Below, one piece after another: positions 1 to 64,000 of a stretch of DNA of 64,000 nt (positions within the stretch are counted from its first letter, which is position 1; each line of letters opens with the position of its first letter). The position numbers and the translations under genes are program-made. The stretch spans positions 1 through 64,000 of the forward strand of contig JAFAKB010000022.1 of NCBI GenBank assembly GCA_019235885.1, read 5' to 3'. Under the pieces are notes generated by a model that was not told where the DNA came from, did not search any database, and was given only the letters and a program-made list of their open reading frames with translations. This DNA comes from Candidatus Eremiobacterota bacterium (GTDB lineage Bacteria > Vulcanimicrobiota > Vulcanimicrobiia > Vulcanimicrobiales > Vulcanimicrobiaceae).

Positions 1-1
1 C

Positions 2-655
2 GCGCGCAAGATCGCCGCGCACCTGCTCGAGGTTTCGCCCGACGACGTCGAGTGGGCCGACCAGGCCTTCCGCGTGCGGGGCGTTCCATCGAAGACGGTC
101 ACGATGAAGGACGTCGCGTTTGCGGCCTACACCAACCCCGGCGACAACGAGCCCGGCCTCGAGGCGACGTACTACTACGACCCGCCGAACATGACGTTCC
201 CCTACGGCGCGTACGTCGCGGTCGTCGACGTCGACCGCGAGACCGGCTTCGTGAAGGTGCGGCGGTTCCTCGCGATCGACGACTGCGGCACGGTGATCAA
301 CCCGATGGTCGTCGAAGGCCAGATCCACGGCGGGCTGACCGAAGGGTTCGCAATCGCGTTCATGCAGGAGATCCGCTACGACGAGAGCGGGAACAACCTC
401 AACACGAACTTCACCGAGTACTTGGTGCCGACGTCGCTCGAGACGCCGCACTGGGAGACGGCGAGCACCGTCACGCCGAGCCCGCACCACCCGATCGGCG
501 CCAAGGGCGTCGGCGAGTCGCCCAACGTCGGCTCGCCGGCGGCGTTCGTCAACGCGGTGATGGACGCGCTCGCGCCGCTGGGCGTGACGCACCTCGACAT
601 GCCGCTCACGCGCGAGAAGGTGTGGCGCGCGTGCCGCGAGGCGGCGACCGCGTGA
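2..655 (+). CDS. coxL: Molybdopterin-binding large subunit of a CO-dehydrogenase/xanthine-dehydrogenase family enzyme (5' partial)
   Basis: The frame is open from the left edge, so only the last 217 residues are present. The segment reads as the C-terminal molybdenum-cofactor domain of the xanthine dehydrogenase/CoxL family. It contains GQIHGGLTEGFAIAF and, near the end, GAKGVGESP, whose Glu is the conserved active-site base of molybdenum hydroxylases. The substrate cannot be decided, because the residues that separate true form I CoxL from related hydroxylases lie upstream. The stop overlaps the GTG of the next gene by 4 bp, which indicates translational coupling. The downstream coxG, xdhC-family, coxD and coxE genes favour a CO-dehydrogenase-like enzyme. 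Confidence 0.9.
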   Translation, partial: ARKIAAHLLEVSPDDVEWADQAFRVRGVPSKTVTMKDVAFAAYTNPGDNEPGLEATYYYDPPNMTFPYGAYVAVVDVDRETGFVKVRRFLAIDDCGTVINPMVVEGQIHGGLTEGFAIAFMQEIRYDESGNNLNTNFTEYLVPTSLETPHWETASTVTPSPHHPIGAKGVGESPNVGSPAAFVNAVMDALAPLGVTHLDMPLTREKVWRACREAATA

Positions 656-1113
656 ACCTCGAGTACGGCGGCCGCGAGCGGATCGACGCCGACCGCGACA
701 CCGTCTGGGCGTTCGTCAACGATCCGGCGAAGATCGCGGGCTGCATGCCCGACGTGCTGGAGTCGCACGTCGTCGACGAGCACACCTTCGACGCGGTCGT
801 GCAGGTCGCGGTCGGCCCGGTGCGCGGCAAGTTCAAGTTCCACGTCGTGCTCGTCCCGCAGCCCGGCGGCGAGCACATGGACTTGAAAATCTCCGGCGGC
901 GGGTTCGGCAGCGTCGTCGACCTGAACGCCGGCGCGGACGTCTCGGTGCAAGACGGCGCGACGGTGCTCGACTGGAAGGGCGTCGCGACGATGCGCGGCC
1001 CGCTCGCCGCGGTCGGCGGGCGCGTGATCGACGCGCAGGCCAAGCGCGTCATCACGACGACGTTCGCCAACGTGAAGACGCAGCTCGGCGCGACCGCGCT
1101 CGACACGGCCTAA
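652..1113 (+). CDS. coxG: CoxG-like SRPBCC protein (carbon monoxide dehydrogenase subunit G)
   Basis: 153 residues, GTG start inside the coxL stop codon (GTGA overlap). The protein has the CoxG layout of the SRPBCC fold: an N-terminal strand with ERIDADRDTVWAFVNDP, then GCMPD, and a C-terminal helix with ANVKTQL. In Oligotropha, CoxG is known to recruit the mature CO dehydrogenase to the cytoplasmic membrane. This copy is short and lacks the hydrophobic C-terminal extension of longer CoxG proteins, so it may bind quinone or lipid without anchoring. It is the second gene of the operon. Assignment is strong by family pattern and context. Confidence 0.9.
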   Translation: MNLEYGGRERIDADRDTVWAFVNDPAKIAGCMPDVLESHVVDEHTFDAVVQVAVGPVRGKFKFHVVLVPQPGGEHMDLKISGGGFGSVVDLNAGADVSVQDGATVLDWKGVATMRGPLAAVGGRVIDAQAKRVITTTFANVKTQLGATALDTA

Positions 1114-1117
1114 GACG

Positions 1118-1987
1118 ATGTCGTTCTACGAGCGGCTGGCCGAGCTGGAGCGCGAGCGCGCGAGCTTCGCGGTCGCGACGGTCGTCGCGCGCCGCTCGCC
1201 GGTCAGCTCGCATCTGGGCGACCGCGCGCTGATCTTCGCCGACGGCCACATCGACGGCTTCGTCGGCGGCTCGTGCTCGCGCGACATCGTGCGCCGCGAA
1301 GCGCTGCGCGCGCTGCGCAGCGGGCTGCCGCGGCTGGTGCAGATCCGGCCCGGCAGCGATCCCGCGCACGAGGGCGAGACGGTGAACGACGACTGCGTCG
1401 TCGTCGCGATGGGCTGCGCCTCGGAAGGCGCGGTCGACGTCTACCTCGAGCCGCACCTGCCGCACCCGCTCTTGGTCGTCGCCGGCGACACACCGGTCGC
1501 CGATGCGCTGGCGCGGATCGCCGCGCAGATTCCGTATGAGGTCGTGCGTGTGGTGCTCGAAGCCGAGCTCGCGGCGCTCGCGCCGATTCCGTCGGTGCGC
1601 ACCATCGCGCTCGAATCGCTGCCGCGTCATCTCGACGAGACGGGCCGCGACCGGCGCGCGCACCTGGTCGCGGTCGTCGCCTCGCAAGGACATTATGACG
1701 AAGCCGCGCTCGCGCCGCTGCTGCGCGCCGAGCCGGCGTTCGTCGGACTGCTCGCCAGCCGCCGCCGCGCCGAGGCGGTGAAGTCGGCGCTCGCGCAGCA
1801 AGGACTCGCGCCCGCACTGCTGGCGCGTCTGCACGCCCCGGTCGGTCTCGACGTCGGCGCGCGCACGCCGGGCGACGTCGCGATCTCGATCGTCGCGCAG
1901 ATCATCGCGACCGCGCCGTTCGCCGTCGACGACCCCGCGACGGCCCCGGTCGAGCACGCTCACTGCTGCGAGCACGAGCGCGCGTGA
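1118..1987 (+). CDS. XdhC/CoxI family protein, Mo-cofactor maturation factor
   Basis: 289 residues, starting 4 bp after coxG. The N-terminal XdhC/CoxI motif is present as HIDGFVGGSCSRDIVRREAL, followed by a Rossmann-type C-terminal part ending in GARTPGDVAISIVAQIIA. XdhC-type proteins bind the molybdenum cofactor, help to sulfurate it and insert it into the large subunit of Mo-hydroxylases. The C terminus carries a CC pair (HCCEHERA) that could hold a metal; that is inference. The stop overlaps the GTG of the following AAA ATPase (GTGA), so it belongs to the same operon. It may be called CoxF or CoxI in other genomes; I leave the symbol open. Confidence 0.85.
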   Translation: MSFYERLAELERERASFAVATVVARRSPVSSHLGDRALIFADGHIDGFVGGSCSRDIVRREALRALRSGLPRLVQIRPGSDPAHEGETVNDDCVVVAMGCASEGAVDVYLEPHLPHPLLVVAGDTPVADALARIAAQIPYEVVRVVLEAELAALAPIPSVRTIALESLPRHLDETGRDRRAHLVAVVASQGHYDEAALAPLLRAEPAFVGLLASRRRAEAVKSALAQQGLAPALLARLHAPVGLDVGARTPGDVAISIVAQIIATAPFAVDDPATAPVEHAHCCEHERA

Positions 1988-2925
1988 CGGAGGGCGAGCT
2001 GCGCGAGCGCTTCGCCCGCCACGGCTACGTCGCGAACGACGACTTCGCGACCGGGATCGAGCTGATGCTCGCGCTGGAAAAGCCGCTGCTGATCGAAGGT
2101 CCCGCCGGCGTCGGCAAGACCGAGAGCGCGAAGGTGCTGGCGGAGGTGCTCGGCACGCGGCTGATCCGGCTGCAATGCTACGAAGGGCTCGACGCCGCCA
2201 GCGCGCTCTACGAGTGGAACTATCCCAAGCAGCTGCTGCGCATCCGGCTGACCGAGGAGAGCGGCGCGACGGCGCAGGCGCGCGAAGCGGAGATCTTCAG
2301 CGAGCCGTTTCTGCTGAAGCGCCCGCTGCTCGAAGCGATCACGCAGGAGCGCGCGCCGGTGCTGCTGATCGACGAGCTCGACCGCGCCGACGAAGCATTC
2401 GAAGCGTTTCTGCTCGAGCTGCTCGGTGAGTTTCAAGTGACGATTCCCGAATTGGGCACGATCCGCGCGCGCGAGCGGCCGGCCGTCGTGATCACCTCGA
2501 ACCGCACGCGCGAGCTGTCGGACGCGCTGCGCCGCCGTTGTCTCTATCTCTGGCTCGACTACCCGACGCGCGCGGAAGAGCTGACGATCCTGCGCACCCG
2601 GCTGCCCGGGATCGACGCCCGGCTGGCGGAGCAGATCGCGCGGTTCATGGAGTTTTTGCGCGGCCAGCCGTTTCAGAAAGTGCCGGGCGTCGCGGAGAGC
2701 CTCGACTGGGCGCTCGCGCTCATCCGGCTGCACCGCGACGCCCTCGACGAGCAGACGCTCGAGCGGACGCTGGGGACGATTCTCAAGGTGCACGACGACT
2801 GGGAGCTGTTGCGTGCGCAGCGCGCGCGGTACGAGCCGTTGCTGAACGGCGGCGCGCAAGCCGCCAGCGACGCGGCCCCTGCGCCGGACTACGGTTTGGG
2901 GACGGTACGCGCGCGCCGCGGCTGA
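1984..2925 (+). CDS. coxD: MoxR-type AAA+ ATPase, CoxD
   Basis: 313 residues, GTG start overlapping the previous stop. Walker A is EGPAGVGKTESAK (about residues 38-50), Walker B is PVLLIDELDRAD, and sensor and arginine-finger regions follow (VVITSNRTRELSDALRRR). These mark a MoxR-class AAA+ ATPase, and the stretch IRLQCYEGLDAASALYEWNYPKQ is typical of CoxD. In Oligotropha, CoxD is needed to build the [CuSMoO2] active site, acting as a chaperone-like unfoldase. It sits directly before the VWA partner CoxE, the usual MoxR-VWA pairing. Length and motifs are normal for the family. Confidence 0.88.
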   Translation: MTEGELRERFARHGYVANDDFATGIELMLALEKPLLIEGPAGVGKTESAKVLAEVLGTRLIRLQCYEGLDAASALYEWNYPKQLLRIRLTEESGATAQAREAEIFSEPFLLKRPLLEAITQERAPVLLIDELDRADEAFEAFLLELLGEFQVTIPELGTIRARERPAVVITSNRTRELSDALRRRCLYLWLDYPTRAEELTILRTRLPGIDARLAEQIARFMEFLRGQPFQKVPGVAESLDWALALIRLHRDALDEQTLERTLGTILKVHDDWELLRAQRARYEPLLNGGAQAASDAAPAPDYGLGTVRARRG

Positions 2926-2929
2926 GGCG

Positions 2930-4066
2930 ATGACGTTCTCCGAAAACGTCGCCGCGTTCACCGCCGCGCTGCGCGACGAGCACGGCTTCGGCGCCGGCCA
3001 CGCGGCGACGCGCGACGCGCTGCGCGCGGCGGACATTCTAGGCGTTACCGAGGCGCGGCGGCTGCGCAGCGCCTTCCGCGCCGTCTACTGTGCGACGCCG
3101 GAAGAGGTCGCGCGCTTCGACGCCGCCTTCGACGCTTTCTTCCGCGCGCCGCGTGGCGTCGCGCAGCCGCATCTGCGCCCGCGCCACACCCGTCCGGATC
3201 CCGCCCAGCGACCGCGTGATGAGATCGTTCGCACCACCGAACGGCCTTCGCCCGCGGAGATGAACGACGCCGCCGTGACATGGCAGACGCTGCGCGCGCG
3301 CTACAGCGCGCGGGCCGCGCGCGGCGAACCGCCGCGAATTCAAACCGACGGCCTCGAAGAGATCGTCGCGGCAGCGGCGCGGATCGTGGCCGGCGTGCGG
3401 ATCGCGCGCTCGCGCCGCCGGACGCCGCGGCGCAGCGGCTCGCGCATCGACCTGCGCCGCACGCTGCGTGCGAGCGTCGAGACGGCCGGCGAACCGGTCG
3501 ACCTGCGCCGCACGGCGCGCACGCTGCGCGGCGCACGCTTCGTCGTGCTGATCGACGGCAGCCGGTCCGCGGCCGAGTTCGCCGGACCGGTGCTGCAGTT
3601 GGCCTACGCGCTCGTGCAGCGCTCGCGCCGCGCGAACGCGTTCGTGTTCAGCACGGCGCTGCGCGAGGTGACGCGCGCGCTGCGCGACCGTTCGATCGCC
3701 GGAGCGGTGCTCTCCGACCTCGGCGAAGCGTGGGGCGGCGGAACGCGCATCGGCGACAACCTCGCCGCTTTCGTGCGCGATGACGGCGGGCGGCTGCTCT
3801 CGCCGGAAACGATCGTGCTGATCTTCAGCGACGGGCTCGACGTCGGCGACCTCGACCGGCTGGCGCGCGCGATGCGCGAGCTGCAGCTGCGCTCGGCCGC
3901 CGTGATCTGGCTGAACCCGCACGCCGGCTCACCCGGCTTCACGCCCACGGCGCGCGGGATGCAAACGGCGCTGCCGTTCGTCACGCAGCTGCGCGCTGCG
4001 CGCGCCGCGCACGATTTCACCGCACTCGCCCGCGCGCTTACCCGGACGACGACCCGCGGGCGCTGA
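2930..4066 (+). CDS. coxE: CoxE, VWA domain protein partner of CoxD
   Basis: 378 residues, ATG 4 bp after coxD. The N-terminal half is Arg-rich and helical. The C-terminal half is a von Willebrand A domain with a MIDAS-like DGSRS at the start of the domain (VLIDGSRSAAEF), a Thr in GGGTRIGDNL and an Asp in IFSDGLDVGD. CoxE works with CoxD in maturing the molybdenum site of CO dehydrogenase-type enzymes. It is the last gene of the operon: the next gene is convergent and its stop lies only 3 bp away. I see no terminator with a T-tract. Confidence 0.85.
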   Translation: MTFSENVAAFTAALRDEHGFGAGHAATRDALRAADILGVTEARRLRSAFRAVYCATPEEVARFDAAFDAFFRAPRGVAQPHLRPRHTRPDPAQRPRDEIVRTTERPSPAEMNDAAVTWQTLRARYSARAARGEPPRIQTDGLEEIVAAAARIVAGVRIARSRRRTPRRSGSRIDLRRTLRASVETAGEPVDLRRTARTLRGARFVVLIDGSRSAAEFAGPVLQLAYALVQRSRRANAFVFSTALREVTRALRDRSIAGAVLSDLGEAWGGGTRIGDNLAAFVRDDGGRLLSPETIVLIFSDGLDVGDLDRLARAMRELQLRSAAVIWLNPHAGSPGFTPTARGMQTALPFVTQLRAARAAHDFTALARALTRTTTRGR

Positions 4067-4069
4067 GGT

Positions 4070-4534
4070 TCAGCCGGCGGCCGACGCCGGCGCCGCTTCC
4101 AGCACCGCGCGCAGGTTCGCCACGGCTTGCGCAGACTCGCGCTCGATCCGGCGCCGGATCACCAGCGCGTCAAGGACCGCGAACAGCGCGTTCGGCAGCT
4201 CATACTCGAGCGTGCGCGTGAAGCGCGTTCCGCCGCCGCCGTCCGGCGTCAGCGCGTAGGTGATCGTCGCGCGCCCGCCGGCTTCCGGGCGCGCTTCGAT
4301 GACCCAGCTCGAGGGCGCATCGCGGCGCAGCACGACCCATTCGCAAACGCCGTGCCGTCCGGCGACGACGAACTCCTCGGTGCAGCGCTCGCCGACGTCC
4401 TGCGAGTGCCCGGCATCGCCCGTCACCCGAATCGACGAGGGATGCCACTGCGGCCAGTTCGCCGGCGTGGTGACGTAGTCGAACACCTCGTCGGGAGAGC
4501 GGCGTATCGCCGCCTCCGAGCTGATGCGCGTCAT
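4070..4534 (-). CDS. SRPBCC family protein (polyketide cyclase/START-like)
   Basis: 154 residues. The start at 4534 is chosen because CGGAGGAAC lies just before its ATG; an upstream in-frame start at 4573 has no such site. The protein shows the SRPBCC pattern: SSEAAIRRSPDEVFDYVTTPANWPQWHP at the N terminus and a C-terminal helix from residue 120. Such proteins bind hydrophobic ligands in a helix-grip cavity, and the substrate is unknown here. It is convergent with coxE and is probably not part of that operon. It is distinct from CoxG (different strand, little similarity). Confidence 0.8.
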   Translation of the reverse strand: MTRISSEAAIRRSPDEVFDYVTTPANWPQWHPSSIRVTGDAGHSQDVGERCTEEFVVAGRHGVCEWVVLRRDAPSSWVIEARPEAGGRATITYALTPDGGGGTRFTRTLEYELPNALFAVLDALVIRRRIERESAQAVANLRAVLEAAPASAAG

Positions 4535-4670
4535 CGTTCCTCCGTTCCGCAGCGGCGCGCGCTGCGCTCCCACAACGCTACGCAGAGGACGGCGGATTTC
4601 CCGGCGGGAGCGCGGGTCCGCGAGCCGAAAGCGCCCGACGAATAAATCGCCGTCGTTTCAGGAGGTACGC

Positions 4671-5567
4671 GTGGGGCGTCTTTTGCGCTGGGCCGGCTAT
4701 GCGGCGATCGCGCTGGTGGTGATCGCGCTGATCGGATACGGCATCCTGGTGGTCGACTCGAACCGGGAGATCGCCGCGCCGACGACGGCCGTCCCGCCGG
4801 TGGGACAGCTCGGTCACCCCTCGCTCCAGCGCGGCAAGCACCTCTTCACCGCGGTCGCCGGCTGCATCGACTGCCACGGCGCCGACGGCGGCGGCGGGCC
4901 GTTCATCAGCCAGCCCGCGATGGCGATGCTGTACGCGCCGAACCTCACGCGCGGACCCGGCGGCGTCGGCGCCGTTTACTCCGACGCGGACTACGACCGC
5001 GCGATCCGGCGCGGAATCCGAGCCGACGGAACGCGGCTGCTGATCATGCCGTCGTGGGACTACGCCGTGCTGAGCGACGACGACGCCGCGTCGGTGATCG
5101 CGTACATCCGCAGCCTACCGCCGGTCGACCGCGCGACGCCGCGGGTGAAGCTCGGTCCGGTCGGACGCATGCTCGTCGCGACGCATCAGCTCCCCTTCGA
5201 CGCGACGCGCATCGCCGACGAAGGGCTGTCCGCCACGCCCCCGCCGCCGCCCGGGACGACGTTGGGCTACGGTGAATACCTCACCCGCGTCGCCGGCTGC
5301 CAAGCCTGTCACGGGATTCACTTCTCGGGCGGCCACCTCGCCGGCCCGCCCGACGTCCCGGCGGCGGCGAACATCACCCCGACCGGGATCGGCACGTGGG
5401 ACGAGACGCAATTCTTGCGGACGCTGACGACCGGCAAAGACCCGAACGGTCATTATCTCAACGACTTCATGCCGTGGCGCACGATCAAGTACATGACCGA
5501 CGACGAGCTCATCACGATCTTCAACTACCTCAAACGCGTCCCGCCCCGTCCCACCGGCACCGGGTGA
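4671..5567 (+). CDS. Membrane-anchored diheme cytochrome c
   Basis: 298 residues from the GTG at 4671, which follows a perfect AGGAGG; longer in-frame starts are therefore rejected. Residues 7-28 form one membrane helix. Two c-type heme sites follow: CIDCH at 65-69 and CQACH at 210-214, each in its own cytochrome c domain. The protein should be anchored in the cytoplasmic membrane with both hemes outside, passing electrons between a dehydrogenase and a terminal acceptor. Such diheme subunits often serve gluconate- or alcohol-dehydrogenase-type enzymes, but no catalytic subunit is adjacent. Whether it accepts electrons from the upstream Mo-hydroxylase is speculation. Confidence 0.85.
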   Translation: MGRLLRWAGYAAIALVVIALIGYGILVVDSNREIAAPTTAVPPVGQLGHPSLQRGKHLFTAVAGCIDCHGADGGGGPFISQPAMAMLYAPNLTRGPGGVGAVYSDADYDRAIRRGIRADGTRLLIMPSWDYAVLSDDDAASVIAYIRSLPPVDRATPRVKLGPVGRMLVATHQLPFDATRIADEGLSATPPPPPGTTLGYGEYLTRVAGCQACHGIHFSGGHLAGPPDVPAAANITPTGIGTWDETQFLRTLTTGKDPNGHYLNDFMPWRTIKYMTDDELITIFNYLKRVPPRPTGTG

Positions 5568-5590
5568 CGGTTGCGTGCGGTGGTGAACGC

Positions 5591-6268
5591 ATGCCGATGA
5601 TCGTTCAGGCCGCGACCGGCCTGGTATTCGCGACGGTGCTCGGCGGCCTGATCGGTTTCCAGCGCCAGTACACGCAGAAACCGGCGGGGATTCGCACGCA
5701 CGCGCTGGTCTCGCTCGGCTCGTGCGCATTTGCGGAGTACTCCGCGCTGCTCGGCGACACACGCATCGCCGCCGGCGTGATCACCGGAATCGGGTTCCTC
5801 GGCGCCGGCGCGATCGTGCGCCAGGGCTTTGCGACGCGCGGTCTCACGACCGCCGCATCGATCTGGACCGCGGCGGCGCTGGGGATGGGCGTCGGCCTCG
5901 GTCATGCGTCGTGGGCGCTCATCATCGCAGCGCTGGTGGTGCTCACGCTGATCGTGCTCGCCATCTCGGACGACACGATCATGCGCGTGCTGCCGCACCG
6001 CAACCGCATCGCGATCAAGGTCAACGTCGACCTCGACCGCATCAGCGTCGCGCACCTCACTGAGCAGATCGCGCGCGCGTGCGAGCGGGTGCTCTTCAGC
6101 GAGGACTTGGTCCTCGAGCACAGCCCCGACGGTAACCGCGGCGAAGTCGGCTACATCCTGCGAATCGGCGCCAACACCGACCTCGCCGCCGCGCTGGAGA
6201 AGCTGATGGCGATCGACGGCGTCCTGCGCGTCGCGATTGTCGACGAACCGGTGACGCCGACGACGTGA
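5591..6268 (+). CDS. MgtC/SapB family membrane protein
   Basis: 225 residues starting at the ATG at 5591. Hydrophobic helices at about residues 5-20, 38-55, 60-80 and 100-128 precede a soluble C-terminal domain. Family signatures are LGGLIGFQRQYTQKPAGIRTHALVSLGS and GFLGAGAIVRQG...GLTTAASIWTAAALG. MgtC-like proteins are associated with growth at low magnesium and, in pathogens, with ATP-synthase inhibition; the role in environmental bacteria is uncertain. The C-terminal ACT-like region is full length. It begins 23 bp after the cytochrome gene and may share its transcript. Confidence 0.85.
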   Translation: MPMIVQAATGLVFATVLGGLIGFQRQYTQKPAGIRTHALVSLGSCAFAEYSALLGDTRIAAGVITGIGFLGAGAIVRQGFATRGLTTAASIWTAAALGMGVGLGHASWALIIAALVVLTLIVLAISDDTIMRVLPHRNRIAIKVNVDLDRISVAHLTEQIARACERVLFSEDLVLEHSPDGNRGEVGYILRIGANTDLAAALEKLMAIDGVLRVAIVDEPVTPTT

Positions 6269-6283
6269 GCGCTTTTAGCGCTC
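6267..6283. terminator. Short bidirectional hairpin between convergent genes
   Basis: GAGCGCT and AGCGCTC form a perfect 7-bp stem with a TTT loop, spanning the stops of the MgtC-like gene (+) and ppdK (-). There is no long T-tract on either side, so function as a terminator is only suggested. Confidence 0.35.
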
Positions 6284-9055
6284 CGCAAGCGCGCTCTGGG
6301 CCGCGGCCAATCTGGCGATCGGGACGCGGTACGGGGAGCAGCTGACGTAGTCGAGGCCGAGCTCGTCGCAGAAGGCGACGCTGCTCGGCTCGCCGCCGTG
6401 CTCGCCGCAGATGCCGATCTTCAAGTCGGGGCGCGTCGCGCGGCCGCGCTCGACGCCCATCCGCATCAGCTCGCCGACGCCGGCGCGGTCGAGCACTTGG
6501 AACGGATCGTCCTTGAGGATCTTCAGCTCCAAGTAGCGCGGGATGAAGCTCGCCTCCGCGTCGTCGCGCGAGTAGCCGTAGGTCGTCTGGGTGAGGTCGT
6601 TGGTGCCGAAGCTGAAGAACTGCGCGGTGCGCGCCAGCTCGCCGGCGACCACGCACGCGCGCGGCAGCTCGACCATCGTTCCGATCCGGTACGGCACCTC
6701 GACGCCGCGGGTGAGGATCACCTCGTCGGCGACCAGCTTCGCCGCCTCGTACGTCGTCCGCATCTCCTCCGCGGTGCCGACGCCGGGGATCATCACGTCG
6801 GGCCGCGGGTCGACGCCGCGCGCGCGCAGCTCGCACGCCGCTTCGAAGATCGCGCGCACCTGCATCGCGTAGATCTCGGGATAGAGAATCCCCAGCCGGC
6901 AGACGCGCAGGCCGAGCATCGGGTTCTGCTCGTGCAGCGCGCGCACGCGCGCCAGCACGCGCATCTTCTCGGCATACTCCGGATCGTTCTCGCCCTTCGT
7001 GATCCGCAGCTCCGTCGTCTCGACGAGCAAGTCTTCGAGCGAGGGCAGGAACTCGTGCAGCGGCGGGTCGAGCAGCCGGATCGTCACCGGATAGCCGGCC
7101 ATCGCCTCAAGGATGCCGGTGAAGTCTTCACGCTGGAACGGCAGCAGCTGCGCGAGCGCGTCCGCGCGCGCTTCCGGTGTGTCACTGATGATCATCCGCT
7201 GCACGACCGGGAGCCGGTCCGGCTGCATGAACATGTGCTCGGTGCGGCACAACCCGATCCCGGTTGCGCCGAGCTCGCGCGCTTTGCGCGCGTCCTCCGG
7301 CGTGTCGGCGTTCGCCCACACTTCGAGCCGCATCGCCTCGTCGGCCCAGCCGAGAAACTCCGCCAGCCACTCCGGCAGCTTCGAGGGCGGCGGGATCAGC
7401 GCGAGCTTGCCGAGCACGACGTTCCCCGTCGTGCCGTCGATCGTGATCCAGTCGCCTTCGTTCAACACGGTCTTGCCGATGGTCGCGGTGCGCGCGCGGT
7501 TGTCGACCGTCATCGCGTCGAACCCGGCAACGCACGGCTTGCCCATTCCGCGCGCGACGACCGCCGCGTGCGAGGTCGCGCCGCCGCGTGAGGTCAGCAC
7601 GCCTTTCGCCGCGATCATCCCGTGCACGTCGTCCGGCGCCGTCTCGACGCGCACCAGGATCACGTCCTCGCCGGCGTGACCGCGTTCCGCGGCCGTGTCG
7701 GCGTCGAAGACGATCTGGCCGCTGGCCGCGCCCGGCGAGGCGTTGAGCCCTTTGCCCGCCACCGCGTACTTCTCGTGCGGATCGATCCGTGCGTGGAACA
7801 GCTGGTCGAGCGAAGCCGCGTCGACGCGCCGCAGCGCTTCTTCTTTCGAGATCGTGCCTTCGTGCACGAAGTCGAGCGCGATCTTCACCGCCGCTTCGGC
7901 GCTCCGCTTCCCGCTGCGCGTCTGCAGCATCCACAGCGTGCCGCGCTCGACGGTGAACTCCAAATCCTGCATGTCGCGGTAGTGCGTCTCGAGCTGGTGC
8001 GCGATCGCGACGAACTGCGCGTAGACGTCGGGCTGCGAGCTCTGCAGGTCGGAGATCTTCATCGGCGTGCGAATCCCGGCGACGACATCCTCGCCCTGTG
8101 CGTTGCGCAGGTACTCGCCGAACAGCGTCTTCTCGCCGGTGTTCGGATCGCGCGTGAACGCGACGCCGGTCCCCGAGTCCTCGCCCATGTTGCCGAAGAC
8201 CATCGTCACGACGCTGCACGCCGTGCCCCAGTCGTCGGGAATCTTGTTGAACTTGCGGTAGTCCGCGGCGCGCTTGGAGTGCCAGGAGTCGAAGACGGCG
8301 GCGATTGCGAGCTCGAGCTGCTCGTGGACGTCTTGCGGGAACGGCTTGCCGGTGTGGTCGCGGACGATCTCGCGGAACTGCGCGATCACTTCCTTCCATT
8401 TGCACGCGTCGAGCTCGGGATCGGTCGCGACGCGCGCCTTGCGCTTCGCCTCCTCGACGACCCGCTCGAACTCTTCCTTCGGAATGCTCAGCACGACGTT
8501 CCCGAACATCGCCATGAAGCGGCGGTACGCGTCGTACGCGAAGCGGTCGTTCGCGGTCAGCCGCGCCAGGCCGGCGACGGTCTCGTCGTTGAGCCCGAGG
8601 TTGAGGATGGTGTCCATCATCCCCGGCATCGAGACGCGCGCGCCGCTCCGCACCGAAACCAGCAACGGGTTCGCCGCCTGCCCGAAGCCCTTCCCGGTAC
8701 GGCGCTCCAGCTCGGCCATCGAGGCGCGGACCTCGTCCGAGAGCCCGTCGGGGAAGCGCCGTCCGGCCTCGTAGAACGCCAGACACACCTCGGTGGTGAT
8801 CGTGAACCCGGGCGGGACGGGGAGCCCGGCGCGGGTCATCTCGGCCAGGCCGGCGCCCTTCCCGCCGAGCAGCTCTTTCATCTCACCGGAGCCGTGCTCG
8901 AAGAACCAGATCGCGTTGGAGGGCTGCGCAGCGCCGTCACGGGAGACCGGGAGGACCGCCTGGGACACGGGCTCGTTTCCTTCCTCGGCTGGCAGCCGTG
9001 GAAAATCGTTGTAGCGCCGTGTTCGAAGGGCGGAAAGTTTTTCCGTCTGGCTCAT
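6275..9055 (-). CDS. ppdK: Pyruvate, phosphate dikinase
   Basis: 926 residues, slightly longer than usual (about 875-910). Order of domains: N-terminal ATP-grasp region (KELLGGKGAGLAEMTRAGLPVPPGFTITTEVC), central phosphohistidine domain with the swivelling catalytic His in RGGATSHAAVVARGMGKPCVAG, and the C-terminal PEP/pyruvate TIM barrel (ATGIGLCRTEHMF, PYRIGTMVELPRAC, SFGTNDLTQTTYGYSRDD). It interconverts pyruvate, ATP and Pi with PEP, AMP and PPi, in glycolysis or gluconeogenesis. An alternative GTG start at 8968 with GGAAGG upstream would remove 29 poorly conserved residues and may be the true start. It is divergent from the Crp-like gene. Confidence 0.95.
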   Translation of the reverse strand: MSQTEKLSALRTRRYNDFPRLPAEEGNEPVSQAVLPVSRDGAAQPSNAIWFFEHGSGEMKELLGGKGAGLAEMTRAGLPVPPGFTITTEVCLAFYEAGRRFPDGLSDEVRASMAELERRTGKGFGQAANPLLVSVRSGARVSMPGMMDTILNLGLNDETVAGLARLTANDRFAYDAYRRFMAMFGNVVLSIPKEEFERVVEEAKRKARVATDPELDACKWKEVIAQFREIVRDHTGKPFPQDVHEQLELAIAAVFDSWHSKRAADYRKFNKIPDDWGTACSVVTMVFGNMGEDSGTGVAFTRDPNTGEKTLFGEYLRNAQGEDVVAGIRTPMKISDLQSSQPDVYAQFVAIAHQLETHYRDMQDLEFTVERGTLWMLQTRSGKRSAEAAVKIALDFVHEGTISKEEALRRVDAASLDQLFHARIDPHEKYAVAGKGLNASPGAASGQIVFDADTAAERGHAGEDVILVRVETAPDDVHGMIAAKGVLTSRGGATSHAAVVARGMGKPCVAGFDAMTVDNRARTATIGKTVLNEGDWITIDGTTGNVVLGKLALIPPPSKLPEWLAEFLGWADEAMRLEVWANADTPEDARKARELGATGIGLCRTEHMFMQPDRLPVVQRMIISDTPEARADALAQLLPFQREDFTGILEAMAGYPVTIRLLDPPLHEFLPSLEDLLVETTELRITKGENDPEYAEKMRVLARVRALHEQNPMLGLRVCRLGILYPEIYAMQVRAIFEAACELRARGVDPRPDVMIPGVGTAEEMRTTYEAAKLVADEVILTRGVEVPYRIGTMVELPRACVVAGELARTAQFFSFGTNDLTQTTYGYSRDDAEASFIPRYLELKILKDDPFQVLDRAGVGELMRMGVERGRATRPDLKIGICGEHGGEPSSVAFCDELGLDYVSCSPYRVPIARLAAAQSALAER

Positions 9056-9150
9056 GCTTGGTAACTTTCCCCCCGCCCGGTCGGTTCAAGCGCGCGAGCT
9101 ATGTCCGATCGGATCACGGACCCCCCCCCGCGGCCAGCGAAGCCGACGAC

Positions 9151-9882
9151 ATGGCGGCCGAGCCGAGCGACGGACGCCGTCGCAACTACCTTTTGTCGAC
9201 CCTCGAAGGGGACGAGCGCCGCCGAATCGAGCCGCTCCTCGAGCGAGTCCACCTCGGCCACAAGACGGTCCTGGCAGCGCGCGGAGAGCCCATCGAGGCG
9301 CTCTACTTTCCGGTCAACTGCGTAACCTCGACCCTGATGGAGCTCCCCGAGGGCGACACGGTCGAGGTCGGAATGATGGGCGCCGAAGGGGTCACCGGGC
9401 TCAGCCTGATCTACGGCGAGCCGCGCTCCGGAACGACGGTGATCGTGCAGGTCCCCGGCGCGGCGGAACGCATCGCCGCCCGCGACTTCGTCCGCGAGGT
9501 GGTCGAGCCGGGCGGCTCGTTCTACCGGCTGCTGCTGCGATACAGTAACCTCTTCATGTCGCTGGTCGCGCAGAATGCCGCGTGCAACGCGAGCCACAAC
9601 GTCGAACAGCGCTGCGCGCGCTGGTTGGCGCTGTCGGAAGACCGCGTCCGACAAGACCGCTTTCCGATCACGCACGAGTACCTCGCGCTGATGCTCGGCG
9701 TGCGGCGGGCGAGCGTGACCGGCGCGATGAACGCGCTCAGGCTCACCGGCGCGCTCGAATACGACCGCGGGCAGATTCACGTCCTCAACCGCGAGACGCT
9801 CGTCCGAGCCTCGTGCGGCTGCTACGCCGTGATGGCGGCGATGACCGACGCGCTGATCGAAGCGCTGCCCGAGCGCGCCTAA
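9151..9882 (+). CDS. Crp/Fnr family transcriptional regulator
   Basis: 243 residues from the ATG at 9151. The N-terminal half has the cyclic-nucleotide-binding-like beta-roll (VLAARGEPIEALYFPVNCVTSTLMELPEGDTVEVGMMGAEGVTG) but lacks a clear cNMP phosphate-binding RxA motif. The C-terminal winged helix reads FPITHEYLALMLGVRRASVTGAMNALRLTGALEYDRGQIHVLNRE. No Fe-S cysteine cluster of the Fnr type is visible; the few Cys lie in the C-terminal half. Such Crp-like proteins usually respond to redox or stress cues. It is divergent from ppdK, with 95 bp between them, so control of ppdK is possible but not shown. Confidence 0.85.
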   Translation: MAAEPSDGRRRNYLLSTLEGDERRRIEPLLERVHLGHKTVLAARGEPIEALYFPVNCVTSTLMELPEGDTVEVGMMGAEGVTGLSLIYGEPRSGTTVIVQVPGAAERIAARDFVREVVEPGGSFYRLLLRYSNLFMSLVAQNAACNASHNVEQRCARWLALSEDRVRQDRFPITHEYLALMLGVRRASVTGAMNALRLTGALEYDRGQIHVLNRETLVRASCGCYAVMAAMTDALIEALPERA

Positions 9883-12392
9883 CCTTCGCCGGGCAGCTTC
9901 GCCCGCAGCGTCACGACGGCATACGGTTGTCCGTCGACCGGAAACCGCTTCGCCTCGTACGTCACACCGCCGAGCCGAATCGTCTCCCGCCGTGACCACC
10001 CCGGCGACTGTCCGACGAACGCGCTCGCGTCGAGGTGATCGCTCACGTACACCGCTTCTTCGTCCGCGGCGCGCACGACGACGAACGGCCCGCCGATCGC
10101 CGTGAGAACAGCGGCCATCGCGGCGCGCTGTGCGGCGACCTGCTTCAACTCTTGTTCGCGCGTGCCGGCGAGGCGCTCCAAGTCGCCGCCGCGCGCCTCG
10201 AGCTCGTCGTTGGAGGTGTTCAGCTCCTCGACGGTCGCCTGCAGCTCTTCGTTGAGCGTCTCCAGCTCTTCGTTCGTCGCCTGCATCTCCTCGTTCAGCG
10301 TCTCGATCTCTTCGTTCGCGGAGGCGGCTTCCTCGGCGTTGATGAGCAACTGCTCGTTCGCGCTGCGCAGCTCGGCGTTGGCGTCCGTGAGCTGATCGTT
10401 CGCCTGCAAGAGGGCGCGCTGGCGGCGGCCGAGCTCTTCGAGCCGCCCGGCCAGGTCTGAAAGATGCGAATCCTGCTCGCTCAGCTTGCGCTGCAGCTCG
10501 CGCCGTTGTCCGACGCTGGCGCTGATGTCGATGATGAACAACGCAACGGTGTCCCCGCCGCGGACGGCCAGCGCGCGATCCGCCGCGCACGAGATGTGCA
10601 GCCAGCGCTCCTCGCCGCCGGCCGGCTCGACGACCAGCAGCTCGGACGGCGGTGACGGTTCGTTGCCGAACGCCGCGTCGATGATCGTGCGAAGCCGCTG
10701 CGGATCGACGGTGCGAACCAGGTGCAGCAGATCTTCGCCGATGCCGACCCCGTGGATCTCGAGCAGCGTGCGCGCCGACGCATTGAGCGCGACGATGTCG
10801 TAGCGGCGGTCGACGACCACGACGCCGACGCCGGTGCTGAAACCGAACGCGCCGAGCATCTCGTGGGTCGGCGGACGAACCTCGCGCTGCAGCGAACCGA
10901 GCGCGATGCCGGCGCTCCGCTCGGCGCGCCGGGTCTCCGGCGTCGCGAGCGGATCGGAGAAGCGGGTCGGCGGGATCAGGTTGCGCTCGCCCTGGCGCTG
11001 GTAGATTTTCAGCGCAGAATCGACCACGCGGAAGTATTCGCCGACCGCGCCGGGCGATTCGGCCTTGCCGACGACGAGATACCCGCCGTCTCGCAGCGAG
11101 AACGCGAACAGCTGCAGCGCGCGGTTCTGCAGCTCCTTGGTGAAGTAGATCAGCACGTTGCGGCACAAGCACAAGTCGATGCGCGGGAACGGCGCGCGCT
11201 GGCCGAGGTCGTGCTGGCCGAACACCGTCATGTTGCGGATCCGCTTGCTGACCTCGTACGCTTCCCCCGCGCGAATGAAGTAGCGCTCCAGCAGAGCGGG
11301 TGGGATCTCGCGCAGCGCGTCCGCGGAGTACAAGCCCCGGCGCGCGAACGCGATCGCCTGCTCGTCCAGGTCCGTTGCGAAGATTCGCACCGGAATCTCG
11401 TCCGCCGTTTCGCGCAGCAGCTCGGCGATCAGGATCGCGAGCGAGTACGCTTCTTCGCCGGTCGACGTGCCCGCCGACCAGATGCGCAGCTCTTGGCCCC
11501 GCTCTTTCGCGTCGGCCATCAACTGCGGGATGATCCGCGCGCGCAGCTCGTCGAACAGCGCCGTATCGCGGAAGAAGTCGGTGACCTTGATCAAGAACGC
11601 GCTGACGAGCCGGCGGTACGCATCGGGGTTCGCCTGCAGGTAGCGCAGGTACTCACCGATCGACTCGACGCCGGCGGCGACCATGAGCCGCGAGAGCCGG
11701 CGGGTGATGGTCGGCATCTTGTACTGCGTGAAATCGACGCCGCTGCGATCGCGCAGTTGCATCAGCAACGTGCGCAACACGTTCTCCTCAGCGGTCGCAC
11801 GCGGCGCTGCGGGAACCCTCACCAGCTCGCTGAGCATCGGTCCCATCACTTCGGGCCGGACGCTGATATCGATGAGGTTCGGTGGAATCGCCAGCGGCAT
11901 GTGGGGGAACGAGGCGCTCTCGGGTTCCTGAACGATGACGGTGCCGCCGTGTTCTTTGACCAGCCGCGCACCCGCCAGACCGTCGCTCCCCATCCCGGAG
12001 AAGATGATCGCGATGAGCCGGTCGCCGTGGGACTCGGCCGCGGTCGCGAACAGGCGGTCGATCGACGGCTTGGGGCCCTTCCGCGCACGCGTCATCACGG
12101 TCGCCGAGCCGTCGAGAACCTCGACGTCGCGGTCGGAGCCGACGACGTACACCGTCCCAGGCTGGAGAACGGTGCGCCCCTCCAGCGCCTGCACCTTCAA
12201 CCCCGCCTTCGCTTTGAGGATCTCCGCAAGCCGGCTGTGGTGATCCGGTGCCTGGTGTTGCGCGACGACCACCGGCGCGCCGAAATTCGCAGGCAACCCG
12301 CCGACGAACGTGATCAGCGCGTCGATCCCGCCGGCCGAGGAGCCGGTCACGACCAGATAGCTATCGGAAACCGGATCGGAATCGTTGGTCAT
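9879..12392 (-). CDS. CheB-CheR fusion with PAS and long coiled coil
   Basis: 837 residues from the Met at 12392. Residues about 10-185 form a CheB methylesterase domain with its triad (Ser in VVTGSSAGGIDAL, His in VVAQHQAPDHHS, Asp in FSGMGSDG). Residues about 200-470 form a CheR methyltransferase (RIWSAGTSTGEEAYSLA, IDLCLCRNVLIYF). A PAS domain follows at about 525-630, then a roughly 120-residue coiled coil of repeating NEELETLNEELQ-type heptads and a final PAS-like piece. There is no receiver or kinase domain. Such CheB-CheR-PAS proteins act outside classical chemotaxis in stress or development signalling. No chemoreceptor is nearby. An upstream start at 12452 would overlap the divergent gene. 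Confidence 0.88.
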   Translation of the reverse strand: MTNDSDPVSDSYLVVTGSSAGGIDALITFVGGLPANFGAPVVVAQHQAPDHHSRLAEILKAKAGLKVQALEGRTVLQPGTVYVVGSDRDVEVLDGSATVMTRARKGPKPSIDRLFATAAESHGDRLIAIIFSGMGSDGLAGARLVKEHGGTVIVQEPESASFPHMPLAIPPNLIDISVRPEVMGPMLSELVRVPAAPRATAEENVLRTLLMQLRDRSGVDFTQYKMPTITRRLSRLMVAAGVESIGEYLRYLQANPDAYRRLVSAFLIKVTDFFRDTALFDELRARIIPQLMADAKERGQELRIWSAGTSTGEEAYSLAILIAELLRETADEIPVRIFATDLDEQAIAFARRGLYSADALREIPPALLERYFIRAGEAYEVSKRIRNMTVFGQHDLGQRAPFPRIDLCLCRNVLIYFTKELQNRALQLFAFSLRDGGYLVVGKAESPGAVGEYFRVVDSALKIYQRQGERNLIPPTRFSDPLATPETRRAERSAGIALGSLQREVRPPTHEMLGAFGFSTGVGVVVVDRRYDIVALNASARTLLEIHGVGIGEDLLHLVRTVDPQRLRTIIDAAFGNEPSPPSELLVVEPAGGEERWLHISCAADRALAVRGGDTVALFIIDISASVGQRRELQRKLSEQDSHLSDLAGRLEELGRRQRALLQANDQLTDANAELRSANEQLLINAEEAASANEEIETLNEEMQATNEELETLNEELQATVEELNTSNDELEARGGDLERLAGTREQELKQVAAQRAAMAAVLTAIGGPFVVVRAADEEAVYVSDHLDASAFVGQSPGWSRRETIRLGGVTYEAKRFPVDGQPYAVVTLRAKLPGEG

Positions 12393-12418
12393 CGTGCTGA
12401 GGGGGTAAGCGAGGTGGT

Positions 12419-13453
12419 ATGGCAACCCCGGCCGAGAGGACCAATCACGCACCGCCGCTGGTAGCGATCGGTGCGTCGGCCGGCGGGATCGAAGCGTTGC
12501 GAGTCGTCCTTCCCAGCTTGCCGGCGGACTTCCCCGCCGCGGTCGCCGTTGTCGTCCATCGCGGACCCGTTCAAGAAGACGACCGCTTGACGACCGTTCT
12601 CGCCCGCAACGCGCGGCTCCCGGTCGGCACGGCCAGCGACTTCGAAGACCTGCAGCCGGGGCGGATCTACGTCTGCCCGGCCGGCGTCCACCTCGTCGTC
12701 GAGCGCAACCGCTTCCGGCTCACCAACGGCGCCCGCGAGAACGGTTCGCGGCCTGCGATCGACGTGCTCTTTCGAAGCGCCGCGCTGTGTTTCGGAGAAC
12801 GCGCCGCCGCGGTCATCCTGTCCGGCATGCTCGACGACGGAACGGCCGGACTCGCCGCGATCAAAGCACGCGGCGGCTTCACCGTCGTCCAAGATCCGAA
12901 CGAAGCGCTCTTCGCCGACATGCCGCGCAACGCGCTGGAGAACGTCGACGTCGACGCGGTCCTGCCGGCTGCCGGGATCGGCGCCATGCTGGAAGAGTTC
13001 GCGCTCCGCGCCGCGTCCCGTGCGCCGCGCAGCGTACCGCAAACGGAGGAACACGTGGAACCGTCGCTTTTTTCGTGTCCTGACTGCGGCGGCGTTCTCT
13101 CCCAAATAGACGCCGACGGCGTCGTGCGCTTTCGCTGCCGCATCGGTCACGCGTACTCGCCGCGAACGCTTTTCAGCGAGCAAGATCAGGGACTCGAAGC
13201 GGCGCTTTCGACCGCCCTGCGCGTGCTGGTCGAGCGACGCGACATGAGCGAACGGCTTGCGCGCCGCTCGCGGGAGCGCGGGTTGCACGTGGCGGCGCAG
13301 CGCTTCGAGCAGCAGGCAGCCGTTGCGCGCCGCCGCGCCGACACGATCCGCGCGGCGATAGAAGGCCCGCAAACCGCGATCGACGCTGCGCTCGCAGCCG
13401 GCGAGACGGCCGAAGACGACGCCTCCGACGGTGAAGCGGTTTCCGCTATATGA
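12419..13453 (+). CDS. CheB methylesterase with C-terminal zinc ribbon
   Basis: 344 residues, ATG preceded by GAGGTG. Residues about 12-190 are a CheB methylesterase domain with Ser in AIGASAGGIEAL, His in VVHRGP and Asp in LSGMLDDGTAG. No receiver domain is present, so control by phosphorylation in cis is absent. Residues about 215-245 look like a zinc ribbon: CPDCGG, then CRIGH. The C-terminal part is an Arg-rich helix. It is divergent from the CheB-CheR fusion, with about 26 bp between the starts, and carries the same catalytic residues, so the two probably share a regulator. The substrate is unknown because no MCP gene is in view. Confidence 0.82.
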   Translation: MATPAERTNHAPPLVAIGASAGGIEALRVVLPSLPADFPAAVAVVVHRGPVQEDDRLTTVLARNARLPVGTASDFEDLQPGRIYVCPAGVHLVVERNRFRLTNGARENGSRPAIDVLFRSAALCFGERAAAVILSGMLDDGTAGLAAIKARGGFTVVQDPNEALFADMPRNALENVDVDAVLPAAGIGAMLEEFALRAASRAPRSVPQTEEHVEPSLFSCPDCGGVLSQIDADGVVRFRCRIGHAYSPRTLFSEQDQGLEAALSTALRVLVERRDMSERLARRSRERGLHVAAQRFEQQAAVARRRADTIRAAIEGPQTAIDAALAAGETAEDDASDGEAVSAI

Positions 13454-13781
13454 TGCCGAGCCGGATCGCGCGTGCCGCCGCGGCGGCGCGGGTGGGCGCG
13501 TCGAGCGCGTCGAGGATCTCACGGACGTGGAGCTTGATCGTCCCCAGCCCGTAGTGCAGCTCGGCGGCGATCTCGGCGTTGTCCTTCCCGGCCGCGATCA
13601 GCCGCAGGATCGCGAGCTCGCGCTCGGTGAGGACCGGCCGGACTTGGGGGGGCGAGGCCGCCGACAGCCGGGCGCGGTTGGCGGCGCGCAGGTCGCTCAG
13701 CGCCTGCGCCAGTCCGCGCGCGCGGTCGTCGAAACGGCGAAGGTTCTGTTCCATCGCCTTGAGCGAAGTCTGGTCCACCAT
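13446..13781 (-). CDS. Small LuxR-type HTH regulator
   Basis: 111 residues, start at the ATG at 13781. The N-terminal half is a short helical region (LRRFDDRARGLAQALSDLRAANRAR). Residues 50-111 are a GerE/LuxR helix-turn-helix: LTERELAILRLIAAGKDNAEIAAELHYGLGTIKLHVREILDAL. There is no receiver domain, so its input is not visible; the N-terminal helix may bind a partner. The gene is convergent with the CheB gene and overlaps its end by 8 bp. It resembles orphan LuxR-domain regulators in size. Confidence 0.75.
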   Translation of the reverse strand: MVDQTSLKAMEQNLRRFDDRARGLAQALSDLRAANRARLSAASPPQVRPVLTERELAILRLIAAGKDNAEIAAELHYGLGTIKLHVREILDALDAPTRAAAAARAIRLGII

Positions 13782-13825
13782 ACAACCGCTTCGTACCCTT
13801 CGCCGCCCAAGAGCTTTCACCCGGC

Positions 13826-14530
13826 TCAGCGGGCGTCGTGAAAAATGAGCCCCAAGGTGACCCGCTCGCCGGCGCGGACCTCGCCGACGCCGTGCCGGAA
13901 GGTCGTGCGGTACCAGCCGCGCGCACCGCGCGCCGGCCGCGCCGCGTTCGGGAAGACGACCGCGTCGCCGCGGCCGAGCGGGACGACGTGCGCCAGGCTC
14001 TGCTTGCGCGGGCGCTGCTCGACCAGCACGAACTCCCCGCCAGCGAACTCGCGCCCCGGCTCGCTCAGCAGCACCGTCGCCTGCAGCGGGAACGCCAGTT
14101 CGCCGTAGACGTCTTGGTGCAGCGCGTTGTGGTCGCCGGCGCGATAGCGCAGCATGAGCGGCGTCGGCCGCGTTTGCCCGGCCGCGTGACAGCGCGCGAG
14201 AAACTCCGCCAGCGTCGCGGGATAGCGCTCCGGTGCGCCGAGCGCTTCGGCCCACGCGTTGGCGACCGGCGCGAGCTGCGCGTAGACGCGCTCGCGCAGC
14301 TCCGCGACCGGCGGCGGAAGCGGATACGCGAAGTAGCGGTACATGCCACGCCCGTAGCCGTGCCGCTCCATCACAACGGTGCTGCGAAAGGCTGCATCAT
14401 TGTCGAACCGCGCGCGCAGCTCCGCGCACCGCCGCGCGTCGAGCAGCGCCGGTAGCACCGCATAGCCGCGGCGATCAAGCTCGTCCTGCATGCTGTTCAA
14501 GACCGACACGACAGTGAAGAGTTTGCGCAT
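13826..14530 (-). CDS. 2OG-Fe(II) oxygenase (prolyl hydroxylase-like)
   Basis: 234 residues. It has the double-stranded beta-helix dioxygenase pattern: HQDVYGE supplies the first His and Asp of the iron site, and TTFRHGVGEVRAGERVTLGLIFHDAR carries the distal His and the Arg that binds 2-oxoglutarate. The family hydroxylates protein or small-molecule substrates; the substrate here is unknown. The ATG at 14530 is preferred because a perfect TATAAT lies 8 nt upstream, giving a leaderless or nearly leaderless mRNA. A later Met at residue 14 is possible. It is divergent from the secreted beta-helix gene. Confidence 0.82.
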   Translation of the reverse strand: MRKLFTVVSVLNSMQDELDRRGYAVLPALLDARRCAELRARFDNDAAFRSTVVMERHGYGRGMYRYFAYPLPPPVAELRERVYAQLAPVANAWAEALGAPERYPATLAEFLARCHAAGQTRPTPLMLRYRAGDHNALHQDVYGELAFPLQATVLLSEPGREFAGGEFVLVEQRPRKQSLAHVVPLGRGDAVVFPNAARPARGARGWYRTTFRHGVGEVRAGERVTLGLIFHDAR

Positions 14531-14538
14531 GCATTGCT

Positions 14539-14544
14539 ATTATA
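14539..14544 (-). promoter_or_regulatory. TATAAT -10 box for the 2OG oxygenase, leaderless spacing
   Basis: A perfect TATAAT on the minus strand ends 8 nt before the ATG at 14530. I see no good -35 hexamer. The spacing puts the transcription start at or next to the start codon. Confidence 0.5.
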
Positions 14545-14595
14545 TTGCGGCCGGTGTATGCGGGGGTCTGAGCCGGTCCGTGTAACGCTTCGCGC

Positions 14596-16026
14596 ATGAG
14601 AGTTTCATTTCTCCTCTGCGCGGCACTCGCGGCTACTTTCGCCTGGTTCGCCGAGCCCGTGCACGCTCAGACGGAACAGACCAACGTCTCGCAGACGCAT
14701 ACCCTTCCAAATACCTGGATCCAGCCGTACGGGACCATCGAGCTGACCAAGTACGGCGCAGACCCTACCGGCACGAACCTCTCCACGACGCAGATTCAAA
14801 ACGCGATCAACGCACTTCAGCCGGGTCAGTGCCTCACGGGCCGCCCCGGCGTGTATCTCATCAATGCGACGATTTTCTTCGGCGCGCAGAACATGTGCGC
14901 CAAGCTCCCGGGCGTGAAATTCCAGTGGAGCGGAGGCGGCCCGACGCAGCCGACGGCGATGGTATTGGTCGGTACGACAACCGGTGGTACGCAAATACTG
15001 TATCAGGATATTTCCGGGCTCACCGTCAATGGTATGTACCAAAACAATCTCTACGGGTTTGACATCTCAAACGTGCAGCTCGGTCACTACTCGGATCTCA
15101 CCGCGCAATCGCTGAGCGCTCCAGGGGATATCGGGTTTTTGCTGACGGCAACGGGCGGAGGGTCGGGGAGCGACACGGCGATCAATACGTTCGTCGGGCT
15201 GCACGCTAGTGCGATTGATCGCGGTATCGTGCTCAGCCCCGCTACGAACAGCGCCGTAACCGATAACAATTTCTACGGCATTCACCTCGTGAGCGTCGAA
15301 TCAGTGGGCATCGATATCGTTTGCTGCGACTCGAATAAATTTTACGGGACGTACATGGCGCCGGACCCGTCCGTGACGACGCCACCGCGGCCCGGCGTCA
15401 TCGGAGTGCGCTTTGGGAATAGCCCGACCAACCATAGCGGCGCAGACGACGAGCAGTTCTACGGTCTCACCATCGACATCGGCAACCCGGGCGCCGTTGG
15501 GCTCTACTTCAACAATTCTTCGACGAATCTCGTCGTCGGCTTGCAGTCGGTTCCGACTCCGACGTATACGGTTGCTCCCAGTGCTTCACCGGCACCGACG
15601 TTTCGCATTCAGCAGTTGGGTCTTGGCGGATTCGTCACGCAAGGAGGCTACACCGATCAATTCAACAGCGCGACGATCAGTAGCTTCAGCGCGACGACGA
15701 GCCCCGTATGCGGGTCAAACGTGGTCGCGCTGACGAACGGATGCACGAGCGTTCCCCCGGCGTTTGGTCACAACAACTGCACGGCCTCGTCCGGAACGCC
15801 TTGTAACATCATAAACGCGACCTGCTCGCTCAATGGTGCTACGCAATGCACGATGACAACGACGGCTCCCGCGAACTCGGCTTGCACGGCACAAGGCAAT
15901 GGCAACGACTCGACGACGGGCGCAGAGTGGTTCAAGAACACCCTCGCGGGGACGACGCTCACGACGACCGCCTATGTATCGACCGCGCAGACGAGCCTCG
16001 TCGCCGTCAACGTGCATTGCCTGTAG
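14596..16026 (+). CDS. Secreted right-handed beta-helix protein (pectate-lyase-3-like)
   Basis: 476 residues with a clear signal peptide (MRVSFLLCAALAATFAWFAE, cleavage likely after VHA near residue 24). Residues about 47-80 (GTIELTKYGADPTGTN, then QIQNAINAL) match the start of the pectate-lyase superfamily 3 fold found in tailspikes and sugar lyases. The rest is Asn/Thr/Gly-rich with repeating strands (GLHASAIDRGIVLS, NNFYGIHLVS, NKFYGTYM). No lyase catalytic residues can be identified. The last 80 residues are Thr/Cys-rich (several paired Cys), suggesting disulfides outside the cell. Base composition is clearly less GC-rich than in the neighbours, hinting at transfer. Confidence 0.75.
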   Translation: MRVSFLLCAALAATFAWFAEPVHAQTEQTNVSQTHTLPNTWIQPYGTIELTKYGADPTGTNLSTTQIQNAINALQPGQCLTGRPGVYLINATIFFGAQNMCAKLPGVKFQWSGGGPTQPTAMVLVGTTTGGTQILYQDISGLTVNGMYQNNLYGFDISNVQLGHYSDLTAQSLSAPGDIGFLLTATGGGSGSDTAINTFVGLHASAIDRGIVLSPATNSAVTDNNFYGIHLVSVESVGIDIVCCDSNKFYGTYMAPDPSVTTPPRPGVIGVRFGNSPTNHSGADDEQFYGLTIDIGNPGAVGLYFNNSSTNLVVGLQSVPTPTYTVAPSASPAPTFRIQQLGLGGFVTQGGYTDQFNSATISSFSATTSPVCGSNVVALTNGCTSVPPAFGHNNCTASSGTPCNIINATCSLNGATQCTMTTTAPANSACTAQGNGNDSTTGAEWFKNTLAGTTLTTTAYVSTAQTSLVAVNVHCL

Positions 16027-16091
16027 CGCTGAGTGCCAGCCGTATGACACTGCGGTGCGCTACAACAGCGGCATGGAGCCGCCGCCGGAGA

Positions 16092-16463
16092 TCATTCTTG
16101 AGCTTTTCGACGAGTACCGCCGCGCCGCCGGCCTTCCAAGGCTTTCACGCGACGCTCTATTGCAGTTATTTGCAGAATATGACGCTCAAGCCGCTCGAGA
16201 CGCTCGAGAACCGAAGCCGAAGGATCAGGCGCAGGTGATCCCGTTTCGGAAATCTTCTCGCGGCCCGTCGCGAGGAACGCCGGCGTGACGCCGAGTACGT
16301 CGGCCAGCTTCAGGCCGATCAAGAAGCTCGCGCTCTTCGTCTGCCCCGACTCCATCTGCCTGATCGCGCCCTCGGTGACGCCGACGGCGTGGGCGAGCGC
16401 GCTCGGCGTCATCCCCCGCCGCGTTCGCAACGTGCGCAAACGCTCCCCGAAGCTCCCGGACAC
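16092..16463 (-). CDS. XRE family HTH regulator
   Basis: 123 residues from the GTG at 16463. Residues about 5-65 are a Cro/C1-type helix-turn-helix: GERLRTLRTRRGMTPSALAHAVGVTEGAIRQMESGQ, then LADVLGVTPAFLATG. The C-terminal part has a short coiled coil (SVLERLERLERHILQITAIERRVKALEGRR), probably for dimerisation. The GTG is chosen because TATACT lies exactly 7 nt before it and no ribosome-binding site is seen; longer starts would place this box inside the gene. It resembles repressors of small mobile or stress loci. It is convergent with the beta-helix gene. Confidence 0.75.
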   Translation of the reverse strand: MSGSFGERLRTLRTRRGMTPSALAHAVGVTEGAIRQMESGQTKSASFLIGLKLADVLGVTPAFLATGREKISETGSPAPDPSASVLERLERLERHILQITAIERRVKALEGRRRGGTRRKAQE

Positions 16464-16470
16464 GCCGGGA

Positions 16471-16476
16471 AGTATA
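16471..16476 (-). promoter_or_regulatory. TATACT -10 box for the XRE gene, leaderless spacing
   Basis: TATACT on the minus strand, 7 nt before the GTG start, inside the palindrome AGTATACT. The palindrome could double as an operator for the XRE protein itself; that is inference. Confidence 0.45.
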
Positions 16477-16705
16477 CTCAGACGCTCCCGTAGTGTGGTA
16501 TTGCGCGATGCGCGGAAGTGTGCTACCGGAACGTAGATGCGTGACCCGGCACGTCCCGCGCGCGGGCGTCCCACGTCTCTCCACACCGAGACTGGGTGTA
16601 CGGACCGGGCGTCCGGGGCTGCGCATCTCGCCGTCGGCCGTTCCTGCGAGCCCGCGCGAGCGGTGTTCGCCTACACCCCGGGGACGGCCGGCGGCGTCAA
16701 CCGGC

Positions 16706-17563
16706 CTACAGGTCGCGCGTGCGGAACAGCGCGACCGCGGCGACCAGCACCACAATGATCCATCCGCACGCCCAAGCGAGCAGCGCGGGCGGCGGCGGCG
16801 AGGTCACGGTGAACGGGTTCACCGTCTGGCTGGCGCTCGCGTTCGCCGCGACGGCGGTGAAGACGGCGGGCTGCAGCGCGTAGAGCGCGCCGCGCCACAG
16901 CGCGTCGGAAGGGAAGATCAGCGCGATGACCGTCCCGGCATCGGCCATCCCGCGGTTGCCGAGCGCGATCCCGATCGACTCGACGATGCCCCCGATCCAT
17001 GCCAAGCCGAACAGCAGCGCCGCCACGATCCCGGCGGCGAGCGCCGGGAGCCGCGCGGCGAGCGCGACCGCGCAGGTCGTGACGACCGCGGCCACGCCCG
17101 CCAGATAGGCGAGCGCGGTCAGCGGGTGCGGCGGCGCGTAGCCGGTGGTCACGCGCACGACGGCCAGCTCGACCCCGCCCGTCGCGGTGACGTACAGCCC
17201 GAGCGCGACGACCGTGCCGAGGCAGCGGCCGAGCACGAGCCCGGCGCGCCGCACCGGCCGTGCCAGCACGGCGAGGATCTCGCCGTTCGCGACGCTCTCC
17301 GCCATCGCGGGCGCGCCGACCAGCGCCGCGCCGAGCGCCAGCACGAACGAGAACAGAAACGCCAGCAGGATGACGATCCCGGCGGACGCCGTGTGCACCG
17401 CGGCATCGCCGAGCGGTGCTCCGTCGACCTGCGCGGTCGCAAGCCGGTGCAAGCCCCACGCCGTGAACGCGACGATGACCAGCGTCAGCAGCACCACCGC
17501 GGCGACCAGCCGGCGCCGCACCAGCTCGCGCAGCGTGAGCGAGGCGAACAGCAGGACGTTCAT
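16706..17563 (-). CDS. ABC-2 type transporter permease
   Basis: 285 residues with six predicted membrane helices (for example VAAVVLLTLVIVAFTAWG, IVILLAFLFSFVLALGAAL, and a last helix before FRTRDL). The motif AESVANGEILAVLARPVRRAGLVLGRCLG is typical of ABC-2 permeases, in which the cytoplasmic EILAVLARP-like helix contacts the ATPase. The ATG overlaps the ATPase stop (ATGA), so the two are translationally coupled and form an exporter. The substrate is not evident; the secreted protein gene upstream is the likely operon head. Confidence 0.82.
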   Translation of the reverse strand: MNVLLFASLTLRELVRRRLVAAVVLLTLVIVAFTAWGLHRLATAQVDGAPLGDAAVHTASAGIVILLAFLFSFVLALGAALVGAPAMAESVANGEILAVLARPVRRAGLVLGRCLGTVVALGLYVTATGGVELAVVRVTTGYAPPHPLTALAYLAGVAAVVTTCAVALAARLPALAAGIVAALLFGLAWIGGIVESIGIALGNRGMADAGTVIALIFPSDALWRGALYALQPAVFTAVAANASASQTVNPFTVTSPPPPALLAWACGWIIVVLVAAVALFRTRDL

Positions 17564-18507
17564 TCGTGCCGCACCAGCGCGATGAAGCGCTCCTCGAGCG
17601 TCGTCTGTTTCGGCTCGACGGCGTGGACGCGCGCGCCCTCGCGCACGAGCCGCGCGACCAGCTCGGGAATCTCGTCCGCCGCGACGTCGTACTCGTGCCA
17701 GCCGTCGTCGAGCCGCACGCGCGCGCCGCGCGCTTCGCCGGTCAGTGCGCCGACCGCGCCCTCCGCGACGACACGCCCGCGGTCGACGATGCAGACGCGA
17801 TCGCAGACGCGCTCGACCTCGCCGAGCAGATGCGAGTTCAAGAACACCGTCGTGCCGCGCGCGCGCAGGCGCTCGATCAGCGCGCGCACGTCGCTGCGCC
17901 CGACCGGATCGAGCGCCGAGGTCGGCTCGTCGAAGAAGACGATCTCGGGCGCACCGAGCAGCGCGACGGCAAGCCCGAGCCGCTGCTGCATTCCCTTCGA
18001 GTACGTTCCGACGCGGTCGCGCGCGCGCTCGCGCAAGCCGACTTCCTCGAGCGCCGCGTCGATCGCGGGCTGCGCGTGTTCCAAGCGCAGGAGGCGCGCG
18101 TGGAACGCGAGCACCTCGCGCGCGGCGAGCCAGTCGGGGTAGCGGAACAGCTCCGGCAGATAGCCGATCCGCGCGCGCACGCGCAGATCGCCGAGCGGGC
18201 GCCCGAGGATCTCGGCCTCGCCGGCGGTCGGACGCACCAGCCCGACCAGCATCTTCACCGCGGTGGACTTGCCCGCGCCGTTCGGACCGAGAAAGCCCAA
18301 GCACTCGCCGCGAGCGACCCGCAGCGTCAGATCGTGCAGCGCGTCGACGCGGCCGTAGCGCTTGGCGAGCCCGCGCGCGACGATCGCGTCGCCGCCGCCC
18401 TTCGACGAGCTCAGGGTGACGGCTACTTCAGGTCGTTTGCGAGCGCGAGGACTTCGCTCTGCGGGAACGTTCCGGCGACGGCGTACAGCTTGCCGTCCTT
18501 CGTCCAC
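17560..18507 (-). CDS. ABC transporter ATP-binding protein
   Basis: The ATPase core is complete: Walker A GPNGAGKST, signature YSKGMQQRLGLA, Walker B EIVFFDEPTSALDP, and a typical C-terminal tail of ABC-2 exporters. Homology begins around GDAIVARGLAKRYG (residue about 39 here). The only ATG/GTG/TTG start upstream is the GTG at 18507, which lies inside the preceding gene (85-bp overlap); the true start may be a non-standard codon closer to 18410. A copy of the 22-bp dispersed repeat covers residues 29-36 (sequence VTLSSSKG), so repeat insertion may have rebuilt this 5' end. It forms an exporter with the coupled permease. Confidence 0.85.
   Translation of the reverse strand: MDEGRQAVRRRRNVPAERSPRARKRPEVAVTLSSSKGGGDAIVARGLAKRYGRVDALHDLTLRVARGECLGFLGPNGAGKSTAVKMLVGLVRPTAGEAEILGRPLGDLRVRARIGYLPELFRYPDWLAAREVLAFHARLLRLEHAQPAIDAALEEVGLRERARDRVGTYSKGMQQRLGLAVALLGAPEIVFFDEPTSALDPVGRSDVRALIERLRARGTTVFLNSHLLGEVERVCDRVCIVDRGRVVAEGAVGALTGEARGARVRLDDGWHEYDVAADEIPELVARLVREGARVHAVEPKQTTLEERFIALVRHE
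18399..18420 (+). repeat. Dispersed 22-bp repeat, copy A (2 mismatches)
   Basis: Matches copies B (30511-30532) and C (63464-63485) at 20 of 22 positions; the core is CCTTCGACGAGCTCAGG followed by GTGAC. It lies at the junction of the secreted-protein gene and the ABC ATPase. Confidence 0.75.
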
Positions 18508-19265
18508 ACGATCGCGGCGCCGATCCCGGTCTCGTCGCCGATCGCGAGCCCTTGCACGCCGTCGACGGAGATCTTCGCGGCGGTCTGCTCGTTGAAGCGC
18601 ACCGGAATCGGGAGCGTCTGCGCCGGATCGCCGAGCGCTTTGATCTGCGCGACGAGCCGCGGCGAGATGCCGGGCTGCGCGGCGAACCAGTCGGTGAGCG
18701 CGCGCAGCGGCGCGCCGCTCGAGGTGATCGTGGGCAGCGGCGCCTGCACGACCGCCAGGAACGAGCTCGCCGGCGGAGCGTGGCGGGTGCGCTTGTGCGG
18801 CAGCTTACCGTAGGTCACGACCGCGATCGGACGCAGCGTCGCGGTGTACGTCGCGCCGTCGAGCCCACCGGGCAGCGGGTGCAGCGCGACCTTGTGATCG
18901 CGCGCCCACGCGGCGGCCTTCGCCTGCGAGAACGTGAACGACGTCCGTGCGCGCTGGGTGACTTGGTAGTGCACGTCCTTGGCGAGCGCGCTCGGGACCG
19001 CGGCCGGCAGCCGCAGCGCGTAGCCGGCGTCCTGCGCGGCCTCGCTCGCCGAGGTCACCTCGTCGACGCCCGGAACGCGCGTTCCGCGCACCGTACCGAA
19101 CGCTTCGAGCGGCGGGAGCGAGCGGATCGCGCGCACGTCGGCCGGGCTGACCGAGACCGCGCGGACCTGCGCCGGCTGGAAGACGGAGAGCGGGTCGGCG
19201 TGCGCGGCGAGCGGGGCGGCGAGCAGCGCGGCGAGCGCGAGCGGGACGAACGGTCGGTGCTTCAT
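18423..19265 (-). CDS. Secreted protein of unknown function, operon partner of an ABC exporter
   Basis: 280 residues with a signal peptide (MKHRPFVPLALAALLAAPLA, cleavage near AHA-DPL). The rest alternates strands and helices: AGYALRLPAAVPSALAKDVHYQV, TRFNEQ-like strands and a C-terminal GIGAAIVWTKDGKLYAVAGTFPQSEVLALANDL. The end of this region resembles DUF4367-type extracellular domains, which often accompany anti-sigma factors and ABC-2 exporters; the match is by eye only. It is the first gene of a three-gene operon with the ATPase and permease. Direct repeats sit immediately upstream of the start. Confidence 0.65.
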   Translation of the reverse strand: MKHRPFVPLALAALLAAPLAAHADPLSVFQPAQVRAVSVSPADVRAIRSLPPLEAFGTVRGTRVPGVDEVTSASEAAQDAGYALRLPAAVPSALAKDVHYQVTQRARTSFTFSQAKAAAWARDHKVALHPLPGGLDGATYTATLRPIAVVTYGKLPHKRTRHAPPASSFLAVVQAPLPTITSSGAPLRALTDWFAAQPGISPRLVAQIKALGDPAQTLPIPVRFNEQTAAKISVDGVQGLAIGDETGIGAAIVWTKDGKLYAVAGTFPQSEVLALANDLK

Positions 19266-19266
19266 C

Positions 19267-19288
19267 GTATCAACTTTGTATCACAAAG
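19267..19288. promoter_or_regulatory. Putative operator: direct repeats GTATCA spaced 11 bp, plus palindrome
   Basis: GTATCA occurs at 19267-19272 and 19278-19283, one helical turn apart. CTTTGT and ACAAAG form a perfect inverted repeat at 19274-19288. The element abuts the start codon of the secreted-protein gene. The binding protein is unknown. Confidence 0.4.
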
Positions 19289-19300
19289 GACAACCGCCGT

Positions 19301-20764
19301 CTAGTCCGGCAACGCGGGTTCGGGCGGCGGTACGTTCACCACCGTTCCGGCGAGAGCCGCGAGCACCGAGGGTGCCGCGGCGTCGCGCGCGTTGATGCTC
19401 GGGCGTCCGCGCGGACCGGCCTCCAGGTTGAAGCATTCCCAGACCGTCTTGATCAGCGAGGTGTGGTCGAACGGCGGCGCTCCGCCGGGTGGACGCAGCA
19501 CGCTCTGCGGCGGCGCGTACGGCGAGACGACAATCGCCGGGACGCGGCCGCCGAAGCGGTCGAAGCCGAACCCGCCGACGGCCGGCCGGACCGAGAGCCC
19601 GGGCGGCGTCGCCGGCGGCGGGAAGACGTGATCGTAGACGCCGCCGTGCTCGTCGTAGGTGACGATCAGCAGCGTCTTCTCCCAGTACGCGCTGGTGCGC
19701 AGCGCCTGATAGACCTCGAGCAGCAGCCGTTCGCCGTGCGTGACGTCGATCAGCGGGTTGCAATCGATGCGGTTCCCGCTATAGTTCGAGACGCCGGGGT
19801 GGTTGCTGTTGACCTTCAGCAGGGGCTTCGCGCCGGTATAGCTGTTGCTGTAGCGCGGCTCGATGAACGCATACTTCGGTAGCGTCCCGTTGGCCACGTC
19901 GTCGAGGAAATGCGACGCCGGATGCGCGAGCGGGCTCGGGTAACCGGCGGGATAATCGCCGCCGTTGTAGCTCGCGAGGTTGACGTTGTGCGGATCGCGC
20001 ATCTTCTGCGCGACGTACTCGAGCAGACCCGCGCTGATCGAGTAGTCGTGGAAGTAGACCTTCCAGTTCGGCAGCACCTCGCCGCCGGCGTCCGTGCGCA
20101 CGCCGAGCACGGCGTCGAGCTGGCTGAACACGTTCGGCTCGAGCCCGTAGCCGTGGTTCCACGCCAGCACGTACTCGATGTCGTCGATGTGGCTGACGAT
20201 CGGGAGACCGGCGAGCGCGACGCCGCCCGGCGCCGCCGCGTGCGCGAAGAGCCGGTTCGCGAACGTCTGCGTCGGCGCCGAGGCGAACCAGCGATCGCAC
20301 ACCATGAACTGATGCGCGAGGAACGCCGTCACCGGCATCAACCGCGGGACGTACGCGTGCATCACGTCGCGCACGTCGGCCTTCGGCTGCACCTTGCGGA
20401 AGTTCGCGACGAACCCGCCGTTCTCGCCGTACAGGCCCGGCCCCCACGCCCACGGGTTCGTCAGCGGCAGCACTTCGGCCGTGCCGAGCAGCTGCTGCGC
20501 CATGTCGCCGAACGGCTCGCCCGGATCGACCGGAATGTCGGTCGGATCGTTCGGACCGCCCCAAGTATAGATTTTCTCGCCGGTGTCGACGTCGACGTTG
20601 AAATAGCGCTGCGGGCGGAGCCCGTCGAGATCTTTCCGGTTCTCGGGTGGGGCGTCGTACGGCGGCGCGTTCCCCGGATCGTAGAGCATCCCGAGCACGT
20701 TGTCGTACGAGCGGTTCTCGAACATGAGCACGACGACGTGCTCGATCGGTCCCTCGTAGCTCAC
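19301..20764 (-). CDS. Phosphoesterase family protein (phospholipase C / acid phosphatase AcpA-like)
   Basis: 487 residues. The N terminus IEHVVVLMFENRSYDNVLG is the hallmark of the phosphoesterase family PF04185, with the Asn that ligates metal. Later motifs are MPVTAFLAHQFMVCDRWFASAPTQTFANR, YSGNRIDCNPL and a C-terminal LIVTYDEHGGVYDHVFPP. Members hydrolyse phospholipids or phosphomonoesters. No signal peptide is visible, unlike many exported members, so it may be cytoplasmic or use another route. Its start overlaps the stop of the membrane-protein gene (ATGA), indicating a joint operon. Confidence 0.88.
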   Translation of the reverse strand: MSYEGPIEHVVVLMFENRSYDNVLGMLYDPGNAPPYDAPPENRKDLDGLRPQRYFNVDVDTGEKIYTWGGPNDPTDIPVDPGEPFGDMAQQLLGTAEVLPLTNPWAWGPGLYGENGGFVANFRKVQPKADVRDVMHAYVPRLMPVTAFLAHQFMVCDRWFASAPTQTFANRLFAHAAAPGGVALAGLPIVSHIDDIEYVLAWNHGYGLEPNVFSQLDAVLGVRTDAGGEVLPNWKVYFHDYSISAGLLEYVAQKMRDPHNVNLASYNGGDYPAGYPSPLAHPASHFLDDVANGTLPKYAFIEPRYSNSYTGAKPLLKVNSNHPGVSNYSGNRIDCNPLIDVTHGERLLLEVYQALRTSAYWEKTLLIVTYDEHGGVYDHVFPPPATPPGLSVRPAVGGFGFDRFGGRVPAIVVSPYAPPQSVLRPPGGAPPFDHTSLIKTVWECFNLEAGPRGRPSINARDAAAPSVLAALAGTVVNVPPPEPALPD

Positions 20765-21798
20765 CGCGGCGGCTGGTCGGTGCGCTGCGGCTTGCGGCCT
20801 TCGAGGCGGACGTTCACGAACAGCGAGAGCAGGTCGAACCAGAACGGGCCACCCAGCGAGAGCGCGACCAAGGTGAGGAACATTCCGAACGCGTGGTGCG
20901 GCCAGTTCGCGAACGGGTTCAGGGAGACGTGGACGAGCTGCGCCAGGCTCGTCGTCTGCAGCACCTGGTCGACGGTCTGCGTGACCGCCGTGCCGCGCGC
21001 CGCGGCGTCGGCCGGCGAGGGCGAGGCGCCGGGCGCCGGCGCGTTCGGCTGCACGCTTTGAACGGTTTGCACGATCGGCAGCACGACGGCGGCGCGCAGC
21101 TCCGGATCGAGGTAGAGCCGCTTCGCGATCTCGATCGAGTCGAGCCCGCTGAACGAGACCAGCAGCAGCGCGAGCGCGATGACGACGAACTGCGTCTGGC
21201 GCTTGTACCAGCCCGAGACACGATCCATCTGCGCTTCGAACCAGCCGTCAGTCGTCGCGAGCAGCTTCTGGTAGTCGCCTTCGGCTTGCGCGATCAGCGC
21301 GATGCAGGTCTGGTGCAGGTTGGGATACGGTCCGACCAGCGCGTTCACCGGGTCTTTGAGGTCCTCCAACAATTTCGCCGGCGTCTCCGCGAGCAGCGGC
21401 GCGACGTCGGTCACGGGCAAGTTCGGCGCGTTGACGCTCTGCCAGAACGCGACCGAGAAGTTGCGCGCGTCGATGTACGAGGGCCGGTACGCCGTCACGC
21501 GCTGTACGGCATCTTGGACGGAGGAGACGACCGCGTCGCCGCCTGCCTGCGATGCGGAGGGAGGCGCCTTCACGCCGGTGGCCGTGCGCACGCCCGACGT
21601 CACCAGCGGGTGGCTGAAGATGCGCTCGACGATCTCAGGATGGCCGAAGACCAAGTTGAGAACGCCGGCGTACAGCATCTTGCCGCGCAGGTTCAGCGCG
21701 GTGGCGATCTGCTCGTGGACCCACGAGACAGCGCAGCTCAACGAGACGTAGAGCGCGATCAGAACGATCGCGACGTCGACGATCGCGGAGAGGGACAT
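20761..21798 (-). CDS. Membrane protein of unknown function, coupled to the phosphoesterase
   Basis: 345 residues. The first helix is at about residues 5-27 (VDVAIVLIALYVSLSCAVSWV), a second at about 200-220 (FVVIALALLLVSF), a third near the C terminus (AFGMFLTLVALSLGGPFWFDLLSLFVNVR). The large soluble middle contains GHPEIVERIFSHPLVTSG and IDARNFSVAFW, patterns seen in an uncharacterised bacterial family. The Pro/Ala-rich stretch near residue 265 looks like a flexible linker. Translation is coupled to the downstream phosphoesterase. Role unknown; a membrane platform for the phosphoesterase is an inference. Confidence 0.7.
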   Translation of the reverse strand: MSLSAIVDVAIVLIALYVSLSCAVSWVHEQIATALNLRGKMLYAGVLNLVFGHPEIVERIFSHPLVTSGVRTATGVKAPPSASQAGGDAVVSSVQDAVQRVTAYRPSYIDARNFSVAFWQSVNAPNLPVTDVAPLLAETPAKLLEDLKDPVNALVGPYPNLHQTCIALIAQAEGDYQKLLATTDGWFEAQMDRVSGWYKRQTQFVVIALALLLVSFSGLDSIEIAKRLYLDPELRAAVVLPIVQTVQSVQPNAPAPGASPSPADAAARGTAVTQTVDQVLQTTSLAQLVHVSLNPFANWPHHAFGMFLTLVALSLGGPFWFDLLSLFVNVRLEGRKPQRTDQPPR

Positions 21799-21881
21799 GC
21801 GCGCGCGTTCGCGGGCGAAACGCTCGCTTCCCCGGCCGGTTCCGACGGGACGCCCGGCGCGGCGCCGCGTACGAGAGATCG

Positions 21882-24800
21882 ATGTCGCTTCGCCGCTCGC
21901 TGCTTTCGCTCGTCGCGCTCGCGCCCTTGCTGCTCGCGCTGAGCGCGGCCGCCGGCGCTCAGGAGTCCGGCCGGCCCCGGCCGCTGCCCTCGCCGGTCGC
22001 GAGCGCCTCGCCTTCGCCGGCGCCCTCGCCCTCGCCGGCGCCGCCGCTGCGCTGGCGCAGCCTCGGCCCCGCGGTCTCCGGCGGGCGGGTCGCGACGGTC
22101 GCGGGGACCGACCTCGATCCGGCGCTGCTCTACGCGGGCGCGGCCGGCGGCGGCGTGTGGCGCTCGACCAACGCCGGAACCGACTGGACGCCGGTCTTCG
22201 ACAACGCGGGGACGCAGTCGATCGGCGCGATCGCGATCTCGCCGCGCGACAAGAACGACGTGTGGGTCGGCACGGGCGAAGCGTGGCCCCGCAACGATGT
22301 GATCCCCGGCGACGGCGTCTACCACTCGACCGACGGCGGCAAGACGTGGGCGCACCTGGGTCTCGAGCAAACCTCGCAGATCGCGCGCGTGATCCTCGAC
22401 CCGCGCGATCCGAAGCGGATCTTGGTCGCCGCGCTCGGCGACCCTTTCCGCGACAGCCCCGAACGCGGCGTCTTCCGCAGCACCGACGGCGGCCGGACGT
22501 GGACGAAGACGCTGTACTTCGGCCCGGCCGTCGGCGCTTCCGATCTCGCGCAAGATCCGAAGAACCCCGAGGTGCTGTACGCTGGCATGTGGCGTTTCCG
22601 CCGCTCGTCGTGGAACCTCACCAGCGGCGGCGACGACGACGGGATCTACCGCTCGAGCGACGGCGGCGTCAGCTGGAAGCGCGTGAGCGGGAACGGGTTG
22701 CCGGCCGGCGCGACGGGGCGGATCGCGCTCGCGTTCGCGCCGAGCGACGAGCGCCGCATCTACGCGCTGATCGAGTCGAAAGAGGGGCTGCTGTGGCGCT
22801 CCGATGACGGCGGCGTGACGTGGAAGCTGACGTCGTCGAACACGCTGATCGACGAGCGCCCGTTCTACTACTCTCGCGTCGTCGTCGACCCGCACGACGA
22901 GAACCATCTGTTCTCGGTCTCGGTGCTGCTCGCCGAGAGCAAGAACGGCGGAAAGACCTGGCACGTGAGCGGCCGGCGCTTGCACGGCGATCACCACGAC
23001 CTGTGGATCTCTGCCGACGGGCGCACGATCCTGGAAGGAAACGACGGCGGGGTCGCGCTCTCGCACGACGGCGGCGCGACGTGGTCGTGGCGCAACGTGC
23101 TGCCGATCTCGCAGTTCTACCACGTCGCGTACGATTTTCAAAAGCCGTATCACGTGTGCGGCGGCTTGCAGGACAACGGCGCGTGGTGCGCGCCCTCGCG
23201 CACCGGCGACGGCCGCGGAATTCTGCCGAGCGACTGGCACAAGGTTTACGGCGGCGACGGCACGTGGGTCGTGCCGAACCCGCGCGATCCGCAGACGATC
23301 TGGTCGGCGGCGGGCGGCGGCGACAACCAAGGCGAGATGGCGCGGTACGACGCGCGCACGCGCAGCCTCGTCGACGTCTCGCCGTACCTGCGCGATCAGA
23401 ACGTCGTCGCGCCGCGCCGCTTGAAGTACCGCTTCAACTGGGAGACACCGATCGCGTTCGACCCGCACGACCCGCGCGCAGTTTATGCCGGCGGCAACGT
23501 GCTCTTCCGCAGCACCGACCAAGGGGAGCACTGGACGCCGATCAGCCCGGACCTCACCCGCAACCTCAGAGAACGGCAGAACGTGAGCGGCGGGGTGACG
23601 CTCGACGTCACCGGCGCCGAGACGTTCGACACGCTGCTCGCGATCAGCCCCTCACCGCTCGCCGCGAAGCAGATCTGGATCTCGACCGACGACGGCGTGG
23701 TGCAGCTCACCCGCGACGGCGGCGCGCACTGGGCGAACGTCTCGATCCCCGGCGTCGACGCCGACGGCCGGATCCCGAGCATCGAAGCCTCGCACCGCGC
23801 CGCCGGAACGGCGTACGCCGCCGTCGATCGCCACTACGCCGGCGACCGCGCGCCGTACGTCTACGTGACGCACGACTTCGGCAAGACGTGGCGCGCAATC
23901 GCCGGCGGCCTGCCGCACAGCGAGGTGCACGTCGTGCGCGAAGACCCGAGCAGCGCGAACGTGCTGTACGCCGGGACCGGCAAAGGCGTGTGGTGGAGCG
24001 ACGACGCGGGCGCGTCGTGGAAGCCGTTCCCGGCACCGCTGCCACCGGTCGAAGTGCGCGATCTCGCCGTGCAGCCGGCTTCCGGCGACTTGATCGCGGC
24101 GACGCACGGGCGCGGCATGTACGTCTTCGACGACCTCACGCCGCTGCGCGACGCGCGCGGCGTCCGCGGCGCGGAGGCGCAGCTGTTCGCGCCGCGCGAG
24201 GCGCAGCCGCTGCAGCGCTACACGCCGACCGTCAACGCGCGCGGCGCGGAGGACGCGCCGCCGGCGCTGCTGACGTTCTGGCAGGCGACGCCCGCGAAGA
24301 CGCGGCCGGCGCTGGAGATCGTCGACGCGCACGGCAAAGTCGTGCGCCGCATCGCCGGGACGCACGACGAAGACGGCGAGGACGTTCCCAACGTGACGAA
24401 CCTCGCGGGCTACAACCGGATCGTCTGGGACCTCAACGAAGACGCGCCCACGCCGTGGCGCCGGATCGCGCAGTGGGACCGCGGCCCCGACAGCGGCGTC
24501 CCGGTCTTGAGCGGAACGTTCACCGTGCGCCTGCTGCGCGACGGAAAGGCCTACGCGCAGAAGCTGCGCGTCCTGCCCGATCCGCGCATCACCTCACCGC
24601 AGTCGGAGCTGCGCGGCTACGTCTTCCAGCGCCGCATGTACGCGGAGCTTTCGGCGCTCGACGACGCGCTCAACGGGCTCGACAACGTGCGCGTGCAGGT
24701 TCCCGAGCGGCTCGCTTCGATCAAAGATCCCGCGCTCGCCGGCCGCGCGCGCGCGGTGCTCGCCGAAGCGAAGCGCGTCGAAGACTCGATCAGCTCGCAG

Positions 24801-25106
24801 CCGGTGAACGATCAGGACGACGACTTCCTGGAAGATCTCCTGCGCGAGCGCGTGCTGACGTTCTTGAGCGACTTCTCGCCGGGGACGCCGACCGGACCGC
24901 AGTACGCCGAGGGCGCGCAGCTCGAGCACGAAGGCGCCGCCGCGCTGGCGCGGTATCGCGACTTCGTCGACCGGTCCGTCAACCCGCTGAACGACGCGCT
25001 GCGCGCCGCCGGCGTTGCGGCGCTCGACCTGAACGCGCTCCCGCCGAAGACGAAGCCCGACCCGAACGCCGACGAGCACGCGCGGCGCGGCGAGGGCAGC
25101 GAGTGA
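21882..25106 (+). CDS. Large secreted BNR/sortilin-like beta-propeller protein
   Basis: 1074 residues. A signal peptide (LLSLVALAPLLLALSAAAGA) is followed by a Pro/Ser/Ala-rich linker (about residues 30-56). Then come repeated BNR Asp-box motifs: STNAGTDW, STDGGKTW, STDGGRTW, SSDGGVSW, SDDGGVTW, SHDGGATW, STDQGEHW, SDDAGASW. Together these predict one or two beta-propellers like those of the VPS10/sortilin family. From about residue 740 a non-repeat C-terminal domain follows, ending in a helical region. Such proteins are common in Acidobacteria and related phyla; no catalytic residues are evident. It is divergent from the membrane protein, with 83 bp between them. Confidence 0.82.
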   Translation: MSLRRSLLSLVALAPLLLALSAAAGAQESGRPRPLPSPVASASPSPAPSPSPAPPLRWRSLGPAVSGGRVATVAGTDLDPALLYAGAAGGGVWRSTNAGTDWTPVFDNAGTQSIGAIAISPRDKNDVWVGTGEAWPRNDVIPGDGVYHSTDGGKTWAHLGLEQTSQIARVILDPRDPKRILVAALGDPFRDSPERGVFRSTDGGRTWTKTLYFGPAVGASDLAQDPKNPEVLYAGMWRFRRSSWNLTSGGDDDGIYRSSDGGVSWKRVSGNGLPAGATGRIALAFAPSDERRIYALIESKEGLLWRSDDGGVTWKLTSSNTLIDERPFYYSRVVVDPHDENHLFSVSVLLAESKNGGKTWHVSGRRLHGDHHDLWISADGRTILEGNDGGVALSHDGGATWSWRNVLPISQFYHVAYDFQKPYHVCGGLQDNGAWCAPSRTGDGRGILPSDWHKVYGGDGTWVVPNPRDPQTIWSAAGGGDNQGEMARYDARTRSLVDVSPYLRDQNVVAPRRLKYRFNWETPIAFDPHDPRAVYAGGNVLFRSTDQGEHWTPISPDLTRNLRERQNVSGGVTLDVTGAETFDTLLAISPSPLAAKQIWISTDDGVVQLTRDGGAHWANVSIPGVDADGRIPSIEASHRAAGTAYAAVDRHYAGDRAPYVYVTHDFGKTWRAIAGGLPHSEVHVVREDPSSANVLYAGTGKGVWWSDDAGASWKPFPAPLPPVEVRDLAVQPASGDLIAATHGRGMYVFDDLTPLRDARGVRGAEAQLFAPREAQPLQRYTPTVNARGAEDAPPALLTFWQATPAKTRPALEIVDAHGKVVRRIAGTHDEDGEDVPNVTNLAGYNRIVWDLNEDAPTPWRRIAQWDRGPDSGVPVLSGTFTVRLLRDGKAYAQKLRVLPDPRITSPQSELRGYVFQRRMYAELSALDDALNGLDNVRVQVPERLASIKDPALAGRARAVLAEAKRVEDSISSQPVNDQDDDFLEDLLRERVLTFLSDFSPGTPTGPQYAEGAQLEHEGAAALARYRDFVDRSVNPLNDALRAAGVAALDLNALPPKTKPDPNADEHARRGEGSE

Positions 25107-25121
25107 CGAGGCGCGCGATCG

Positions 25122-26687
25122 CTAGCCGGTGACGATGCCGCGCTTCACGCACTCGCGCAGCAGCGCGTGACGGTCGCCGACCTCGAACGCGCTCAGGATG
25201 CGCGACACGGTGTTGCGGACGGTCTGTTTCGAGCGGTTGCGCAGAAGCGCGATCTCCGCGGTGGACTTTCCTTCGCAAAGAAGCTGCAGCACCGCCCGCT
25301 CGGTGCGCGAGAGCGCGCCGACGACCGGGTCGCCGTCCGGCGCGTTGTGCCGGCGAGCGCGCTGCCGCAGCGGTGAGTGTGCGGACAGCTTCTTCAGCAC
25401 GCGCTCGGCGTACTCGAGCAGATACGTCTGGCCGGTTAGCTCGCCCAGCCGCAGCGCCGCGTGCAGCGCGCGCCGCTCGTAGCCGCAGCGGTGAAAGATC
25501 TGAAACGCTTCGCGGTAGCGGTGGTGCGCGGTCTGGTGATCGCCCGCGGCGTCGGCGACGACCGCCTCGGCGTACAGCCGCGCCCCGACCGGGCGCGGAT
25601 CGTCGTGCAGCGAGGACATCGCGTCCGCCGGCGGGAGCGCGTCGTACTGCTTGAGCAACGCCCGCGCGCCGAGGACGTCACCGCTCCACGCGAGCTCGAT
25701 CGCGAGCGCGGCCGGAACTTCACGTTCGTTTCCGTCCGCGCCGCTGAGGTCGAGCCCGCTCAGCGCGTTGTGAATTTGAACGACCAGGTCGTAGTGCGCG
25801 TGGCGCTCGTCGACGTTGCGCAACACGGTCGCGCGGCGGCACATCGCGAGGAGGCGCATGATCTCGGTCGGCGCGGCCGTCTCCGCTTCACGCGCCCTGC
25901 GCAGCGCGTCCCGCGCGCGGCCGTTCACTTCGTCCATCATCGAAGCGGCGAAGGCGACGAGGAACAGCGGGCCGGCGAGCCCGCCGGCGCTCCCGTCGAA
26001 CCGCTCGGCACGCTGCTCGACCAGCATGAAGGCCGCGCGATCGAGTCGCTCGGCGGCGAGCATTGCCAATCCCTGCAGCGAGTTCGCTTCGAGGAAACGG
26101 TCGTAGTGCCGGCACCCGTCGAGCCGCAGCAGCGCGCCCTGAAAGTGCCGCATCGCGCCGGCAAAGTCGGAGCGCGCGAGCGCGATCCATGCCCGGTACT
26201 CGAGCGCGCGGGCGTGCACGATGTCGGCGTCCGGCGAGACGCGGTCGAGCGCGCGGTCGGCGCCGTCCAATTCCCGCAAGCCGTAGTACGCCAGCGCGAT
26301 GTTGAGCGCGATCTCGGAGCGGACGGTCGGGTGCGCGCCGCCGGCGCCGGCATACGCGTGCTCCAGCATGTGCAGGCCGGTGCGGTTGTCGCCCCTGCGC
26401 ACGTACGCGGTGCCGAGCAGCATGCGCGCCGTCAGCGAGGCGTCGAGCGTCCCGTGCGCGATGAAGACGCTGCGCACCGCGCCGATCGCGTCGTCCGCGC
26501 GGCCGAGGCGCAGCAACGCCCGCGCACGGAGCAGCGCGAGCTGTGAAACCATGTCGACGTCGCTCGGACGGACGCGGTCGCAGCGCGCGAGGCAACCGTC
26601 GAAGTCGCCGGCGAACCACGCCCGCATCGCATCCGAGAACGTCGCACGGCCGGAAAGCCGTGGTTTTTGAATCTGTTCGGCGATCAA
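25122..26687 (-). CDS. LuxR-type regulator with helical-repeat N-terminal domain
   Basis: 521 residues. The N-terminal 440 residues are helical-repeat (TPR-like) with repeated Ala/Leu patterns (LLRARALLRLGRADDAIGAVRSVFIAHG, IALNIALAYYGLRELDGADRALDRV). Residues about 455-520 form a LuxR/GerE helix-turn-helix: LSRTERAVLQLLCEGKSTAEIALLRNRSKQTVRNTVSRILSAF. No P-loop NTPase domain is present, so it resembles only the C-terminal half of a MalT-type activator. The start codon is TTG at 26687 without a good ribosome-binding site; the ATG 20 codons later is an alternative. The target genes are unknown. Confidence 0.75.
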   Translation of the reverse strand: MIAEQIQKPRLSGRATFSDAMRAWFAGDFDGCLARCDRVRPSDVDMVSQLALLRARALLRLGRADDAIGAVRSVFIAHGTLDASLTARMLLGTAYVRRGDNRTGLHMLEHAYAGAGGAHPTVRSEIALNIALAYYGLRELDGADRALDRVSPDADIVHARALEYRAWIALARSDFAGAMRHFQGALLRLDGCRHYDRFLEANSLQGLAMLAAERLDRAAFMLVEQRAERFDGSAGGLAGPLFLVAFAASMMDEVNGRARDALRRAREAETAAPTEIMRLLAMCRRATVLRNVDERHAHYDLVVQIHNALSGLDLSGADGNEREVPAALAIELAWSGDVLGARALLKQYDALPPADAMSSLHDDPRPVGARLYAEAVVADAAGDHQTAHHRYREAFQIFHRCGYERRALHAALRLGELTGQTYLLEYAERVLKKLSAHSPLRQRARRHNAPDGDPVVGALSRTERAVLQLLCEGKSTAEIALLRNRSKQTVRNTVSRILSAFEVGDRHALLRECVKRGIVTG

Positions 26688-27090
26688 AGGTCCACACCCA
26701 GGATACCGAGGACGTCCGTGGACGCCCCCGCGCTATCGCGACGAGCTTCGCTGCCGAGCGCTGGATTCCGTCAGGATGGGCCGCCGCCCGCGACGCCGTC
26801 CATGGCGGCCGGCGGCGGGGCCGGCGCGGCGGCGTGGTACGGGTGCCCGTGCGCGAGAAGGGCGATCACCAAGAGGATGAGATGCACGAGAGACCTGCTC
26901 TTTCCAACATCAAGCTTGGCCGGTCACACTAAGGTGTGCCGGTCCGGTTTAAGGAATCGGTACAACTGTCCCGATCCCGGAAAAGCCTAGGAGTGTCGGA
27001 GAAGCGGCGTCACTCCCCCACCGGCTATTGTGGCCGGAAGGAAACGAGGTCGAAGAGCCGGTCGAGCCGGGTGAGCCTGAAGATGCGGCG
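26688..27090. other. 403-bp intergenic stretch
   Basis: Separates the LuxR-type regulator and argB. It holds a possible small minus-strand ORF (26771-26887) and a short inverted repeat CACAC/GTGTG at 26925-26938. No clear promoter or RNA gene is visible. Confidence 0.5.
26771..26887 (-). CDS. Possible 38-residue small exported peptide
   Basis: GTG start with a weak purine-rich AGCAGG upstream. Translation gives MHLILLVIALLAHGHPYHAA followed by a Pro/Ala/Gly-rich tail. The N terminus is hydrophobic, like a signal or membrane helix, and three His residues follow (HGHPYH). There is no homolog that I recognise, and the sequence is short enough to be open by chance in GC-rich DNA. The neighbours are the LuxR-type gene downstream on the same strand and argB upstream. 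Confidence 0.28.
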   Translation of the reverse strand: MHLILLVIALLAHGHPYHAAAPAPPPAAMDGVAGGGPS

Positions 27091-27876
27091 CTAGGCGGTC
27101 AGTTCCGTGCCGAGCCCGCGCAGCGCGGCGTCGATCGCGCCGTAGCCTGCGCCGGCGACGACGGCGCGCCGCGCGCCGGTCCGCACCGCCGCGATCGCCG
27201 CGCGCATCTTCGGGATCATCCCGTCGGTGAACGTCCCGTCCGCGATGAACGCTTCCGCCTCGGCGGTGGTGAGCCGCGCGATGACCGAGTCCGCGTCGTC
27301 GCGGTCGCGCCGGACCCCGGCGACGTTGGTAATGACCACGTACGCGTCGGCGCGCAGCGCGCCGGCGAGCGCGCCCGCGGCGGTGTCGGCGTTGACGTTC
27401 AGCGCGCCTCCGCCCTGGACGTCCAGCGCGAGCGGCGCGACGACGACCACGAAGCCGGCTTCGAGCAGCGCGCGGGCCGGCGACGGATCGACGCCCGCGA
27501 TCTCGCCGACGTAGCCGAGGTCGACGCCGCCGAGCACGCCGGCCCGGCGCGCGCCGAGCAGCGCCCCGTCCTGCCCGGAGATCCCGACCGCGCGGGCGCC
27601 GCGCCGCGCCAGCGCGCGCACCAGCGCCTTGTTGACCGTCCCGCACAGCACGTACTCGACGACGTCGCGGGTCTCGGGCCCGGTGACCCGCAGCCCCTGG
27701 ATGCGCACCTCGTCGATCGCCTTCGCGTGCAGCTCCGCGTCGATCTGTGGCCCGCCGCCGTGGACCAGCGCGACGCGCTCGCCGCGCGCCGCGAGGGCCG
27801 CGACCTCGTCCAGCGTCGGGTCGTCCGCGCCCTCGGCGGCCATCGCGTTCCCGCCGTACTTCAGAACGATCAGCAC
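27091..27876 (-). CDS. argB: Acetylglutamate kinase
   Basis: 261 residues, GTG start with GAGG upstream. Signatures of the amino-acid kinase fold: LIVLKYGGNAM, ALVHGGGPQID, NVNADTAAGALAGAL, VITNVAGVRRDRDD and ADGTFTDGMIPKMRAAIAA. ArgB phosphorylates N-acetylglutamate, the second step of arginine synthesis and usually the feedback point in organisms that use ArgJ recycling. The protein lacks the N-terminal helix of arginine-inhibited hexameric ArgB, suggesting an arginine-insensitive dimer (inference). It lies divergent from the rest of the arg locus, with a VOC gene between. Confidence 0.93.
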   Translation of the reverse strand: MLIVLKYGGNAMAAEGADDPTLDEVAALAARGERVALVHGGGPQIDAELHAKAIDEVRIQGLRVTGPETRDVVEYVLCGTVNKALVRALARRGARAVGISGQDGALLGARRAGVLGGVDLGYVGEIAGVDPSPARALLEAGFVVVVAPLALDVQGGGALNVNADTAAGALAGALRADAYVVITNVAGVRRDRDDADSVIARLTTAEAEAFIADGTFTDGMIPKMRAAIAAVRTGARRAVVAGAGYGAIDAALRGLGTELTA

Positions 27877-27902
27877 GACGGGGCCCTCGGTGATCGACGC
27901 CG

Positions 27903-27908
27903 TACGCT
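27903..27908 (+). promoter_or_regulatory. TACGCT box, possible leaderless -10 for the VOC gene
   Basis: A TANNNT-type hexamer ends 6 nt before the ATG at 27915, and no ribosome-binding site is visible. Weak on its own; it fits the pattern at 14530 and 16463. Confidence 0.3.
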
Positions 27909-27914
27909 CCTGCC

Positions 27915-28268
27915 ATGGCAGTCAGCGGAATCGCCTTCACCATGTATCCGGTCTCCGACATGCCGCGCGCGCTCGCGTTCTACCGCGACGCGCTCGGGCT
28001 CACGCCGGGCGAGCTCGCCGCCGATTTCTGGGCCGAGTTCGAGGTCGCCGGCGGCACGTTCGGGATCGGCAACTTCGAGCAAGTCGGCAGTCCCGGCAGC
28101 GCGCAGTCGCTGGCGCTGGAGATCGACGATCTCCCCGCGTACCGCGCGCAGCTCGCCGAACGCGGCGTCGAAGCGAGCGAACCGCACGAGCTGCGAACGT
28201 GCTCGATCTCCGTCGTCCGCGACCCGGACGGCAATCAAATCTGGCTGCACCAGAAAAAACGCGGTTAG
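27915..28268 (+). CDS. VOC (glyoxalase/bleomycin resistance) family protein
   Basis: 117 residues, ATG start. One VOC module pair: IAFTMYPVSDMPRALAFYRDALGLTPGE at the N terminus and SISVVRDPDGNQIWLHQKK at the C terminus, with the metal-site Glu in WAEFEVAGG. Members include glyoxalases, dioxygenases and antibiotic-binding proteins; the substrate is unknown. It lies between argB and argF but shows no metabolic link to arginine. It ends about 80 bp before the argF start, so it may read into the arg promoter region. Confidence 0.8.
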   Translation: MAVSGIAFTMYPVSDMPRALAFYRDALGLTPGELAADFWAEFEVAGGTFGIGNFEQVGSPGSAQSLALEIDDLPAYRAQLAERGVEASEPHELRTCSISVVRDPDGNQIWLHQKKRG

Positions 28269-28314
28269 ACGCCCCCGACCTTAGCGGGCGGTCGCGGCAT
28301 CGCGACATCGCGTC

Positions 28315-28342
28315 TTGTATTTTTATGCAACTTGTGTATAAT
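28315..28342 (+). promoter_or_regulatory. argF operon promoter
   Basis: -35 TTGTAT (28315-28320), 16-bp spacer, perfect -10 TATAAT (28337-28342). The argF ATG follows 9 nt after the -10 box, so the mRNA is leaderless or has only a few leader bases. Both ARG boxes overlap these elements. Confidence 0.65.
28316..28329. promoter_or_regulatory. ARG box 1
   Basis: TGTAT-TTTT-ATGCA, an exact fit to the ArgR core pattern TGNAT-W4-ATNCA. It overlaps the -35 element of the argF promoter. Confidence 0.65.
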
Positions 28343-28348
28343 TATGCG
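28335..28348. promoter_or_regulatory. ARG box 2
   Basis: TGTAT-AATT-ATGCG, one mismatch to the ArgR core pattern and the same half-sites as box 1. It starts 19 bp after box 1 and covers the -10 box, as in hexamer-binding tandem ARG boxes. Confidence 0.6.
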
Positions 28349-28351
28349 ACG

Positions 28352-29320
28352 ATGGTCACTTTGCCGGCGGCGGCGCGGTTGCGGGGGCGGAACGTCCTCT
28401 CGGTCGCCGATCTTGGGGCTGACGAGCTGGAGAGCTTGCTTGCTTTGGCGCAGACGCTGAAGGCGCGCGGGCGCGAGCAGCTCTCGCTGCTGCGTGGCAA
28501 GACGCTCGTCATGCTGTTCGAGCAGCCGTCGCTGCGGACGCGGGTTTCGTTCGAAACCGGAATGACGCAGCTCGGAGGGCACGCGATCGCAGCCACCGGG
28601 GGCGACTTCGGGATCGGAACGCGCGAGACGCCGGAGGACGCGGCGCGGGTCCTTTCGCGCTACGCCGACGCGATCGTGTACCGGACGCACGCGCACGAGC
28701 CGCTGCTGCGGTTCGCGAGCGCGGCGACCGTGCCGACGATCAACGCGCTCTCCGAGGCGGCGCATCCGTGTCAGGCCTTCGCCGACCTGCTCACGATTCG
28801 CGAGCGGTTCGGGACGCTGCACGGGCTGCGGCTGGCGTTCGTCGGCGACGCGCGCAACAACGTCGCCGTCTCGCTCGCGGAAGCGGCGGCGCTGTGCGGG
28901 ATGTCGCTGACTTTCGCGGCGCCGCCCTCGCACCGGCCGAGCGACGCGTTTCTCGGCAAGCTGGTGAAACTCGGCGCGGCGCACGGCGTGACCGCGCGCG
29001 CGTTCACCTCGCCGCTGCGCGCGGTGCGCGACGTCGACGTCGTCTACACCGACGTGTGGACCTCGATGGGCGAAGAGCAGTTCGTCGAGCGCAATCTCGC
29101 CGCGCTGCGGCCGTACCAGGTCAACGCGGCGCTGATGCAAGCCGCGGCGAAGCACGCGCTGTTCATGCACTGCTTGCCGGCGCACCGCGGCGAAGAGGTC
29201 GCCGCCGAGGTGATCGACGGGCCGCGCAGCATCGTCTTCGACCAAGCCGAGAACCGGCTCCACGCGCAGAAAGCGCTCCTTCTCGCCCTTCTCACCGACC
29301 TTCGCGGACTTACCGAATGA
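28352..29320 (+). CDS. argF: Ornithine carbamoyltransferase
   Basis: 322 residues from the ATG at 28352, directly behind the promoter. Carbamoyl-phosphate site SLRTRVSFETGMTQLGG, HPCQAFADLL, and the ornithine-site HCLPAHRGEEV identify ArgF rather than aspartate carbamoyltransferase. It makes citrulline from ornithine and carbamoyl phosphate. It is the first gene of the argF-argR-argG-argH-argC-argJ-argD series. The next gene (argR) starts within its stop codon (ATGA), so repressor synthesis is tied to ArgF synthesis. An upstream ATG at 28325 lies within the promoter and is unlikely to be used. Confidence 0.94.
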   Translation: MVTLPAAARLRGRNVLSVADLGADELESLLALAQTLKARGREQLSLLRGKTLVMLFEQPSLRTRVSFETGMTQLGGHAIAATGGDFGIGTRETPEDAARVLSRYADAIVYRTHAHEPLLRFASAATVPTINALSEAAHPCQAFADLLTIRERFGTLHGLRLAFVGDARNNVAVSLAEAAALCGMSLTFAAPPSHRPSDAFLGKLVKLGAAHGVTARAFTSPLRAVRDVDVVYTDVWTSMGEEQFVERNLAALRPYQVNAALMQAAAKHALFMHCLPAHRGEEVAAEVIDGPRSIVFDQAENRLHAQKALLLALLTDLRGLTE

Positions 29321-29805
29321 CCGACACGGCAACGCTCCAGCAACCGAAGACCAAACGCCAGCGCGCGATCCTTTCCCTGATCGCGGCGCGCCCGGTGCAC
29401 TCGCAGGACGAGCTCGCCGCGCTGCTCGAGCAGCAAGGCTACGACGTCACGCAGGCGACCGTCTCGCGCGACGTCAAGGAGCTCGGGCTGCTGAAAGTCC
29501 CGCTCAAAGGCGGGCACGGCGGGACGTTCAAGTACGTCGAGCCCGCGGTAGGACCGGCGTTCAGCTCGCGGCTGCACCGCGTCGTCGCCGAAGTCGTCGT
29601 GCAAGTGCGTTCGTCGCTGAACCAGATCGTGCTCAAGACGCACCCCGGCACGGCGATGATGCTGGCGGCCGCGCTCGACGGCGCCGACTGGCCGGAGATC
29701 TTGGGCACGATCGGCGGCGACGACACCGTGCTGGTGATCGTCGAGGCGCCGGAAAAGACGCCGATGATCAAGCAGCGCTTCGAAGACATGCGGGGAGAGC
29801 AGTAG
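29317..29805 (+). CDS. argR: Arginine repressor
   Basis: 162 residues. The N-terminal winged helix reads RQRAILSLIAARPVHSQDELAALLEQQGYDVTQATVSRDVKELGL, and the C-terminal hexamerisation and arginine-binding domain contains GTIGGDDTVLVIVEA with its Asp pair. In enterics and Bacillus, ArgR-arginine hexamers bind pairs of ARG boxes and repress biosynthesis. Here the gene is second in the operon it likely controls, because two ARG boxes overlap the argF promoter; this would give autoregulation. Its length and motifs are normal. Confidence 0.95.
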   Translation: MTDTATLQQPKTKRQRAILSLIAARPVHSQDELAALLEQQGYDVTQATVSRDVKELGLLKVPLKGGHGGTFKYVEPAVGPAFSSRLHRVVAEVVVQVRSSLNQIVLKTHPGTAMMLAAALDGADWPEILGTIGGDDTVLVIVEAPEKTPMIKQRFEDMRGEQ

Positions 29806-29809
29806 TTCC

Positions 29810-31057
29810 GTGAAGATCGTCCTGGCGTACTCGGGTGGGCTCGACACGTCGGTGCTGCTGAAGCAGTTCATCGACCAAGGGCATCAGGTCGTCGCGATGA
29901 CGCTCAATTTGGGCGAGTCGGACATGGTCGCTGGCGAGGGCTCGCAGGACGCGCTCGAAGCGGTTCGGCAGAAGGCGCTGAAGCTTGGCGCGCTCGACGC
30001 GGTGCTGATCAACGCGCGCGAGCGCTTCATCGAGCAGTACGCCTACAAAGCACTCGCCGCCAACGCGTTGTACGAAGGCGTGTATCCGCTGAGCGCGGCG
30101 CTCTCGCGGCCGCTGATCGCGGACTTGCTGGTCGAGACGGCGGAGCAGTACGGCGCGGACGCGGTCGCGCACGGCTGCACCGGCAAAGGCAACGATCAAG
30201 TGCGCATCGAGGTCGGCGTGCGCGCGCGCGCGCCGCACCTCAAGACGCTCGCGCCCCTGCGCGAGCGGCCGCTCTCGCGTCCTGACGCGATCGCTTACGC
30301 GCAAGCGCACGGCGTCCCGGTCGCGCACACCGCGGCGAAGCCGTACTCGGTCGACGCGAACCTATGGGGCCGTTCGATCGAAGCCGGCGTCTTGGAGAAC
30401 CCGTGGAACGCGCCGCCGGAGGACGCGTACGCGTGGACCGTCTCGCCGCAGCACGCGCCCGCGGAAGGCGCTGAAGTCGTCGTGGCGTTCCGGCACGGTG
30501 TGCCGCTCGCCCTTCGACAAGCTCAGGATGACGTGAGCGGCGCGGAGCTTGTCGCGGAATTGAACAAGATCGCCGGGGCGAACGGTGTGGGGCGGATCGA
30601 CCTGATCGAAGACCGCGTCGTCGGGCTGAAGTCGCGCGAGGTGTACGAGTGCCCCGGGAGCGTCACGCTGATCGAGGCGCACAAGGCGCTCGAGCGGCTG
30701 GTGCTCACGCGCGACGAGCTGCGGTTCAAGGCCGGGCTCGACCAGAAGTACGCCGAGCTGATCTACGACGCGCTGTGGTCCTCGCCGCTGCGCGACGCGC
30801 TCGACGCCTTCAACGCGAAGCTCTCCGAACGGCTCACCGGCGAGGTGCGCGTGCAGCTGGTGCGCGGCCGCGCGGTCGTCACCGGCGCGCGCTCGCCGTT
30901 CGCGCTCTACGACGAGGCGCTCGCGACCTACGGCGCCGGCGACACCTTCCGCCACGACGCGGCCGGCGGTTTCATCCAGATTTACGGCCTCCCGGTCGCG
31001 GCCGGAGCCGCGAAGGCGGCCGAGGCCGCCGAGCGCGCCACCCCGGAATTCGCATGA
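29810..31057 (+). CDS. argG: Argininosuccinate synthase
   Basis: 415 residues, GTG start. The N-terminal ATP-pyrophosphatase motif KIVLAYSGGLDTSVLLK, then AHGCTGKGNDQVRIEVG, KPYSVDANLWGRS and KSREVYECPGS mark ArgG. It ligates citrulline and aspartate. Unusual: residues in GVPLALRQAQDDVSGAE are encoded by the 22-bp dispersed repeat. Compared with common ArgG sequences (GVPVSLNGEKLSPVEL), this loop is replaced and about 2 residues longer, while flanks remain conserved. The frame is intact, so the enzyme is probably functional. Its stop overlaps the ATG of a 43-residue ORF. Confidence 0.95.
   Translation: MKIVLAYSGGLDTSVLLKQFIDQGHQVVAMTLNLGESDMVAGEGSQDALEAVRQKALKLGALDAVLINARERFIEQYAYKALAANALYEGVYPLSAALSRPLIADLLVETAEQYGADAVAHGCTGKGNDQVRIEVGVRARAPHLKTLAPLRERPLSRPDAIAYAQAHGVPVAHTAAKPYSVDANLWGRSIEAGVLENPWNAPPEDAYAWTVSPQHAPAEGAEVVVAFRHGVPLALRQAQDDVSGAELVAELNKIAGANGVGRIDLIEDRVVGLKSREVYECPGSVTLIEAHKALERLVLTRDELRFKAGLDQKYAELIYDALWSSPLRDALDAFNAKLSERLTGEVRVQLVRGRAVVTGARSPFALYDEALATYGAGDTFRHDAAGGFIQIYGLPVAAGAAKAAEAAERATPEFA
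30511..30532 (+). repeat. Dispersed 22-bp repeat, copy B, inside argG
   Basis: Identical to copy C over 22 bp (core CCTTCGACAAGCTCAGG, then ATGAC). It is read in frame as LRQAQDD within a surface loop of ArgG. Confidence 0.85.
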
Positions 31058-31185
31058 AACGCTTGACGAAACCGCGCTGGGCGCTGTATGTCTATTCACT
31101 CATGAGCATCACCGCGATCACCCTGCGCCGACCGCCCACCGACGCGCCCGTACGATCCGTACCGGGCTTCGTCTACGCGGAGTAG
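31054..31185 (+). CDS. 43-residue ORF between argG and argH
   Basis: ATG overlaps the argG stop (ATGA), so the ribosome can reinitiate directly. The product starts MKRLTKPRWALYVYSLMSIT and ends SVPGFVYAE, with several Arg residues, three Tyr and a Trp. I recognise no homolog. A strong intrinsic terminator lies 25 bp after it and argH starts 75 bp after it. It could be a real small protein, a leader peptide that couples translation to termination, or a chance ORF. Confidence 0.4.
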   Translation: MKRLTKPRWALYVYSLMSITAITLRRPPTDAPVRSVPGFVYAE

Positions 31186-31209
31186 CCGAATGCCGGGAAC
31201 GATCGACGG

Positions 31210-31239
31210 GCGCGCCGCATGCGGCGCGCTTTTTGTTTT
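31210..31239 (+). terminator. Intrinsic terminator between argG and argH
   Basis: Perfect palindrome GCGCGCCGC-AT-GCGGCGCGC followed by TTTTTGTTTT, the best rho-independent terminator in the window. It lies in the middle of the arg gene series, 21 bp before argH. Confidence 0.75.
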
Positions 31240-31260
31240 GCGAGACGCGGGAGGACGCCG

Positions 31261-32694
31261 ATGAACGGCCCGCCGGCCGATGCGCACGAGCTGCAGTGGG
31301 GAGGCCGCTTTGCGAGCGCGCCCGACGCCGCGCTGCTCGCCTACGGCTCCTCGCTCGCCGACGATCTGGCGATCGCGCGGTTCGACGCGCAGTGCTCACG
31401 CGCGCACGTCGCCGCACTCGTCGCGGGAAAAATCATCTCCGCCGCCGACGGCGCGGCGCTCGAAGCGGCGCTCGAGCGCGTCGAGGCGGAGATCGCCGAC
31501 GGGTCGTTCGAAATCTGGGCGAAGGCGCGCGGCTTCGAGGACGTCCACGGCGCGATCGACGCGCGCGTGCGCGAGATCGCCGGCGCGGCCGGCGACCGGC
31601 TGCACAGCGGCCGCAGCCGCAACGATCAAGTCGCGACGACGATGCTGCTGTTCGTGCGCGAACGCGCCTGGGACGGCGCGCGGCTTTGCACCGACGTTGC
31701 CGCGCTGTGCGCCGACCGTGCGGCCGAAGAGCTGCAGCGCGGGACGCTACTCGCCGCGACGACGCACTGGCAGCCCGCGCAGCCCGTGCTGCTCGCGCAG
31801 TGGATCGACGCGGTGGCGCGCGGCTTCGTGCGCGCCGCGGAGCGGTTCGCGCGCGTCGCGCAGGACGCGCAGCGGTTCTCGCCGCTCGGCAGCGCGGCGC
31901 TCGCCGGATCGTCGCTTCCGCTCGGGCGCGCGGCCGCCGCGGAGCTGCTCGCCTTCGAGGCGCCCTCGGAGAACTCGCTCGACGCGGTCGGCGACCGCGA
32001 CGTGCTGCTCGACTTCGTCGAGACCTGCATGCGCGCGGTGCTCACCGCGTCGCGCCCCAGCGAAGAGCTCGTCGTGTGGGCGGCGCCGGCGTTCGGCTAC
32101 GTGCGCCTCGACGACGCCGCGTCGACCGGCTCGAGCCTGATGCCGCAGAAGCGCAACCCCGATCCGTTCGAGCTGGTCCGCGCCGCGGCCGGCGCGCTGA
32201 TCGGCGCGTACGCCGGCGCCGCCGCCACGGTGAAGGGCGTCGCGCTCTCGTACCACCGCGACCTGCAGACGACGAAATCGCTGGTCATTCGCGCGAGCGG
32301 TGACGCGTTCGGCGCGCTCGACGCGTTCCGGCGCGCGTTCGCGCACGTGCAGTTCCGCCACGACGCGATGACGGCGCGCGCCGGCACCGGCTACACGCTC
32401 GCCACCGATCTGGCCGACGCGCTGATCGCCGCGGGCGCAACGGCGCGCGAGGCGCACCGCGCGGTCGGCGAGCGCGTCCTGCTCGCCGAAGCCGCCGGCC
32501 GCGAGCTCGACGAAAACGATCTGCAGCAGCTCGGCATCCCGAACGCTCCGCTCGATTCGCGCGCGTCCGTGCTCGCGAAGCGCACGAGCGGATCAGCCCA
32601 TCCGGACGAAGTCAGCGTAGCGATCGACGCGACGCGCGCGGCGATTGCGCGCGTTTCCGAACGGATTCCGTCCTACGCGAAGGAGGGCCCGTGA
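31261..32694 (+). CDS. argH: Argininosuccinate lyase
   Basis: 477 residues, ATG preceded by GGGAGGAC. Fumarase/aspartase-superfamily signatures: DVHGAIDARV, HSGRSRNDQVATT, TTHWQPAQPV, and the flexible catalytic loop GSSLMPQKRNPDPFE. It splits argininosuccinate into arginine and fumarate, the last step of the pathway. Translation is set by a strong ribosome-binding site rather than by coupling, as expected downstream of the terminator. Its stop overlaps the argC GTG (GTGA). Confidence 0.95.
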   Translation: MNGPPADAHELQWGGRFASAPDAALLAYGSSLADDLAIARFDAQCSRAHVAALVAGKIISAADGAALEAALERVEAEIADGSFEIWAKARGFEDVHGAIDARVREIAGAAGDRLHSGRSRNDQVATTMLLFVRERAWDGARLCTDVAALCADRAAEELQRGTLLAATTHWQPAQPVLLAQWIDAVARGFVRAAERFARVAQDAQRFSPLGSAALAGSSLPLGRAAAAELLAFEAPSENSLDAVGDRDVLLDFVETCMRAVLTASRPSEELVVWAAPAFGYVRLDDAASTGSSLMPQKRNPDPFELVRAAAGALIGAYAGAAATVKGVALSYHRDLQTTKSLVIRASGDAFGALDAFRRAFAHVQFRHDAMTARAGTGYTLATDLADALIAAGATAREAHRAVGERVLLAEAAGRELDENDLQQLGIPNAPLDSRASVLAKRTSGSAHPDEVSVAIDATRAAIARVSERIPSYAKEGP

Positions 32695-33671
32695 TCACCG
32701 CCCACGTCGTCGGCGCGAGCGGGTACGCCGCCGCCGAGCTGATTCGTCTGATCGACCGCCACCCGTCGGTCGCGCTCGGCGTGCTGGAGAGCCGCTCGCA
32801 GCCCGGCACGCGGGTCGCGGACGTCTTCCCGTGGCTGCCGCACGTGCACGTCGCGCTCGAAGAGAGCGGGACGGCGCTGGCGCGCGTGCGGGAAGACGAC
32901 GTCGTCTTTCTCGCCGGCGGGCACGACCTCGCGCGCGAGCAGGCGCCCGCGTTTCTCGCCCAAGGCGCGCGCGTGATCGATCTCTCGGACGCGTTCCGGC
33001 TGCACGCCAACGCGGGCGAGGCGGTGTACGGATTCCCGGAGCTGCACCGCGAGAAGATCAAAACGGCCCGGCTGGTGGCGAACCCCGGCTGCTACGTCAC
33101 CGCCGCGCTGCTCGCGCTCGTGCCGCTGCAACCGCTAGTGGATCGGATCGCGAACGTCGTGATCGACGCGAAGAGCGGAATCACGGGCGCCGGCCGCACG
33201 CCGGCGGTGTCGTCGATGTTCGCGGAGCTCGACGGCGACGTGCGCGCCTACGGGCTCGGCGGACACCGGCACGGCGCGGAGATCGTGCAGGAGGCGCGCG
33301 ACGCCGGGATCGCGGCGCCGATCATCTTTTCGCCGCACGTCGTGCCGCTGCGGCGCGGGATCCTCGCCGACGTCTATCTGATCCCGCGCGGGACGATCTC
33401 GCGCGACGAAGTTCTTGCGCACTTCGAGCGGTTCTACGCGGCGAACCCGTTCGTCACGGTGTTCCGCGACCTGCGCGCGCCGCATCTGCCGGCGCTCGAA
33501 GGGACGAACGACGCGCACCTGGCCGTCGCCGAGCGCGACGGCGTCGTGCAGATTCTCTCCGCGATCGACAACCTCGGCAAAGGCGCCGCCGGCCAAGCGA
33601 TCCAGAACATGAACCTCGTACTCGGACTCCCGGAGGAAGACGGTCTCAATGCTCGCACAACAGTTGGCTGA
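32691..33671 (+). CDS. argC: N-acetyl-gamma-glutamyl-phosphate reductase
   Basis: 326 residues, GTG start overlapping the argH stop. NADP-binding HVVGASGYAAAELIRLI, catalytic Cys in VANPGCYVTA, then SGITGAGRTP, GGHRHGAEI and a C-terminal NLGKGAAGQAIQNMNLVLGL identify ArgC. It reduces N-acetylglutamyl phosphate to the semialdehyde, the third step. The C terminus extends 23 bp past the start of argJ. Length is slightly shorter than the 345-residue average but all motifs are present. Confidence 0.95.
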   Translation: MITAHVVGASGYAAAELIRLIDRHPSVALGVLESRSQPGTRVADVFPWLPHVHVALEESGTALARVREDDVVFLAGGHDLAREQAPAFLAQGARVIDLSDAFRLHANAGEAVYGFPELHREKIKTARLVANPGCYVTAALLALVPLQPLVDRIANVVIDAKSGITGAGRTPAVSSMFAELDGDVRAYGLGGHRHGAEIVQEARDAGIAAPIIFSPHVVPLRRGILADVYLIPRGTISRDEVLAHFERFYAANPFVTVFRDLRAPHLPALEGTNDAHLAVAERDGVVQILSAIDNLGKGAAGQAIQNMNLVLGLPEEDGLNARTTVG

Positions 33672-34881
33672 AACGAACGGAGAAGCAGTCCGTTTGATCC
33701 AGGTGCGCGGCGGTCTGGGCGCGGTGCCCGGCGTGCGGATGGCCGGCGTCCACGCCGGGATCAAGAAGCGCAAGAGCGACCTCGCGCTGATCGCGCTGCC
33801 GGGGCCGCACGTCTGCGCGCAAGTCATCACGACGAACGAGATCAAAGCGGCGCCGCTGTTGGCGACGAACGCGCACCTCGACGCCGACGGCGAGGCGATC
33901 GGCGCGCTCGTCTGCAATTCCGGCTGCGCGAACGCGTGCACCGGCGAGCGCGGTCTCCGTGACGCCCAGAACACCGCGCGCCACGCGGCGACGCTGCTCG
34001 GCCTGCGCGCGACGCAAATCGTCGTGGCGTCGACCGGCGTGATCGGCGTGACGCTGCCGATGGACCGGCTCGCGAAAGGGCTCGACCGCGCCCACAAGTC
34101 GCTCGCCGAAGGCCCCGAGGCCTCGTACGACGCGGCCGAAGCGATCATGACCACCGACCACGTGCCGAAGCTGGCCGCGTACGCCTGGCACGAGAACGGC
34201 AAGCGCCGCGTGCTCGGCGGGATCGCCAAAGGTTCGGGGATGATCGCTCCCAACATGGCGACGATGCTCGCGTTCTTGGTCACCGACGCCGAGGTCTCGC
34301 GGGCGTCGCTGACCGAGGCGCTGCGCGAAGCCGCCGACGGAACGTTCAACATGATCTCGGTCGACGGCGACATGTCGACCAACGACGCGGTCTACTGCTG
34401 CGCCAAGCCCGGCGACGCGCTGGCCTCGGCCGGCCTGCGCGCGGCGCTCGCGGCGGTCTGCCGCGACCTCGCCGTCGCGATGGTGAAGGACGGCGAAGGC
34501 GCGACCAAGACGCTGACCTTCACGGTGAGCGGCGCGCGCGACGAGCGGCAAGCGCGCACGATCGGCCGCGCGGTGATCAACTCGAGCCTGGTGAAGACGG
34601 CGCTCTACGGCGAAGACCCGAACTGGGGCCGCATCGTCGCCGCCGCCGGTTCCGTGGGCGCGGGAATGAACCCGGATACCTGGTCGCTGTACCTCGGCGG
34701 AAGCACTTGGGTCGAGCGCGGCGCGATCGAAGCGATGAGCGAAGCGGAAGCGCACCACGTCCTCGAAGAGCACAACGTCGAAGCGCGCCTCGATCTCGGC
34801 CTCGGCGAAGCAACCGCGACGGCGTGGGGCTGCGACCTCACCGGCGACTACGTCCGCATCAACGCCCACTACCGGACGTGA
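33649..34881 (+). CDS. argJ: Bifunctional ornithine acetyltransferase / N-acetylglutamate synthase
   Basis: 410 residues, overlapping the end of argC by 23 bp. The self-cleavage site is present in KGSGMIAPNMATMLAFLVTDA, where the Thr becomes the nucleophile of the beta chain. Oxyanion residues STGVIG are present as well, and the C terminus GDYVRINAHYRT is typical. ArgJ moves the acetyl group from N-acetylornithine to glutamate; bifunctional forms also use acetyl-CoA. Since no argA or argE is in view, acetyl recycling is the expected route. Whether this copy is mono- or bifunctional cannot be read from sequence. Confidence 0.94.
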   Translation: MLAQQLAETNGEAVRLIQVRGGLGAVPGVRMAGVHAGIKKRKSDLALIALPGPHVCAQVITTNEIKAAPLLATNAHLDADGEAIGALVCNSGCANACTGERGLRDAQNTARHAATLLGLRATQIVVASTGVIGVTLPMDRLAKGLDRAHKSLAEGPEASYDAAEAIMTTDHVPKLAAYAWHENGKRRVLGGIAKGSGMIAPNMATMLAFLVTDAEVSRASLTEALREAADGTFNMISVDGDMSTNDAVYCCAKPGDALASAGLRAALAAVCRDLAVAMVKDGEGATKTLTFTVSGARDERQARTIGRAVINSSLVKTALYGEDPNWGRIVAAAGSVGAGMNPDTWSLYLGGSTWVERGAIEAMSEAEAHHVLEEHNVEARLDLGLGEATATAWGCDLTGDYVRINAHYRT

Positions 34882-34930
34882 CTGCGTCACGTCCTTGGCG
34901 GTCCTGCGGCCCGTTCAGAGGAAATGTTGA

Positions 34931-36154
34931 ATGACCCCGATTGCAATTTCTAAGGGCGCGCGGCTCGTCACGCAGCATCCGCATCTGATGCAGAACTACG
35001 GGCGGTTGGAGATCAACATCGTCCGGGGCGACGGTTGCTGGCTCTACGACGAGTCGGGGAACGCATACCTCGATCTGGTGGCGGGGATCGCGGTGTGCGC
35101 GCTCGGGCACGCGCATCCGCGGATCGCGCGCGCGATCGCCGAGCAGGCGGCGACGCTCGTGCACGTGAGCAATCTGGTGCACCACGAGCCGGCAGGGACG
35201 CTCGCCGACCGGCTCGCGCAGCTCGCAGGTTTCGACGCGGTCTTCTTCTGCAACAGCGGCGCCGAGGCGAACGAAGCGGCGATCAAGCTGGCGCGCAAGC
35301 ACGCCTGGCGGCGCGGGGAGAAACGGCGCAACGTCATCCTCGCCGCCAAAGGCTCGTTCCACGGCCGCACGCTGGGCGCGCTCGCCGCGACCGACAATCC
35401 GGCATACCACGAAGGCTTCGAGCCGCTGCCGCTCGGGTTCGCGCACGTCGAGTACAACGACGTCGCCGCGCTCGAGGCGGCGATCGGCGAGACGACCGCG
35501 TGCTTTCTGGTCGAGCCGGTGCAGGGCGAGAGCGGCGTCGTCCCCGCGACGAAAGAATACCTCGATGCCGCGCGGCGGTTGTGCGACGAGCGCGGCGCGT
35601 TGCTGATCTTCGACGAGGTGCAGTGCGGAATGGGCAGACTCGGCCGGCTCTTCGCCCACCAGCTCTACGACGTGAAACCGGACGCGTTCACGCTCGCGAA
35701 GTCGCTGGCGAACGGGTTGCCGATCGGCGCGCTCGTCGTGCGCGGCGACGCCGCGACGTCGCTGCAGCCGGGCGATCACGGCACCACGTTCGGCGGTTCG
35801 CCCGTCCCCGCCGCCGCCGCGCTCGAGCACCTCGCCGTCCGTGACGTCCTCGACTTGGACGAGCACGTCACCACCGTCGGCGCGCTGCTGCGCGACGAGC
35901 TCGCCGCGGTCGCCGCCGACTATCCGGCGGTGTTCGAACCGCCGCGCGGGCTCGGCCTGATGCTGGGGCTTCCCGTGCGCGAGCCGCACGGCGCGAAGGA
36001 CTTCGTCGCGCGCGGGCTCGACCACGGCGTCTTCCTCAACGCCGCGGGGCGGAACACGCTGCGCTTCGTTCCGCCGCTTGTCATCTCGGCCGACGAGGTG
36101 CGCGACGCGGCGCAACGGCTTCGCGCGACGATCGCCACGGTGCTGCGCGGCTAG
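34931..36154 (+). CDS. argD: Acetylornithine aminotransferase
   Basis: 407 residues, ATG preceded by AGAGGAAA. Class III aminotransferase signatures: LDLVAGIAVCALGHAHPRI, FCNSGAEANEAAIKLAR, GSFHGRTLGALAAT, LLIFDEVQCGMGRLG, and the PLP lysine in FTLAKSLANGLPIGA. It converts N-acetylglutamate semialdehyde to N-acetylornithine, the fourth step. It is the last arg gene. The next gene is convergent, 15 bp away, with no obvious terminator. Confidence 0.93.
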   Translation: MTPIAISKGARLVTQHPHLMQNYGRLEINIVRGDGCWLYDESGNAYLDLVAGIAVCALGHAHPRIARAIAEQAATLVHVSNLVHHEPAGTLADRLAQLAGFDAVFFCNSGAEANEAAIKLARKHAWRRGEKRRNVILAAKGSFHGRTLGALAATDNPAYHEGFEPLPLGFAHVEYNDVAALEAAIGETTACFLVEPVQGESGVVPATKEYLDAARRLCDERGALLIFDEVQCGMGRLGRLFAHQLYDVKPDAFTLAKSLANGLPIGALVVRGDAATSLQPGDHGTTFGGSPVPAAAALEHLAVRDVLDLDEHVTTVGALLRDELAAVAADYPAVFEPPRGLGLMLGLPVREPHGAKDFVARGLDHGVFLNAAGRNTLRFVPPLVISADEVRDAAQRLRATIATVLRG

Positions 36155-36169
36155 GAGCTTCTGGCGCGC

Positions 36170-36595
36170 TCAGCCGGTGGAGCGCAGCGCGCAGCGGTCG
36201 TCGGCGACGAGCACGTCGACGACGAGCTCGTCGTCTTGCGCTCCGTGGAGGCGCGCGAAACGCTCGCGGTGCTCGTGCGGCAGGTCGGCGACGCGCAGCG
36301 ATTTGATGACGGCGTTCAGCGCGTCGCGCCGTTCGGAGGGGACGCGGGCGGCGACGGCCGCGGCGATCTCCGCCTCGTCGAGCGCGCGGCGCACCAGCTC
36401 GATGAACTCCGCTTCGGAGAAACCGCACTCAGCGAGCAGCCACGCGCTGATCCCGGGCGAGATGATGTACTCGCCGGGATCGCCGCCGCGCATCAGCCCG
36501 CGCGCCTTGTCGATCGTGCGCGGCAGCAGCATCAATCCGGCCAGCCGCGCGCGCGGGTCGCGCGGGGGGCGGCGGCGCAAGCTGACCGGCCGCAC
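36170..36595 (-). CDS. DUF5069 family protein
   Basis: 141 residues from the GTG at 36595, 5 bp downstream of the peroxiredoxin stop. The start DPRARLAGLMLLPRTIDKARG and the C-terminal helical region VPSERRDALNAVIKSLRVADLP fit the DUF5069 family, whose function is unknown. The middle has GEYIISPGISAWLLAECGFSEAEFIELVRRA. It is probably cotranscribed with the peroxiredoxin gene. Confidence 0.7.
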   Translation of the reverse strand: MRPVSLRRRPPRDPRARLAGLMLLPRTIDKARGLMRGGDPGEYIISPGISAWLLAECGFSEAEFIELVRRALDEAEIAAAVAARVPSERRDALNAVIKSLRVADLPHEHRERFARLHGAQDDELVVDVLVADDRCALRSTG

Positions 36596-36600
36596 GGGCG

Positions 36601-37155
36601 CTATTTCGTCGGCTTGAGCGCTCGCAGCGCGGCGAGCGCGTTCTCGACGTGCTTCTCGGGCTCGAGGTTCGTGTAGCTGTACGCGACCGTGCCGTCCGGC
36701 GCGATGACGTACGACGTGCGGTTGGCGTACGTCGGCGCCTTCAGCACTGCATCGTAGTCCTTCGCGATCACCAGCCCAGGATCGCTGGCGACGAGAAACG
36801 CCGAGCGGCACTCCTGCGTGGAGAACTTCTGCTGCGTCGCGATGTCGTCGCCGCTCACGCCGATCACCGTCGCGCCGAGCTTCTTGAAGTCGGCGATGTG
36901 CTCGGAAAACATGTGCGCTTCGACCGTGCAGCCGGTCGTGAACGACTTCGGAAAGAAGTACAGCACCACCGGGCCCTTGGCGAGCGCAGCCTTCAGGTCG
37001 ACGGTTTGCACCTCGCCGCCGAGCGCGGCTTGCGCGGTGAACGGCGGCGCGACGGCACCGTCTTTGAGCGCCGCCGCGGCGGGCTGCGGCCCGCCCAGCG
37101 CGAGCGCGGCGCTCGCGGCCGCGAGGAGAAACGGCAGGATATTCGCTCTAGCCAT
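36601..37155 (-). CDS. Exported AhpC/TSA (Bcp-like) peroxiredoxin
   Basis: 184 residues with a signal peptide (ILPFLLAAASAALALGG, cleavage near AAA-ALK). The thioredoxin-fold peroxiredoxin domain has the peroxidatic Cys at residue 76 (FPKSFTTGCTVEA) and a likely resolving Cys at 116 (STQECRSAF). It reduces hydroperoxides, here probably in the periplasm or outside the membrane. A Fur/PerR-like palindrome lies about 58 bp upstream. It starts a two-gene operon with the DUF5069 gene. Confidence 0.88.
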   Translation of the reverse strand: MARANILPFLLAAASAALALGGPQPAAAALKDGAVAPPFTAQAALGGEVQTVDLKAALAKGPVVLYFFPKSFTTGCTVEAHMFSEHIADFKKLGATVIGVSGDDIATQQKFSTQECRSAFLVASDPGLVIAKDYDAVLKAPTYANRTSYVIAPDGTVAYSYTNLEPEKHVENALAALRALKPTK

Positions 37156-37212
37156 GCTGGTCCTACTTAGAGAATGCGGATGAAAAAACTCTGAGGCCGG
37201 GTCGCCGGATTG

Positions 37213-37227
37213 TGATTCTCATTCTCA
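37213..37227. promoter_or_regulatory. Fur/PerR-like 7-1-7 palindrome
   Basis: On the minus strand TGAGAAT-G-AGAATCA matches the Fur 7-1-7 consensus at 11 of 14 positions. It lies between the peroxiredoxin and the YCII gene, which are divergent. Confidence 0.35.
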
Positions 37228-37272
37228 TGCTCCCCGGCCTGTCGATTTGCGGCAGGGCCGCGCGTCCTAAGG

Positions 37273-37293
37273 GCGGATGCGACCGGCATCCGC
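37273..37293. promoter_or_regulatory. 8-bp inverted repeat before the YCII/sigma operon
   Basis: GCGGATGC and GCATCCGC form a perfect 8-bp palindrome with a 5-nt loop, 19 bp before the YCII start. It could be an operator or an mRNA hairpin. Confidence 0.35.
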
Positions 37294-37312
37294 ACCGACG
37301 GAGGATCGAGAA

Positions 37313-37657
37313 ATGAAATACATGCTGCTCATCTACGGCCCGCAGCGCGACCGCGAGCCGACCCCGGAAGAGTGGGCCGAGGCGATGCCCAAGTGGGAGG
37401 CGTACACGAGCGAGCTGCGCAACCGCGGCGCCTACGTCGACGCCGCCCCGCTCGCCGGCGTGAACACCGCGACGACGGTGCGCGTGCGCGACGGCAAGCG
37501 CCTCGTCACCGACGGCCCGTTCGCCGAGTCGAAGGAGTATCTCGGCGGCTACTACGTCGTCGAAGCGCCGACGATCGACGGCGCGCTCGAGGCGGCCGCG
37601 ATGTGCCCCGGCGCGCAGACGGGGTCGATCGAGGTGCGGCCTATTGTCGCAGTCTGA
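37313..37657 (+). CDS. YCII/DGPF-domain protein
   Basis: 114 residues, ATG preceded by GGAGGA. It has the YCII fold motifs KYMLLIYGPQRD, TTVRVRDGKRLVTDGPFAESKEYLGGYYVVEA and SIEVRPIV. DGPF proteins are regularly paired with ECF42-type sigma factors; that pairing holds here, because the sigma gene starts 14 bp before this stop. The biochemical role of DGPF proteins is unresolved. Cotranscription with the sigma factor is certain by overlap. Confidence 0.88.
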   Translation: MKYMLLIYGPQRDREPTPEEWAEAMPKWEAYTSELRNRGAYVDAAPLAGVNTATTVRVRDGKRLVTDGPFAESKEYLGGYYVVEAPTIDGALEAAAMCPGAQTGSIEVRPIVAV

Positions 37658-38903
37658 CGCCGGCGCGGTCGAGCGCGTCGCACGGTGCTTCCGCGAGGAC
37701 GCGGGACGCACCGTCGCGGCGCTCGCGCGCGCGCTCGGCGACATCGAGCTGGCGGAAGACGCGCTGCAAGATGCGTACCTCACCGCGCTCGAGCGCTGGC
37801 CGCGGCTGGGCTTTCCGGCTCGGCCTTCGGCGTGGATCTTCACCGCGGCGCGCAATCGCGCGATCGACCGGCTGCGGCACGAACGGCTCGGCCGCGAAAA
37901 GCTGCGCCGGCTCGCCGCGCTCGAGCCTCCGGCGGACGTCGTGGACGATGCGCCCGAGGACGATGCGATGAGCGCCGTGCCGGACGACCGCCTCGGCTTG
38001 ATCTTCGCCTGCTGCCATCCCGCGCTCGGCATCGAAGCGCGGATCGCGCTCACGCTGCGCACGCTCGCCGGTTTGACCACCGAAGAGATCGCGGATGCGT
38101 TCCTCGTTCCGCACGCGACGATGGCGCAGCGGCTGGTGCGGGTGAAGCGCAAGATTCGCGAAACGGCGATCCCGTTCGACATCCCGCCGGCGGAGCGGCT
38201 CCCCGAACGGCTCGACGACGTCTGCACGGTGCTGTATCTCATCTTCAACGAAGGCTACACGGCGAGCGCCGGCGATCAACTGGTGCGAAGAGACCTGTGC
38301 GACGAAGCGATCCGGCTCGGCCGCGTGCTCGCGACGCTGATGCCGCAAGAGCCGGAGGTGATGGGGCTGCTGGCGCTGATGCTCTACCACGACTCGCGCC
38401 GCGAGGCGCGCGTCGCGCCCGACGGCTCGATGATCGTGCTCGCCGAACAGGATCGCACGCGCTGGAACCGCGCGAAGATCGCCGAAGCGGACGAGTGGCT
38501 CAGGCGCGCGGCGCGGCACGACGCGCCGGGCCCGTACCAACTGCAAGCGACGATCGCGTGGGCGCACGTCGCGCCGCCGAGCGCGGACGAGGTCGACTGG
38601 CGCGGGGTCGCCGAGCTGTACCGCATCTTGGAGAAGATGACACCCTCGCCGATCGTCGCGCTGAACCGCGCGGTCGCGATCGGCTTCGCCGACGGCCCGG
38701 CCGCCGGGCTCGCCGCGCTCGATGCGTTGCCGCGCGAGGAGCTCGGCGACTACCATCACTACCACGTCGCCCGCGCCGACGCGCTGGCGAAGCTGGGCCG
38801 CGACGCCGAAGCGCGCGCGGCGTATCAAGCCGCGCTGGCGCGCACGCAGAACACCGCCGAGCAGAGCTACTTGCGCGCGAAGATCGAGCTTACGTCGGTT
38901 TGA
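37644..38903 (+). CDS. ECF RNA polymerase sigma factor, ECF42-like with long C-terminal extension
   Basis: 419 residues, TTG start overlapping the YCII gene by 14 bp. Sigma-2 region: ELAEDALQDAYLTALERW, then PSAWIFTAARNRAIDRLRH. Sigma-4 HTH: LAGLTTEEIADAFLVPHATMAQRLVRVKRKI. From about residue 190 a TPR-rich extension follows (LDDVCTVLYLIFNEGYTAS, LNRAVAIGF). This architecture is that of ECF42 factors, which act without a classical anti-sigma factor. The target promoters are unknown. The gene ends convergent with the next one (14-bp overlap). Confidence 0.9.
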   Translation: MSQSDAGAVERVARCFREDAGRTVAALARALGDIELAEDALQDAYLTALERWPRLGFPARPSAWIFTAARNRAIDRLRHERLGREKLRRLAALEPPADVVDDAPEDDAMSAVPDDRLGLIFACCHPALGIEARIALTLRTLAGLTTEEIADAFLVPHATMAQRLVRVKRKIRETAIPFDIPPAERLPERLDDVCTVLYLIFNEGYTASAGDQLVRRDLCDEAIRLGRVLATLMPQEPEVMGLLALMLYHDSRREARVAPDGSMIVLAEQDRTRWNRAKIAEADEWLRRAARHDAPGPYQLQATIAWAHVAPPSADEVDWRGVAELYRILEKMTPSPIVALNRAVAIGFADGPAAGLAALDALPREELGDYHHYHVARADALAKLGRDAEARAAYQAALARTQNTAEQSYLRAKIELTSV

Positions 38904-39501
38904 ACATCGGCGCTTCGGCGAAGCGCTCTTTGAGGAACCGGCCGTTCGCGAGCAGCGACTGCGCGTCGTCGACGACCGCGTTCTTCGCGATCTCCTGCAT
39001 CTTCGCCGCCAGGACGGTGAGCTGCTCGACGACGATCTGGCGCGCCGTCTTGCCGTCGCGGATCGCGACCGTGTTGCGGTACGTCGTCGGGACGCTGAGG
39101 TAGGCGTTCAGCGTGTCGGGGAGATAGGTCGTCGCGGTCGAGCGCACGTCGTCGAAGACCGCGTCGACGACATGGCGCGCGGCGAGCCGTGGAAGGATCT
39201 CCTCGACCGCCGCGGCGATCTGCGTTACCAGCGCGGCGATCTCCGGCGGCAGGCGCTTCTGCGACTCGGCGGCGAGCCGTGCCACGCCGTCGACCGCGTC
39301 CTTCACGCTCATCTCGTCGTTGAGCTGTGTCTCGAGCGCACCGCCGTCGCGCGCGACCAGCGCACCGATCCCGTAGCTGCCGGCGACGATCACGTACCAG
39401 AAGTCGTGGATGAGGTTGAGAAAGAACGCCGCGAGCGCGAGCAGGGCGAGCCCGGAACCCGCCAGGTTGCGGTTGCTGTAGACGAAGAGCGGGAGCCTCA
39501 C
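38890..39501 (-). CDS. Membrane protein, last gene of the TelA/VWA cluster (XpaC-like placement)
   Basis: 203 residues, GTG start inside the stop of the VWA gene. Two hydrophobic helices at about residues 13-50 (LALLALAAFFLNLIHDFWYVIVAGSYGIGALV) are followed by a helical cytoplasmic or coiled region to the end. Many TelA operons contain an XpaC-like membrane partner in this position. The sequence itself gives no conclusive family match, so I call it only by placement. It may anchor the cluster's products at the membrane. Confidence 0.62.
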   Translation of the reverse strand: MRLPLFVYSNRNLAGSGLALLALAAFFLNLIHDFWYVIVAGSYGIGALVARDGGALETQLNDEMSVKDAVDGVARLAAESQKRLPPEIAALVTQIAAAVEEILPRLAARHVVDAVFDDVRSTATTYLPDTLNAYLSVPTTYRNTVAIRDGKTARQIVVEQLTVLAAKMQEIAKNAVVDDAQSLLANGRFLKERFAEAPMFKPT

Positions 39502-41078
39502 TGGTAGCCGCGGATCTCCTTGAAGATGCCGGCCAGCGACTCTTTCCGCGCGTCGAACGCGCGCCCGCCGGTCAGGCTCGCGATGCGCTCGAGCTCGGCC
39601 GGGCTGGCCTCGCCGATGAAGATCGGGAAGATGCGGATCCGCTGCGCGAACGCCGGCATCGCGGCGCGCTTGCGCCGGAACGCGTCGTAGTCGTCGCCGC
39701 GGTTGTTCTCGCCGTCGGTCATCAGCACGATCGAGTCGTACCGCCCGGCGTCGGCCGAGCGGTCGCGTACCGCTTCGTTGAGCGCGGCTTCGAGCGCGTC
39801 GTAGATCGCGGTGTTCCCGCCTGCCTGCAAGCCGGCCGCGAGGTTTTTGACCGCGCCGAACACGGCCGGGTCGTTCGGCTTGGCCATCGTGAACGTCTGG
39901 TCGATCTCCGGATGAACACTGAAGGTGATGATCGTGACGCGCTCGCGGTCGGCGAAGCGCGCGAACTGTCCGGTGAGCGAGTCGTCGCTGCCGGTGAGCA
40001 CGGCGAGCGCGTCCTGCACGCGCTGGATGCGCGTCTTGCCGGTACCGTCGTCGTTGTCCATCGAGCCGGTCTTGTCCAGCACGTAGAACGAGTGCGCCGG
40101 GACGCGGTCCTGGTTGAGGAAGCGCAGCAGCAGCTGTTGCACCGCACCGGCCGACGCGGGGAACGGCGTCTCGGCGATGATCGCCGGGTAGTGCGTGGCG
40201 ACCGACGTGTCGGTCGGACGGCGGTACGTCGTGTCGGCGATGCGCTTCTGCACGTCGGGGGATTTCAGGTACGCGACGAGCTTGTCGTACGCGGGCTGCT
40301 TCGACTCGTCGAGCAGGTCGATCGGATAGTCCGCGGTCATAACGCCGTCGGCGGGGTAGACGCGGTCGAGCTTCTCCTTCAGCCGTGAATCATTGTCGAG
40401 CGCGGCGATGCTGGCTTCGTAGGTGATGATCCCGTCGACGGTGTCTTGCGAGTCGAGGTAGGCGTCGCTGAGCCAGCCGCTGCTGCCGGAGACGAGGTGC
40501 TGTCCTTTGTAGAACGACGCGATCGCTTGGCGGTTGACGTCGGAAGGGCGCAGCGCATCGCCGGTGCCCGCGAGAGCGGTCGCAACGCTGAGCACCGCGC
40601 TGAAGCCCGAGTTCGAGGTCGACGGGTTCGTCATCGCGTAGCGGAAGTTGCCCGCCGAGACGGCGTTTTCGATCTGGCGCCAGGTGACGCGCTTCCCGCC
40701 GTCCCAGCCGAGCCGTTGCGCGACCGAATGCTTCACGCCGAGGATCACCGGCGAGAGCATGATCCGCGTGCGGGCGCGCACCGACTTGCCGGCGCTCGAG
40801 AGCGCGAGGTACTTGTCCTGCGCGAACCAGGCCGCGTCGTGCTTCTCGCCGCCCGAGAGCCGGTCGATCCCGGCGATCGTGCCGACGTACGAGAGCTGCA
40901 CGGCGACGCCCGTCGCGCGCTGCGCGTCGGCCAGGATCGGCTCCATGTCCTTGAGCTCGGAGCCGGCGACGACGTCGAGCGTCATCGCCGGCGCGCTCGA
41001 ACCGCCGCCGCCGCTGCTGCCGCCGCACGCTGCGAGCGCAAGGAAGAGCGCCGCCACCGCGGCGGCTCGCGCGCGCAT
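39498..41078 (-). CDS. Substrate-binding plus VWA domain lipoprotein
   Basis: 526 residues. Lipoprotein signal MRARAAAVAALFLALAACGG with lipobox LAAC. Residues about 33-320 form an extracellular solute-binding domain (LDVVAGSELKDMEPILADAQ, ATYGT-like hinge, MTADYPIDLL). Residues about 330-520 are a VWA domain with a MIDAS-like DKTGS (YVLDKTGSMDNDD) and LMTDGENNRGDDYD. Such solute-binding/VWA fusions occur in Actinobacteria next to TelA. The protein should sit outside the membrane and bind a ligand or partner protein with metal. No permease or ATPase is encoded nearby. Confidence 0.85.
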   Translation of the reverse strand: MRARAAAVAALFLALAACGGSSGGGGSSAPAMTLDVVAGSELKDMEPILADAQRATGVAVQLSYVGTIAGIDRLSGGEKHDAAWFAQDKYLALSSAGKSVRARTRIMLSPVILGVKHSVAQRLGWDGGKRVTWRQIENAVSAGNFRYAMTNPSTSNSGFSAVLSVATALAGTGDALRPSDVNRQAIASFYKGQHLVSGSSGWLSDAYLDSQDTVDGIITYEASIAALDNDSRLKEKLDRVYPADGVMTADYPIDLLDESKQPAYDKLVAYLKSPDVQKRIADTTYRRPTDTSVATHYPAIIAETPFPASAGAVQQLLLRFLNQDRVPAHSFYVLDKTGSMDNDDGTGKTRIQRVQDALAVLTGSDDSLTGQFARFADRERVTIITFSVHPEIDQTFTMAKPNDPAVFGAVKNLAAGLQAGGNTAIYDALEAALNEAVRDRSADAGRYDSIVLMTDGENNRGDDYDAFRRKRAAMPAFAQRIRIFPIFIGEASPAELERIASLTGGRAFDARKESLAGIFKEIRGYQ

Positions 41079-41079
41079 G

Positions 41080-42324
41080 CTAGAGGATCCGCGCCGTTCC
41101 GTCGGCCGGCGGCGCGCTCAGCGACGCGACTTCCGAGGCGCCGCCGTCGCGGCTGCGCGCGACGTACTTCTTCGCGTTGTCGATCATCGGCTCGAGCGCG
41201 GCAACCGTCTGCTGGAACGAGACCAGCGCCTTCTCCTTGTAGGCCGAGATGTTGTCGATCGCGGACTCGGTGTCGGCGAAGGCCTGCTTCAGCGTGCCGA
41301 GGTCGACGCTCGAGGCCGTCGCCTGCTCGAAGACTCGCTCCGTGTTCTGCTTGAGCATCGATGCCGTGTCGGCGATGAGCCGGTCGGTGGTCGCGTTGAG
41401 CGCCTGGATCTGGTCGAGCACGAGCTTCTGGTTGGTCAGCGCCTGGGCGACGATGATCGCCGTGCGCAGCGCCGCGATCGTGGTGGTCGTCGCGCGGTCG
41501 ACGCCCTTGATCAGCTCTTCGTTGTTCTTGCGGATCAGGTCGAGCGCGAGGTAGCCCTGCACGTTGACGGCCTGCTGCGTCGCGATGTCCTGCTGCTTCT
41601 GGCGCGCGTAGAAGAGCACGTCTTCCCTGAGGATTTTGGCGCGCTCAGGATCCGTGCTCGCCACCTGCTGGACCCGTGCGTCGATCGCGTCGGCGACTTT
41701 CTGCGCTAGGTACGCGAACTGCTCGAGCTGGCCCATCAGGTTCCAAAGATTTTCTTTCTCCTGCTCGATGTCGGCGTTGTCGTGCAGGAGCTGGTCGCGC
41801 GAGGCGTAGAGCCCGTTGATGATCGCGTTGAGGTGTGTCTGCGAGGACTCGTACGAGCGGAAGTAGTTCTCGATCTGCGGGCCGAGCGGGATCAGCCCGA
41901 GCAGCTTGTGCGGTGCGAGCAGGTCGCCGCGCGAGCGCGGGTCGAGCTTCTCGATCGTGTAACGCAGGTCGAGCAGCTGCTTCGAGACGTCCGACCCCTC
42001 GTCGAAGATCCCGCCGCCCATCGCGCGCACCGGCCGGTCGAGCAGCCGGTTCGAGACGCTCGCAGCGCGCTGGATCTCATCGTTCCCCATCGCGGAGATC
42101 GCGTTGACGCGCGTCTTGAAGTCGTCGCCGTGGACGGGGAGGGCCAGCAACTCCTTCGCGAAGTCGGCGACCTGCGCGTCTAGCTTGGCGGTTTGCTCCG
42201 GCTTGAGCTGCACCATCGCGAGCGCGGTCTGCGGCGGCACCGCGGCGACGGGCGCGGGCGGGGTGAGCGGCGGCGGCGCGGCGGCCGGCGCGGCCGATGC
42301 GGTCGGCGAGCTTTGGTCGTTCAC
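41080..42324 (-). CDS. TelA/KlaA toxic-anion resistance family protein
   Basis: 414 residues. The N-terminal 50 residues are Pro/Ala-rich. Then comes the TelA (PF05816) helical domain: ISAMGNDEIQRAASVSNRLLDRPVRAM, LLGLIPLGPQIENYFRSYESSQTHLNAII, NVQGYLALDLIRKNNEELIKGVDRATTTTIAALRTAIIVAQAL. TelA proteins are linked to tellurite, colicin and envelope stress resistance; the molecular mechanism is unknown. The gene begins 9 bp after its upstream neighbour's stop and ends 1 bp before the VWA gene, showing tight cotranscription. Confidence 0.9.
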   Translation of the reverse strand: MNDQSSPTASAAPAAAPPPLTPPAPVAAVPPQTALAMVQLKPEQTAKLDAQVADFAKELLALPVHGDDFKTRVNAISAMGNDEIQRAASVSNRLLDRPVRAMGGGIFDEGSDVSKQLLDLRYTIEKLDPRSRGDLLAPHKLLGLIPLGPQIENYFRSYESSQTHLNAIINGLYASRDQLLHDNADIEQEKENLWNLMGQLEQFAYLAQKVADAIDARVQQVASTDPERAKILREDVLFYARQKQQDIATQQAVNVQGYLALDLIRKNNEELIKGVDRATTTTIAALRTAIIVAQALTNQKLVLDQIQALNATTDRLIADTASMLKQNTERVFEQATASSVDLGTLKQAFADTESAIDNISAYKEKALVSFQQTVAALEPMIDNAKKYVARSRDGGASEVASLSAPPADGTARIL

Positions 42325-42333
42325 GGTGACCTC

Positions 42334-43440
42334 CTAGTTCGTTTGGAAGGCGCGCTCGACGCCGGTGATGATCGCTTCGAGAAACTCGTAGGACGGCGGA
42401 TCGACGACGTCGATGAGCTGGTCGGGGACGGCGATCCCGTTCTTCTTCCAGAAGTCGCGCGAGTAGGCGACGTCCTGGATGCGGAAGCCGTGCTCGACGG
42501 CGAGGTGCTGGAGCACCTCGTCCTCGGCGAGCAGATGTCCCAGCTTGTCGCCGCGGTCGGTGATCGGGACGAACGTGTGCTTGGTGTACAGCGTGGGCTT
42601 CGGGTAGAGCAGCAGCATGTCGGGGTTGCGATCGGTCTTGTGCTCCAGCGCGTACTCGATGAACTGCGACTCGTAGATCATCACGAGCGGCGCCTTGCCC
42701 ATCCCGATCTGCACGTAGTCGTCGAAGGGCCCGGCCGACGACGACTCCTCATAGCCTTGCCGCAGGAACAGGCCGTTGATCTTCGGCTGAATCTGCGCGA
42801 TCCGGGCGCGGTCGTCCACGATCTGGTTGCCGTTGAGCACGTACGAGGCGAGCGCGGCGTACATGATGCCTGAATTGGACTTGCGCGGGTCGGTGGTCGA
42901 GACGAGCACCGACTTGTTGACGTCGTAAGCGCCGGCGTTCTTGAAGTCGCGCCAGCGTTTGCCGCTGGTCTCCGCGTTCAGCAGCGCCGGCATGTCGATG
43001 ATGTAGAACTGGTTGCCGATCTTGCGCACGATGCCGTTGGCGACGAGGATCTGCGCGATCGGCTTCCACGATGCGACCGCCATCGGCGTGAAGAACGGCG
43101 TGTAGATGTCTTTTGCGCCGACGAGCTGCTTCAGCCGCTGTCCGGCCGGCGCGCCGGCGGGGAAGGCGAAGTCGTACGTCTTGAGGTCGGTGCGGTTCGC
43201 CATGTCGCGAGAGCCGGAGGTCTCGACTTGCAGATCGATCCCGTTCTTGCGCAGCTCGGCCAGAACGCGCGGGTCGGTCAGGTAGACCTGTTTCTCCGAG
43301 CCGATCAAACCGTGGACGGTGACGACGGCGCGGTCGGCGCGGCGACGCGCCGCGTCCTGGCTGGAGAGGTAGACCGCCAGGACGACGGCCGCGACGAGCA
43401 CGACAAGGGCGACGGGTCCCAGTACGCGTCGAGCGGTCAC
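42334..43440 (-). CDS. Membrane-anchored extracellular solute-binding-type protein
   Basis: 368 residues from the GTG at 43440, chosen because GGAGG (43451-43455) lies 10 nt upstream. A membrane anchor occupies residues about 6-26 (VLGPVALVVLVAAVVLAVYL). The rest resembles periplasmic binding proteins: VVTVHGLIGSEKQVYLTDPRVLAELRK, FTPMAVASWKPIAQIL, RKSNSGIMYAALASYVL, MIYESQFIEYAL. Two binding-protein lobes can be inferred. It is the first gene of the four-gene cluster. With no permease present, it is more likely a sensor or receptor than a transport component. Confidence 0.75.
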   Translation of the reverse strand: MTARRVLGPVALVVLVAAVVLAVYLSSQDAARRRADRAVVTVHGLIGSEKQVYLTDPRVLAELRKNGIDLQVETSGSRDMANRTDLKTYDFAFPAGAPAGQRLKQLVGAKDIYTPFFTPMAVASWKPIAQILVANGIVRKIGNQFYIIDMPALLNAETSGKRWRDFKNAGAYDVNKSVLVSTTDPRKSNSGIMYAALASYVLNGNQIVDDRARIAQIQPKINGLFLRQGYEESSSAGPFDDYVQIGMGKAPLVMIYESQFIEYALEHKTDRNPDMLLLYPKPTLYTKHTFVPITDRGDKLGHLLAEDEVLQHLAVEHGFRIQDVAYSRDFWKKNGIAVPDQLIDVVDPPSYEFLEAIITGVERAFQTN

Positions 43441-43583
43441 GCTGTTCGATCCTCCCGCCCGTCCGACTGGAACGGGCATGCAACGCAGGGTCGTACCCGG
43501 CGGCCGGGCAGAGGTTGCAACCGCCCGCCCAGCGGGCACTACCGCCGAGGACGGTCCTCTTCCTGTCCGAACCCTGCGCCGGG

Positions 43584-44366
43584 ATGGAAGCGAACGCGTT
43601 CTACGAGCGGCTCGACGAAGAGACGTTCGAAGCGAGCCGCGCGACGGCGAGCCCGTGGGACGAGCGCCTGCAGCACGGCAGCCCGCCGACCGCGCTGGTC
43701 GCGCACGTGATGACGCAACGCCACCCGCGCGACGAGATGCGCATCGCACGCGTCAATTCGGAGTTTCTCGGTCCGCTGCCGCTCGCGCGGATGCGGGTGA
43801 AGACGCGCGTCGTGCGGCCGGGAAAGCGGATCGAGATGCTCGAGGGCATCGTCGAAAGCGGCGGGCGTGAGGTGCTCACGGCGCGCGCGTGGCGCATCGC
43901 GACGCAATCCGACGGCAGCGTTCCGCCGGCCGCGACGCCGCCCGATCCGGTCCCGGCGATTCCGGAACCGCGCGATCCGCCGGCCTGGATGAAAAAGTTC
44001 GGCTACGGCGAGGCGTTCGAATGGCGGCACGTCTACGGCGGCGGCGTGCCCGGCCCGGCGGCCGTGTGGTCGCGCCCGCGCATTCCGCTGATCGCGGGCG
44101 AGCCGCTCGCACCGCTCGACCGCGCGCTGCTGGTGGCGGACTCGGCGAACGGGATCAGTGGCGAGCTGCCGATGGGCGAATGGCTCTTCGTTCCGCCCTC
44201 GCTCTCGGTGGCGCTGCAGCGCTACACGCGCGGCGAGTGGACGTTGCTCGAAGCGCGCACGACGCTGACCTCAGACGGCCTCGGCCTGACGACGCTGCGT
44301 CTCGCGGACCCCGACGGCTATTTCGCCGCCGGCACACAAGCGCTGCTGGTGGAGCGCCGCGCATAA
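43584..44366 (+). CDS. TesB-like acyl-CoA thioesterase family protein
   Basis: 260 residues from the ATG at 43584. It shows a double-hotdog pattern: first hotdog SPWDERLQHGSPPTALVAHVM with RVNSEFLGPLPLARMRVKTRVVRPGKRIEMLEGIV, second hotdog from about residue 150 with LLVADSANGISGELP and SLSVALQRYTRGEWTLLEARTTLTSDGLGL. This matches acyl-CoA thioesterase families (4HBT_3-like). The chain-length specificity is unknown. It is divergent from the solute-binding gene and followed by a hairpin-rich intergenic region. Confidence 0.8.
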   Translation: MEANAFYERLDEETFEASRATASPWDERLQHGSPPTALVAHVMTQRHPRDEMRIARVNSEFLGPLPLARMRVKTRVVRPGKRIEMLEGIVESGGREVLTARAWRIATQSDGSVPPAATPPDPVPAIPEPRDPPAWMKKFGYGEAFEWRHVYGGGVPGPAAVWSRPRIPLIAGEPLAPLDRALLVADSANGISGELPMGEWLFVPPSLSVALQRYTRGEWTLLEARTTLTSDGLGLTTLRLADPDGYFAAGTQALLVERRA

Positions 44367-44805
44367 CTCCCGCTCATGAGAAAGTGCCGCCTCACGCCTC
44401 GGCGGCTCCGTCTACGACTTGCGACGCCCGGTGGAGCCGGCGGGTGCGTAGATCGGTGGTGGTTTAGGGGGAGTGTACGGGGAACGAAACCGTCGCGAGG
44501 GGCGTCCTTAATCGTTCATAAGAGATACGTGAGGCGCGTCGGATGGTTTCGTTCCCGTACCTCAAGTATCGGACGCCCGCTCGGCAAGTTTACCGCTCCC
44601 GGCCCGGTCGTTTCCGTATCTTGACGTAGCCGCCGAACCGTCGGCACTGTGAGCGACCTGCCGCCCTAGGATATCCAGGCACGGCCTGGGCAATCCGCGG
44701 CGTCGGCGCGGTGACCCTCGGGAGCTGGACACCTTGTAGCGCCCTTAAGGGCTGATTGTCCAGAAACACCACGACCCGTGAATCAGATGCCGTGGCGACT
44801 GATAC
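44367..44805. other. Hairpin-rich intergenic region next to the helicase gene
   Basis: 439 bp without a convincing gene. It holds a GCCGCC/GGCGGC hairpin (44386-44406), the 17/16-bp inverted repeat described separately, the hairpin CCAGGC-ACG-GCCTGG (44675-44689), the 12-bp palindrome GCCCTTAAGGGC (44741-44752) nested in CTGGACA/TGTCCAG (44725-44763). The density of inverted repeats suggests a structured RNA, a mobile-element end or a cluster of protein-binding sites. A 60-residue minus-strand ORF at 44590-44772 has no recognisable features and is not called. Confidence 0.55.
44475..44578. repeat. Interleaved inverted repeats (pseudoknot order)
   Basis: Arm A GTACGGGGAACGAAACC (44475-44491) pairs with A' GGTTTCGTTCCCGTAC (44545-44560), with one bulged G. 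Arm B GGGCGTCC (44500-44507) pairs with B' GGACGCCC (44571-44578). The order A-B-A'-B' would form a pseudoknot if transcribed. The loop is AT-richer than the surroundings. Confidence 0.6.
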
Positions 44806-47700
44806 TCAAGAACCGCAGATGGTCAGCATCGCATTCTGCTGTTCACACCAATTTCCCGAAGCTGCGATCATGTTGTTGCCATGAATCCAATCCCCTATGC
44901 CGTCCAATTTTAGGCCGGGCTGGACGGCCATGATAGTCCATTGCACGCGCGGCGGAGTCCGAATATAGAGAGATAGGATCTCTCGCAACTCTTTCTCATC
45001 ACCGTGCGCGATATGCGTCGATGCTCTGTCGCCTAGTCGACGAGCGATCTCCGGAAACAGCAGTGTTGGAACGGTCCAACGCACACTTCGACTGGCTTGT
45101 GCAAGAACTTCATAGATATCCGCAAGCCTATGGCCCGGTTTTTCACCGCTCGACCACTTGCAATGAACAAGAGTTACAGACGCCTGACGAGCCGAACTAC
45201 GACGCACTACAATTAAATCAGCGATTTCATTCGCGGCATCATCGACTATCAGATAGCTGTCCGGATTTTCTGCAATGACTTCCGCGATTGTCATGGCGAG
45301 AATGTTGATTTTCCCGGCTTCCGGCACTCGAGACTCCGAGGACAAATCGACGCCATCCCAGGCCCAGCGGCGGAACTCCACCGGCGGCGCTCCGTCGAGG
45401 CTCCGCAGAATGCGCGCGCGTCCTCTAACGACGCTCGTTCCATCAGCAAAGATTATTGTTAGGGGATACTGATTGAGGATGTCACTAAAGCGCAGTCGCT
45501 CATTTTGCACAAGCGCAACGATGTCCGACCTGGCCACAACAGTACCGTCTAACTTTACAACGTATGTACCGATTAGTTTACCGGCGGCATCGACTCCGAC
45601 TAACACAGAATTCCCGGCAGCACGGCCGCGAAGGACGATATCGGAGACGTGAACAGTGCTATTTGCCGTTTCTAGCTGCACATCGTTAATATAGATCTCG
45701 GCCGCGAGACTAACACATAGCACGTCCCGCGGGTAACTGGCAAGCCGATGTCGCAGCGCAAGGCCTGCGATTCCGATAGACGACGATGTAGAAGCCATAA
45801 GGCGTGAGCCGATGTCGAGACACCAATGACGCCACGCAAGGAGCGACCCAGCTGAAGACTGCCAGATTTTGGCTGAATCGAAAGCCCCACCGATGCTATC
45901 AACACCTCCACCGACGCGAAATCGACCGATCGCATGGCCTGCACTCGCAGTGAGACGATCGGTTGCAGTAATACCACGCTCCGCGGCCCGTCCTGCGAGA
46001 CCTTTGTATGACGCGCCTGAAGACGCATCTATTTGATCGCTGCGGGCTCCGATACTAGAAAATGCTTCGATGTTGAAAGATCGAACGATCTTGCCCACTT
46101 CCTCACCATCCAACTGAACTGCATCCGAAGCTCCGAAGTGCGCAAGCAATTCCGCTGTCGTAGCCTCGGTATCGCTGGAAATGAAGAGTAGCCTACGACC
46201 TCGATCAATGAATGCGAGGTGAAGATCATATTGTTCCGTGTCTAATGCGGTGGAACGTAACCATCGGGGATGCACTCTGCTACGTGTGATTATGGCCGCT
46301 AGATCGCCGTCACTCTCCCAAAACGCCCGCCACACCGGACGCAGCGCTAGGTCGGCCGGAGCGCTTCGTAGGTCAACGTCGATTCCCGGCTCGATCCAGA
46401 ATATTCGAGCATATCTTCCGGGCTCGACTGCGGTAAGCGCAAACTCTTCCGGCTTACCGATAAACGTTGTGAGATAGTGTCTAGAAGCGCGCTCCTTTTC
46501 AACGGCCACGTCTGCGATATCGGGCAGAAGCTGCCCCCAAGACGCGTCCTCCTGGTACAACACTTCGGTTTCGCCGGAAAGGTCTTCAGGGATTGCAACC
46601 AGTTCCGGTTCGATTATTTTATCGTCCAGTGTCCTTGCTAAGCGTCCGACAAATTGAAGCGTCGCCGCGAAAGATCGATGCTTTGCATGATAGGCAGCAA
46701 TCTTTAGTCGTTTAAGATCAAAACCTTCGGTCAGGACGCCGACGACGATTACGCCGCGATAGATTCCTTGTTCAAGACGCTCGACGATATCGTTAACCTC
46801 GCGCGCGGATAGTGTCCCGACCAGGACGGGGAGTTCCAATCCTTTTCTTTCATATAGAGCCTTAAGCCGGTAAGCCTCAGCGATTTTGTTAGTCCGCACC
46901 AATAGCTGGCTCCCGGCGTCTCGGTGCCTCCTGGTATTCAACCTTTGGATAGCAACGCGTGCAATCGCATCATCTGCTGTTTCGCCCTTATCGAACTTTA
47001 CGGGTATAAAGGCGATTGGCCAATAGACGCCGTCAGCAATTGCTTCTCGGATGGAATATGTATAAACTATCTCCCCCGGCATTTGCCGCCGATCTCGACG
47101 TACGGGGGTAGCCGTCAGCATGGCGCATGGAAGAGTAGCAAACTCTTCAAGAATTGCGTTCCAGGTCGGTGCTGGAGAATGATGAGCCTCATCAATTATA
47201 ATTTGATCGAATAAATCTGGCGGTGGCGCCGGCACTCCGTACTTACTACTGACGCACTGAGGAGTCGCCACTATGACGTCATAGCCCGAAAGCGAATCCC
47301 AATCACCAGCCGATCTGATCCGCTTGCTCAGTGCTCGCACCTTTGGAGCCGCAACATTGCGCCGAAGCGCATTTGCCAGCTTAAGTGAGTTTAAGGTGCT
47401 GAACTCACGTTGTACTTGTCGTCGAACGATTTGAGACGGGACGACGACGAGTACACGCTTAGCGGCAGTGGCAATTGGCAGCGCCGTGATTACCGCAGTC
47501 TTGCCTGTTCCGGTTGGAAGTATTGCCTGACTTATTCCCGAACCTTCGAGAACACGCGCGGCAAGAGCCCACGTCGCTGCGACTTGAGCTCTGCGGAGCG
47601 GTCGTGGCGCATCCGATTTAAAAGCCAGAGATAAGTGGGCGTGATTGTCGCTGAAGAATGACGTTGCTGCCTCCTGACGATAAGGCCCGCGCCTTGACAA
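44806..47700 (-). CDS. DEAH-box superfamily 2 helicase with nuclease-like C-terminal domain (putative defence protein)
   Basis: 964 residues, TTG start. Helicase motifs in order: I PTGTGKT (62-68), II DEAH (170-173), III TATP (196-199), V GVLTEGFDLKRLKIAAYH (321-338), VI QFVGRLART (349-357). Residues about 400-800 match nothing I know. Near the C terminus EIADLIVV (from 825) and, 17 residues later, VHCK (845-848) resemble a PD-(D/E)xK nuclease centre with Glu825, Asp828 and Lys848, His replacing the usual Glu. Base composition is far less GC-rich than the surroundings, as for transferred genes. Comparable helicase-nuclease proteins serve phage defence or restriction; this is inference. No methylase or partner gene adjoins. 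Confidence 0.82.
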   Translation of the reverse strand: MSRRGPYRQEAATSFFSDNHAHLSLAFKSDAPRPLRRAQVAATWALAARVLEGSGISQAILPTGTGKTAVITALPIATAAKRVLVVVPSQIVRRQVQREFSTLNSLKLANALRRNVAAPKVRALSKRIRSAGDWDSLSGYDVIVATPQCVSSKYGVPAPPPDLFDQIIIDEAHHSPAPTWNAILEEFATLPCAMLTATPVRRDRRQMPGEIVYTYSIREAIADGVYWPIAFIPVKFDKGETADDAIARVAIQRLNTRRHRDAGSQLLVRTNKIAEAYRLKALYERKGLELPVLVGTLSAREVNDIVERLEQGIYRGVIVVGVLTEGFDLKRLKIAAYHAKHRSFAATLQFVGRLARTLDDKIIEPELVAIPEDLSGETEVLYQEDASWGQLLPDIADVAVEKERASRHYLTTFIGKPEEFALTAVEPGRYARIFWIEPGIDVDLRSAPADLALRPVWRAFWESDGDLAAIITRSRVHPRWLRSTALDTEQYDLHLAFIDRGRRLLFISSDTEATTAELLAHFGASDAVQLDGEEVGKIVRSFNIEAFSSIGARSDQIDASSGASYKGLAGRAAERGITATDRLTASAGHAIGRFRVGGGVDSIGGAFDSAKIWQSSAGSLLAWRHWCLDIGSRLMASTSSSIGIAGLALRHRLASYPRDVLCVSLAAEIYINDVQLETANSTVHVSDIVLRGRAAGNSVLVGVDAAGKLIGTYVVKLDGTVVARSDIVALVQNERLRFSDILNQYPLTIIFADGTSVVRGRARILRSLDGAPPVEFRRWAWDGVDLSSESRVPEAGKINILAMTIAEVIAENPDSYLIVDDAANEIADLIVVRRSSARQASVTLVHCKWSSGEKPGHRLADIYEVLAQASRSVRWTVPTLLFPEIARRLGDRASTHIAHGDEKELREILSLYIRTPPRVQWTIMAVQPGLKLDGIGDWIHGNNMIAASGNWCEQQNAMLTICGS

Positions 47701-48151
47701 GTCACACGAGTTTGACTTCTGGCCTTGCGTACATCGTTCCGCCCGGAGCCTGGCTAGTCCCTGCGATACATGACTAATCTCCCTCCATCAGAGGTCCTTG
47801 TCCCAATCCGCGCCAGCTGATTCGCACTCGCCGCCGGATCCTATAGTTCACTCGCGCGACGGCGATCCTCGTGACGCTCGCCGTCGATGACGCGCTCCCG
47901 CTCGCCGACCGCGTCGTCGTGCTGGCCGGAACACCGTCGGAGATCGCGTTCACCGGCGTCGTCGGCGCCGACGCGACGCGGGCCGCGATTTTCAACGCCC
48001 TTGGCGTCGCGGACGTCGGACGAGATCAAAGATCTTGGCCTCCACCGCAACCAGCGAGACGAGATAGCGGTTTTAGGGAGCCCTACTCAACGCCACCGGA
48101 GGTACAGATGAAGCCAGGACAGCCGCCGCTAGGAATCTGATTAAAACGCCC
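47701..48151. other. 451-bp stretch with gene remnants
   Basis: Between the helicase start and the PDZ-hydrolase end. It contains the ABC-ATPase remnant listed separately, a phrase EIKDLGLHRNQ in another frame (about 48025-48057) reminiscent of small DUF1127-type proteins, and a GGAGG followed by a 10-codon ORF at 48108. These look like scraps left at an insertion boundary. Confidence 0.5.
47847..48020 (+). pseudogene. C-terminal fragment of an ABC transporter ATPase
   Basis: The frame reads ATAILVTLAVDDALPLADRV and then VVLAGTPSEIAF, ending near FNALGVAD. This is the H-loop to C-terminal region of nitrate/sulfonate-type ABC ATPases (usual form LVTHDVDEALxLADRVVVL); the H-loop His-Asp is changed to Ala-Val. 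A TAG at 47844 closes the frame upstream, and no Walker A or signature lies nearby. The fragment directly borders the low-GC helicase islet, so the rest of the gene was probably lost when the islet arrived. Confidence 0.6.
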
Positions 48152-49498
48152 TCAGCCTGAGCGCGGCGCCGTGCAGCGTTCGTGCTCGCACAGCCAGCTC
48201 GCGATCGCGGCGCTGAAGCGCTCGTCGTACTTCGGAGGCGCTCCGCCAGCCGGCTGCTGCACGCGCTCCAAGGAGGCGCGTTGCGAGGCAGCGGGGATGA
48301 GGTAGTGGTCCATCCCGTCGATCACGGTCAGCTTCGCGCGGCCGGGGTGGGCGCCGTTGACGACGTCGACGATGCGCTTGTGGTCGGCTTCGTCGGTGAC
48401 GAAGTCGGCGGACCCGTAGACCGCGAGCACGGGTATCGACAGCTTCGACCACGGCTCGGCCATGTTGAAAGCAACGATCTGCTGGAAGTACGCCGGCGGG
48501 GCGGGATATTGCACGTAGTCTTTGCACTCCGGGGTTGCGCGCAGCAGCGCATCGCGGTCCTGTTTCTCCACCAGCAGGCGGTGCATGCAGTTTTCCTTCA
48601 GCAGCATATCCGCGTCGACTTCGGCCGGGGTACCGCCGCTGAGCTCTTCCTGGCGGCGACTGTTGATCAGCTCGTACTCGAACCAGTCGCGGCCAACGCC
48701 TTCGGCGACGACGATGCCGGCGACCGGCTTCTGCAGCGCGAGCCGCGGCGCGATCACCGAGCCGATGCTGTGGCCGAAGACGTAGACGTGCGCCGGATCG
48801 ACGTGCGGGTCGGCGAGCAGCGCGTCGAACGCCACCGTGTAACTCGCCGCTTCGGTGACGTAGTCGACCGTCGAGCACGGCGGGCCTTGGCTGTCGCCCA
48901 CGCCGCTTTTCTCCAAGCGCATCGTGACGAAGCCACGCTTGCTAAGATCGTGCGCGAGCCGGAGGTATGCATCTTCCGGATTGGACGCGACGTCGACCGA
49001 GTAGCAGCCGATCCCGCCGACGATCAGCACGGCCGGGTGCTTTCCGGCAACGCCGTGCGGCGTGGTGACCAGCGTGCGCCGCAAGCTGTGGTCGACGTCG
49101 ACCGCGTCGTAGGCGGTGTCGACGGCCGAATCGTGTTCTTTCGGCGCTTCGGCGAGAACCACGCGAACGTTCATCGCGTCCTTGCCGCGCACGATCCGCA
49201 GCGCCACCGGCTGACCGGCGGGCCGGCGCAGCTTCTTCAGAAAGTCCGGAACGTCGGCGACCGGCGCGCCGTCGAGGCTCTTCACCACGTCGCCGGCGAG
49301 CAGTCCCGCCACCGCGGCAGGAAGCGACGGCAGGACCGCCGTGACCGTTACGCCGCCGCCCTCGGCGTTGGCCAGGCTCGCGCCGAGAATCCCGCGGCGC
49401 GGCAACGTCTCGCGCGCCGACGCAACAGCGCACAGCAGCGTGACCAGGATGAGGACGGCGGCGGCGGTGCGGCAGACGGGTCGGCGAGCGGTCAGCAT
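48152..49498 (-). CDS. Exported alpha/beta hydrolase with N-terminal PDZ domain
   Basis: 448 residues with a signal peptide (TAAAVLILVTLLCAVASA). Residues about 32-110 are a PDZ domain (GILGASLANAEGGGVTVTAVLPSLPAAVAGLLAGDVVKSLDGAPV). From about 135 an alpha/beta hydrolase domain has PAVLIVGGIGCYS, nucleophile Ser in VFGHSIGSVIAP, a likely acid Asp in YGSADFVTDEADH and His in IDGMDHYLIP. It is predicted to hydrolyse an ester or peptide outside the cytoplasm. The PDZ fusion is uncommon for this fold and may bind a partner or substrate tail. Divergent from the MetY-like gene. Confidence 0.82.
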   Translation of the reverse strand: MLTARRPVCRTAAAVLILVTLLCAVASARETLPRRGILGASLANAEGGGVTVTAVLPSLPAAVAGLLAGDVVKSLDGAPVADVPDFLKKLRRPAGQPVALRIVRGKDAMNVRVVLAEAPKEHDSAVDTAYDAVDVDHSLRRTLVTTPHGVAGKHPAVLIVGGIGCYSVDVASNPEDAYLRLAHDLSKRGFVTMRLEKSGVGDSQGPPCSTVDYVTEAASYTVAFDALLADPHVDPAHVYVFGHSIGSVIAPRLALQKPVAGIVVAEGVGRDWFEYELINSRRQEELSGGTPAEVDADMLLKENCMHRLLVEKQDRDALLRATPECKDYVQYPAPPAYFQQIVAFNMAEPWSKLSIPVLAVYGSADFVTDEADHKRIVDVVNGAHPGRAKLTVIDGMDHYLIPAASQRASLERVQQPAGGAPPKYDERFSAAIASWLCEHERCTAPRSG

Positions 49499-49614
49499 AA
49501 GCAGCCCTACGCGAGCGGCCGGCCCGCTCCTCCTAATTTATACGGAGATCGTGTGCGCGCGCTCGCTGCGGGGCGGCGGGCGGCTACGCGCGGGCCGCGA
49601 AGCGAGGGCGTCTG

Positions 49615-50919
49615 ATGGAAGAGCGGACGTTCGGCTTTCGCACGCGCGCGCTGCACGCGGGGACGCCGCCCGACGGCGAGACCGGCGCGCGCGCCCTGCC
49701 GCTGCATCTTTCGACGGCGTTCGTCTTCGACTCGACCGAGCACGCGGCCGAGCTGTTCGCGCTGCGCAGCTACGGCAACATCTACTCGCGGATCGGAAAT
49801 CCGACCGTCTCGGCGTTCGAGGAAAAGCTGGCGAGCCTCGAGGGCGGACTCGGCTGCGTCGCGACCGCGAGCGGACTCTCCGCGCAGCTGGTGACGATCC
49901 TGAGCATCGCGCAGCAGGGCGATCACCTCGTCGCTTCGGCGAACCTGTACGGCGGGACGATCACGCAGTTCTCCGTCACGCTCAAGCGCATGGGTATCGA
50001 GACGGCCTTCGTTCCGGCCGGCGATCTGGACGGCGTGCGCGCGGCATTGCGCGAGAACACGCGCGCGGTGTTCGTCGAAACGATCGGGAATCCGAACGCG
50101 AACGTCGCCGATCTGGCCGCGTTCGCGGAGATTGCGCACGGCGCCGGCGTCCCGCTGATCGTCGACAACACGTTCGCGACGCCCTACCTGTGCCGGCCGA
50201 TCGAGCACGGCGCCGACGTCGTCGTCCACTCCGCGACGAAGTTCATCGGCGGACACGGCACCGTGATGGGCGGCGCGATCGTGGAGTCCGGCTCGTTCCC
50301 GTGGGCGGCCGGGAAGCATCCGCTGCTGGCGACGCCGAGCCCGGGCTACCATGGCTTGAACTTTGCGGAGACGTTCGGCGAGTACGCGTTCCTCCAACGC
50401 GCGCGGGTCGAGGTGCTGCGCGACGTCGGCGCGTCGCTTTCGCCGATGAACGCCTGGCTGCTCGTGCAGGGGCTGGAAACGCTTGCGCTGCGGATGCCGC
50501 AGCACGTCGCAAACGCGCGTACCGTCGCGACCTTTCTGCGCGGGCACGACGAAGTCGCGTGGGTGTCGTATCCGGATCTGCCGGACAGCGTCGATCGCGC
50601 GCTCGCAGCAAAATACTTGCCGCTCGGCGGAGGATCCGTATTCACGTTCGGTTTGCGTGGCGGACTGGAGGCGGGACGCGCGTTTATCGAGGCGCTCGAG
50701 CTCTGGAGCCACCTGGCGAACGTCGGCGACGCGAAGAGCCTGGTAATCCATCCCGCCTCGACGACGCACCAGCAGCTCACCGCAGACGAGATGCGCCTGG
50801 GCGGGATCGGTCCGGAGACGGTGCGCTTGTCGGTAGGACTCGAAGACGTGGACGACTTGATCTGGGATCTCGAACGCGGGCTCACCGCCGCGCGCAAAGC
50901 CGCTGCGGTGAGCGCGTGA
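49615..50919 (+). CDS. metY: O-acetylhomoserine sulfhydrylase-like Cys/Met metabolism PLP enzyme
   Basis: 434 residues, ATG preceded by GAGGG. Family signatures: FGFRTRALHAGTPPDGETGARALPLHLSTAFVF, YSRIGNPTVSAFEEKLASLEGG, FVETIGNPN, VDNTFATPYLCRPIEHGADVVVHSATKFIGGHGT with the PLP lysine in SATKF. The length and the closing HPASTTHQQLT favour O-acetylhomoserine sulfhydrylase over cystathionine synthases. It would make homocysteine from sulfide. The stop overlaps the GTG of the CoA-binding gene. No SAM riboswitch is visible upstream. Confidence 0.87.
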   Translation: MEERTFGFRTRALHAGTPPDGETGARALPLHLSTAFVFDSTEHAAELFALRSYGNIYSRIGNPTVSAFEEKLASLEGGLGCVATASGLSAQLVTILSIAQQGDHLVASANLYGGTITQFSVTLKRMGIETAFVPAGDLDGVRAALRENTRAVFVETIGNPNANVADLAAFAEIAHGAGVPLIVDNTFATPYLCRPIEHGADVVVHSATKFIGGHGTVMGGAIVESGSFPWAAGKHPLLATPSPGYHGLNFAETFGEYAFLQRARVEVLRDVGASLSPMNAWLLVQGLETLALRMPQHVANARTVATFLRGHDEVAWVSYPDLPDSVDRALAAKYLPLGGGSVFTFGLRGGLEAGRAFIEALELWSHLANVGDAKSLVIHPASTTHQQLTADEMRLGGIGPETVRLSVGLEDVDDLIWDLERGLTAARKAAAVSA

Positions 50920-51398
50920 TCCTCACGACGCCGGCGGAGCGGCGCGCGCTGCTCGACCGCTCGCGCACCGTCGGGATGGTCGGGGCGTCGGCGAACCACA
51001 GCCGGCCGAGCTACTTCGTCTTCTCGTACTTGCGCACGAAAGGGAAGCTCGACGTTTCCCCGATCAACCCGGCAATCGCGGAGATCGACGGCGTGCACGC
51101 GTATCCGTCGCTGGCCGCGTATCGTGAAGACCGCGGCGCGCCGCCGGACATCGTGGACGTGTTTCGCAAGCCGGACGACGCGCCGCAAGTCGTGCGCGAG
51201 GCGATCGCGGTCGGCGCGAAGGCGGTATGGTTTCAGTATGGCGTGATCAACGACGAAGCGATCCGCCTCGCCGTCGAAGCCGGGCTCGACGTCGTCGTCG
51301 ACCGCTGCATAAAAGTGGAGTCGGCACGCTTTGACGGCGGCCTCGCCCTGGGCGGGATGAACACGGGGCTACTGACGTCAAAGCGACGCGCTCGGTAA
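50916..51398 (+). CDS. CoA-binding domain protein (YccU-like)
   Basis: 160 residues, GTG start inside the metY stop (GTGA). The Rossmann-like CoA_binding domain reads RTVGMVGASANHSRPSYFVFSYLR, VSPINPAIAEIDGVHAYPSL, DIVDVFRKPDDAPQVVREAIAVGAKAVWFQYGVINDEA. Such proteins bind CoA; the effect is unknown. Adjacent metY homologs are common for this family, so a link to sulfur amino acid or CoA-disulfide metabolism is plausible. Confidence 0.85.
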   Translation: MILTTPAERRALLDRSRTVGMVGASANHSRPSYFVFSYLRTKGKLDVSPINPAIAEIDGVHAYPSLAAYREDRGAPPDIVDVFRKPDDAPQVVREAIAVGAKAVWFQYGVINDEAIRLAVEAGLDVVVDRCIKVESARFDGGLALGGMNTGLLTSKRRAR

Positions 51399-51556
51399 TG
51401 ATTAATCAGAGAATCGACCGGGATTTACGTGCCGCAGCAGTTCGAGGCTGCCATCAGAAATATGCGAACTTCCCCCGAATAATGCGAAGTTGTATGAAAT
51501 GATGGCCGAAAAGGACCGGGACTAGCGCTGGAGCCTGGTAGAATTTACGAACTACG

Positions 51557-52201
51557 GTGGCGCGACATGTTTTTCCAGCATGGTTTGATGCGGCGGCCTT
51601 TCGTGAAGCGTTTCAGCTAGCTTCAGAGAACCTTCCGCTGGCGGAACTCCGATACAGCGCCGCTGCGTCTGCCGACTCTTGCAGTGTCGACATCGCCCAA
51701 GAATACGTCGACGACTACGGAGTCTATCGTCTCGAAATTCTTCGTCGGATACGGGATATCGTTGCGACGAAAGTCGCCGAGCATGCAGGTTTTTTTGTCG
51801 TCGACGACCCGCCCCACCGTGCCTACCATTTTCAAAAGCGCGGATTGGCGACGCGGCATCTGCAATCAATGCTGACGCTCTACGACCGCATCGGCGTTTC
51901 AATCATACAGCTTGCGGCCACGCAAGACGGTAGAATCGTCTGGCCTAAATTCGGCTTTCGCATCGATCCGGCGGAACGTGCGGAGTTTGAGAACGAGCTC
52001 ATCGCTCTGGAGACGCGCCTGACCGGAATACGACCCGCTCGCTCGTCGTTGCCGGTGGACGGGCCTGACATGCTGACGTACAGCCGAGGCGAATACCCGC
52101 TCGGCATGATGGCACTCCGCGCGCGCAGCTTTTGGTCTCTGCAACTGGACTTGACTGATCGGGCGCAACGCGCGATACTAGAAGCAAAATGTCGACCTTA
52201 G
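51557..52201 (+). CDS. Protein of unknown function with GNAT-like segment
   Basis: 214 residues, GTG start; TAGAAT at 51539-51544 could be its -10 box. Residues about 94-138 read QKRGLATRHLQSMLTLYDRI, then IQLAATQDGRIVWPKFGF. This resembles the acetyl-CoA-binding motif A (Q/RxxGxG/A) and following strand of GNAT-fold proteins. The rest is unmatched. Base composition is lower in GC than the neighbours. The next gene starts 13 bp before this stop, so the two form a unit, possibly a toxin-antitoxin-like pair (inference only). Confidence 0.6.
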   Translation: MARHVFPAWFDAAAFREAFQLASENLPLAELRYSAAASADSCSVDIAQEYVDDYGVYRLEILRRIRDIVATKVAEHAGFFVVDDPPHRAYHFQKRGLATRHLQSMLTLYDRIGVSIIQLAATQDGRIVWPKFGFRIDPAERAEFENELIALETRLTGIRPARSSLPVDGPDMLTYSRGEYPLGMMALRARSFWSLQLDLTDRAQRAILEAKCRP

Positions 52202-52365
52202 CTGTGCGCATGGAAGAAGTCCGCCGAGAAACGCTTGAGCTTGCCAAGCGCATGCTGACGCACGTCGGTCAGCGTATTGAAGAAAGCAAGGCGCATCTCC
52301 GGCTACGCGAAGACGCTTCCAAAACGGCTGCACCTGCGGACTACAACACGCGCCCCGACGGATAG
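52189..52365 (+). CDS. 58-residue helical protein coupled to the GNAT-like gene
   Basis: ATG start overlapping the upstream gene by 13 bp. The product reads MSTLAVRMEEVRRETLELAK and continues as a charged helix (RMLTHVGQRIEESKAHLRLRED) with a disordered tail ending NTRPDG. Codon use is like that of the upstream gene. Small, helical and coupled to a larger unknown protein, it fits an antitoxin or regulatory partner, but there is no homology that I can name. Confidence 0.55.
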   Translation: MSTLAVRMEEVRRETLELAKRMLTHVGQRIEESKAHLRLREDASKTAAPADYNTRPDG

Positions 52366-52411
52366 AACAAGAGAGCCGTTAGCTCCCGTACCGCGAGCTT
52401 CAAAACGCGGA

Positions 52412-53037
52412 CTACCTTCGCAGCACAAGAAGCGCATTGTTCAGTAGCCGGCCGGGCTCGGTGACGTAGCGGCCTTCGAACCAGAGGCCGGCGGAGGCGC
52501 CGCCGTCGAAGGCCATCGCTTGGTAGGCGCCGAGGCCGAGCATCACGTCGGCCATCTGGCGCGTCGTACCACCGGAGGTCGCGAGGATCATCGTCGTGCC
52601 GTCGCGGGTCAGCCCGACGGCACTGCGCGCCGCCAACGCGTACAAGATCTTCGGATCGCGAAAGCCTTCGGCGGCGGGATCGACCGTGGTGCGGCCGTTG
52701 GTCACCAGCCGCGGACCGCAGCCGATCGCTTCGCGCGCGGAGGCGAAGGCGCCCAGCGGCGCGCCGTCGCTCCGCACGACGCGGTATTCGGCTTTTCGGC
52801 CGACGGCGAAATGCGACGCCGCTTTTGCTTCACCGCGGAAGTAGACGACGTAGCCGTGGCGCGGGATGATCGTCGCGGTGTTCTGAATCGCGGTGACGAC
52901 GCCGTCGGCGACTTGTACTTGCGGCCCGCCGCTCAGCCCGGTGCGCTCGCCCCACTCGGGCGTGAAGATCGTGATCGTATCGTTCGTTCCCGATGGATAG
53001 CGATTGATCCAGTACGCGTACCAGTTGTCGGGCCAGC
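52412..53037 (-). pseudogene. 5'-truncated phosphodiester glycosidase (NAGPA/DUF2233-like) gene
   Basis: The C-terminal part of the NAGPA family is clear: WINRYPSGTNDTITIFTPEWG, GCGPRLVTNGRTT, ARSAVGLTRDGTTMILATSG, MADVMLGLGAYQAMAFDGGA, LLNNALLVLRR. In full-length members, roughly 150 residues with VNGDFFD-type motifs precede this region; they are absent. The frame stays open to about 53110, but only a TTG without a ribosome-binding site starts there and the extra residues are Arg-rich noise. The divergent antiporter gene begins at that point, so the gene was probably cut at its 5' end. Confidence 0.65.
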
Positions 53038-53109
53038 GCCAGCGTCTCGTGCATGCCGTGCAGGTCTGGAGGCCGGCCGACCGGGGCCGCCGTAGACGCG
53101 GCCGAGGCA

Positions 53110-54681
53110 ATGTCCGAAGCGCAAGTCGAGATCGTCATCGGGTTGCTGGTCGTGGCGATTCCGCTCGTCGCGATGGCGCGCCGCGCCGACGTGCCGTACC
53201 CGATCACGCTGGTGCTCGGCGGACTGGCGCTCGGATTCATTCCAGGCCTTCCCGACGTCCGCCTCGACCCCGCGCTCGTGCTCCTCTTCTTTCTCCCCCC
53301 GCTGCTGTACTGGGAAGCGATCACCGCGCCGACCGACGTCATGCTGGCGAATCTGAGCCAAATCGGAAACCTCGCGGTCGTCCTCGTCGTCGTGACGACG
53401 CTCGCCGTCGCCGCGATCGCGCACGCCGTCATCCCCGGCATGTCATGGCCGATCGCGCTCGTGCTCGGCGCGGTCGTCGCGCCGACCGACGAGCTTGCGT
53501 CGGCCCCGGTCCTCGAGCGCTTTCACATCCCGCGGCACGTCATCGCGATCGTCGAAGGTGAAAGCCTCGTCAACGACGCGTTCTCGCTCGTGATCTACGC
53601 CGCTGCGCTGACCGCGGCCGTCTCCGGCACGTTCGACCCCGGCCGCACCGCGTTGTACCTCATCGCCGCGCCGGTCGGGTCGATCGTGGTCGGACTGATC
53701 GTGGGCCGAGTGGCGGTCGAAGGCTGGCGGCGCATTCGCGACACCGAGCTGCAGTCGGTGATCTCGCTGCTCGTCCCGTTCGCCTCGTATCTGCCGGCGC
53801 TGCGGGTCGGCGCCTCCGGCGTCCTGGGCGTCGTCACCACCGGCGTGTTCGTGAACCGCTTCACCCCGATCGTACTCACGCCGGAGTCGCGCTTGCGGCT
53901 GATCGGTTTCTGGCAGACGTTCGTCTTCGTCGCCAACGCGCTGCTGTTCTTGCTGGTCGGCTTGCAGCTTCACGACATCGCCGCGAACGTGTTCAAGAAC
54001 AACTCCTGGCAGAGCGTTCTGTGGGCGACGCTGGCGACGAACGCGGCCGTCATCCTGGTTCGCTTCGGCTGGATCCTGCTCTCCGAGTACCTCCCGTACG
54101 TGGGCGCTTCGTCGGAACATTCGGAGCCGGACGTCAAGCATGCGATCATCGTCGCGTGGTCCGGGCTGCGCGGCGCGGTCTCGCTCGCGGCCGCGCTGGC
54201 GATTCCACTGACCGTCGCGGGCGGCGCGCCGTTCCCGCACCGCGATCTCATCATCTTCCTCACCTTCTCGGTGATCCTGGTAACGCTGGTCGGCGGCGGC
54301 CTGACGCTTCCGGCCGCCACCGCGCGGCTCGACGTGAGCGACGCCGGCCGCGAGGAAAGCGCAGACTTGCAGCGCGCGCTGGCCGGCGTCACCAAAGCGG
54401 CGCTCGAGCACATCGAGACGCTCGAGCGCGAAGGTCGTATCGATCCGGAGCACGCGCAAGCCCTGCGTGCGCGCTATGCCAAGCTCCCCGACGAAGGCCA
54501 GGAACCGTCGGATCCCGCCGCGCGTGAAACGGTCCGCCGCCGTTCGACTGCCGAGCGCGAGGTGATCGAGGCGGAGCGCCGGGCGCTCATCGCGCTGCGC
54601 GAGCGCGGCGAGATCGACAACACGGTACTTCGCCGGGTCACGCTCGCGCTCGACCTCGCCCACTCGCGGATACGGAACTGA
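53110..54681 (+). CDS. NhaP-type Na+/H+ antiporter
   Basis: 523 residues, ATG with GAGG upstream. About 12 membrane helices (IVIGLLVVAIPLVAMA, ITLVLGGLALGFIPG, VVLVVVTTLAVAAIAHAVIP and so on). CPA1 family motifs: the ion site region APTDELASAPVL, EGESLVNDAFSLVIYAAAL, and WSGLRGAVSLAAALAIPL. The final 110 residues are a charged cytoplasmic tail (VTKAALEHIETLEREGRIDPEHAQALR). It exchanges Na+ (or K+) for protons to control pH and salt. Full length for the family. Confidence 0.92.
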   Translation: MSEAQVEIVIGLLVVAIPLVAMARRADVPYPITLVLGGLALGFIPGLPDVRLDPALVLLFFLPPLLYWEAITAPTDVMLANLSQIGNLAVVLVVVTTLAVAAIAHAVIPGMSWPIALVLGAVVAPTDELASAPVLERFHIPRHVIAIVEGESLVNDAFSLVIYAAALTAAVSGTFDPGRTALYLIAAPVGSIVVGLIVGRVAVEGWRRIRDTELQSVISLLVPFASYLPALRVGASGVLGVVTTGVFVNRFTPIVLTPESRLRLIGFWQTFVFVANALLFLLVGLQLHDIAANVFKNNSWQSVLWATLATNAAVILVRFGWILLSEYLPYVGASSEHSEPDVKHAIIVAWSGLRGAVSLAAALAIPLTVAGGAPFPHRDLIIFLTFSVILVTLVGGGLTLPAATARLDVSDAGREESADLQRALAGVTKAALEHIETLEREGRIDPEHAQALRARYAKLPDEGQEPSDPAARETVRRRSTAEREVIEAERRALIALRERGEIDNTVLRRVTLALDLAHSRIRN

Positions 54682-54736
54682 TCGCCTGCGGCGCGCGCCC
54701 GCAGGAGTCGAAGCGGCTTTGCGCCGACGGAACGCC

Positions 54737-56728
54737 ATGACCGAAGGCGAGCTGCTCTGGACGCCCGATCCCGCCGTCGCGGCGGAGAGCACGGTGGCGC
54801 GATTCATGCAATGGCTTGCGGAGAACCGCAGGCTGACATTCGCGACGTACGAAGAGCTGCGGCGCTGGTCGGTGAGCGATCTCGAGGGCTTCTGGGGCGC
54901 GGTCTGGGACTTCTTCGGCGTCGAGTCGGCGGCGCCGTACGAGCGCGTGCTGAGCGCGCGCACCATGCCGGGCGCCGCGTGGTTCGAAGGCTCGCGCGTC
55001 AACTACGCCGAGCACACATTGCGGCACGAACGCAGCGCCGCGCCGGACGAAGCCGCGCTCGTCCACGGCTCCGAGCTGCGGCCGCTCGCCGAGATGACGT
55101 GGCGCGAGCTGGGCGGCGCGGTGCGCGTGCTCGCGACGCAGCTGCGCGCGCTCGGGATTCGGCCGGGCGAGCGGGTCGCGGCGTATATGCCGAACATCCC
55201 CGAGACGGCGGTCGCGATGCTGGCGACCACCGCGGTCGGCGCGGTGTGGTCGTCGGCGGCGCCCGAGTTCGGCGCGCGCACGGTGATCGACCGCTTCGCG
55301 CAGATCGAGCCGAAGCTGCTCTTCGTCGCCGACGGCTACCGCTTTGGCGGCAAGGACTTCGACCGCACCGCCGAGATCCGCACGATCCTCGCCGAGCTGC
55401 CGACCGTCGAGCACGTCGTGTGGCTTGCATACCTCGATCCGTCCGCACCGCCGCGCATCGAGAACGCCACGGCCTGGTCCGAGCTGCTGGATCATCCGCC
55501 GGTCGGCGCCGATGCGTTCGCGTACGAGCGCGTCGCGCACGACCATCCGCTCTGGGTGCTGTTCTCCTCGGGCACGACGGGGTTGCCGAAGCCGATCGTG
55601 CACGGCCACGCCGGGGTTCTCGTCGAGAGCCTCAAGGGCACCGGGCTCGCGCAAAACCTCTCGCCGCGCTCGCGCATGTTCTTTTACACGACGACCGGCT
55701 GGATGATGTTCAACGCGCTGCTCTCCGCGCTGCTGCAAGGCGCCTCGGTCGTGCTTTACGACGGGCATCCCGCATATCCGGCGCCGGACTTGCTCTGGCG
55801 GCTTGCGGCGGACGCACGCGCGACTTGTTTCGGCGCCAGCCCGACCTTCGTGCAGATGATGCAGAAGGCGGGCGTCGTCCCGCGCGAGCGGTTCGATCTC
55901 TCGCCGCTGACCAGCGTGCTGCTGACCGGCTCGCCCGTGACGCCGGAGTCGACGGCGTGGTTCTACGAGTCGGTGAAGCGCGATCTCTGGGTCACCTCGC
56001 CCTCGGGTGGGACGGAATTGTGCGCCGGGCTCGTCGGCGGCTCGCCGCTCCTGCCCGTGTACGCCGGTGAGATTCAGTGCCGGCTGCTCGGGATGGACGT
56101 GCACGCCTGGAACGCGGCCGGCGAAGACGTCGTCGGCGAGGTCGGCGAGCTCGTCGTCACCAGCCCGTCGCCCTCGATGCCGTTGTACTTCATGAACGAC
56201 CCGGACGGCTCGCGCTACAGAGAGACGTACTTCGAGCAGTTCCCCGGCGCGTGGCGGCACGGCGACTTCATCAAGATCAACGCGCGCGGCGGCTGCTACA
56301 TCTACGGCCGCTCGGACGCGACGCTGAACCGCCACGGCGTCCGCATCGGCTCGGCCGAGATCTACCGCGCCGTCGAGCAGCTCGACGAGGTCGCGGACAG
56401 TCTCGTCGTCTGCCTGGAGCTCCCCGGCGGCAGGTTCTACATGCCGCTGTTCGTGCGGCTGAGCGAAGGCGCGCTCTTCGACGACGCGCTGCGCGCGCGC
56501 ATCGAGGCGAAGCTGCGCGCCGATTGCAGCCCGCGCCACGTCCCGGACGAGATCCACCGCGTCGAGGCGATCCCCTACACCCTGACCGGCAAGAAGATGG
56601 AGATCCCCGTTCGCCGCATCCTGGCCGGGACGCCGCCGCAGAAAGCGGCGAGCCGCGAAGCGATGATGCAGCCCACCGCGCTGGACTGGTACGTCGCGTT
56701 CGCCGCGTCGCGGGCCGTGACGGCGTAG
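54737..56728 (+). CDS. Acetoacetyl-CoA synthetase (acetoacetate-CoA ligase)
   Basis: 663 residues. ANL-superfamily motifs: N-terminal LLWTPDPAVAAESTVARFMQWL and WFEGSRVNYAEHTLRH typical of acetoacetyl-CoA synthetases, P-loop LFSSGTTGLPKPIVHGHAG, GSPVTPESTAWFYESVK, WRHGDFIKINARGG with the hinge, and the late acyl-adenylate Lys region IPYTLTGKKMEIPVRR. It activates acetoacetate to acetoacetyl-CoA at the cost of ATP to AMP, feeding ketone bodies or PHB breakdown into central metabolism. No neighbouring thiolase or PHB gene is in view. Confidence 0.92.
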   Translation: MTEGELLWTPDPAVAAESTVARFMQWLAENRRLTFATYEELRRWSVSDLEGFWGAVWDFFGVESAAPYERVLSARTMPGAAWFEGSRVNYAEHTLRHERSAAPDEAALVHGSELRPLAEMTWRELGGAVRVLATQLRALGIRPGERVAAYMPNIPETAVAMLATTAVGAVWSSAAPEFGARTVIDRFAQIEPKLLFVADGYRFGGKDFDRTAEIRTILAELPTVEHVVWLAYLDPSAPPRIENATAWSELLDHPPVGADAFAYERVAHDHPLWVLFSSGTTGLPKPIVHGHAGVLVESLKGTGLAQNLSPRSRMFFYTTTGWMMFNALLSALLQGASVVLYDGHPAYPAPDLLWRLAADARATCFGASPTFVQMMQKAGVVPRERFDLSPLTSVLLTGSPVTPESTAWFYESVKRDLWVTSPSGGTELCAGLVGGSPLLPVYAGEIQCRLLGMDVHAWNAAGEDVVGEVGELVVTSPSPSMPLYFMNDPDGSRYRETYFEQFPGAWRHGDFIKINARGGCYIYGRSDATLNRHGVRIGSAEIYRAVEQLDEVADSLVVCLELPGGRFYMPLFVRLSEGALFDDALRARIEAKLRADCSPRHVPDEIHRVEAIPYTLTGKKMEIPVRRILAGTPPQKAASREAMMQPTALDWYVAFAASRAVTA

Positions 56729-56790
56729 CGCCCGCCTACCCGGTTTTCGGTATGTCGGCGCCGCGTTGCTCGGCGCTACGGTGCAGTGGG

Positions 56791-56982
56791 ATGTTCTGTC
56801 TTTGCCTGCACGCTGCGGAGTCGCATCACGCCGACGGATGCCACGTCCTCGAGCGCGAGAACGGCGCGCTGGTGCGCTGCAGCTGCCGGCTTTCACGCGA
56901 AGACGTCGCGCGGGGCGTCGATCATCTCAGCGAGGCGCTGCGAGAAGTGAGGCGGCGCACACGCCCGCCGGGACATGCCTGA
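56791..56982 (+). CDS. Small Cys/His-rich protein, probable zinc binder
   Basis: 63 residues from the ATG at 56791; a longer start at 56752 is possible. Pattern MFCLCLHAAESHHADGCHVL then RCSCRLSREDVARG: C-x-C-x-H, HH, C-H and C-x-C, arranged like the small zinc-ribbon proteins of other high-GC bacteria. It is convergent with the amidase gene, whose stop lies 1 bp away. Function unknown. Confidence 0.5.
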   Translation: MFCLCLHAAESHHADGCHVLERENGALVRCSCRLSREDVARGVDHLSEALREVRRRTRPPGHA

Positions 56983-56983
56983 G

Positions 56984-58423
56984 TCAGGCCGGCGGTAGCG
57001 CCGGGCGGCGCCGGCCGGTTTGCGTGCGCTGCTCGAACGCCCGGGCGAACTGCAGCAGCCCCAGCTCGTCGCGGTAGCGGCCGACGATCTGCACGCCGAC
57101 CGGCAACCCGTCCGCGGTGAAGCCGCACGGCACCGAGATCGCGGGATGCCCGGTCACGGTGATCCACGAGCACGAGCGCATCCAGTCGAGATAGTTCTCC
57201 ATCTTCACGCCGGCGATCTCGGTGACGTACGGCACCTCGACCGGGAACGGCGCGACTTGGTTGACCGGCGCGATCAGGAACTCGTAGCGCTGCATGAACG
57301 CCTGCATCCGCCCGAACACCTGCGTGTGCAGCCTCGTCGCCCGCGCGATCTGCTCGGAGCTCAGCACGCGGCCGAACTGCACGTTCCACACGATCGTGTC
57401 CTTGAACGCGTTCGGGTAGCGGTCGAGCAGGTCGCCGAACTCGTTGACGAAGAGCACGCCGCGCAGCGTTTGGAAGACCTCGTCGGCGCCGTCAAGGTTC
57501 GGCGAGGTTTCTTCAACGGCGCAACCGAGCTCCGTCAGCGCGCCGCGCTGCGACTCGAGCGCCGCGGTGACGGCCGGATCGACCGGCAGCCCGCCGAGAT
57601 CGGCGCTCCACGCGACGCGCGTCCCTTTGAAATCGCGCGCGTGGAGCGCGCCGAAGATCGCGCCGTCTTCCGCAAAGGTGAGGGGATCGCGCGGATCGGG
57701 TCCGGCCAGCACGCTCAAGTACAGCCCGACGTCCTCGACGGTGCGCGCCATCGGCCCGTTGACCGCGAGCGTGTTCCAGACGTCTTGCGAGGGCGCGCGC
57801 GAGACGCGCCCGACCGACGGCCGCAGCCCGACGACGTTGCAGAAGTTGGCCGGGTTGCGCAGCGAGCCGCCCAGATCGCTGCCGTCGGCGAGCGCGACCA
57901 TCCCGCACGCCAGCGCGACCGCCGAACCGCCGCTGCTTCCGCCGCACGTCTTGCTCGGATCGTACGGGTTGCGCGTCGCGCCGAAGACCGTGTTGAACGT
58001 CTGCGAGCCGGCGGTGAACTCCGGCACGTTCGTCTTGCCGACCGCGATCGCGCCGGCCGCGCGCTGGCGCGCGACGATCGTGCAGTCTTGGTCGGGGACG
58101 AAATCCTTGTAGATCGGCGAGCCCCAGGTGGTGCGCATCCCGCGCGTGAGCATCGAGTCCTTGTGCGCGACCGGCAAGCCGTGCAGCGCTCCGAGCCGCT
58201 CGCCGCGCGCCTGGCGCGCGTCGGCGTCGCGCGCGCGGTCCAGCGCTTCGTCCGCGTGGAGGGTGACGATCGCGTTCAGCGCCGGGTTCAGCCGCTCGAT
58301 CCGCGCGAGATGCGCGGACACGACCTCCACCGCGGAGACTTCTTTCGCGCGGATGCGCCGCGCCAGCTCGCTTGCTGGTTGGTCGCAGAGCTCGTCGAGG
58401 CCGAAGTTGCCGATAACGTTCAT
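56984..58423 (-). CDS. Amidase (amidase signature family)
   Basis: 479 residues. Amidase-signature triad: Lys in LPVAHKDSMLTRG, cis-Ser in CGGSSGGSAVALACGMVALADGSD, nucleophile Ser in DLGGSLRNPANFCNVVGLRPS. The C-terminal half carries VPYVTEIAGVKMENYLDWMRSCSWITVTGHPAISVPCGFTADGLPVGVQIVG. It hydrolyses carboxamides; it is more like stand-alone amidases than the GatA subunit, since no gatB or gatC adjoins. The substrate is unknown. Confidence 0.9.
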   Translation of the reverse strand: MNVIGNFGLDELCDQPASELARRIRAKEVSAVEVVSAHLARIERLNPALNAIVTLHADEALDRARDADARQARGERLGALHGLPVAHKDSMLTRGMRTTWGSPIYKDFVPDQDCTIVARQRAAGAIAVGKTNVPEFTAGSQTFNTVFGATRNPYDPSKTCGGSSGGSAVALACGMVALADGSDLGGSLRNPANFCNVVGLRPSVGRVSRAPSQDVWNTLAVNGPMARTVEDVGLYLSVLAGPDPRDPLTFAEDGAIFGALHARDFKGTRVAWSADLGGLPVDPAVTAALESQRGALTELGCAVEETSPNLDGADEVFQTLRGVLFVNEFGDLLDRYPNAFKDTIVWNVQFGRVLSSEQIARATRLHTQVFGRMQAFMQRYEFLIAPVNQVAPFPVEVPYVTEIAGVKMENYLDWMRSCSWITVTGHPAISVPCGFTADGLPVGVQIVGRYRDELGLLQFARAFEQRTQTGRRRPALPPA

Positions 58424-58473
58424 TCCGGTGAGCCTTAAGGCCCAGGACTCAGGTTGAATTCCTGGCTATTGGC

Positions 58474-58479
58474 GATACT
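58474..58479 (+). promoter_or_regulatory. GATACT -10-like box of the diguanylate cyclase gene
   Basis: GATACT ends 6 nt before the ATG at 58486, with TTGAAT 14 bp upstream of it. The spacing again suggests a leaderless transcript. The -35 spacing is short, so the call is tentative. Confidence 0.35.
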
Positions 58480-58485
58480 ACACCA

Positions 58486-59802
58486 ATGGGAGAGCCAATG
58501 CCGCGTCCCGACGCGGCACGGCGGCGAGTGTTCGACACGCTGGCGGAAGGTGTGGTCGTACAGGACACGGACGGGACCGTCCGCGACTTCAACGCGCCCG
58601 CGCTGGCGCTCCTGGGGGTCACCGCCGAGGAGTTGCGCGAGCGCGCCCCGCTCGACCCCCACTGGCGCGCGCTGTGGGACAACGGCACCCCGCTGCACGT
58701 CTTCGAGCGGCCGCTGCGCACGATCTTGCAGGTCGTGCACGAGCACGGCCGCCTGACGATCGGGGTGCGCGGGCGCGACGGCACGACGCGCTGGCTGAGG
58801 ATCGCGACGCACGTCGTCTACGACGACGAGAGCGGAGCGGAGACGATCGTCTCGACGATCGCCGACGTCACCGCGCAGCGCGAGGCCGAGCTGCAGAACG
58901 CGCACTACCGCGAGATCATCGACACGCTCAACGCGTCGTATCACATCGTCGAAGAGTCGCCGATCGGGATGTGCAGCGTCGACGTGGAGGGCAACGTCCT
59001 GCGCGGCAACATGGCGTTTCTGACCCTCGGCGGCGCAGAAGCCACCTCGATCTTCCAGCTGATCCCGGAGGACGACCGCGCGCAGCTGCGCGAGGAGCTG
59101 GCGCGCTTGATGGACGGCCGCACGCCCTCGGTGCGCATCGAGACGCGGATGCAGCAGCCGACCGGCGCGACGATCTGGTGCGAGATCACCGCGGTCGCGA
59201 TGCGGGCGGGTTTACCGGACGCCGCGATCCTGCTGCTGATCAACGACGTGACCGAACGGCGTCGGCGCGAAGCGCGGCTGCGCCAGCTCGCCGAGCGCGA
59301 TCCGCTCACCGGCGTGCACAACCGGCGCAGCTTCATCCACGTGCTGCGCGAGCGGCTCGGCGCGCTCGACCGCAACCGGCGCGCCGGCACCGACTGGATT
59401 TTGATGCTGATCGACCTCGACGGCTTCAAGGAAGTGAACGACACGCTCGGCCACGCCGGTGGCGACGCCCTGCTGATCGCGGTCGCCGGCGGGATCCGCG
59501 ACCGCACGCGCGTCGAGGACACCGTCGGCCGGCTCGGCGGCGACGAGTTCGCCGTGCTCCTTCAGTCGCGCAGCGGGACCGACGCGGGGGCGATCGGCGA
59601 CGAGATGATCGCGCGCATCACCGGCGCGGCGCGCTCGGTCGCCGGCGCGCCGGCGGTCACGGCGAGCATCGGGATCGTGCACCTGCGCGCGGGCCGCGAG
59701 CCCGAAGAGATCCTGGCCGCTGCGGACCGCGCGATGTACGAGGCGAAGCACGCCGGCAAGGCGCGCTGCGTCGATGCGGGAGCGGTGCTCAGCAGGCAGT
59801 GA
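58486..59802 (+). CDS. PAS-PAS-GGDEF diguanylate cyclase
   Basis: 438 residues. First PAS at about 10-130 (VFDTLAEGVVVQDTDGTVRDFNAPALALLGV), second PAS at about 145-260 (ESPIGMCSVDVEGNVLRGNMAFLTLGG), GGDEF at about 270-430. The catalytic loop RLGGDEFAVLL is intact, and an inhibitory-site RxxD (RVED) lies five residues before it, so product feedback is expected. There is no EAL domain. It makes cyclic-di-GMP in response to whatever the PAS domains sense; no signal can be read. A second ATG four codons later is possible. Confidence 0.92.
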   Translation: MGEPMPRPDAARRRVFDTLAEGVVVQDTDGTVRDFNAPALALLGVTAEELRERAPLDPHWRALWDNGTPLHVFERPLRTILQVVHEHGRLTIGVRGRDGTTRWLRIATHVVYDDESGAETIVSTIADVTAQREAELQNAHYREIIDTLNASYHIVEESPIGMCSVDVEGNVLRGNMAFLTLGGAEATSIFQLIPEDDRAQLREELARLMDGRTPSVRIETRMQQPTGATIWCEITAVAMRAGLPDAAILLLINDVTERRRREARLRQLAERDPLTGVHNRRSFIHVLRERLGALDRNRRAGTDWILMLIDLDGFKEVNDTLGHAGGDALLIAVAGGIRDRTRVEDTVGRLGGDEFAVLLQSRSGTDAGAIGDEMIARITGAARSVAGAPAVTASIGIVHLRAGREPEEILAAADRAMYEAKHAGKARCVDAGAVLSRQ

Positions 59803-59995
59803 GCACGCGTGCGCCGCGGCGCGCGTCGTGCCGCTCGCACGAGATCAGGTCGAGCCGCGCGGAGGTCGCGCCCGACGCGACGCACCCGCACGCCCAGTCG
59901 ACCGAGAGCCGCACGCGCTCGCGCCCGTCCGCGACGACAAGGTGCGAGCCGGGACGGCCGAGCAGGATCATGAGCGTTTCGAGCGAGCGAACCAT
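59789..59995 (-). CDS. Small Cys-containing protein of unknown function
   Basis: 68 residues, ATG at 59995. The centre VADGRERVRLSVDWACGCVA and ISCERHDARRG have the spacing of small CGC...C..H proteins that may bind metal. It overlaps the end of the diguanylate cyclase gene by 14 bp on the other strand. It is supported by the Cys pattern only, and could be a chance ORF. Confidence 0.45.
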   Translation of the reverse strand: MVRSLETLMILLGRPGSHLVVADGRERVRLSVDWACGCVASGATSARLDLISCERHDARRGARVLTAC

Positions 59996-60045
59996 CGCTC
60001 AAACTCGTTCCCGGCGGGCGCGGCCGGCTTACTGAGTCTTTGGGC

Positions 60046-60540
60046 TCAGGGCGACCCCGTGCTCGGCGGCCCGGTGCGCGCCAGCGTTCCGTCCTGGTAG
60101 CGGACCGCGTCGATGCTGCAGACGATCTTGGCCGGCGGCCCGGCGTCGCTCAACTCCGCCAGGTTGATGCGGTCGACTGTCTGGCCGGGATCGAGCTTCG
60201 ACTCGCTGATGTTCGTGCGGGTCGCGTTGACATCGCCGAACGCGTCGTAGAACGCGAACCGCACGCGGACCGCGGTCACGGCGCGGGTCCCGGTGTTGGT
60301 GATCCGCAGCGCGTGGTGAACCAGCGTCAGCCCGTCGGTGCCGCGCCCGTCGGAGTAGCAGCCGTCGATCCGCACCGGCCCGGGTTGGGTGGCGACTTGG
60401 GTGGCGATCGGGTGCGCGGCGGAGAGCCGTATTCCGCCGGTGTCGACGGGCACGACCGTCGTGCGGTTGTCGGCCCGCGCCGAGGCCGTCATGGCGAGCA
60501 GCGCCGCGCAGGCCGCCGCGGCGAAGAACGAATGACGCAC
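60046..60540 (-). CDS. Secreted protein of unknown function
   Basis: 164 residues from the GTG at 60540, preceded by GGAGG six nt upstream. Signal peptide MRHSFFAAAACAALLAMTAS, cleavage likely after ARA. The mature part is a single beta-rich domain: LVHHALRITNTGTRAVTAVRVRFAFYDAFGDV and PAKIVCSIDAVRYQDG, resembling Ig-like/FxLYD-type extracellular domains. Function is unknown. It is divergent from the next secreted gene. Confidence 0.65.
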   Translation of the reverse strand: MRHSFFAAAACAALLAMTASARADNRTTVVPVDTGGIRLSAAHPIATQVATQPGPVRIDGCYSDGRGTDGLTLVHHALRITNTGTRAVTAVRVRFAFYDAFGDVNATRTNISESKLDPGQTVDRINLAELSDAGPPAKIVCSIDAVRYQDGTLARTGPPSTGSP

Positions 60541-60636
60541 GTGGAACCTCCGGGGAGTATTGCTTGGGCCGATAACGCAGCCGCGCCCGCGGCCGTTCGC
60601 GGGAGGAGTCCGCGGCGGCCGGGCGGATGTAGCGGC

Positions 60637-61173
60637 ATGCGCCTGAAGATTTTCGCGGCGCTGCTGCCGGTCGTGCTGCTCTTCGCGGCGCCGCCGGCGA
60701 GCGCGCAGAGCACCAACCGGGACACGACGCGGGAACAGCTTCGCTCCGTGCTCGCCTCCGCCGGCGCGCGCAGCGACGTGAACGTCGCGTTCCGCCAGAG
60801 CACGAAGAACCCGTACAACTTCGTCGGGACGATGAGCGGGCTGGCGAACTCCGACTACCTCGAGATCGTCGTCAGCGTGACGCAGTCGGACACGATCGGA
60901 TTCCGCGTCTACCCGCACTACCGCAACAACTACATCAACCTCAACCGCGCCACGGACCCGACCGGGCTGATGCGCAGGCTGCTGTACTACAGTGACCAGA
61001 ACTTCTTGTTCTGGGGCGCCGACGACACCTACGACGTGTTCAGCGGCTACACGGTCACGCTGGAGTCCGGTTTCCCGTCCGAGTCGATCGTCGTCGTGCT
61101 GCGCAGCATCCGCAACACCGACAAGTTCGTCGGCGCGATGCGCCCGTTCATCGACGGCTCGGCGGCGCGGTAG
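60637..61173 (+). CDS. Secreted protein of unknown function (YbjN-like pattern)
   Basis: 178 residues from the ATG at 60637. Signal peptide MRLKIFAALLPVVLLFAAPP, cleavage near ASA-QST. The mature protein reads REQLRSVLASAGARSDVNVAFRQST, then LEIVVSVTQSDTIGFRVYPHY, LMRRLLYYSDQNFLFWGAD, alternating helix and strand as in YbjN/T3S-chaperone-like folds; this is a guess from secondary structure. It is 3 bp upstream of the next gene and probably cotranscribed. Confidence 0.65.
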   Translation: MRLKIFAALLPVVLLFAAPPASAQSTNRDTTREQLRSVLASAGARSDVNVAFRQSTKNPYNFVGTMSGLANSDYLEIVVSVTQSDTIGFRVYPHYRNNYINLNRATDPTGLMRRLLYYSDQNFLFWGADDTYDVFSGYTVTLESGFPSESIVVVLRSIRNTDKFVGAMRPFIDGSAAR

Positions 61174-61176
61174 CGG

Positions 61177-61938
61177 GTGGCTTCGCGGGGAGCGCGGCGC
61201 GCCAGCGCCGCAGCGGTGACGCTCGTGCTCGCGGTGGCGGCGGGACTTCCGCTCCGCGCGCAAACTCCGGCGCCCGCATCGTCACCGGCGCAAGGCGAAG
61301 CGCGGCCGCCGTGCCGGTTCGCGCTGGTCGCGATGAACGAGACCGTCGACTCCGCGCACGCGAAGGCAGGCGACGTCTTCACCTTCGCGCTGGTCGATTC
61401 GGCGACGACTTCCGACGGGACGATCGTTCCGCGCGGAACGCTCGGCTACGGGATCGTCGCGAACGCCGCGCACGCGGGGAGCGGCGGGCGCGGCGGCTAC
61501 CTCGCGCTGGAGACGCGCTTCTTCGTCCTCGACGACGGCCGGCACGTGCAGGCGATCATCGACCGCGCGAGCGATCAGGCGTCGTCCGCGCTCGGCGCCT
61601 CGGCGAACGCACCCGGAATTCTAGGCTGGATCCCGATCGTCGGCTACGCGGTGGGCGGCTACGACGCGATGCACCACGGCAAGGACGCGACGATCCCGCG
61701 CGGCACCCGCGTAGGCGTCTTCATCGGCGACGACGCCGCCCTCGGCACCTGCCGCCCGCCGAACCCGGGCGAAACGCCGCCGCCCGTCGTCACGCCGTCC
61801 CCGGCAGCAACGCCGGTACCGGCGGCAGCGACCGCCGCGCCGGTTCCAGCGACCGCGACGAATGCGCCGGCACCTGGGGCGCCGCCGACACCACCGACGC
61901 CGGTGACGTCACCGACCGCTTCGAGTAGTCGTAGATAA
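61177..61938 (+). CDS. Secreted protein with Pro/Ala/Thr-rich tail
   Basis: 253 residues from the GTG at 61177, 3 bp after the previous gene. Signal peptide SAAAVTLVLAVAAGLPLRA. The folded part has FALVAMNETVDSAHAKAGDVFTFALVDSATTSDGTIVPRGTLGYG and ends around residue 195; the remaining 55 residues are low-complexity Pro/Ala/Thr (PAATPVPAAATAAPVP), a wall or surface spacer. Two Cys (CRF and TCRPP) could form a disulfide. No family assigned. Confidence 0.6.
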   Translation: MASRGARRASAAAVTLVLAVAAGLPLRAQTPAPASSPAQGEARPPCRFALVAMNETVDSAHAKAGDVFTFALVDSATTSDGTIVPRGTLGYGIVANAAHAGSGGRGGYLALETRFFVLDDGRHVQAIIDRASDQASSALGASANAPGILGWIPIVGYAVGGYDAMHHGKDATIPRGTRVGVFIGDDAALGTCRPPNPGETPPPVVTPSPAATPVPAAATAAPVPATATNAPAPGAPPTPPTPVTSPTASSSRR

Positions 61939-62066
61939 GGGGACTCCGCGCGCGCGTAAGGCGCCCGCTGGCACGCTAGACGGTTGTCGATCGCAGGAGG
62001 CCTTCGCCTTCGCGGCGTCCAGCCGCTCATCTCGCGAACTCGAAAGATCGCTTTGATTGGCGAAGC

Positions 62067-62249
62067 TTATCCGCCGTAGTTCTTCGTAAGGCGTCCGGAC
62101 TTCGTGATGAAGCCCTCCTTCATCAGCCTAGCGCGTGCAGCCCGTTTCGACTTGAGCGAGCGCCGAGATGCTTCCTTGGCTGCCTTCTTGAAGTTCCGCA
62201 ACAAGTCGGGGTCATCCAAATTGAATCGCGCAGTCATTGACGTTTTCAT
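62067..62249 (-). CDS. 60-residue basic protein
   Basis: MKTSMTARFNLDDPDLLRNF followed by a Lys/Arg/Ala-rich helix and the tail GFITKSGRLTKNYGG. ATG preceded by AAGGA, with TAAAAT (minus strand) 25 nt upstream as a -10 box. Complete expression signals and lower GC than the surroundings support a real gene. Function is unknown; the basic charge suggests nucleic-acid binding or a regulatory peptide. Confidence 0.6.
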   Translation of the reverse strand: MKTSMTARFNLDDPDLLRNFKKAAKEASRRSLKSKRAARARLMKEGFITKSGRLTKNYGG

Positions 62250-62274
62250 CCGTTCCTTGGTGAGGATAGGAATG

Positions 62275-62280
62275 ATTTTA
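62275..62280 (-). promoter_or_regulatory. TAAAAT -10 box for the 60-residue gene
   Basis: TAAAAT on the minus strand, 25 nt before the ATG, with TTCAAC about 15 bp upstream of it as a possible -35. The leader carries an AAGGA site. Confidence 0.4.
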
Positions 62281-62440
62281 GCACCGTATTTGCGCGTTGA
62301 ACATACCTAACTTGAGGAGTCCCGGTTTCATCGGCGACTTCGCAGCCCGAACCGACGGCTTAGGCGGCCGAAACGCTCAACGGTCTGCCTCAGTACGCGC
62401 CGGAGCCGAGCCCGAGGTTCGGCTGCACCTTACCGTCTCT

Positions 62441-63463
62441 TCACATCGCCGGGACGATGAGGTGCGCGTCACCGAACTCGTGCCAAAGATAGCCGGCGTC
62501 GAGTGCTTCCGCATAGGCGCGCTCGAGGAGCGGCGCGTCGGCGAAGGCGCGCAGCATGTCGAGGTGGCTTGCTTCGGGCTCGTGGAAGCCGGTGAGGAGT
62601 CCGTCCACAACGTGGACGCCGCGCTCCGGCGTGACGATCAACTCGGTCCAGCCGCTCGCTGCGACCGATTCGCCGTCGGCGTATGCCGATTCGAGCGCGC
62701 GCACGACGGTCGTGCCGACCGCGATCACGCGGCCGCCGCGCAGGCGCGTCGCGTTGACGGCGGCGGCGGTCGCGGGCGAGACGTCGAACCACTCGTGATA
62801 CGGGCGCTCGTGGCGCTCGGGGCTCGAGACGCCCGTGTGCAACGTGATCGTCGCGAGGTCGATTCCAGACGCGCGCAGGGCGGCGAGGACGCGCGGCGTG
62901 AACGGCCGGCCGGCCGACGGCATCTCCGCCGAGCCGGGGACGCGCGCGAAGATTGTTTGGTAGTCGGCGAGCGGGAACTGTTCGGTGACGTAGCGGTAGC
63001 GGATCGGCGCGCCGTTGCGCGCAAGAAAGGCGTCGAGCGGCGGCGCCGCGTTCAACAGCACGTACCACAGCCGCGGGTGCGCCGCATCGACAGGCGCGAG
63101 GAACGTCGCGTTGGCGTCCTCCGCGAGCGTTGCGCGCTCGCCTTCGGCTAGCGGTTCCCGCAACTCGCGCGGCTCGGCGATCCAGAGATCGTCGGCGATC
63201 TTCGTCGAGAGGTGCAGCGCGAACGCTGTGCCGTCGCGGCGGCGAGCGAGGAGCGCGGCCGGGATCGTCGCGGAGTCGTTCGCGACCAGCAGATCGCCGC
63301 GGCGCAAAAACGCCGCGAGGTCGCGGAACGCGGCGTGGCACTGCGCACGCGCGGCGACATCCGTGACGAGCAGACGGACGCCGTCACGCGCGAGGCCGCG
63401 GCGCTCCGGCGGCGCCGTCGCTTCGTTCGCTGCGGAGAGCGCGAATGAGATGCTTGCGGCCAT
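62441..63463 (-). CDS. queA: S-adenosylmethionine:tRNA ribosyltransferase-isomerase
   Basis: 340 residues. QueA motifs: DLLVANDSATIPAALLARR (usual DLLVVNDTRVIPARL), ADYQTIFARVPGSAEMPSAGRPFTP, RVIAVGTTVVRALESA, ELIVTPERGVHVVDGLLTGFHEPEASHLDMLRAFA and LWHEFGDAHLIVP. QueA transfers the ribosyl of SAM to preQ1-tRNA, giving epoxyqueuosine. It is a divergent form and shorter in places than E. coli QueA. Its ATG lies directly against a copy of the dispersed repeat, and the SDR gene lies just upstream. Confidence 0.85.
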   Translation of the reverse strand: MAASISFALSAANEATAPPERRGLARDGVRLLVTDVAARAQCHAAFRDLAAFLRRGDLLVANDSATIPAALLARRRDGTAFALHLSTKIADDLWIAEPRELREPLAEGERATLAEDANATFLAPVDAAHPRLWYVLLNAAPPLDAFLARNGAPIRYRYVTEQFPLADYQTIFARVPGSAEMPSAGRPFTPRVLAALRASGIDLATITLHTGVSSPERHERPYHEWFDVSPATAAAVNATRLRGGRVIAVGTTVVRALESAYADGESVAASGWTELIVTPERGVHVVDGLLTGFHEPEASHLDMLRAFADAPLLERAYAEALDAGYLWHEFGDAHLIVPAM

Positions 63464-63485
63464 CCTTCGACAAGCTCAGGATGAC
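63464..63485 (+). repeat. Dispersed 22-bp repeat, copy C, between SDR and queA
   Basis: Identical to copy B. On the minus strand it supplies the SDR stop TGA (63476-63478) and its last base adjoins the queA ATG. The copy is extended on the left to CATCCT, giving CATCCT/AGGATG inverted ends. Confidence 0.85.
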
Positions 63486-64000
63486 AGGGCGGCAGCGGGC
63501 GACGCAGACGTTGCGACCGCCGGCGACGCGAACGCCGGCGACTGGAGCTGCACGCGCGTGAAGGCGCCGCGCGGGGAGGCGATCGCGCGCAAGAGCGCTG
63601 GCGCGACGTCGCGCGGGTCGGCGAGCGCTGAGCGGTCCGCGTCGGGGACGGCGGCGTGGTGCAGCTCGGTGTCCATGTCGCCGGGGTCCGCGACGATCAC
63701 GCCGATCCCGCTGCCGTCGAGCTCTTCGGCGAGGATGCGCGAGAGGTGCTCGAGCGCGGCTTTCGCCGAGCCGTAACCGCCCCAGCCCGCGTATGCTTCG
63801 ACCGCCGCGTCGGAGCTGACGTTCACGATCGTGCCGCCGCCGTTGCGGCGCATGATCGGGAGCGCGTGCTGGATCAGGTGCAGCGGGGCGTAGACGTTGG
63901 TGGTGAAGATGCGGTCGAAGACCGCGGGCGAAAGTTGATCGAGCGCCGGTAAGGGGGAGCGGCCGATCGTCGAGGCGTTGTTGACGATCAGGTCGATGCG
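63476..64000 (-). CDS. Short-chain dehydrogenase/reductase (5' partial at window edge)
   Basis: The last 174 residues are present. NNAS (from RIDLIVNNAS) is the structural NNAG-like motif, TIVNVSSDAA holds the catalytic Ser region, and YGSAKAALEHLSRILAEEL is the YxxxK catalytic motif. It is an NAD(P)-dependent oxidoreductase; substrate unknown. The C-terminal residues (LSS before the stop) are encoded by the repeat, so the end of the protein has been rewritten. It is 12 bp upstream of queA and may share its transcript. Confidence 0.88.
   Translation of the reverse strand, partial: RIDLIVNNASTIGRSPLPALDQLSPAVFDRIFTTNVYAPLHLIQHALPIMRRNGGGTIVNVSSDAAVEAYAGWGGYGSAKAALEHLSRILAEELDGSGIGVIVADPGDMDTELHHAAVPDADRSALADPRDVAPALLRAIASPRGAFTRVQLQSPAFASPAVATSASPAAALSS

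Follow-up and report, generated by a model that had tools for sequence, protein, structure and literature searches.

The window is a stretch of 64,000 nucleotides from a Candidatus Eremiobacterota (WPS-2) genome, and the segment of interest, 44367-44805, lies between an acyl-CoA thioesterase gene and a helicase gene. Within it is a 71-base element, E1. The features considered here are as follows.

43515..44366, plus strand: acyl-CoA thioesterase gene (Pfam 4HBT_3, 4HBT_3C), convergent with E1
44385..44455, minus strand: E1, core of a proposed small RNA (structured RNA candidate; copies, covariation, no Rfam match)
44386..44406, minus strand: 3' hairpin of E1, with a covarying 6-bp stem and a conserved 9-nt loop
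44409..44455, minus strand: 5' stem-loop of E1, with a covarying 8-bp outer stem, an invariant internal loop and an invariant inner GC hairpin
44475-44491 / 44545-44560: long inverted repeat A/A' (17/16 nt, one bulge, 12 bp uninterrupted)
44483..44507, minus strand: proximal ECF-type promoter-like boxes, GGAC-N17-CGTT, facing E1 (comparable motif in 9/11 copies)
44500-44507 / 44571-44578: B/B' arms (8 bp)
44526..44550, minus strand: distal ECF-type promoter-like boxes, GAAAC-N16-CGTA (also in relatives G001, G002 and G003a)
44725..44763, minus strand: 7-bp stem enclosing a 12-bp palindrome, located 43 nt past the stop codon of the helicase gene
44806..47700, minus strand: helicase gene (ResIII/DEAD/Helicase_C, 964 aa), a low-GC island gene and not part of E1
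47847..48017, plus strand: ABC-transporter ATPase gene remnant (3'-terminal part), at the right border of the island

The initial annotation described the segment as dense in hairpins, and the inverted-repeat arms that it named were all found in the sequence. These include the A/A' and B/B' arms, whose coordinates give the order A-B-A'-B' as described, a 12-bp palindrome (GCCCTTAAGGGC, 44741-44752) nested in a 7-bp stem (44725-44731/44757-44763), and a perfect 6-bp hairpin (44675-44680/44684-44689). Compared with 200 dinucleotide shuffles of the segment, there were 20 arms of at least 6 bp (shuffle mean 15.0; reached by 23/200), 9 of at least 7 bp (mean 4.0; 4/200) and 3 of at least 8 bp (mean 1.2; 19/200), and the longest uninterrupted arm, at 12 bp, was matched by 1/200 shuffles. 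The excess of arms is real but moderate and rests mainly on the A/A' pair, which overlaps both pairs of promoter-like boxes; the 8-, 7- and 6-bp arms singly are near chance. Folding of the entire segment gave z = -3.67 on the plus strand (0/100 shuffles as good) and z = -2.99 on the minus strand (1/100), values that favor reading all 440 bp as one structured RNA or pseudoknot belonging to the helicase. However, no relatives were found for the sequence beyond approximately 44575, the full A/A' arms were seen in this genome and not in its relatives, and the helicase is missing from the other 10 genomes of the genus; we consider this reading extremely improbable. The hairpins at 44575-44805 seem either to be incidental or to belong to the 3' end of the helicase gene, and the stem at 44725..44763 may form a hairpin at the 3' end of the helicase mRNA.

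The helicase gene has a GC content of 52-56% within a setting of 65-72%. It was found in 2 of the 97 genomes searched, its own and G102 from another genus, where a relative is 53% identical over residues 19-527 and E1 is absent. The search did not find it in the other 10 genomes of the genus, and 9 of the 10 genomes that carry E1 are without it, which argues against the proposed tie between the structured segment and the helicase. The protein weakly resembles restriction and defence models. Its C-terminal part matches the PADLOC model PDC-S71 weakly (residues 811-871) and contains a D...HCK motif, noted by eye, that we take to be nuclease-like; the gene, sporadic in its distribution, may therefore be a helicase-nuclease defence gene. 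The ATPase remnant at the island border shares 67-75% identity with the C-terminal ends of intact genes in loci L009, L010 and L012, and relatives keep an ABC-transporter operon between E1 and metY. The remnant and the intact operon in relatives suggest that most of the operon was replaced by the island. The helicase is a recent newcomer, a later arrival beside E1 and unrelated to it, and the case shows that hairpins in a gap adjoining a helicase gene may be independent of it. The complete operon, encoding an NMT1-like binding protein, a permease and the ATPase, was observed before metY in G002, G004 and G008. A second dip in GC (approximately 0.56-0.57) is present at 51250-52000 of the window, behind a CoA-binding gene.

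A nucleotide search of 60 genomes returned matches in 11, own genome included; the match in G024 was through the thioesterase gene only. By genome comparison, the sequence shared besides this gene was a stretch of approximately 72 bases that follows it. Where blastn reports the stretch apart from the gene, its identity to that of the window is 84-92%, and in some relatives the stretch lies a further 0.5-1 kb downstream. E1, at 71 bases, is kept nearly unchanged among close relatives. It was present in 10 of the 11 genomes of the genus as 11 copies, one per genome except for two in G003 (G003a and G003b). The aligned set comprised these 11 copies from 10 genomes (the window, G001-G006 and G008-G010, with G003 represented twice). 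Mean pairwise identity was 0.831 within E1, compared to 0.277 and 0.294 in the 70-base flanks. An element that is mostly single-copy and 83% identical in surroundings that cannot be aligned is under strong selection. The aligned sequence after E1 in the window, G001, G002 and G003a shows mainly the promoter-like boxes.

The initial annotation also suggested the end of a mobile element or a binding array. The whole 44367-44805 region, E1 included, is single-copy in its own genome, the island borders share no repeat longer than 9 bp, and searches of viral contigs, phages and plasmids gave no match to E1; the locus thus shows neither the multiple copies nor the bounding repeats of a mobile element, and a binding array was likewise not found. 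E1 could also act as DNA that folds as a single strand, serving in recombination or attachment or as a site bound by a protein, and the varying gene content on its far side and the approximately 2 kb flanked by the two G003 copies are consistent with this. However, most genomes hold one copy, the far borders of the variable region carry no partial copies, the window has no border repeats over 9 bp, and the two G003 copies are 90% and 84% identical to that of the window, unlike a fresh duplication. A DNA site is therefore very unlikely.

Protein coding was ruled out for E1 from the alignment, read by eye, because the invariant runs extend over all codon positions and some copies have a TAG within the longest frame; second codon positions covary. 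The alignment instead supports two helices. In the consensus structure of E1, which was drawn from the same sequences that were then counted, 95.9% of 220 cells were paired in the plus-strand alignment and 97.7% in the minus-strand alignment. Five pairs were altered on both sides, with 16 compensated cells in the plus-strand alignment; 0/500 shuffles reached 16 compensated cells, and 32/500 reached 5 double-changed pairs. Sliding the stem partners reduced pairing to 28-48%. Since compensatory changes preserve both stems, we regard E1 as very probably a real structured RNA. The earlier proposal of a structured RNA is thus supported for the 71-nt E1, with helices of its own, and not for the A-B-A'-B' pseudoknot; the comparison with relatives did not recover the full arms of the latter. 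The inner GC hairpin never varies and so is predicted only. The RNAalifold inner pairs differ somewhat between strands, the consensus structure is not always present in minimum-energy folds of single copies, and the fold energy of the window's E1 alone is not unusual (z -0.71 and -1.31).

Covariance model R1 found E1 in 10 of the 11 genus genomes when 99 genomes of the family were searched, and in the same 10 only among 149 genomes of the phylum (E 0.001). Model R2, built on the minus strand, likewise found the same 10 of 149 (E 0.01), and E1 was absent from the other 138 phylum genomes at these thresholds. In the remaining genome of the genus, G007, E1 was not found even when the contig behind the thioesterase gene was scanned without filters. 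Five weak matches in 4 genomes of other genera (family search, E 0.003-0.008) were taken for chance; none passes E 0.001 with R1 or E 0.01 with R2 in the 149 genomes. Scores at the loci of thioesterase homologues in other genera did not rise above chance level. An exact pattern of the E1 core, searched in 84,980 species genomes, matched 8 stretches in 7 assemblies, each of which bears Ca. Eremiobacterota or candidate division WPS-2 in its title. Rfam had no match anywhere in the window, with nothing on E1 up to E 10 and nothing on the E1 copies of L019, L020, L026 and L028 up to E 1. ARAGORN identified 0 tRNA or tmRNA genes at 42000-49000, and E1 was rejected as either. E1 is non-coding, conserved across the genus and present mostly as a single copy, and it carries two covarying stem-loops.

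With regard to strand, 209 of the 220 cells were Watson-Crick pairs, 2 were G-T when read on the plus strand, 6 were C-A on the plus strand and hence G-U on the minus strand, and 3 were neither. This wobble bias toward the minus strand (6 to 2) is small. Promoter-like boxes point in the same direction. GA(A)AC-N15..18-CGT[AT] occurred within 100 nt upstream on the minus strand in 9/11 copies (shuffle mean 0.37; 0/1000 shuffles reached 9), and G[AG]A[CT]-N16..18-CGT[AT] at 36-60 nt in 9/11 copies compared to 1.1% of random windows, although these widened patterns were shaped on the same sequences in which they were counted; the pattern was not found in G003b or G006. The published hallmark of ECF promoters, AAC and CGT (PMC8103513, PMC3426412), occurred at a spacing of 16-17 in 7/11 copies compared to 7.9% of random windows. 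These are matches to a consensus, not measures of activity, and because the E1 copies are related, neither the promoter counts nor the wobble counts are independent trials. One form of the promoter, scanned across the own genome, had 6 matches compared to 2 in the reversed control. Judging from the wobble pairs and the boxes together, E1 is most probably transcribed from the minus strand. Against this, on the opposite strand of the same upstream DNA, the hallmark was seen in 5/11 copies, directed away from E1, which indicates that this flank may hold promoters both ways; on the other side of E1, it pointed toward E1 on the plus strand in 1/11. In G001 (L011, 9503-9640), plus-strand ECF-type boxes lie just before metY, and these too suggest that the flank may carry bidirectional promoters.

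The genes around E1 bear on what kind of RNA it could be. E1 lies 13-26 nt behind the thioesterase stop in 5/11 copies (window, G001, G004, G008 and G010); in G002, G003a, G006 and G009 further genes stand between the two, and in G005 the gene preceding it encodes a class-III aminotransferase and belongs to the same block, the thioesterase gene being elsewhere. This proximity, together with the same gene block ahead of most other copies, would suit a plus-strand E1, which could be an element of the 3' untranslated region or a small RNA processed from the arginine/thioesterase transcript at its 3' end, and no conserved promoter would then be required. However, the gene on the 5' side of a plus-strand E1 has the opposite orientation in G006 and G003b, several genomes place E1 0.5-1 kb away with genes between, and the wobble bias favors the minus strand, so that we consider this reading unlikely.

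The gene on the far side of E1 varies, being metY in G001, the helicase in the window and others elsewhere. An amidase-type gene was found there in G005, G006, G009 and G010 (family assigned for G005, by clustering for the other three). Read on the minus strand, 9/11 copies of E1 have a convergent gene ahead of them, and E1 is followed by a codirectional gene in 2/11, namely an F420-dependent oxidoreductase-type gene starting 50 nt behind E1 in G006 and an AraC-type regulator gene starting approximately 88 nt behind it in G003b. These two genes and the invariant internal loop could suggest a cis-acting leader or riboswitch; however, the two genes are unrelated, and with most copies facing a convergent gene we give this reading only a very slight probability. 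A leader of metY specifically was rejected, metY being directly behind E1 only in G001. The variable neighbors and the rarity of codirectional genes fit a free-standing small RNA better than a riboswitch, and the gene context argues for an independent gene, not a leader or 3' untranslated element. Taken together, these data make it fairly likely that E1 is the core of a free-standing structured small RNA gene, on the minus strand and in one genus of Ca. Eremiobacterota.

For such a gene, an ECF-type sigma factor would start transcription a short way upstream, at approximately 44460-44480, and the RNA would span both stem-loops and end near the 3' hairpin, in most cases within a gap between convergent genes. 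The 3' hairpin was not supported as a terminator, as the two sides of E1 are equally rich in T (3.8 and 3.7 per 12 nt, against a background of 1.9). A terminator-like T run specific to one side was not found, and a consensus terminator scan found none at E1. Beyond this, the RNA might act in trans and respond to stress, its invariant internal loop might bind a protein or ligand, and its exposed hairpin loop might serve base pairing.

The small RNAs RybB and MicA of E. coli are transcribed under RpoE, an ECF sigma factor. Like them, E1 is short, rich in stem-loops and free-standing in a gene gap, with a predicted ECF-type promoter close upstream; unlike them, it has a strongly conserved internal loop and no clear T-run terminator, and Rfam shows no sequence relation. 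The EcfG-type general stress promoter is given as GGAAC-N16-CGTT (PMC7083833). The boxes upstream of minus-strand E1 resemble it in the AAC/CGT cores and the spacing of 16-17 in 7/11 copies, but many copies read GAACC or GAACG in place of GGAAC, and G004 and G008 have a spacer of 18 bases. With orphan structured RNA motifs known from comparative genomics (for example PMC2864571; see also PMC8632094), E1 shares a conserved core, covarying stems and location in a gene gap; it differs in its confinement to one Ca. Eremiobacterota genus and has no Rfam 15 family. A literature search for a small RNA or riboswitch of the phylum returned no paper that, judged by its title and the opening of its abstract, concerns RNAs of the phylum. 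We propose E1 as a candidate new RNA family of a known kind, absent from the Rfam catalogue searched, and consider it well suited as a candidate small regulatory RNA. Only tentatively, E1 could represent an RNA class restricted to this genus and be the first of that class to be described, controlled by a stress sigma factor and acting in trans, with an invariant internal loop that binds a particular protein or metabolite and an exposed loop that pairs with target messages.

The gap around E1 collects new genes. In G003 (L015, 12145-13103), a RES-domain protein gene and a small gene preceding it are inserted between the thioesterase gene and E1, and these two are likely a toxin-antitoxin pair.

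Follow-up and report, generated by a model that had tools for sequence, protein, structure and literature searches.

What does a lone helicase gene do among the genes of a soil bacterium, and how did it come to be there? The window analysed here, a 64,000-nucleotide stretch of Candidatus Eremiobacterota contig JAFAKB010000022.1, raises this question at positions 44806–47700 of its minus strand. The reading frame is open throughout and is present as one full-length copy in the genome. Counted from a TTG codon it spans 964 codons, or 952 if translation begins at ACG. The predicted product is a single protein that joins an SF2 helicase to a PD-(D/E)XK-like nuclease.

The helicase gene lies in a laterally acquired islet

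A preliminary description of this DNA reported a lone DEAH helicase gene of low GC content between high-GC housekeeping genes. GC content, GC3 and neighbour content all agree with that picture. The gene has a GC content of 0.539, compared to 0.694 outside the islet, and a GC3 of 0.51, compared to 0.87–0.94 for six neighbours. It is the sole gene of an inserted islet of 3.4 kb (positions 44460–47830; GC content 0.548, or 0.55 against 0.69 in round figures), which was delimited by composition and by blastn against congeners. The genes on either side have metabolic or housekeeping roles; there is no methyltransferase gene beside the helicase gene, and no defence island surrounds it.

The same site was inspected in related genomes. 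An acyl-CoA thioesterase (4HBT) gene adjacent to the islet was present in all 10 congeners searched, and the helicase gene in none of them. In congener G120, the 4HBT gene and a Cys/Met PLP-enzyme gene are 261 bp apart, and the site is empty. In congener G126, an ABC-transporter operon occupies this interval. The right edge of the islet abuts a remnant of that operon: positions 47831–48027 (plus strand) correspond to the 3′ end of an ABC-transporter ATPase gene, are ~80% identical by blastn to positions 4275–4451 of the G126 locus (L131) and also match other congeners. The gene is longer in G126 and is severed at the islet edge. Taken together, the empty site, the operon and the ATPase remnant indicate that the islet, at ~44460–47830, replaced part of an operon. 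Congeners have either nothing or other genes at this site, and the islet interrupts the operon; the window gene is therefore laterally acquired. Its import into this soil-bacterium host is recent. Neither a tRNA nor a clear flanking direct repeat marking an integration site was found at the islet.

Other features of the region were also recorded. At the left edge of the islet is an inverted repeat, GGGAACGAAACCGTC (44480–44494) and GATGGTTTCGTTCCC (44542–44556), with arms that are 93% complementary and a gap of 47 nt. Another dip in GC content (0.588) occurs at 51001–52000, to the right of the Cys/Met PLP-enzyme gene; the left part of this dip is conserved in congeners and so it is probably not a further islet. 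Immediately left of the islet, positions 44381–44463 (plus strand) contain an unannotated structured-RNA candidate of ~80 nt. This is found in 10 of 11 genomes of the genus, usually as one copy in each, with 83–92% identity. Elsewhere in the phylum it was not detected, and it has no Rfam match, even at an E-value of 1. RNAalifold places 24 pairs in the candidate, 6 of them with compensatory double changes (e.g. CG:5/GC:5 and UA:5/CG:4). The candidate is near the thioesterase gene in most congeners and on another contig in G125.

The start codon of the window copy

No Shine-Dalgarno-like motif precedes the TTG codon at position 47700. A Shine-Dalgarno-like AGGAGG (47670–47675, minus strand) is positioned 5 nt upstream of an ACG codon (47662–47664), and many homologues have an ATG or GTG start where this ACG occurs. 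The start codon of the window copy may have degraded to ACG. Either the TTG at 47700 or the ACG is used, or there is an assembly error, or the copy is poorly expressed.

A complete helicase core precedes a β-rich middle region

The SF2 helicase core (ResIII plus Helicase_C) covers residues 35–363 (46612–47598, minus strand). Pfam E-values are 9.4e-19 for ResIII and 7.7e-5 for Helicase_C, and Pfam also assigns DEAD to this interval. All core motifs are present: Walker A (PTGTGK, residues 62–67), DEAH (170–173), TAT (196–198) and motif VI (QFVGR, 349–353). These helicase motifs are conserved across the family. In Foldseek searches, the relatives of the motor were RadD, XPB, UvrB and SauUSI.

Pfam had no match beyond residue 363. 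With NCBIfam and PADLOC, the matches were confined to the helicase core, plus one weak match of the tail to the PADLOC model PDC-S71. A full-length AlphaFold2 model (pLDDT 89.2) was mostly β-strand, according to DSSP, between residues ~412 and 770 (45391–46467, minus strand). This middle region matched neither Pfam nor PDB profiles and is presumed to be DNA-binding or regulatory. Searches with Pfam and PDB profiles found no nuclease domain in the N-terminal or middle parts of the protein.

The C-terminal tail resembles a PD-(D/E)XK nuclease

The tail comprises residues 774–964 (44809–45381, minus strand). The preliminary description had picked out E825, D828 and a VHCK motif (K848) here, with His in place of an acid. 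These features are real, not due to chance, and family-wide: E825, D828, H846, K848, Q868 and R888 are identical in 61 of 61 aligned family members, and E789 and D820 are conserved in 60. Where PD-(D/E)XK enzymes have the Asp or Glu of (D/E)xK, all 61 have His. The His-for-acid motif is also kept in both E. coli homologues and in G038, a genome from another genus of the same bacterial family. The corresponding residues in the 996-aa E. coli homologue WP_001549206.1 are E850, D853, H871 and K873, of which K873 is the HxK Lys. Aligned members share just 23–36% identity with the window protein, and mean column identity over the 61 is only 27%. That the active-site residues are invariant despite divergence to ~25% identity argues for selection for catalysis, and the nuclease-type domain is under strong purifying selection.

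Foldseek searches with the full model were swamped by helicase cores and, hence, the tail was modelled alone (AlphaFold2; pLDDT 91.3, pTM 0.89). The model has helices at 39–50 and 98–114 and strands at 55–59, 68–75, 78–86, 134–138 and 157–165. The E825-x-x-D828 motif (45217–45228, minus strand) is at the start of core β-strand 2 (DSSP strand 829–834), which D828 opens. The H846-C847-K848 motif (45157–45165, minus strand) ends core β-strand 3 (DSSP strand 839–847). An α-helix, with the invariant Q868 (45097–45099, minus strand), and more strands follow.

When the PDB was searched with the tail model, FokI ranked first and second, with CdiA-CT, BstEII, EcoRV, SfsA and the HCMV terminase near the top; the best E-value was 0.017, none was ≤0.001, and unrelated folds were mixed in. 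In a viral library, herpesvirus UL24 recurred with E-values above 0.001. UL24 is a listed member of the PD-(D/E)XK clan (PMC1913061). Because the Foldseek E-values are weak, the assignment to PD-(D/E)XK combines topology with motif position and conservation. On this basis, a nuclease-like domain of PD-(D/E)XK type is the supported prediction; modelled and searched in this way, the tail did not turn out to have a different fold. The presence of HxK in place of (D/E)xK could mean that cleavage chemistry is altered or lost. Residue E825 may supply a carboxylate.

The family is widespread and patchily distributed

A scan of species genomes identified at least 554 relatives of the window protein. 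We retrieved 80 loci and read 75 full-length members from species genomes; both sets span archaea and considerably more than a dozen bacterial phyla. With tblastn, 155 plasmid records were matched, 49 of them at ≥80% coverage and ~25–31% identity, and the plasmid homologues span Pseudomonadota, Actinomycetota and haloarchaea. Among 149 genomes of the phylum, the nuclease domain was found in just 2, and none of 10 congeners has it. For E. coli, just 10 of 5,426 genomes matched the query used.

The 67 sequences placed in a tree fall into two deep groups. Within a set from Actinomycetota and Chloroflexota, the window gene is paired with a further Eremiobacterota sequence (SH-aLRT 100). The second deep group has mostly longer proteins and includes the E. 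coli members. Phylum labels need 25 changes on this tree, compared to a minimum of 17, and we describe the spread as patchy on these grounds, although a number of changes above one does not prove transfer.

Two homologues deserve separate mention. One is found in a 328-kb record named 'Acinetobacter phage MD-2021a' (L021; CAKLQH020000001.1), where its neighbours include paa, leuA and further metabolic genes; given this setting, the record looks like a bacterial chromosome contig. The other, on a P. aeruginosa megaplasmid (L011:7992–17597), is ~5 kb from the mph(E)/msr(E) macrolide-resistance genes, with IS elements.

In the literature searched, with subscription papers and preprints mostly outside the search, we found no name for the family or for accession WP_001549206, an E. 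coli homologue; it is possible that the family is named in some publication. In the libraries searched, no named system covers the family, and the PADLOC release reaches the helicase core only.

Near neighbours of the homologues tend to match defence models

We compared 666 neighbouring ORFs at 92 loci. No constant partner gene was present; the largest cluster of neighbours was represented at 6 of the 92 loci, and its positions varied. Since no neighbour recurs more often than this, neither a methylase nor another gene is an obligate partner. The possibility that homologues are always encoded with a methylase, as in a known restriction system, was thus not borne out.

The ORFs within two genes of the homologues matched 312 PADLOC models at E ≤1e-10. 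For control ORFs from the same loci, equal in number, matched in length and 5 or more genes distant, the figure was 72. Many of the models are redundant and cover one protein, so the difference is a tendency and not a count of systems. Models matched by the close neighbours include PtuA/PtuB, AbiEii, type I, II and III methylases and RmrA. Among 116 near neighbours there were 5 phage integrases and 2 AbiEii proteins. In E. coli ECONIH5 and 3985, a 996-aa homologue adjoins retron Ec78 with PtuA/PtuB. In E. coli 200164, a 979-aa homologue is two genes from an integrase at ssrA, and AlpA and a DUF927 primase-type gene are downstream. Homologues with the same tail do occur in defence contexts, a point that the preliminary description had proposed to check.

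A longer form, of ~1,110 aa, occurs on two alphaproteobacterial plasmids (L015:1–10973 and L013:1504–10910), where it follows a PD-(D/E)XK nuclease family gene. Near the longer form, L015 has annotations for a UvrD-helicase and a further DEAD/DEAH helicase, and L013 has DUF1819 and WYL genes. The surroundings look like a multi-gene defence operon.

Comparison with known helicase-nuclease systems

The window protein does have a one-gene layout, with the helicase and nuclease-like tail in a single ORF and no constant partner. The claim of the preliminary description that no known defence system is organised in this way is wrong: Hna has this very layout (PMC13381803), and Nhi is a further nuclease-helicase encoded by one gene (PMC12904381).

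Hna, encoded by Sinorhizobium meliloti SMa2245, is a proven one-gene defence system with an SF2 helicase and a C-terminal PD-(D/E)XK domain (PMC13381803). The 845-aa protein is DinG/ExoDinG-like with a reduced Arch domain; it is a 3′–5′ ssDNA exonuclease, inactive as an ATP-bound dimer and freed by phage SSB, and causes abortive infection (PMC13381803). Both Hna and the window family are solitary genes with wide lateral spread, and both place a PD-(D/E)XK-type domain C-terminal to an SF2 helicase. However, Hna is DinG/ExoDinG-like, whereas the window family is ResIII/RadD-like and has HxK. For sequence comparison, the Hna query was an ORF read from pSymA and taken as SMa2245 by the literature; the record is unannotated, and so the identification used position, size (an 852-codon frame against 845 aa) and the motif Lys. 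The BLAST E-value was 0.52, hhalign gave a nuclease probability of 0.3%, and helicase similarity was limited to generic motifs I–II. Having no homology to Hna beyond generic helicase motifs, the window family is separate from Hna but of a known kind.

Nhi is a single-gene nuclease-helicase for phage defence (PMC12904381). As in the window family, both activities are in one polypeptide. The Nhi nuclease is N-terminal and the helicase is of a different type, and in these features Nhi would differ from the window family.

PDC-S71 is a PADLOC single-gene phage defence candidate, and the only PADLOC model to share the nuclease motif. Residues 420–475 match the motif in 27 of 51 members (best E-value 4.3e-13). 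This corresponds to ~60 of 589 model positions, the nuclease motif alone. We conclude that the nuclease is shared and that the architecture is different.

Hachiman also couples an SF2 helicase to a PD-(D/E)XK-type nuclease, but uses two genes (HamA for the nuclease and HamB for the helicase) where the window family uses one. HamB models cover part of the helicase core in 4 of 14 members, and no HamA (DUF1837)-like partner was found at the 92 loci. Type III and type I restriction-modification were rejected; no methyltransferase is a constant neighbour at the 92 loci, and there is none beside the window gene. In DUF499 systems, a type-1 BREX-related helicase has an active C-terminal PD-(D/E)XK domain (PMC12839542). 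These loci comprise a Swi2/Snf2 helicase, a DUF499 ATPase and an N6-methylase, whereas the window family is without such a constant partner.

The best PDB profile match (2.5e-22) was to SauUSI (type IV; PDB 7clg), which is likewise a single protein with a ResIII-like core. Similarity to SauUSI-type restriction is confined to the helicase core, and Pfam finds helicase domains only. The SauUSI nuclease is N-terminal and of the PLD family, and the C-terminal part of SauUSI reads modified bases.

Proposed function

We favour the view that the window gene is probably a laterally acquired, self-contained effector of innate immunity, with helicase and nuclease in one polypeptide. That relatives lie among known anti-virus genes suggests a stand-alone anti-phage role, and we infer a defence function for the family from this context. 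As an analogy, the nearest working counterpart is Hna. An ATP-driven SF2 helicase or translocase of RadD/XPB/ResIII type would be coupled to a C-terminal nuclease with an E-x-x-D ... H-x-K active site. The helicase and β-rich middle region might recognise or unwind aberrant or replicating foreign DNA, such as ends, gaps or SSB-coated ssDNA. The nuclease would then cut the DNA, and phage or plasmid replication may be halted directly or, as in Hna, by abortive infection. The intact SF2 motifs, the invariant active-site residues, the lack of a recurrent neighbour gene, the plasmid homologues and the empty site in G120 also speak for this reading. The weak Foldseek E-values of the tail, HxK in place of (D/E)xK, the housekeeping neighbours of the window gene, the redundancy of the PADLOC models and the possibly degraded start codon speak against it.

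Within the libraries searched, the family falls under no named system, and its middle region is without a PDB match; the window protein is thus probably an independently assembled helicase-nuclease with a putative defence role. In its fullest form this is a tentative proposal: an unnamed, widespread one-gene immune system, arisen independently of Hna, with a PD-(D/E)XK-fold nuclease that has an obligate ExxD...HxK centre, in which a RadD/XPB-like motor and a β-rich middle region of new fold would together sense aberrant phage or plasmid DNA.

Alternatively, the protein could be an accessory factor for DNA repair or recombination, its RadD/XPB-like helicase and nuclease tail acting on damaged or recombining DNA, whether from the host or from mobile elements. 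By fold, the motor is most like RadD, XPB and UvrB, and archaeal XPB works with the Bax1 nuclease (PDB titles). We consider this unlikely, however, since housekeeping repair genes are not distributed so patchily (2/149 genomes of the phylum and 0/10 congeners). The low-GC lateral islet, the plasmid and island locations and the enrichment of neighbours for defence models also argue against it.

Modification-dependent, type IV-like restriction is rather improbable. Here, the protein would be SauUSI-like with the nuclease at the opposite end, and the β-rich middle region would read modified bases. No cognate methylase would be needed, and the core is close both to SauUSI (7clg, 2.5e-22) and to PADLOC mREase_IV models (14/14 members). 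However, only the core matches; the N-terminal PLD nuclease of SauUSI is absent, and neither Pfam nor PDB profiles recognised an SRA or EVE modified-base reader in the middle region.

Very improbable is a catalytically dead PD-(D/E)XK tail that binds or senses DNA while the helicase does the work: although every member has His for the (D/E)xK acid, and inactive REase domains occur on BREX-type helicases (PMC12839542), E825, D828, H846, K848 and Q868 are the same in 61/61 members, a loss of such residues is usual in dead domains and the inactive REase of BrxHII is without conserved residues (PMC12839542).

The favoured reading, a defence effector, is directly testable because the family has members in E. 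coli. Our analysis defines a large, uncharacterised protein family that appears to reach the layout of Hna from different parts. The His at the (D/E)xK position, kept throughout the family, raises an enzymological question.
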